A stretch of 15,936 nt of DNA, taken from JBDRGX01 sp043817485 [NCBI: bacterium] (GTDB taxonomy: Bacteria > JBDRGX01). A program made the position numbers and the translations under genes. This document shows positions 1-15,936 of this stretch, in pieces (positions within the stretch are counted from its first letter, which is position 1; each line of letters opens with the position of its first letter). The DNA lies in the NCBI GenBank assembly GCA_043817485.1, contig JBDRGX010000066.1, positions 1 through 15,936 on the forward strand, read 5' to 3'. Below the pieces are notes generated by a model. The model was not told the DNA's origin and searched no databases. It was given only the letters and a program-made list of their open reading frames with translations.

Positions 1-1
1 A

Positions 2-1642
2 AAATTTAGTGATTTAGAAACATCTATTATCATAAAAGATCATATTATTGATATTAAAAAATTGGATGTTTATAATAAAGAAATTTACAAAATAAAAGCA
101 AGTGGCTTAATTCCAATAGGAGAAAAAATTAACAAAGAAAAAATGAATTTAGAAATACAGATTCCAAATAATTTTCTTTCTGTTTTAAATACATCTATAG
201 ATGAAATTACTAAAACATCTTGTACAGGGAAAAATGAACTTAAAATATATATAAATGGTTTTATGAATGATCCTAAAATTTATGGTCATATTTTAATTTC
301 AAAAGGAAATATAGAATTTACATCTTTTATTAAACCAATTAAAAATCTTATGTTAGATTTAGTTTTAGATGAAAATAAAGTATATATAAATAAATTAGAA
401 GGAAATATAGAAAAAGGATATTTTCAAGTAGTAAAATATCAACCAGGGCCTAATTTTGTACTAAAAGAATCTAAAATAGAAAATTTTGCCATAGGTATTA
501 TTACAGATATTAAAAATGGCATAAGAGTAAATATTCCCGGTTATATGAAAAAAAATGAATGGGGAAATGTAATTATCAGTGGACGAGAAAAAGGAAAACC
601 ATTTATTATCACAGAATCTTTATTAGAAGGTAATTTAATTTTATCAAAAGGTAAATTTACTTTTCCTCCTATTTTTGAAAAAAAAGAAAGCAGCAACAAA
701 GAAAATATTTTCGAAAGAATGAATATAAATGTTAAACTAAAAACAGGAAAAGGATTATGGTATGAAAGAAGTTGGCCAGGAATAGAATTTATGTGTGAAG
801 CAAAAGGTGAGATAGAAATCCAACAACAAAAAAAACAAATAAAAATTGTTGGAGAAGTAGAAGCAATTCCAAACAGAAGTTTTTTAAAATACTTAAATAC
901 ATTTTTTAAAATTAAAAAAGGGAAAATTAAATTTCCTTATACAGATGGAGAAATAGAATCTTTAATAAATTTTTCTGCTGAAACTACTGTAAAAAATGTT
1001 GTTAAAAAAAATGAATTAGATCAAAAAATAGAAAAATTTGATTGTACTATTTTTGTTTTTGTAAAAGAATGTAATCTTTTGCAATTTAATAGTAATAACT
1101 TAATTATAAATTCAAATCCTCAATTAGATTTAGACTATGAAAAAAATAAAGAAAAAATTTCAGCTCTTCTTACATTAGGAGAAATAAATATTACAATGGC
1201 TCCTAATCAATTTTTCAATGTTCTTACTATGCTCATAGAAGAAAAAATAGGGAAACCAATTACTAACATAGAACCACAAATTAAGTCGTTTTTAAATATA
1301 GATGTGCTTCAATTTAAAATGGGTTTTTTGGATAAAATAATAGAAAAAACATTAATGGATACTACTAATAATAAATTTAAACCTAATATAGAACAAAATA
1401 AAGATGTTCAAATTGTTTTTGGAAAATATGCTGGAGATATTTACATTTCATATAAAGTAAATATTGCAGATAATTCATTAGAAGGAAAAAAAACAGAAAT
1501 TTTGCAAAAATATGGCCAAGAAATTAATATAGAATATGAACTTACTACTCGCACTTTAATTAAATGGGAATGGATTAACAACTTAGGAAAAGAAAAAAAA
1601 GATGAATATAGAATTGGACTTGAATATAGAGAAACTTTTTAA
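2..1642 (+). CDS. tamB: TamB/DUF490-type translocation and assembly protein, C-terminal part (5' end outside window)
   Basis: The frame is open to the left edge, so the gene starts upstream; the TTG at 62 is only an internal codon. About 546 residues are visible, rich in short alternating beta-strand segments with Gly turns and 'G.I..G....P.I.G.I.I..G.I' repeats (for example around GFMNDPKIYGHILISKGNIE), as in the long beta-groove of AsmA/TamB proteins. The end (YGQEINIEYELTTRTLIKW...YRIGLEYRETF) resembles the TamB C-terminal domain, with alternating hydrophobic strands and a terminal Phe. TamB-family proteins span the periplasm and work with an Omp85 partner in outer-membrane protein insertion or lipid transfer. 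A TamA/Omp85-type gene lies immediately downstream on the opposite strand, which supports the call. The N-terminal membrane anchor is not in the window. The family assignment rests on architecture, the C-terminal pattern and context, because the sequence is highly diverged. Confidence 0.75.
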   Translation, partial: KFSDLETSIIIKDHIIDIKKLDVYNKEIYKIKASGLIPIGEKINKEKMNLEIQIPNNFLSVLNTSIDEITKTSCTGKNELKIYINGFMNDPKIYGHILISKGNIEFTSFIKPIKNLMLDLVLDENKVYINKLEGNIEKGYFQVVKYQPGPNFVLKESKIENFAIGIITDIKNGIRVNIPGYMKKNEWGNVIISGREKGKPFIITESLLEGNLILSKGKFTFPPIFEKKESSNKENIFERMNINVKLKTGKGLWYERSWPGIEFMCEAKGEIEIQQQKKQIKIVGEVEAIPNRSFLKYLNTFFKIKKGKIKFPYTDGEIESLINFSAETTVKNVVKKNELDQKIEKFDCTIFVFVKECNLLQFNSNNLIINSNPQLDLDYEKNKEKISALLTLGEINITMAPNQFFNVLTMLIEEKIGKPITNIEPQIKSFLNIDVLQFKMGFLDKIIEKTLMDTTNNKFKPNIEQNKDVQIVFGKYAGDIYISYKVNIADNSLEGKKTEILQKYGQEINIEYELTTRTLIKWEWINNLGKEKKDEYRIGLEYRETF

Positions 1643-1655
1643 TTTATAATAAGAA

Positions 1656-1790
1656 GAAGCGAGGATTCAAGGGGTCAAGAAAAGAAAAATAAAAGAATTC
1701 CACCCCCTGTCCTAACGGACACCCCCCCGCCCAAGCGGGGGACAAAAAGAAAAGTTCAAGAGGCTGAAAAACCCTTAAATCCTTAATTGT
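1656..1790. repeat. GC-rich palindromic intergenic island between convergent genes
   Basis: In a very AT-rich region this stretch holds two adjacent perfect hairpins: TGTCC-TAAC-GGACA (1708-1721) and CCCCCGC-CCAA-GCGGGGG (1724-1741). They are bracketed by an imperfect inverted repeat, AGGATTCAAGGGGT at 1662-1675 and ACCCTTAAATCCTT at 1771-1784. The layout (short terminal inverted repeats around an internal palindrome, about 125 bp, no coding capacity) resembles a small dispersed repeat or MITE-like element. It sits between the convergent ends of tamB and tamA, so it may also end transcription from both sides, but neither hairpin is followed by a proper T-tract. No second copy is present in this window. 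Confidence 0.55.
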
Positions 1791-1812
1791 TATTTTGTAT
1801 TCGAAATTCTTT

Positions 1813-3453
1813 TTATAAAATCTGTTTAATTTTAAAATGTATCTTAGCTAAAGAAAGTTTTTCCATAAAATCTTTTCCTTCACCAAACCCAAAAACTAAA
1901 CTTAAAATTCCAATTTTAGTTTTTTGTTTTATCCCGCAACCATATCCCGATCTTATAATACAAGATAAAGGTTCATAGACATAACCTGTATCCCAAAACA
2001 TAAAAAAAGGTTCTTTTAAATATTCTACAGTAAAAACACTTGTAGTAATTCCTCTAAATTGTCCTTCTCTAAAACCTCTTAAATTTACTGCACCACCTAA
2101 TTTAAAATATTCGGATAAAAAAACTTTTTTTTGTTTTGGTATAAGATATGAAGAAAATAATAATCTAAACATCATTGTTGAATTAAGAACAGAGAAAAAA
2201 TATATTTCTTCATTTATTATTTTTTTTCTAAAATCAGTTTCTTTTTCTAATTTTCTTTTTTCTATATCAAAATTAATTTCTGCTTTAACTCCAGAATTAG
2301 CCATAAATAAATCATTTAAAGAATTATAAAATAAAGTAATACCTGTAATATCTTTTTTTATTTTTATATCTTCATCAATTATTTTTTCATTTCCATATCT
2401 AAATTTTATTTTTGAATAAGCTAACAAATCAAATCCTAATCCAAATTCTTTTTTAATTTGTTTTAATTCTTGTTCCTCATAAATAAAATAATTTCCACTA
2501 AATTCGATTGGAAAAAATAAACCAGTATGAATATTTAAAAAAAAAGTTTTACTTAAAGAATTTTTTTCAAAAAAATAAGAATTTTGTTCTCCTCTTCCTA
2601 AAATATTGCTAATCATTAAATTTAATGAACCGTAAAAATTTTTTTGATTATTTCCAATTAACCCATCAAAAGATCCTAAATGTTTTTCTTCAATCAAAAA
2701 ATCTAAATTTACTAAATTATTTTTTTCATCAAAATTTATTTTATGATCTTTTAAAAAAACAATAGAAGATTTTTCTAAAAGTTTAATTGATTCATTAAAT
2801 TTATAAATTTTAAAAATTTCGCCAGATTTAATTTTTATTATTTTTGTAATAGTTGAATTTTTTGTTTTTTTATTTCCAACAATATTTATTTGTCCAATTT
2901 TGGGAGGGTCGCCTTTATTAATAAGTAAAATGCAAGAGATTGTACCTGTGCTTTTATTTAAACAAAAATTACCTAATGTTATTTTTGTATTTAAAAATCC
3001 TTGTTTTTTATACCATTCTATAATATTTTTTATATCTTTTTCTAATTGATAATCAAAAAATATATTATCTTTTTTGCTCTCTATTAAGAGACGAATTTTT
3101 TTTTCTTCTTGTAAAGAAACTCCTTCAATTATTATTTTTTCTATAACAAAACAAGGGCCTTCTTTAAATAATAAAGTAATTATTTCATTATTTTTTTGTA
3201 TATCAATATTTGTAAGCAAATATCCTTTTTCTTTGTATAAAAAAAGAATTTTTTTAACTGCTAAATTAATAGATTCAAGCGTATTTTCTTTAGAAAAGTA
3301 ATTTTGAAGATATGATGAGGTAAAAACTTTATTTTCTTTAAATTCAATATTTAATGAATAAAAATAGGTTGGAAAAAAACAAATAATAAAAACAAAAAAT
3401 TTAATTATTTTTCCCAAATTTTTGGCAATTTTCCATGTTTTTTTAAAATACAA
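1813..3453 (-). CDS. tamA: Omp85-superfamily outer-membrane protein, TamA/BamA-like
   Basis: A protein of up to 546 residues with an N-terminal hydrophobic segment (about residues 17-33) that looks like a signal peptide. Three POTRA-like repeats follow (about 35-105, 105-182 and 187-257), the last ending in VNLDFLIEEK, a typical POTRA end. The C-terminal half (about 260-546) has alternating beta-barrel strands and the diagnostic Omp85 motif LGGAVNLRGFREG (LRGF at 458-461) that caps the barrel. Omp85 proteins insert beta-barrel proteins into the outer membrane; three POTRAs and the neighbouring tamB favour TamA over BamA. It is the last gene of the hppA-pyrF operon. No ATG is available: the longest frame starts at a TTG (3453) inside the end of pyrF, while TTG at 3417 leaves a better-placed signal peptide and overlaps the pyrF stop by 13 nt. 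The start is therefore uncertain. The last residue is Leu rather than the usual Phe. Confidence 0.8.
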   Translation of the reverse strand: MYFKKTWKIAKNLGKIIKFFVFIICFFPTYFYSLNIEFKENKVFTSSYLQNYFSKENTLESINLAVKKILFLYKEKGYLLTNIDIQKNNEIITLLFKEGPCFVIEKIIIEGVSLQEEKKIRLLIESKKDNIFFDYQLEKDIKNIIEWYKKQGFLNTKITLGNFCLNKSTGTISCILLINKGDPPKIGQINIVGNKKTKNSTITKIIKIKSGEIFKIYKFNESIKLLEKSSIVFLKDHKINFDEKNNLVNLDFLIEEKHLGSFDGLIGNNQKNFYGSLNLMISNILGRGEQNSYFFEKNSLSKTFFLNIHTGLFFPIEFSGNYFIYEEQELKQIKKEFGLGFDLLAYSKIKFRYGNEKIIDEDIKIKKDITGITLFYNSLNDLFMANSGVKAEINFDIEKRKLEKETDFRKKIINEEIYFFSVLNSTMMFRLLFSSYLIPKQKKVFLSEYFKLGGAVNLRGFREGQFRGITTSVFTVEYLKEPFFMFWDTGYVYEPLSCIIRSGYGCGIKQKTKIGILSLVFGFGEGKDFMEKLSLAKIHFKIKQIL

Positions 3454-3641
3454 AAAATTTCATTTCTCATTGTAATAGCAGATTCTCGAGATGCTAAATA
3501 AAATTCTTTTTGACTATAATTAGAATTCATATAAGCAAAAATTATACTTCTGGAAGCATTAATTAAAGCTCCATATCCATCATCATTAAAACAAGGGATT
3601 ATATTTTTTGCATTAGCACCTTGTGTCCCATATCCAGGCAC
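3405..3641 (-). pseudogene. pyrF: pyrF, 3' fragment after a frameshift (C-terminal third of OMP decarboxylase)
   Basis: This frame carries the conserved end of type 2 OMP decarboxylase: PGYGTQGANAKN, the phosphate-binding loop region, then DGYGALINASRSIIFAY. It begins in a different frame from the 5' part (3613-4326). Reading through with one base fewer in the ten-base A run at 3643-3652 gives PNNFFLVPGYGTQGAN, the expected family sequence, and one protein of about 306 residues. The ATG-less start at 3641 is only the first usable codon in the frame, and I do not think this piece is translated independently. Its end overlaps the start of the downstream Omp85 gene. Confidence 0.85.
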
Positions 3642-4326
3642 TAAAAAAAAAATTGTTGGGCATTATACATCTTAATGCTTTTGCATCTTCAGAATGTGTA
3701 GCTCCAACTACTGCTCCTATACAAGAATATTTTTTTTCCCCTTTTAAATCTTTTCCAATTTTATCAATATATTCTGCTATTTTTTCATAAATTTTTTTAC
3801 CATTTGAAGTAATTTGATCTTGTATTTCAACAGAAGAAGGATTAGAAGTTTTAACTAAAATAAATATTCCTTTATTTCGTTTTTCGCAAACTTCTATAAA
3901 AGGAGATATACTATCACTACCAAGATATGGATTAATAGTTATAAAATCTACTTCAAAATCAGAAGAAGAATACGCCAAAGCATATGCTTTGGCGGTATTT
4001 CCTATATCCCCTCGTTTTACATCTCCTATAACCATCAATCCATTTTCTTTAGCATATTTTATTGTTTCTTTAAAAGCTTTTAATCCTTCAATTCCATATT
4101 GTTCATAAAACGCTATTTGTATTTTTACTGCTGGAACAATATCTTTTATTGCATCTATAGTCAATTTATTAAATTCTATAATTGTGTCTTTAATTCCCTC
4201 AAAAAAAATTCCTTTTCTTTTTTTTAAAAAATCTGGTATTTTATCAAAATCTGAATCTAAACCTACAATACAAGGATTTTTTTTTTGATCAATAGACAAA
4301 ATTAGTCTATCTATTATATTTTCCAT
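3613..4326 (-). pseudogene. pyrF: Orotidine 5'-phosphate decarboxylase (type 2), 5' part, frameshifted
   Basis: PyrF converts OMP to UMP, the last step of de novo pyrimidine synthesis, in the cytoplasm. The segment shows the family hallmarks: VGLDSDFDKIP near residue 20 and the catalytic DVKRGDIGNTAKAYA motif with Asp102, Lys104 and Asp107, followed by TINPYLGSD. The sequence and the reconstructed length of about 306 residues fit the longer type 2 subfamily. The frame leaves homology at the 3643-3652 A run, where ...MPNNFF continues as out-of-frame FSAWIWDTRC before a stop. Without the restored C-terminal phosphate-binding loop the product should be inactive. The ATG directly abuts the hppA stop (TAAATG) with no clear ribosome binding site of its own, which suggests translational coupling. 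A second ten-base run (4277-4286) near the 5' end is in frame. Confidence 0.9.
3643..3652. other. Ten-base A run at the pyrF frameshift
   Basis: Ten A on the plus strand (ten T in the coding strand). The 5' and 3' pyrF frames meet here, and nine bases would join them into one protein. It is a candidate site of polymerase slippage, phase variation or sequencing error. Confidence 0.9.
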
Positions 4327-5178
4327 TTATTTAAATAATACATTTTTAACTACAAAAGAAGCAAAAACTAATGATACTGTAGACATCAATTTAATTAAAA
4401 TGTTTATTGCTGGACCAGAAGTATCTTTAAAAGGATCTCCAACAGTATCTCCTATTACAGCAGCTTTATGAGAGAAAGATCCTTTTCCACCATGTTCTCC
4501 ACCTTCTATAAATTTTTTAGCATTGTCCCAAATACCACCAGTATTAGCCATCATTATAGCCAAAACAAAACCAGAACATGTAGCACCTAATAATAAACCA
4601 ATAACAGTTTCTACGCCAAAAATACATCCAGTTAAAACTGGAACAATAATAGCCATAAGCGATGGAATAATCATTTCTTTTTGAGAAAATTTAGTACCAA
4701 TATCTACACATTTTATATAATCTGGCTCTGCTTTATTTTCCATAATTCCAACAATTTCTTTAAATTGTCTTCTTACTTCTATAACAATTTGTTGTGCTGC
4801 TCTTCCTACTGCTTGCATTGTTAAAGCAGAAAAAACAAAAGGTAACATAGCACCAATAAATAAACCAAAAATTATTTTAGGATTAAGCAAAGATAAATTT
4901 AATTGAGTACAACCAAGTAAAGCTACTTGATTTTTATAAGCAGCAATTAAAGCTAATGCTGTTAAAGCTGCAGAACCAATAGCAAAACCTTTTCCTGTAG
5001 CTGCAGTTGTATTTCCTAATGAATCTAAAGCATCTGTTTTTTCTCTAACACTTGGATCTAAATGAGCCATTTCAGCATTTCCACCAGCATTATCTGCTAC
5101 TGGACCATAAGCATCTGTTGCTAAAGTAATTCCTAATGTACTTAACATTGCAACTGCTGCTATAGATATTCCATACAA
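4327..5178 (-). pseudogene. hppA: Membrane pyrophosphatase, 3' fragment after a frameshift
   Basis: This is the C-terminal part of the HppA pump. The frame opens with [19 protein letters not shown] followed by [17 protein letters not shown], one of the strictly conserved cytoplasmic pyrophosphate-binding loops. It continues through [14 protein letters not shown] and the late loop [17 protein letters not shown]. In [10 protein letters not shown], Ala and Gly occupy the positions that are Lys and Thr in K+-independent enzymes, so a K+-dependent enzyme is indicated. It joins the 5' part if one base is removed from the nine-base run at 5211-5219. The ATG at 5178 is internal to a transmembrane region and has no good ribosome binding site, so independent translation is unlikely. 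The stop TAA touches the pyrF ATG. Confidence 0.9.
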
Positions 5179-5191
5179 ACCAAGATTAAAA

Positions 5192-6421
5192 TTAGTGGCT
5201 CCACCAGAGCAAAAAAAAACTAATAAGAATAACTATTCCAACTGTCAATACTGGAATAACTGTTGAAAGCATCCCAGTAGCCAAACCACTAATAAGTAAA
5301 GTAGCTGGACCTGTTTTAGATGCATCAGCCACTTTTTTAGTAGGAGAATAAGTATGTGAAGTAAAATATTCTGTAGATAAACCAATAATAACACCAGAAA
5401 TAAGACCACTTAAAATACTAATATAAATTCCTAAATATTCAATACCTAAAACCATTTTTATTAAAAAATATGCACCTATAGCCACTAAAATTGAACTTAC
5501 AAAAACACCTCTTCTTAAAGCACCAAGTAATGTTCCTTGTGAAGCATTTTCAGAAGTTTTAACAAAAAAAGTTCCAATTATAGAAGATATAATTCCAAAT
5601 CCAGCAAGCAACAAAGGAAATATTGCTCCTTTATAAGAAAGTCCTGTTACTACAGACAAAGCTATTGCTGCAATAATTGATCCTAAATAAGATTCATAAA
5701 GATCTGCTCCCATTCCAGCAACATCACCAACATTATCACCAACATTATCAGCAATAACAGCTGGATTTCTCGGATCATCTTCTGGAATACCAGCTTCTAA
5801 TTTACCTACAAGATCTGCTCCTACATCAGCAGCTTTTGTAAAAATTCCTCCACCTACACGAGCAAATAAAGCAACAAAACTTGCTCCCATTGCTTGACAT
5901 AACATTACATTTGCTATTGATTGAATTTTTGCATTAGTTTCTAAATTACGATAATACCAACTTAAAAGATTGAACCAAAAATTCAAATCAATAAGTGCAA
6001 AGCCAACAACACATAATCCCATTACAGCACCACTTGAAAAAGCAATTTTCAAACCTTTACTTAAACTTGTTCTACAAGCATTAGTAGTTCGCACACTTGA
6101 TTTTGTTGCAATATTCATTCCAAGAAAACCAGCAAGTGCAGACCAAAAACCACCAGTTATAAAAGCAAATGGAACAAAAAAAGTTATATAATCATTTAAA
6201 GCCAAAACCATTAAAATAGTAAAAACAATACCAAAAATTATAGATACTGTGCGATATTGTCTTTTCAAAAAAGCCATAGACCCTTCTCTTACAGCTTTTG
6301 CTATTTTTTTCATTTCTAAAGTACCTTCATCCTGTTTTAATATATAAGACGCTAAAAAAAATGCAGTTCCTAAAGCTAAAACAGGACAAATAAAAATAAA
6401 TACTAAATTCCAATCTATCAT
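5192..6421 (-). pseudogene. hppA: K+-dependent, probably Na+-translocating membrane pyrophosphatase, 5' part, frameshifted
   Basis: HppA hydrolyses pyrophosphate and pumps Na+ or H+ across the inner membrane. The N-terminal 409 residues are visible, with many hydrophobic helices and the conserved loops GGGIFTKAADVGADLVGK (about 190-207), DDPRNPAVIADN and NVGDNVGD (about 215-233), which bind Mg-pyrophosphate. GADLYESYLGS places a Glu at 243, as in Na+-pumping bacterial enzymes; plant-type H+ pumps have Gly there and the Glu a few residues later. With the 3' part (4327-5178) the protein would have about 697 residues, normal for the family. The frame is lost at the T run in ...[10 protein letters not shown], giving LLWWSH and a stop; with one T fewer it reads [20 protein letters not shown]. 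The start is secure: AAGGAGG lies 7 nt upstream of the ATG, and a consensus promoter lies before it. Confidence 0.93.
5211..5219. other. Nine-base A run at the hppA frameshift
   Basis: Nine A on the plus strand (T in the coding strand), inside a transmembrane segment. Eight bases would rejoin the two hppA frames into one family-consistent protein. Confidence 0.9.
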
Positions 6422-6428
6422 TCCAAAG

Positions 6429-6435
6429 CCTCCTT
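6429..6435 (-). promoter_or_regulatory. Strong ribosome binding site of hppA
   Basis: AAGGAGG on the minus strand, 7 nt before the ATG at 6421. It is close to the full anti-Shine-Dalgarno match and fixes the start codon. Confidence 0.85.
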
Positions 6436-6468
6436 TTAAATTAATAAAAAATTATTTTTTTTAAAAGA

Positions 6469-6497
6469 ATTCTATTGAAATAGTTTATTTTTGTCAA
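6469..6497 (-). promoter_or_regulatory. Sigma70-type promoter of the hppA-pyrF-tamA operon
   Basis: Read on the minus strand: TTGACA (6497-6492), a 17-nt spacer, then TAGAAT (6474-6469). The -35 box is consensus, the -10 differs at one position, and the spacing is optimal. Transcription would start near 6462, about 40 nt before the hppA ATG. Confidence 0.75.
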
Positions 6498-6593
6498 TAA
6501 ATATTAACTAATTTATTTATTTTTGTTTTTTAATTTAAACTTATTTTTTAATCAATTTGTTTAAAATTCACATACAAATATTGTATTTAATTA

Positions 6594-6623
6594 TTGACAA
6601 TAATACATTAAGTTATATATATT
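6594..6623 (+). promoter_or_regulatory. Putative sigma70-type promoter for the helicase-nuclease gene
   Basis: Consensus TTGACA at 6594-6599, with TATATA at 6616-6621 (16-nt spacer) or TATATT at 6618-6623 (18-nt spacer). It faces the helicase gene, which would then have an unusually long leader of about 200 nt. AT-rich background makes chance -10 boxes common, but a full TTGACA at correct spacing is less so. Confidence 0.5.
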
Positions 6624-6674
6624 TTTTCCATATTAAAATAAATTTTCAATTTAAAATTTTCAATAAATGCAAAT

Positions 6675-6808
6675 GTTTCTACCAATATTCCGTTCCTAAA
6701 GAAACAAATTAAATAAAATACAATATTTCTACAAAACATTGTAATATTGTAGAAACAGGGGCTTGTCCCTGTCCTTTGTAGTTCGAAGTACGGATAACCG
6801 CTTTACAA
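6675..6808 (+). promoter_or_regulatory. Hairpin-rich leader region upstream of the helicase gene
   Basis: In order: GTTTCT (6675-6680) pairs with AGAAAC (6700-6705). CAATATT (6721-6727) can pair with AATATTG (6743-6749), and TTTCTACAA (6726-6734) with TTGTAGAAA (6747-6755); these two share bases and exclude each other. ACAGGG-GCTTGT-CCCTGT forms a third hairpin (6755-6772). TTGTAG recurs directly at 6747 and 6776, and a less AT-rich tail with TTCGAA follows to about 6808. The region is either a dispersed palindromic repeat or a structured leader; no known riboswitch class is recognised. Together with the two promoters, this is all I see in the 406-bp gap 6422-6827. Confidence 0.45.
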
Positions 6809-6827
6809 GAAAATATAAAAATAACAT

Positions 6828-9008
6828 ATGAATGAAAATATTTTAAAAAAATTAAATAAAGAACAAAAAGAAGCTGTATTTTACAATGAAGGCCATTTTT
6901 TAATTATTGCAGGAGCTGGCACTGGTAAAACAAATACAATCACTTATAAAATTGCTCATTTAATTAATACTAAACAAGCGAAACCAGAAGAAATTTTAGG
7001 ACTTACATTTACAGAAAAAGCAGCTTCGGAAATGCAAACACGAGTAGATGTTTTAATTCCTTATGGTTATTCTGAAATGACTATTAGCACTTTTCATTCT
7101 TTTGGAGATAAAATTTTACGCGAAAATGCTTTTGAAGTTGGATTAAGTTCAGAATATCAAACTTTAAATCAAAGCGAACAATTTTTTTTCATAAAACAAT
7201 TTTTTTTTAAAATTTCTTGTCTTGAAAAATATTATTCTTCAAATAATCCTTATCAACGAATTAATTCTTTATTAAAATTAATAAGTCAAGCTAAAGACGA
7301 AAACATTAGTCCCGAAGAATATTTACTTTATGTTGAAAAAAAAGAAAAAGAATTTGAACAAGAAAAAGATGAAGAAAAAAAACTTTTTTTGAAAAATCAC
7401 ATAATTCAGCAAAAAGAAATTGCTTTTTTTTACCAAAATTATCAAAAAATAATGGCAGAAAACGATAAAATAGATTTTGGAGATCAAATATATCTTTCCT
7501 GTAAAATATTAAAAGAGCATTATTTAATATTAAAAAATTATCGAGAAAAATATAAATATATTTTAATTGATGAATTTCAAGATACTAATTATGCTCAATT
7601 TGAACTAATAAAACTTCTTGTGACTTCTTCCCATAAATTAACAGTTGTTGGAGATGATGATCAAAGTATTTATAAATTTAGGGGTGCTTCTTTAAGCAAT
7701 ATTTTAAATTTCAAAAATGTATATAAAAATGCAAAAGAAATTGTTTTAACTGCTAATTATCGTTCTCCACAATCCTTTTTAGATAATGCTTATACATTAA
7801 TTAAAAATAATAATCCCGAAAGATTAGAACATCAAAATAATATCAATAAAAAACTTATTTCCCAAAAATCTTCTTGTGAAAAAATTAAATATCTTCCATT
7901 TAATTCTCTTGATGAAGAATCTGATGCAGTAGCAAAAGAAATTCAAAATTTAGTTGAAAATAAAAAATACAAATATAATGATATTGCTATTTTAGTAAGA
8001 GCACATAAAAATGCAGAAATTTTTATACAAAGTTTGAATATGCTTGGAATTCCATATCAATTTGAAACACAAAAAAAATTTTTTAATCAGCATGAAATTA
8101 TACTTTTAATTTCCTTTATTAAAACTTTATCTGATTTTAACAATAATATTAGTTTTTATTCATTATCTCGTTCTTCAATTTATAATATTACAATATTTAC
8201 ATTAGTAAATTGTAATTCAGTATCTAAAAATAGACATAAATCTTTATTTTATATTTTTTCTCATTTAAAAGAATTTCCTGAAATAGATATTTCCCCAGAT
8301 GATAATGAAAAAATAAAAAAAATAGTGAAAAATATAGAAGAATATAATTTGCTTTTAGAAACATCTTCTATAGGACAAGTTATGTATCAATTTATTGAAG
8401 AGTTTTTAAAAAATTTATTACAAGAAAAGACATTAGAAAATGAAGAAAAAATGAAAAATATTGGTAGTTTTTTTAATATTATTAAAAGGTTTGAAACTCT
8501 TTTTACTTCTAAAAATATTTGGCAATTTGAAGAATATTTAGATGGACTTATTAACTTTGATAACCGTATAGAAAATTCAAGTGATATTCTTGAAATAGAT
8601 GCAATTAATATTTCAACTATTCATAAAGCAAAAGGATTAGAATTTCCAGTAGTATTTATGGTTAATTTAATAGATGACCAATTTCCTTGTTCTGCAAAAG
8701 GAGAAAATAGTATTTCATTACCTTCTGATTTATTAAAAGATTTACCTATAAAAAGTAATCATATTTCAGAAGAAAGAAGACTTTTTTATGTTGGAATGAC
8801 TCGAGCAACAAAACTTCTTTATTTTACATATGGGCCTGATAAAAGTAAAAAACGAGGAGGAAATAAAGTAAGTAGATTTATTTGTGAATCTCTTAATATT
8901 ACACCTGTTTCTTCTACAAATTCAAAAAATTGTGTTCAAGAAATTATTGAAAAATATAAAGAACCACAATCTCCAAAAATAAACATAATAAAAAAAAAAT
9001 ATATCTGA
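6828..9008 (+). pseudogene. UvrD/PcrA-family DNA helicase, helicase part of a frameshifted helicase-nuclease
   Basis: A superfamily 1A 3'-5' DNA helicase with all classical motifs: Walker A AGAGTGKT (28-35), the Ia region LTFTEKAASEM, TISTFHSFG, Walker B IDEFQDTN (Asp248-Glu249), VVGDDDQSIYKFRG (motif III), LTANYRSP (IV), ISTIHKAKGLEFPVVFM (V) and EERRLFYVGMTRA (VI). The frame leaves homology after the helicase core at a ten-base A run (8990-8999), ending KKKYI and TGA. With one A removed it continues into a RecB-family nuclease domain (to 9726), giving a protein of about 965 residues, probably for double-strand-break processing or repair. The helicase core alone is complete, so this piece could still be active. 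The start ATG at 6828 has no clear Shine-Dalgarno sequence. scpB follows 35 nt after the nuclease end. No gene symbol is given because uvrD, pcrA and addA-like roles cannot be separated. Confidence 0.9.
8990..8999. other. Ten-base A run at the helicase-nuclease frameshift
   Basis: Ten A in the coding strand, exactly between the helicase core and the nuclease domain. Nine A would restore one open frame. The junction reads KKNISEISHHKISDYNSCP in the restored frame. Confidence 0.9.
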
Positions 9009-9078
9009 AATAAGTCATCATAAAATTTCTGATTATAATAGTTGTCCATTAAAATACAAATATATTCATATTTATAAA

Positions 9079-9726
9079 ATGCCATTGAATAATAATTCTG
9101 CAATGGTTTATGGAAATGTAATGCATAAAATTATTTATGAATATTATTTAAAAAAGAAATCAAAAACACCAATTTCTCAAGAAAATTTATTAAAAATTCT
9201 TGAAAAAAATTGGAGAAATGAAGGTTTTTTAAGTAGAGAACATGAAGAAGCAAAATTAAAACAAGCAAAAATATCTTTAGAAAATTTTTATAAAAATGAA
9301 GAAAAAATAAATTATGCTCCACAATATTTTGAACATACTTTTAATTTTATGCTTGAAAAAACAAAAATTACTGGTAGAATAGATAAAGTAGAAATTTTTG
9401 AAAATGAAATAAAAATTACAGATTTTAAAACTTCGATAATAGAAGATCAAGAAAAAGCAAATAAAAAAACAGAAGAAAGTCTACAACTTTTTATTTATGC
9501 TTTAGCTTGGAAAAATATTTATGGTAAAATTCCAAATATTATTTCTTTACATTATTTAGAATCTGATATTATTGGTATTAGTAAAATAACAGAAAAAAAA
9601 TTAATAAAAACAGAAGAAAAAATAAAAGAATGTATTGATGGCATTAATTCTCAAAATTTTTCAGCTATTAAAAATAGTTTTTTTTGTAATACATGTGCTT
9701 TTAATGGATTTTGTTCAAAAAATTAA
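9079..9726 (+). pseudogene. RecB-family PD-(D/E)XK nuclease domain with probable Fe-S cluster, 3' part of the helicase gene
   Basis: The segment matches the nuclease domain fused to UvrD-like helicases and AddB (PDDEXK_1 family). Counting from the ATG at 9079: GNVMHKI with His16, a Glu in YFEHTF (85), GRIDKV with Asp102, ITDFKTS with Asp115 and Lys117 (the D-x-K catalytic pair), and QLFIYA with Gln136 and Tyr140. Three cysteines at the end (CNTCAFNGFC; 203, 206, 212), plus one in SDYNSCPLKYKY just upstream of the ATG in the same frame, make the four-cysteine arrangement seen in AddB and Cas4 Fe-S nucleases. Because the first cysteine lies before the ATG, translation from 9079 would lose it, supporting one fused gene with the helicase. 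The ATG also has no ribosome binding site. Confidence 0.87.
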
Positions 9727-9761
9727 AATAATTTCATAAACTTTTTTGAAAAAGGAACAAG

Positions 9762-10448
9762 ATGGATAAACAAGAAATAAAAAATATTATAGAATCTCTA
9801 CTTTTTGTTAGTAATAAACCTGTTTCTATTACACAAATTATAAAAGTTATTCCTGAAGACAGAGCATTAATACAAATGCTTATAAATGAATTGCAAAATG
9901 AATATAATACTCGTTTATCAAGTTTGCAAATTAGAGAAATAGTTGGCGGGTATCAAATATGCACAAAATCAGAATATTCAGAATGGATAAAAAATTTTCA
10001 TCAAATAGAAACCTCTACTCATCTTTCCAAATCTGCATTAGAAACATTAGCCATTATAGCATATAAACAACCATTAACTAAATTAGAAATTGAGACAATA
10101 AGAGGTGTAAATGTTGATGGAGTAATAGAAACTTTATGTGATAAAAATTTAATAAAAGTCATTGGAAGAAAAAAAGTAATAGGCGCACCTTTTCTTTATG
10201 GCACTACTAAAGAATTTTTAAAATATTTTGGGTTAAAAGACTTATTTCATTTACCAGAAATAAACAAATTTAAAAATAATTTTACAGAAATAAAACAAGA
10301 AGAATTGTCTTTAGAAGAGCCAATAAATAATGAAAATAGTGAAAATAGCGAAAATGACGAAATTATAGAAAATTTTTCAACACAAAATAATAATATTGAA
10401 AACAACCAAATTCAAAATACAAATATCGAAACTCAAAATGAATTGTAA
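9762..10448 (+). CDS. scpB: Segregation and condensation protein B
   Basis: ScpB is the kleisin-associated winged-helix subunit of the SMC-ScpAB condensin complex that organises and segregates the chromosome. Features seen: the N-terminal IIESLLFVSNKPVS, then the strongly conserved LSKSALETLAIIAYKQPLTK and IRGVNVDGVIETLCDKNLI, GRKKVIGAPFLYGTTKEFL and FGLKDLFHLPE. The conserved core takes about 175 residues. The remaining tail (about 180-228) is low-complexity, rich in Asn, Glu and Gln, and probably disordered. AAAGGA ends 5 nt before the ATG, which fixes the start. The gene lies 35 nt after the helicase-nuclease stop, so the two are probably co-transcribed. scpA and smc are not in the window. 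Confidence 0.95.
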   Translation: MDKQEIKNIIESLLFVSNKPVSITQIIKVIPEDRALIQMLINELQNEYNTRLSSLQIREIVGGYQICTKSEYSEWIKNFHQIETSTHLSKSALETLAIIAYKQPLTKLEIETIRGVNVDGVIETLCDKNLIKVIGRKKVIGAPFLYGTTKEFLKYFGLKDLFHLPEINKFKNNFTEIKQEELSLEEPINNENSENSENDEIIENFSTQNNNIENNQIQNTNIETQNEL

Positions 10449-10552
10449 TATCAAATGCCTTAAATATATTATTTTAGATTTTTGGTCATTCAAATTTGTT
10501 TTGTATTTCGAATTTCGATATTTTTGATTTAATTATTTTTCATATTTATACT
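10449..10552. other. AT-rich intergenic stretch with TTTCGAA-type motif
   Basis: Non-coding gap between scpB and the PBP gene. It contains TTTTGTATTTCGAA around 10500, a close relative of TTTTGTATTCGAA near 1793 beyond the tamA end. I see no terminator hairpin here, and no promoter I would trust. Confidence 0.3.
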
Positions 10553-10559
10553 AGGAGGT
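10553..10559 (+). promoter_or_regulatory. Ribosome binding site fixing a TTG start of the PBP gene
   Basis: AGGAGGT ends 6 nt before the TTG at 10566. The strength and spacing support TTG as the true start; no in-frame ATG lies near. Confidence 0.85.
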
Positions 10560-10565
10560 ATAATT

Positions 10566-12566
10566 TTGACATCTAAAAATTCCAATAAAAAAATCAAATA
10601 TAAAAAATTTATTTTTGCGTTTTTAATTACTGCAATGTTTGCTATTATTTCAGCATTTGCAACATCTTTATCTTTTGCTATTTATTTTAAAAACTTACCT
10701 GATGTAAGTGTTTTAGAAAATTATCAACCAGATTTGTCTTCTAAAATTTTTTCTGATAAAGGCGAAATAATCGCTCATTTAGGCACTCAAAAAAGAATAC
10801 TTGTTCCTCTCAAAGAAATTCCTAAAAAATTAATTCAAGCCACTATTGCTACTGAAGATGCAAGTTTTTATAAACATAAAGGAATAAATGCAAAAGGAAT
10901 TTTAAGAGCAGTTTTTACTGATGTTCTTGCTGGAAAAATAGTAGAAGGCGGTAGTAGTATTACTCAACAATTAGCAAAACAATTATTTTTAACTAATAAA
11001 AGAACCTTTGATAGAAAATTAAAAGAATTAATATTAGCTTTACAAATAGAAAAAAAATATTCAAAGGATGAAATATTAGAAATATATTTTAATCAAATTT
11101 ATTTTGGAGAAGGAGCTTATGGCGTAGAAACCGCTTCAATATTATATTTTGGAAAAAGTGTTAAATATCTAAATCTTAGCGAATGTGCTTTATTGGCGGG
11201 ACTACCTAAGGCACCTACCAACTATTCTCCTTTCAAATATCCAAATAAAGCAAAAAAAAGACAAATTTTAGTAGCTAAAAGAATGTTAGAAAATGGTTTT
11301 ATTTCTAAAAAAGATTTTGAAATAATAAAAAAATCATCATTTGATTTTTCAAAATTTTCTAAAAGATTAAAATATGGAGCACATTTTGTTGAATACATTA
11401 GACAGTATTTAGAAACTAAATATGATTTTCATTTAATTTATTCTGGTGGTTTAAAAATATATACAACTCTTAATTTTCAAATGCAACAAATTGCTGAAGA
11501 TGTTTTTAAAAATAATCTGGATCAATTAAAAAAATCTATAAAAAAAGATGATTTGCAAGGTTCTTTTATTGCTATTGAGCCGAAAACAGGTCAAATAAAA
11601 ACAATGATTGGCGGTTATGAATTTTCTTCTTCTAATCAATTTAATAGAGCAATTCAAGCTAAAAGACAACCAGGATCCAGTTTCAAAGTATTTGTTTATT
11701 TAACTGCTTTAGATAATGGTTTTACTCCTGCAAGTATTTTTCTTGATGCACCAGTTGTATTTAAAGGTGCTCAAAGTGGTCAAGATTGGACTCCAACAAA
11801 TTATGAAGAAGATAAATTTTATGGATATATAGGATTAAGAAAAGCATTGGCTCATTCTGTAAATATAGTAGCCATAAAATTATTAGAAAAAGTGGTGCCT
11901 GATAGAGTTATTGAATATGCTCAAGGATTAGGAGTAAAATCTTCTTTAGGAAAAGATCTTTCATTGGCATTAGGAACTTATGAAGTATCTAATTTAGAAA
12001 TGACGAGTGCTTATGCAACAATTGCTAATCAAGGTATTTATATACAACCTTTTACTATTTTAAAAATTGAAGATCGAAATGGAAAAGTTTTAGAAAAATA
12101 TGTTCCAGAAGAAAAAATAGTTTTATCGCCAGAAACTACTTATTTAATGACTTCTTTAATGGAAAGTGCTGTAAAAGAGGGAACTTGTTGGAAAGCAAAA
12201 GCCCTAAATAGACCTGTGGCAGCAAAAACTGGTACCACGGATAATTTTACAGATGCTTGGTTTTTGGGCTTTACTCCTCAATTAGCAGCTGGAGTATGGA
12301 TTGGATTTGATAAAAAAGAACCTATTGGATATGGTATGACTGGAGGGATGATTGCTGCACCTATTTGGGTAGAATTTATGCAAAAAGCTTTGCAAGACAA
12401 GCCTGTTTTAGATTTTCCAATACCTGAAAATATTATTTCAGTTGCCATAGATGAAAAAACAGGACTTTTGGCTAATTCTTTTTGTCAAAATGTTACTATG
12501 GAAGTATTTAAAAAAGGAACAGAACCACAAAATCTTTGTAAATGTAAAAAAAATAAAAGTAAATAA
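10566..12566 (+). CDS. mrcA: Bifunctional class A penicillin-binding protein (PBP1A type)
   Basis: Peptidoglycan glycosyltransferase and DD-transpeptidase, anchored in the inner membrane and acting in the periplasm on lipid II and stem peptides. After a Lys-rich cytoplasmic start, one transmembrane helix spans about residues 15-42. The GT51 domain shows ATEDASFYKH with catalytic Glu97, GGSSITQQLAKQLFLT (128-143), ELILALQIEKKYSKDEILE and NQIYFGEGAYGVE. The transpeptidase domain has the SxxK motif SSFK (371-374, nucleophile Ser371), SVN (431-433) and KTGTT (554 onward). At 666 residues it is shorter than E. coli PBP1A, without the long OB-type insertion, but complete in both catalytic domains. 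The frame is intact. Translation starts at TTG behind a strong AGGAGGT. The end carries Cys and Lys (CQNVTMEVF, then CKCKKNKSK). The symbol is by family (ponA/mrcA). Confidence 0.93.
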   Translation: MTSKNSNKKIKYKKFIFAFLITAMFAIISAFATSLSFAIYFKNLPDVSVLENYQPDLSSKIFSDKGEIIAHLGTQKRILVPLKEIPKKLIQATIATEDASFYKHKGINAKGILRAVFTDVLAGKIVEGGSSITQQLAKQLFLTNKRTFDRKLKELILALQIEKKYSKDEILEIYFNQIYFGEGAYGVETASILYFGKSVKYLNLSECALLAGLPKAPTNYSPFKYPNKAKKRQILVAKRMLENGFISKKDFEIIKKSSFDFSKFSKRLKYGAHFVEYIRQYLETKYDFHLIYSGGLKIYTTLNFQMQQIAEDVFKNNLDQLKKSIKKDDLQGSFIAIEPKTGQIKTMIGGYEFSSSNQFNRAIQAKRQPGSSFKVFVYLTALDNGFTPASIFLDAPVVFKGAQSGQDWTPTNYEEDKFYGYIGLRKALAHSVNIVAIKLLEKVVPDRVIEYAQGLGVKSSLGKDLSLALGTYEVSNLEMTSAYATIANQGIYIQPFTILKIEDRNGKVLEKYVPEEKIVLSPETTYLMTSLMESAVKEGTCWKAKALNRPVAAKTGTTDNFTDAWFLGFTPQLAAGVWIGFDKKEPIGYGMTGGMIAAPIWVEFMQKALQDKPVLDFPIPENIISVAIDEKTGLLANSFCQNVTMEVFKKGTEPQNLCKCKKNKSK

Positions 12567-12617
12567 TTTTCATATAATTAATTAAAAAATAAACACAAAA
12601 AACAATGTCATTAATAA

Positions 12618-12637
12618 TTTTTGCATATTTGCAAAAA
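12618..12637 (+). other. Small A/T hairpin just before the purC ribosome binding site
   Basis: TTTTTGC-ATATTT-GCAAAAA, with the AAGG of the purC ribosome binding site directly after it. The stem is weak. It could be a poor terminator for the PBP gene or could influence purC initiation, or be chance in AT-rich DNA. Confidence 0.25.
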
Positions 12638-12647
12638 AGGAATAAAA

Positions 12648-13439
12648 ATGTTAAATTATAATAATTTATAAAAAATAAATGAAGGAAAAACAAAAATAAT
12701 TTATTCAAATTCAGAAAATCAAAAAACTGTTTTTATGGTTTTTAAAGATGATATTACTGCTGGAGATGGAATAAAACATGATATTATGCAAGGAAAATCT
12801 TTAATAGATTGGCAAATCAATAAAGATATTTATGAATTATTAAATAAAAAAAATATACCAACTCATTATATTGACTCACCAGAAGAAAAAGTTTGTTTAG
12901 TTAAAAAATTAAGCAAAAAAATTAATTTAGAAGTAGTTTCAAGAAGAGTTGCTACGGGTTCTATTTTAAAATGGGAAAAAATAGAAGAAGGAGATTTATT
13001 TTCTCCTTTAGTCACCCAATTTCATTATAAAGATGATTTCCTTCATGATCCAATGTTAAGTGAAAAATTTATTAATTATTTAATTAAAGAAAAAAAATCA
13101 TCTGAATTTGCCAAAATGAAAGAATTAAATATGCAAGTTTTTGAAATTTTAGAAAAATCTTTTGCTTGTTTTAATATTCAGTTAATTGACATTAAAATAG
13201 AGTATGGAATTATTGATGAAAAAATTTATGTAATTGATGAAATTACTGGCGGATCATTCAGATTATGGCCATATTTACATCAAAATCCCAATTTTAATCA
13301 AAAAAATGTTTTGTTAGAATTAAATCCAAAAGGAAGATTAGATAAAGATACTTATAGATTTGGAGAAAGTTTAGATACAGTAAATTCAAAATTTAAAGAA
13401 ATTGCAAAAATAACAGAAAAATTCAAAGAATTAGCATAA
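12648..13439 (+). pseudogene. purC: SAICAR synthetase, PAICS-like type, interrupted by an in-frame stop at codon 8
   Basis: PurC joins aspartate to CAIR with ATP to give SAICAR in purine synthesis. The start at 12648 has AAGG 7 nt upstream and reads MLNYNNL, then TAA (12669-12671), then KINEGKTKIIYS in the same frame. EGKTK is the conserved ATP-binding start of the family, so the stop interrupts the real N-terminus. The rest is intact: FKDDITAGDG, SRRVATGSILKW, KDDFLHDP, DIKIEYG and RLWP, then DKDTYRFGE. The total would be about 263 residues. The pattern (RRVATGS, a KDD.. DP block, FEILEKS, RLWP, DK..YR) resembles the SAICAR domain of animal PAICS more than E. coli PurC. The next ATG (12735) would delete the EGKTK motif. 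TAA is the normal stop of neighbouring genes, so a variant genetic code is unlikely. This is a real nonsense mutation or a sequence error. Confidence 0.87.
12669..12671 (+). other. In-frame TAA within the purC N-terminus
   Basis: Codon 8 of purC. Homologous codons lie on both sides in one frame, so this is a substitution-type interruption (for example AAA to TAA), unlike the homopolymer frameshifts elsewhere in the window. Confidence 0.85.
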
Positions 13440-13458
13440 ATTAACTTTATGTTTTTTT
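13435..13458 (+). terminator. Possible weak intrinsic terminator after purC
   Basis: CATAAA (13435-13440), loop TTAAC, TTTATG (13446-13451), then seven T. The stem is only six pairs and mostly A-T, overlapping the purC stop codon, but the T-tract follows directly. Confidence 0.4.
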
Positions 13459-13488
13459 ATTATTTTTTGGCCGAAATATGAAAAAATT

Positions 13489-13517
13489 TTGATTGTCAGT
13501 AACTTTATAAATATAAT
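13489..13517 (+). promoter_or_regulatory. Sigma70-type promoter of the dppBC-like genes
   Basis: TTGATT (13489-13494), a 17-nt spacer, then consensus TATAAT (13512-13517). Transcription would start near 13524, about 105 nt before the dppB ATG. It follows a possible purC terminator, which fits a new transcription unit. Confidence 0.6.
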
Positions 13518-13628
13518 TATATTTCTTTTAAAACATTAACAATTTTTTGCTCTATTATTTCAATAAGTTTTTTGTTTGCCTTAATATTTTTTTTCTATTT
13601 TTTCATTTCAGTGACAAAAGGTGTATTT

Positions 13629-14609
13629 ATGATAAATTATATTATTAAACGGCTTTTATATGTTATTCCAATTACTTTGGGAGTAGCATTAATTACATTT
13701 TTCCTTTTTCGTGTAGTTGGAGGAAATCCAGCTTATATGTTAGCTGGAAAAAGTGCTACAGCAGAACAAATTAAAGAAATTGAACATGAATTAGGATATG
13801 ATAAACCTTTATTTATAGATGTCACTTCTTTCAAAAAATTAAATTTTAAAAAAACATTTGATTCTCAATTTATTTTTCATTTCAAACAAATAATAACTTT
13901 TGATTTTGGCAGATCTTATAGAACTAAACAAAAAATTTCTGAGATAATTGCTCAAGGCATAGGTCCTTCCTTATCATTGTCTATCCCAGCTTTTTTTATG
14001 GGAATATTTATTGCTATTAGCATATCTTTATTTTGTGCTTTTTATTATAATACATGGATAGATAAAATAATGGTTTTGTTAAGTATTATGGGAATGAGTA
14101 TTCCTTTTTTAGCTTTTATTATTGCTGGTCAATATTTTATGGCTTATAAATTAGGATGGTTTGAAATTTCTGGTTATGAATTTGGATTAAGTAGTATAAA
14201 ATATATTATTCTTCCAGCATTAATTTGGATAATATCTGCATTAGGAGTGGATGTAAGATTTTTCAGAAATGTTATTTTAGATGAAATTCGTCAAGAATAT
14301 ATAAAAACAGCTTATGCAAAAGGATTAAGCAGAAATAAAATTTTATTTAAACATGTTTTGAAAAATGCTATGATTCCTATTATTACTAAAGTTATAATTG
14401 CTATTCCTTTTTTATATACGGGATCTTTACTTTTAGAAAATTTTTTTGGAATACCTGGTTTAGGAAATGTAGGAATTAATGCTATTGCTAATTCTGATTG
14501 GCCAATTATCAATGCTTTAACTTTTATGGGTTCTGTTTTATTTATTATAGGTAATTTAATTTCAGATATTTGTTATGCATTAGTTGATCCAAGAGTAAGA
14601 TTAAAATAA
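13629..14609 (+). CDS. dppB: Peptide/nickel-type ABC transporter permease, DppB/OppB family
   Basis: An inner-membrane permease of a binding-protein-dependent importer of peptides or related solutes. The 326-residue protein begins MINYIIKRLLYVIPITLGVALITFFLFRVV, the typical first helix of the family, with GNPAYMLAGKSATAEQI after it. Five more hydrophobic helices follow. The EAA loop that contacts the ATPase is seen in EYIKTAYAKGLSRNKILFKH, followed by ENFFGIPGLGNVG and a C-terminal DPRVRLK, all family hallmarks. Between LGYDKPLF and FDFGRSY the periplasmic stretch carries a longer Lys/Phe-rich linker than usual. I chose the ATG at 13629, with AAAGGTG just before it; an earlier TTG frame start at 13572 would add an implausible Phe-rich extension. 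The dppC partner follows after 111 nt. Substrate cannot be told from sequence, and no binding protein or ATPase gene is in the window. Confidence 0.9.
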   Translation: MINYIIKRLLYVIPITLGVALITFFLFRVVGGNPAYMLAGKSATAEQIKEIEHELGYDKPLFIDVTSFKKLNFKKTFDSQFIFHFKQIITFDFGRSYRTKQKISEIIAQGIGPSLSLSIPAFFMGIFIAISISLFCAFYYNTWIDKIMVLLSIMGMSIPFLAFIIAGQYFMAYKLGWFEISGYEFGLSSIKYIILPALIWIISALGVDVRFFRNVILDEIRQEYIKTAYAKGLSRNKILFKHVLKNAMIPIITKVIIAIPFLYTGSLLLENFFGIPGLGNVGINAIANSDWPIINALTFMGSVLFIIGNLISDICYALVDPRVRLK

Positions 14610-14637
14610 TTTTCATACCACAAGTCACATTCAAACG

Positions 14638-14699
14638 CTAACTATGTTGGTTTTGTCATCTCCTTCTTACCGCCTGTTATTATTTTGAAGGCAAGTTAG
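14638..14699. repeat. Nested inverted repeat in the dppB-dppC gap
   Basis: CTAACT (14638-14643) pairs with AGTTAG (14694-14699), and inside it CCTTC (14662-14666) pairs with GAAGG (14687-14691). The stretch is clearly richer in G+C than the flanking genes and non-coding. It resembles a small palindromic repeat or an mRNA structure between two co-transcribed genes. Confidence 0.4.
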
Positions 14700-14720
14700 T
14701 AGAAATAGGAAAATAATGTT

Positions 14721-15605
14721 TTGTTAAAAGAAATAAACAAAAATATTTATTATGAAGCAATAAGAAAAATTAAAAAAGATAAATTAGCTTTAACTGCTTT
14801 TTGGATAATTGTAATTTATATAATTTTAGCTTTTTTAATTCAATGTAAAATAGTTGCTTTTAACTATGATAAAGAAGTAGGTTTATCTTATGAAAACCCA
14901 TCTTTTAAACATTTATTTGGAACAGATATTTTTGGCAGAGATGTTTTTATTAGAGCAATTTATGCTATTAAAATTTCTATGTCTGTGGGCTTAATTGCTT
15001 CTTTAATAGCAATTCCAATTGGTGTAATTTTAGGTGCTATTGCTGGATTTTTTGGAAAAAAAGTAGATGAATTTATAGTTTGGCTTTATTCAACAATAGC
15101 TTCTATTCCCGGCTTGCTTTTAATTTTGGCTTTTAGTTTAGTATTAAAAGATAAAGTAATTTTTGGAATACAATTAAAAGGAATATATACAGTATATTTA
15201 GCCATAGGTCTTACAAGTTGGGTCGGAATTTGTCGTTTAATAAGAGCCGAAGTAATGAAGCATAAAAAAAGAGAATATGTTTTAGCTGCACAAGCATTAG
15301 GTGCAAGTAGTTGGCGTCAAATTTTTATTCATATACTTCCTAATGTATTTCATTTAATTTTAATTGAATTTTCTCTTGAATTTGTTTATGCAATTAAATC
15401 AGAAGTAATTATTAGTTATTTAGGGTTAGGAGTTCAAAATTTACCAAGTTGGGGAATAATGATTAGTGATGCTAAACAAGAGCTTGCTCGAGGAATTTGG
15501 TGGCAATTAGCTGCAGCTTCTTTGTTTATGTTTATTATAGTTTTATCTTTAAATATTTTTATAGATGCTTTAAGAGAAGCTATTGACCCTAAAATGAAAA
15601 AATAA
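14721..15605 (+). CDS. dppC: Peptide/nickel-type ABC transporter permease, DppC/OppC family
   Basis: The second permease subunit of the importer, about 294 residues. It has an N-terminal cytoplasmic Lys-rich segment, a first helix (about 28-42), the family signature FGTDIFGRDVFIRAIYAIKIS, helices through GVILGAIAGFFGKKVDEF and IPGLLLILAFSLVL, and the EAA loop EYVLAAQALGASSWRQIFIHILP followed by SEVIISYLGLGVQNLPSWG. The end, DALREAIDPKMKK, is also typical (D..DP). The start is odd: the frame begins with TTG at 14721, while an ATG at 14716, better spaced behind AGGA (14707-14710), reads only MFC and stops. One extra T in the T4 run after that ATG would join it to the gene, so either TTG is used or a one-base deletion has damaged the start. 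The core is intact. Confidence 0.9.
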   Translation: MLKEINKNIYYEAIRKIKKDKLALTAFWIIVIYIILAFLIQCKIVAFNYDKEVGLSYENPSFKHLFGTDIFGRDVFIRAIYAIKISMSVGLIASLIAIPIGVILGAIAGFFGKKVDEFIVWLYSTIASIPGLLLILAFSLVLKDKVIFGIQLKGIYTVYLAIGLTSWVGICRLIRAEVMKHKKREYVLAAQALGASSWRQIFIHILPNVFHLILIEFSLEFVYAIKSEVIISYLGLGVQNLPSWGIMISDAKQELARGIWWQLAAASLFMFIIVLSLNIFIDALREAIDPKMKK

Positions 15606-15608
15606 ATT

Positions 15609-15656
15609 TTAGACTTATAACAAAATTAGGCTTATTTAGCAATAAGTCTAATAGTA
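15609..15656 (+). terminator. Possible terminator after dppC
   Basis: TTAGACTTAT (15609-15618) pairs with ATAAGTCTAA (15642-15651), followed by TAGTAATTTTTAATT. An alternative hairpin, CTTATT-TAGC-AATAAG (15631-15646), shares the right arm. The T-tract is interrupted, so the call is moderate. Confidence 0.45.
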
Positions 15657-15711
15657 ATTTTAATTAGGGTTAAAAAAAATATTTTTAAAATTAAAATGAG
15701 GAAATAATTTT

Positions 15712-15936
15712 ATGAATAAACAAGAAGCAAAAATTTCAATTGAAAAATTAGTTGAGAAATATCAAAGAGTTGTAGAAGTTGGTAAGATAAAATCCTATAA
15801 CGAGGCACAAACTCGCAATGAATTTATTGAGCCGCTTTTTGAATCTCTTGGTTGGGATATGAGAAATCTCACGATAGACAATGAAGTTACCACAGAAGAA
15901 AATGTTTCTGGTGGCAGGGTTGATTTGGCTTTCCGC
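15712..15936 (+). CDS. N-terminus of a probable type IIG restriction-modification enzyme (3' end outside window)
   Basis: Seventy-five codons run to the right edge without a stop. The start ATG has GAGGA 9 nt upstream. The sequence KLVEKYQRVVEVGKIKSYNEAQTRNEFIEPLFESLGWDMRN, given here in pieces because of its length (LVEKYQR, SYNEAQTRNEFIEPLFE, LGWDMRN), then GGRVDLAFR, resembles the N-terminal PD-(D/E)XK nuclease region of Eco57I-like fused nuclease-methyltransferases and of some HsdR-type proteins: a Glu in the E..TR..FI.P helix, and an Asp in GGRVDLAF that would precede an E-x-K pair beyond the edge. Codon use (CTC, ACC, CGC, GCC-like third bases) is visibly less AT-rich than in all other genes of the window, consistent with recent acquisition. 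The methyltransferase part is not visible, so the subtype is inferred. Confidence 0.6.
   Translation, partial: MNKQEAKISIEKLVEKYQRVVEVGKIKSYNEAQTRNEFIEPLFESLGWDMRNLTIDNEVTTEENVSGGRVDLAFR

What the first reader, a model, noticed from the sequence alone, without database searches (positions are those of the whole stretch)
3405..9726. Three conserved genes broken by the same kind of lesion: one extra base in a 9-10 base A/T run
pyrF (run 3643-3652), hppA (5211-5219) and the helicase-nuclease (8990-8999) each lose frame exactly at a long A/T homopolymer, and each is restored by deleting a single base. The flanks on both sides keep full family motifs, so the genes have not decayed otherwise. Runs of equal length elsewhere stay in frame (4277-4286 T10 in pyrF, 7200-7208 T9 in the helicase, 2537-2545 A9 and 3096-3104 T9 in tamA), so not every long run is affected. 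The explanations are a systematic +1 homopolymer error in the assembly, real slippage mutations, or genes that rely on RNA polymerase slippage to make a fraction of full-length product, as reported for poly(A) tracts in Buchnera and Blochmannia. If real, it would be a striking case of tolerance of frameshifts in housekeeping genes.
Basis: partly seen in the sequence, partly recalled or inferred. Interest (0 to 1): 0.75.

Follow-up and report, generated by a model that had tools for sequence, protein, structure and literature searches.

The report
Three genes frameshifted at A/T runs
In a very AT-rich stretch of bacterial DNA, three otherwise intact genes lose their reading frame at the longest A/T runs and a fourth has an early stop, most simply a run-length error in the sequence or young mutations, with no direct sign that the cell tolerates the breaks.

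Summary
pyrF, hppA and a UvrD-type helicase-nuclease each change frame, in the same direction, inside an A/T run of 9-10 bases, and both parts of each match their families. Of 7 coding A/T runs of 9-10 bases 3 are broken, of 61 runs of 7-8 none. In pyrF the spacing between two conserved motifs is 19 codons plus one base; six of seven intact homologues counted have 19 residues, so one surplus base is likelier than two missing. Nothing found here speaks specifically for tolerance by slippage; dnaX-type -1 frameshifting has the wrong direction. The broken share is about eight times that reported for Blochmannia vafer (8 of 153, PMC3017870). Consensus error (0.45) and young mutations in an eroding genome (0.35) cannot be separated here; the purC stop and the choice of genes favour the second. 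No reads, own genome or close relative were available. Interest is low to moderate.

The parts
3643..3652 (-). T10 (coding strand) run in pyrF where the frame changes
   Evidence: 19 codons + 1 nt between conserved motifs; N part matches TIGR02127 3-213, C part 215-258
3613..4326 (-). pyrF (OMP decarboxylase, TIGR02127 type), N-terminal part
   Evidence: 226.9 bits
3405..3641 (-). pyrF C-terminal part with the PGxGxQG and NxSR stretches, other frame
   Evidence: (34.4 bits); no ribosome-binding site seen before its GTG
5211..5219 (-). T9 (coding strand) run in hppA where the frame changes
5192..6421 (-). hppA (membrane pyrophosphatase), N-terminal part
   Evidence: PF03030 positions 1-376
4327..5178 (-). 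hppA C-terminal part, other frame
   Evidence: PF03030 positions 379-645
8990..8999 (+). A10 run in the linker between helicase and nuclease domains where the frame changes
6828..9008 (+). UvrD/PcrA-type helicase part
   Evidence: PF00580 at 9-299 (profile 1-270 of 271), PF13361 at 305-668 (1-347 of 350) of 726 aa
9010..9726 (+). PD-(D/E)XK nuclease part, other frame
   Evidence: PF12705 positions 2-246 of 247; in 59 genomes of a distant group 38 of 47 matched places lie in open frames of 900 aa or more
12648..13439 (+). purC with ribosome-binding site and ATG, interrupted at codon 8
12669..12671 (+). in-frame TAA in purC; the family match starts at the second codon after it
   Evidence: residues 2-246 after the stop match TIGR00081 8-271
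4277..4286 (-). A10 (coding strand) run in pyrF that stays in frame
7200..7208 (+). T9 run in the helicase that stays in frame
2537..2545 (-). T9 (coding strand) run in tamA that stays in frame
3096..3104 (-). A9 (coding strand) run in tamA that stays in frame

Best explanation
The three frame changes are one-base length errors that the consensus sequence acquired at its longest A/T runs (sequencing or assembly), in genes that are intact in the organism. Shown: the frame changes lie only in runs of 9-10; no other break was seen in the three genes; in pyrF the surplus is most likely one base. Inferred: that it is technical and not biological; the sequence alone cannot prove it. On this reading the purC stop is a further consensus error at the border of an A run, or a separate real lesion.
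For: Length dependence: 3 of 7 coding runs of 9-10 broken, 0 of 61 of 7-8. One recognised lesion in each of three conserved genes, both parts matching their families. Codon-position composition is alike on both sides of each break (GC3 0.10/0.10 pyrF, 0.10/0.07 hppA, 0.08/0.05 helicase-nuclease). The broken share is far above that of slippage-prone symbionts: B. vafer 8 of 153 long tracts; chance of 3 or more of 7 at that rate 0.004 (rough, since that paper counts 'polyA' tracts and its frameshifts lie in polyA or polyT). In a survey of 1106 complete genomes the authors expected homology-validated single frameshifts to be sequencing errors rather than genuine indels (PMC3711429, passages). Long-read errors are predominantly homopolymer indels (PMC12007338, PMC9262707, passages); 454 indel errors rise with run length (PMC4719071, passages).
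Against: In the nanopore assembly analysed in PMC12007338 homopolymer-linked errors are chiefly deletions, whereas pyrF shows a surplus base and all three shifts have the same sense; nanopore R10.4 consensus is said to resolve most runs below 11 bp (PMC9262707); 61 runs of 7-8 show no error here. The purC TAA is not a plain run-length change. The platform is unknown. The four broken genes look like ones that a host-dependent cell can lose, the six open neighbours like ones it needs (small numbers, my judgement).
Confidence: 0.45

Rival explanations
1. Real, young slippage mutations: the organism is losing these genes, and the longest A/T runs, being mutational hot spots, are hit first. pyrF and purC (nucleotide synthesis), hppA and the helicase-nuclease are on the way out, as in a recently host-dependent bacterium.
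For: A fourth gene, purC, carries an in-frame TAA. GC 24.9%, GC3 5-12% over 12 coding pieces, and no clear avoidance of long runs: 7 runs of 9 or more against a mean of 8.6 (95% range 6-11) in synonymous shuffles. Broken genes are nucleotide, energy and repair genes; tamA, scpB, PBP1A, oppB, oppC and the visible part of tamB are open frames. Homopolymer indels are described as possible first steps of gene erosion in symbionts (PMC3017870).
Against: No second lesion was recognised in any of the genes; the largest gap (6422-6827) gave no family match in its three longest open stretches (the other gaps were not searched). A broken share of 3 of 7 is very high. There is no independent evidence that the organism is a symbiont; its lineage is unknown.
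Confidence: 0.35
2. Tolerated frameshifts: RNA polymerase slips on the runs and a fraction of the transcripts gives full-length protein, as reported for Buchnera and Blochmannia.
For: Run type and length (A/T, 9-10) are those at which slippage is reported; a review quotes 12-50% corrected transcripts for genes of two endosymbionts (PMC5009743, passages). A Sodalis RNA study reports two single-base insertions in C tracts that correct frameshifts (PMC7067036, passages). Both parts of each gene are well kept.
Against: A genome-wide study in Buchnera found insertions prevailing at homopolymers (151 of 157 insertions; 16 of 57 deletions) and no case in which a transcription error restored a frame (PMC5574713, passages); with one base too many the common slip goes the wrong way. 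It cannot rescue the purC stop. Conservation of the broken sites could not be tested. [quoted passage not shown] here no clear avoidance is seen (small sample).
Confidence: 0.12
3. Programmed frameshifting or gene fission: two products by design, above all helicase alone and helicase-nuclease, since that break lies in the linker after the helicase domains.
For: The helicase break falls between the end of the best helicase match (residue 685 of 726) and the start of the nuclease match. Of 47 nuclease matches in a distant group 9 lie in shorter frames of 233-710 aa (contig ends and separate nucleases not sorted out).
Against: All three need a +1 move, so -1 ribosomal slippage of the dnaX kind has the wrong direction; RNA after the runs folds no better than shuffles (z -0.27, 0.69, 1.20; pseudoknots not predicted); no ribosome-binding site seen before the downstream parts; 38 of 47 nuclease matches lie in long frames, 27 of 29 hppA places in frames of 534-830 aa without stop, 11 of 11 pyrF places in frames of 285-636 aa without stop.
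Confidence: 0.04

Closest known systems
Frameshifts in poly(A)/poly(T) tracts of Blochmannia and Buchnera genes (PMC3017870, passages; Tamas 2008 and Wernegreen 2010 known only as cited there, both not held)
   Same: Very AT-rich DNA, indel in a 9+ A/T tract, gene otherwise intact
   Different: There a small share of tracts is broken (8 genes against 153 tracts in B. vafer; 4 against 134 and 4 against 114 in two others), and some sites are conserved between species; here 3 of 7, with no relative and no RNA, and a nonsense codon in a neighbour
Homopolymer indel errors of draft genomes and metagenome assemblies (PMC9262707, PMC12007338, passages)
   Same: One-base changes at long runs that fragment otherwise intact genes
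   Different: In the nanopore assembly analysed there the homopolymer errors are chiefly deletions; here a surplus base is indicated in pyrF
Young pseudogenes of recently host-restricted bacteria (for example Sodalis glossinidius, PMC7067036, abstract start and passages; lesion types recalled)
   Same: Inactivating lesions spread over several genes
   Different: No older, multiply damaged pseudogene recognised in this window; lineage and life style unknown

Membership tests
Slippage-rescued homopolymer frameshift (Buchnera/Blochmannia type) | Single indel within an A/T tract of about 9 or more, gene otherwise intact | tested here: met
Slippage-rescued homopolymer frameshift (Buchnera/Blochmannia type) | Broken site conserved between populations or species, without decay | tested here: inconclusive
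   No close relative found: genome contigs (one 27% hit), viral contigs, plasmids and phages
Slippage-rescued homopolymer frameshift (Buchnera/Blochmannia type) | Mixed-length transcripts or full-length protein | not testable with these tools
   no RNA or peptide data
Programmed -1 ribosomal frameshift (dnaX type) | Second frame reached by a -1 move | tested here: not met
   all three transitions are +1 in translation
Programmed -1 ribosomal frameshift (dnaX type) | Stimulating RNA structure after the slip site | tested here: not met
   three segments of 93-94 nt, z -0.27, 0.69, 1.20; pseudoknots are not predicted by this tool
Young pseudogenes | More inactivating lesions in the same neighbourhood | tested here: met
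   TAA at codon 8 of purC
Young pseudogenes | Relaxed selection in comparison with a close relative | not tested
   no close relative available
Consensus homopolymer error | Lesions confined to the longest runs | tested here: met
   3 of 7 runs of 9-10, 0 of 61 runs of 7-8; the purC stop is the exception if it is of the same origin
Consensus homopolymer error | Reads show other run lengths | not testable with these tools
   no reads; no genome held for the window

The most novel reading that the evidence does not exclude
A bacterium outside the known insect symbionts keeps several core genes (pyrimidine synthesis, membrane pyrophosphatase, a repair-type helicase-nuclease) permanently out of frame at A/T runs, with close to half of its longest coding runs in the broken state as in this window, and lives on the fraction of full-length product made by slippage; for the helicase the run at the domain border would set the ratio of helicase to helicase-nuclease.
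Probability: 0.08. Interest if true: 0.8.

Novelty: new member of a known kind. Interest (0 to 1): 0.27.

Why it matters
If technical, it warns that metabolic gaps (no pyrF, no purC, no hppA) read from such AT-rich contigs would be false. If real, it is a snapshot of gene loss beginning at mutational hot spots, and its direction and choice of genes would test how far slippage can carry core genes.

Tried and rejected
Rejected: a changed meaning of stop codons for the three breaks, since the family match goes on in another frame; of the 12 coding pieces, 11 end in TAA and one, the helicase part, in TGA. Rejected: gene fission with re-initiation (no ribosome-binding site seen before the downstream parts). 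Rejected: -1 programmed frameshifting (direction; folds). Not established: under-representation of long runs (small sample). Repeat and composition scans gave nothing used here.

Led nowhere: the window's own genome is not held. The one genome-contig scan, with the helicase part, found a single distant locus (27% identity) in a genome listed with 300,000 bases, so sister genomes could not be compared; its six peptide patterns were short and could miss genus-level relatives. The eight viral-contig scans found one contig with a distant hppA (47% and 62% in the two halves; L002 and L010 are the same contig). hppA of plasmid-collection records (20 records, below 60% identity) gave four of the five homologues. 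Whole-window searches in plasmids and phages found nothing. Genomes of the distant group served as a frame control only: pyrF family in 2 of 20 genomes, three places without stop; hppA in 28 of 59 genomes, 27 of 29 places in frames of 534-830 aa without stop, the other two in frames of 100 aa and of 168 aa with a TAA; nuclease in 44 of 59, 2 of 47 places with a stop inside (among the 38 in frames of 900 aa or more, two lie in one frame and one has a TAA); pyrF N part in 11 of 59, 11 places without stop. The pyrF C row of the alignment was in a wrong frame and is not used; one search replaces it; there L005 gave no row and L024 fell outside the motif count. Solved-structure searches only confirmed the families of purC, pyrF and hppA.

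Full report
The window is 15936 bases with 24.9% G+C. Gene content by family search: part of a TamB-like gene (very weak), a BamA/TamA-like gene, pyrF, hppA, a UvrD-type helicase followed by a PD-(D/E)XK nuclease, scpB, a PBP1A gene, purC, two ABC permeases of the oligopeptide/nickel type, and the start of an HsdR-like gene (the last is below its Pfam cut-off). No tRNA, and no Rfam match at gathering score. No genome is held for it, and its lineage stayed unknown; the outer-membrane genes speak for a two-membrane cell (recalled).

Check of the observation. pyrF: the N part matches TIGR02127 positions 3-213, the part in the other frame 215-258. hppA: PF03030 positions 1-376 and 379-645, and an alignment with five intact homologues shows both halves well kept. 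Helicase-nuclease: PF00580 and PF13361 in the first frame, PF12705 positions 2-246 in the second; a distant relative holds both in one frame, and 38 of 47 matched places in 59 genomes of that distant group lie in open frames of at least 900 aa, while the window's parts have 726 and 238 aa. All three transitions have the same sense.

One too many or two too few? In pyrF the distance from the GAT motif to PGxGxQG is 58 nt, 19 codons and one base; of seven intact homologues counted six have 19 residues and one has 20. That supports a surplus of one. In hppA and the helicase the site lies in a loop or linker of varying length and the question stays open.

Chance. Of 68 coding A/T runs of 7 or more, 7 have 9-10 bases and 3 of these are broken; none of the 61 shorter ones is (Fisher p 0.0007). 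Synonymous shuffling gives a mean of 8.6 runs of 9 or more (95% range 6-11) against 7 seen, so long runs are neither clearly avoided nor in excess. GC at third codon positions is low on both sides of each break.

A fourth lesion. purC has an AAGGA ribosome-binding site and ATG at 12648; codon 8 is TAA (12669-12671); the family match starts at the second codon after it (TIGR00081 from position 8), and the first later ATG, GTG or TTG in frame (12735) lies behind the EGKTK stretch without a ribosome-binding site. So 4 of the 9 genes whose whole length is in the window are interrupted (tamA, pyrF, hppA, helicase-nuclease, scpB, PBP1A, purC, oppB, oppC; tamA has only TTG candidates as start codon, read).

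What it is. Three main readings remain. Consensus error: explains the restriction to the longest runs, the single lesion per gene and the well-kept flanks, and has, in my judgement, the better prior for a sequence of unknown quality; it explains the purC stop poorly and, if the platform were nanopore, the sense of the shifts poorly (PMC12007338, passages). Young mutation: explains everything including purC, and the broken genes are of the kind that host-dependent bacteria lose (recalled), but asks for an unusual organism of which nothing else is known; the largest gap between genes showed no recognisable remnant. Tolerated frameshift: in Blochmannia vafer eight genes are frameshifted against 153 long tracts (PMC3017870, passages); at that rate three or more of seven has a chance of 0.004. 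In Buchnera, transcription insertions prevail at homopolymers and no restored frame was seen (PMC5574713, passages), although a review cites 12-50% corrected transcripts in two symbionts (PMC5009743, passages) and RNA-level corrections in C tracts are reported for Sodalis (PMC7067036, passages). A surplus base needs a deletion or a two-base insertion, so the commonest slip does not help.

Programmed frameshifting of the dnaX kind fails on direction, and no fold better than shuffles follows the runs. The helicase break at the domain border is the only one of the three with an evidently sensible truncated product; I note it as the boldest reading but have no evidence beyond its position.

Verdict. 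Observation confirmed and extended. Best guess consensus error (0.45), then young mutations (0.35), then tolerated frameshifts (0.12). Each is a known kind of event. Reads would settle it at once.

Noticed in passing
12648-12671: purC: ribosome-binding site and ATG followed by an in-frame TAA at codon 8; the SAICAR synthetase match starts right after it.
   Followed up: yes
1690-1745: GC-rich (0.61) intergenic stretch in a 25% GC window with two tight hairpins (MFE -21.9, z -4.0); 24 bases of it have no exact match in viral contigs.
   Followed up: partly
6748-6790: A second GC-richer intergenic stretch (0.47) with a short ACAGGG/CCCTGT stem (z -1.6).
   Followed up: partly
14612-14705: Intergenic stretch of higher GC (0.36) between the two permease genes, fold no better than shuffles; not searched for genes.
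   Followed up: no
3405-4327: hppA and pyrF abut without a gap, and the tamA frame overlaps the end of pyrF: a compact minus-strand arrangement, so early stops in the first two genes could affect tamA. tamA has only TTG candidates as start codon.
   Followed up: no
15712-15936: Start of an HsdR-like gene, weak match to PF04313 (E 0.00034, below cut-off), cut by the window end.
   Followed up: no
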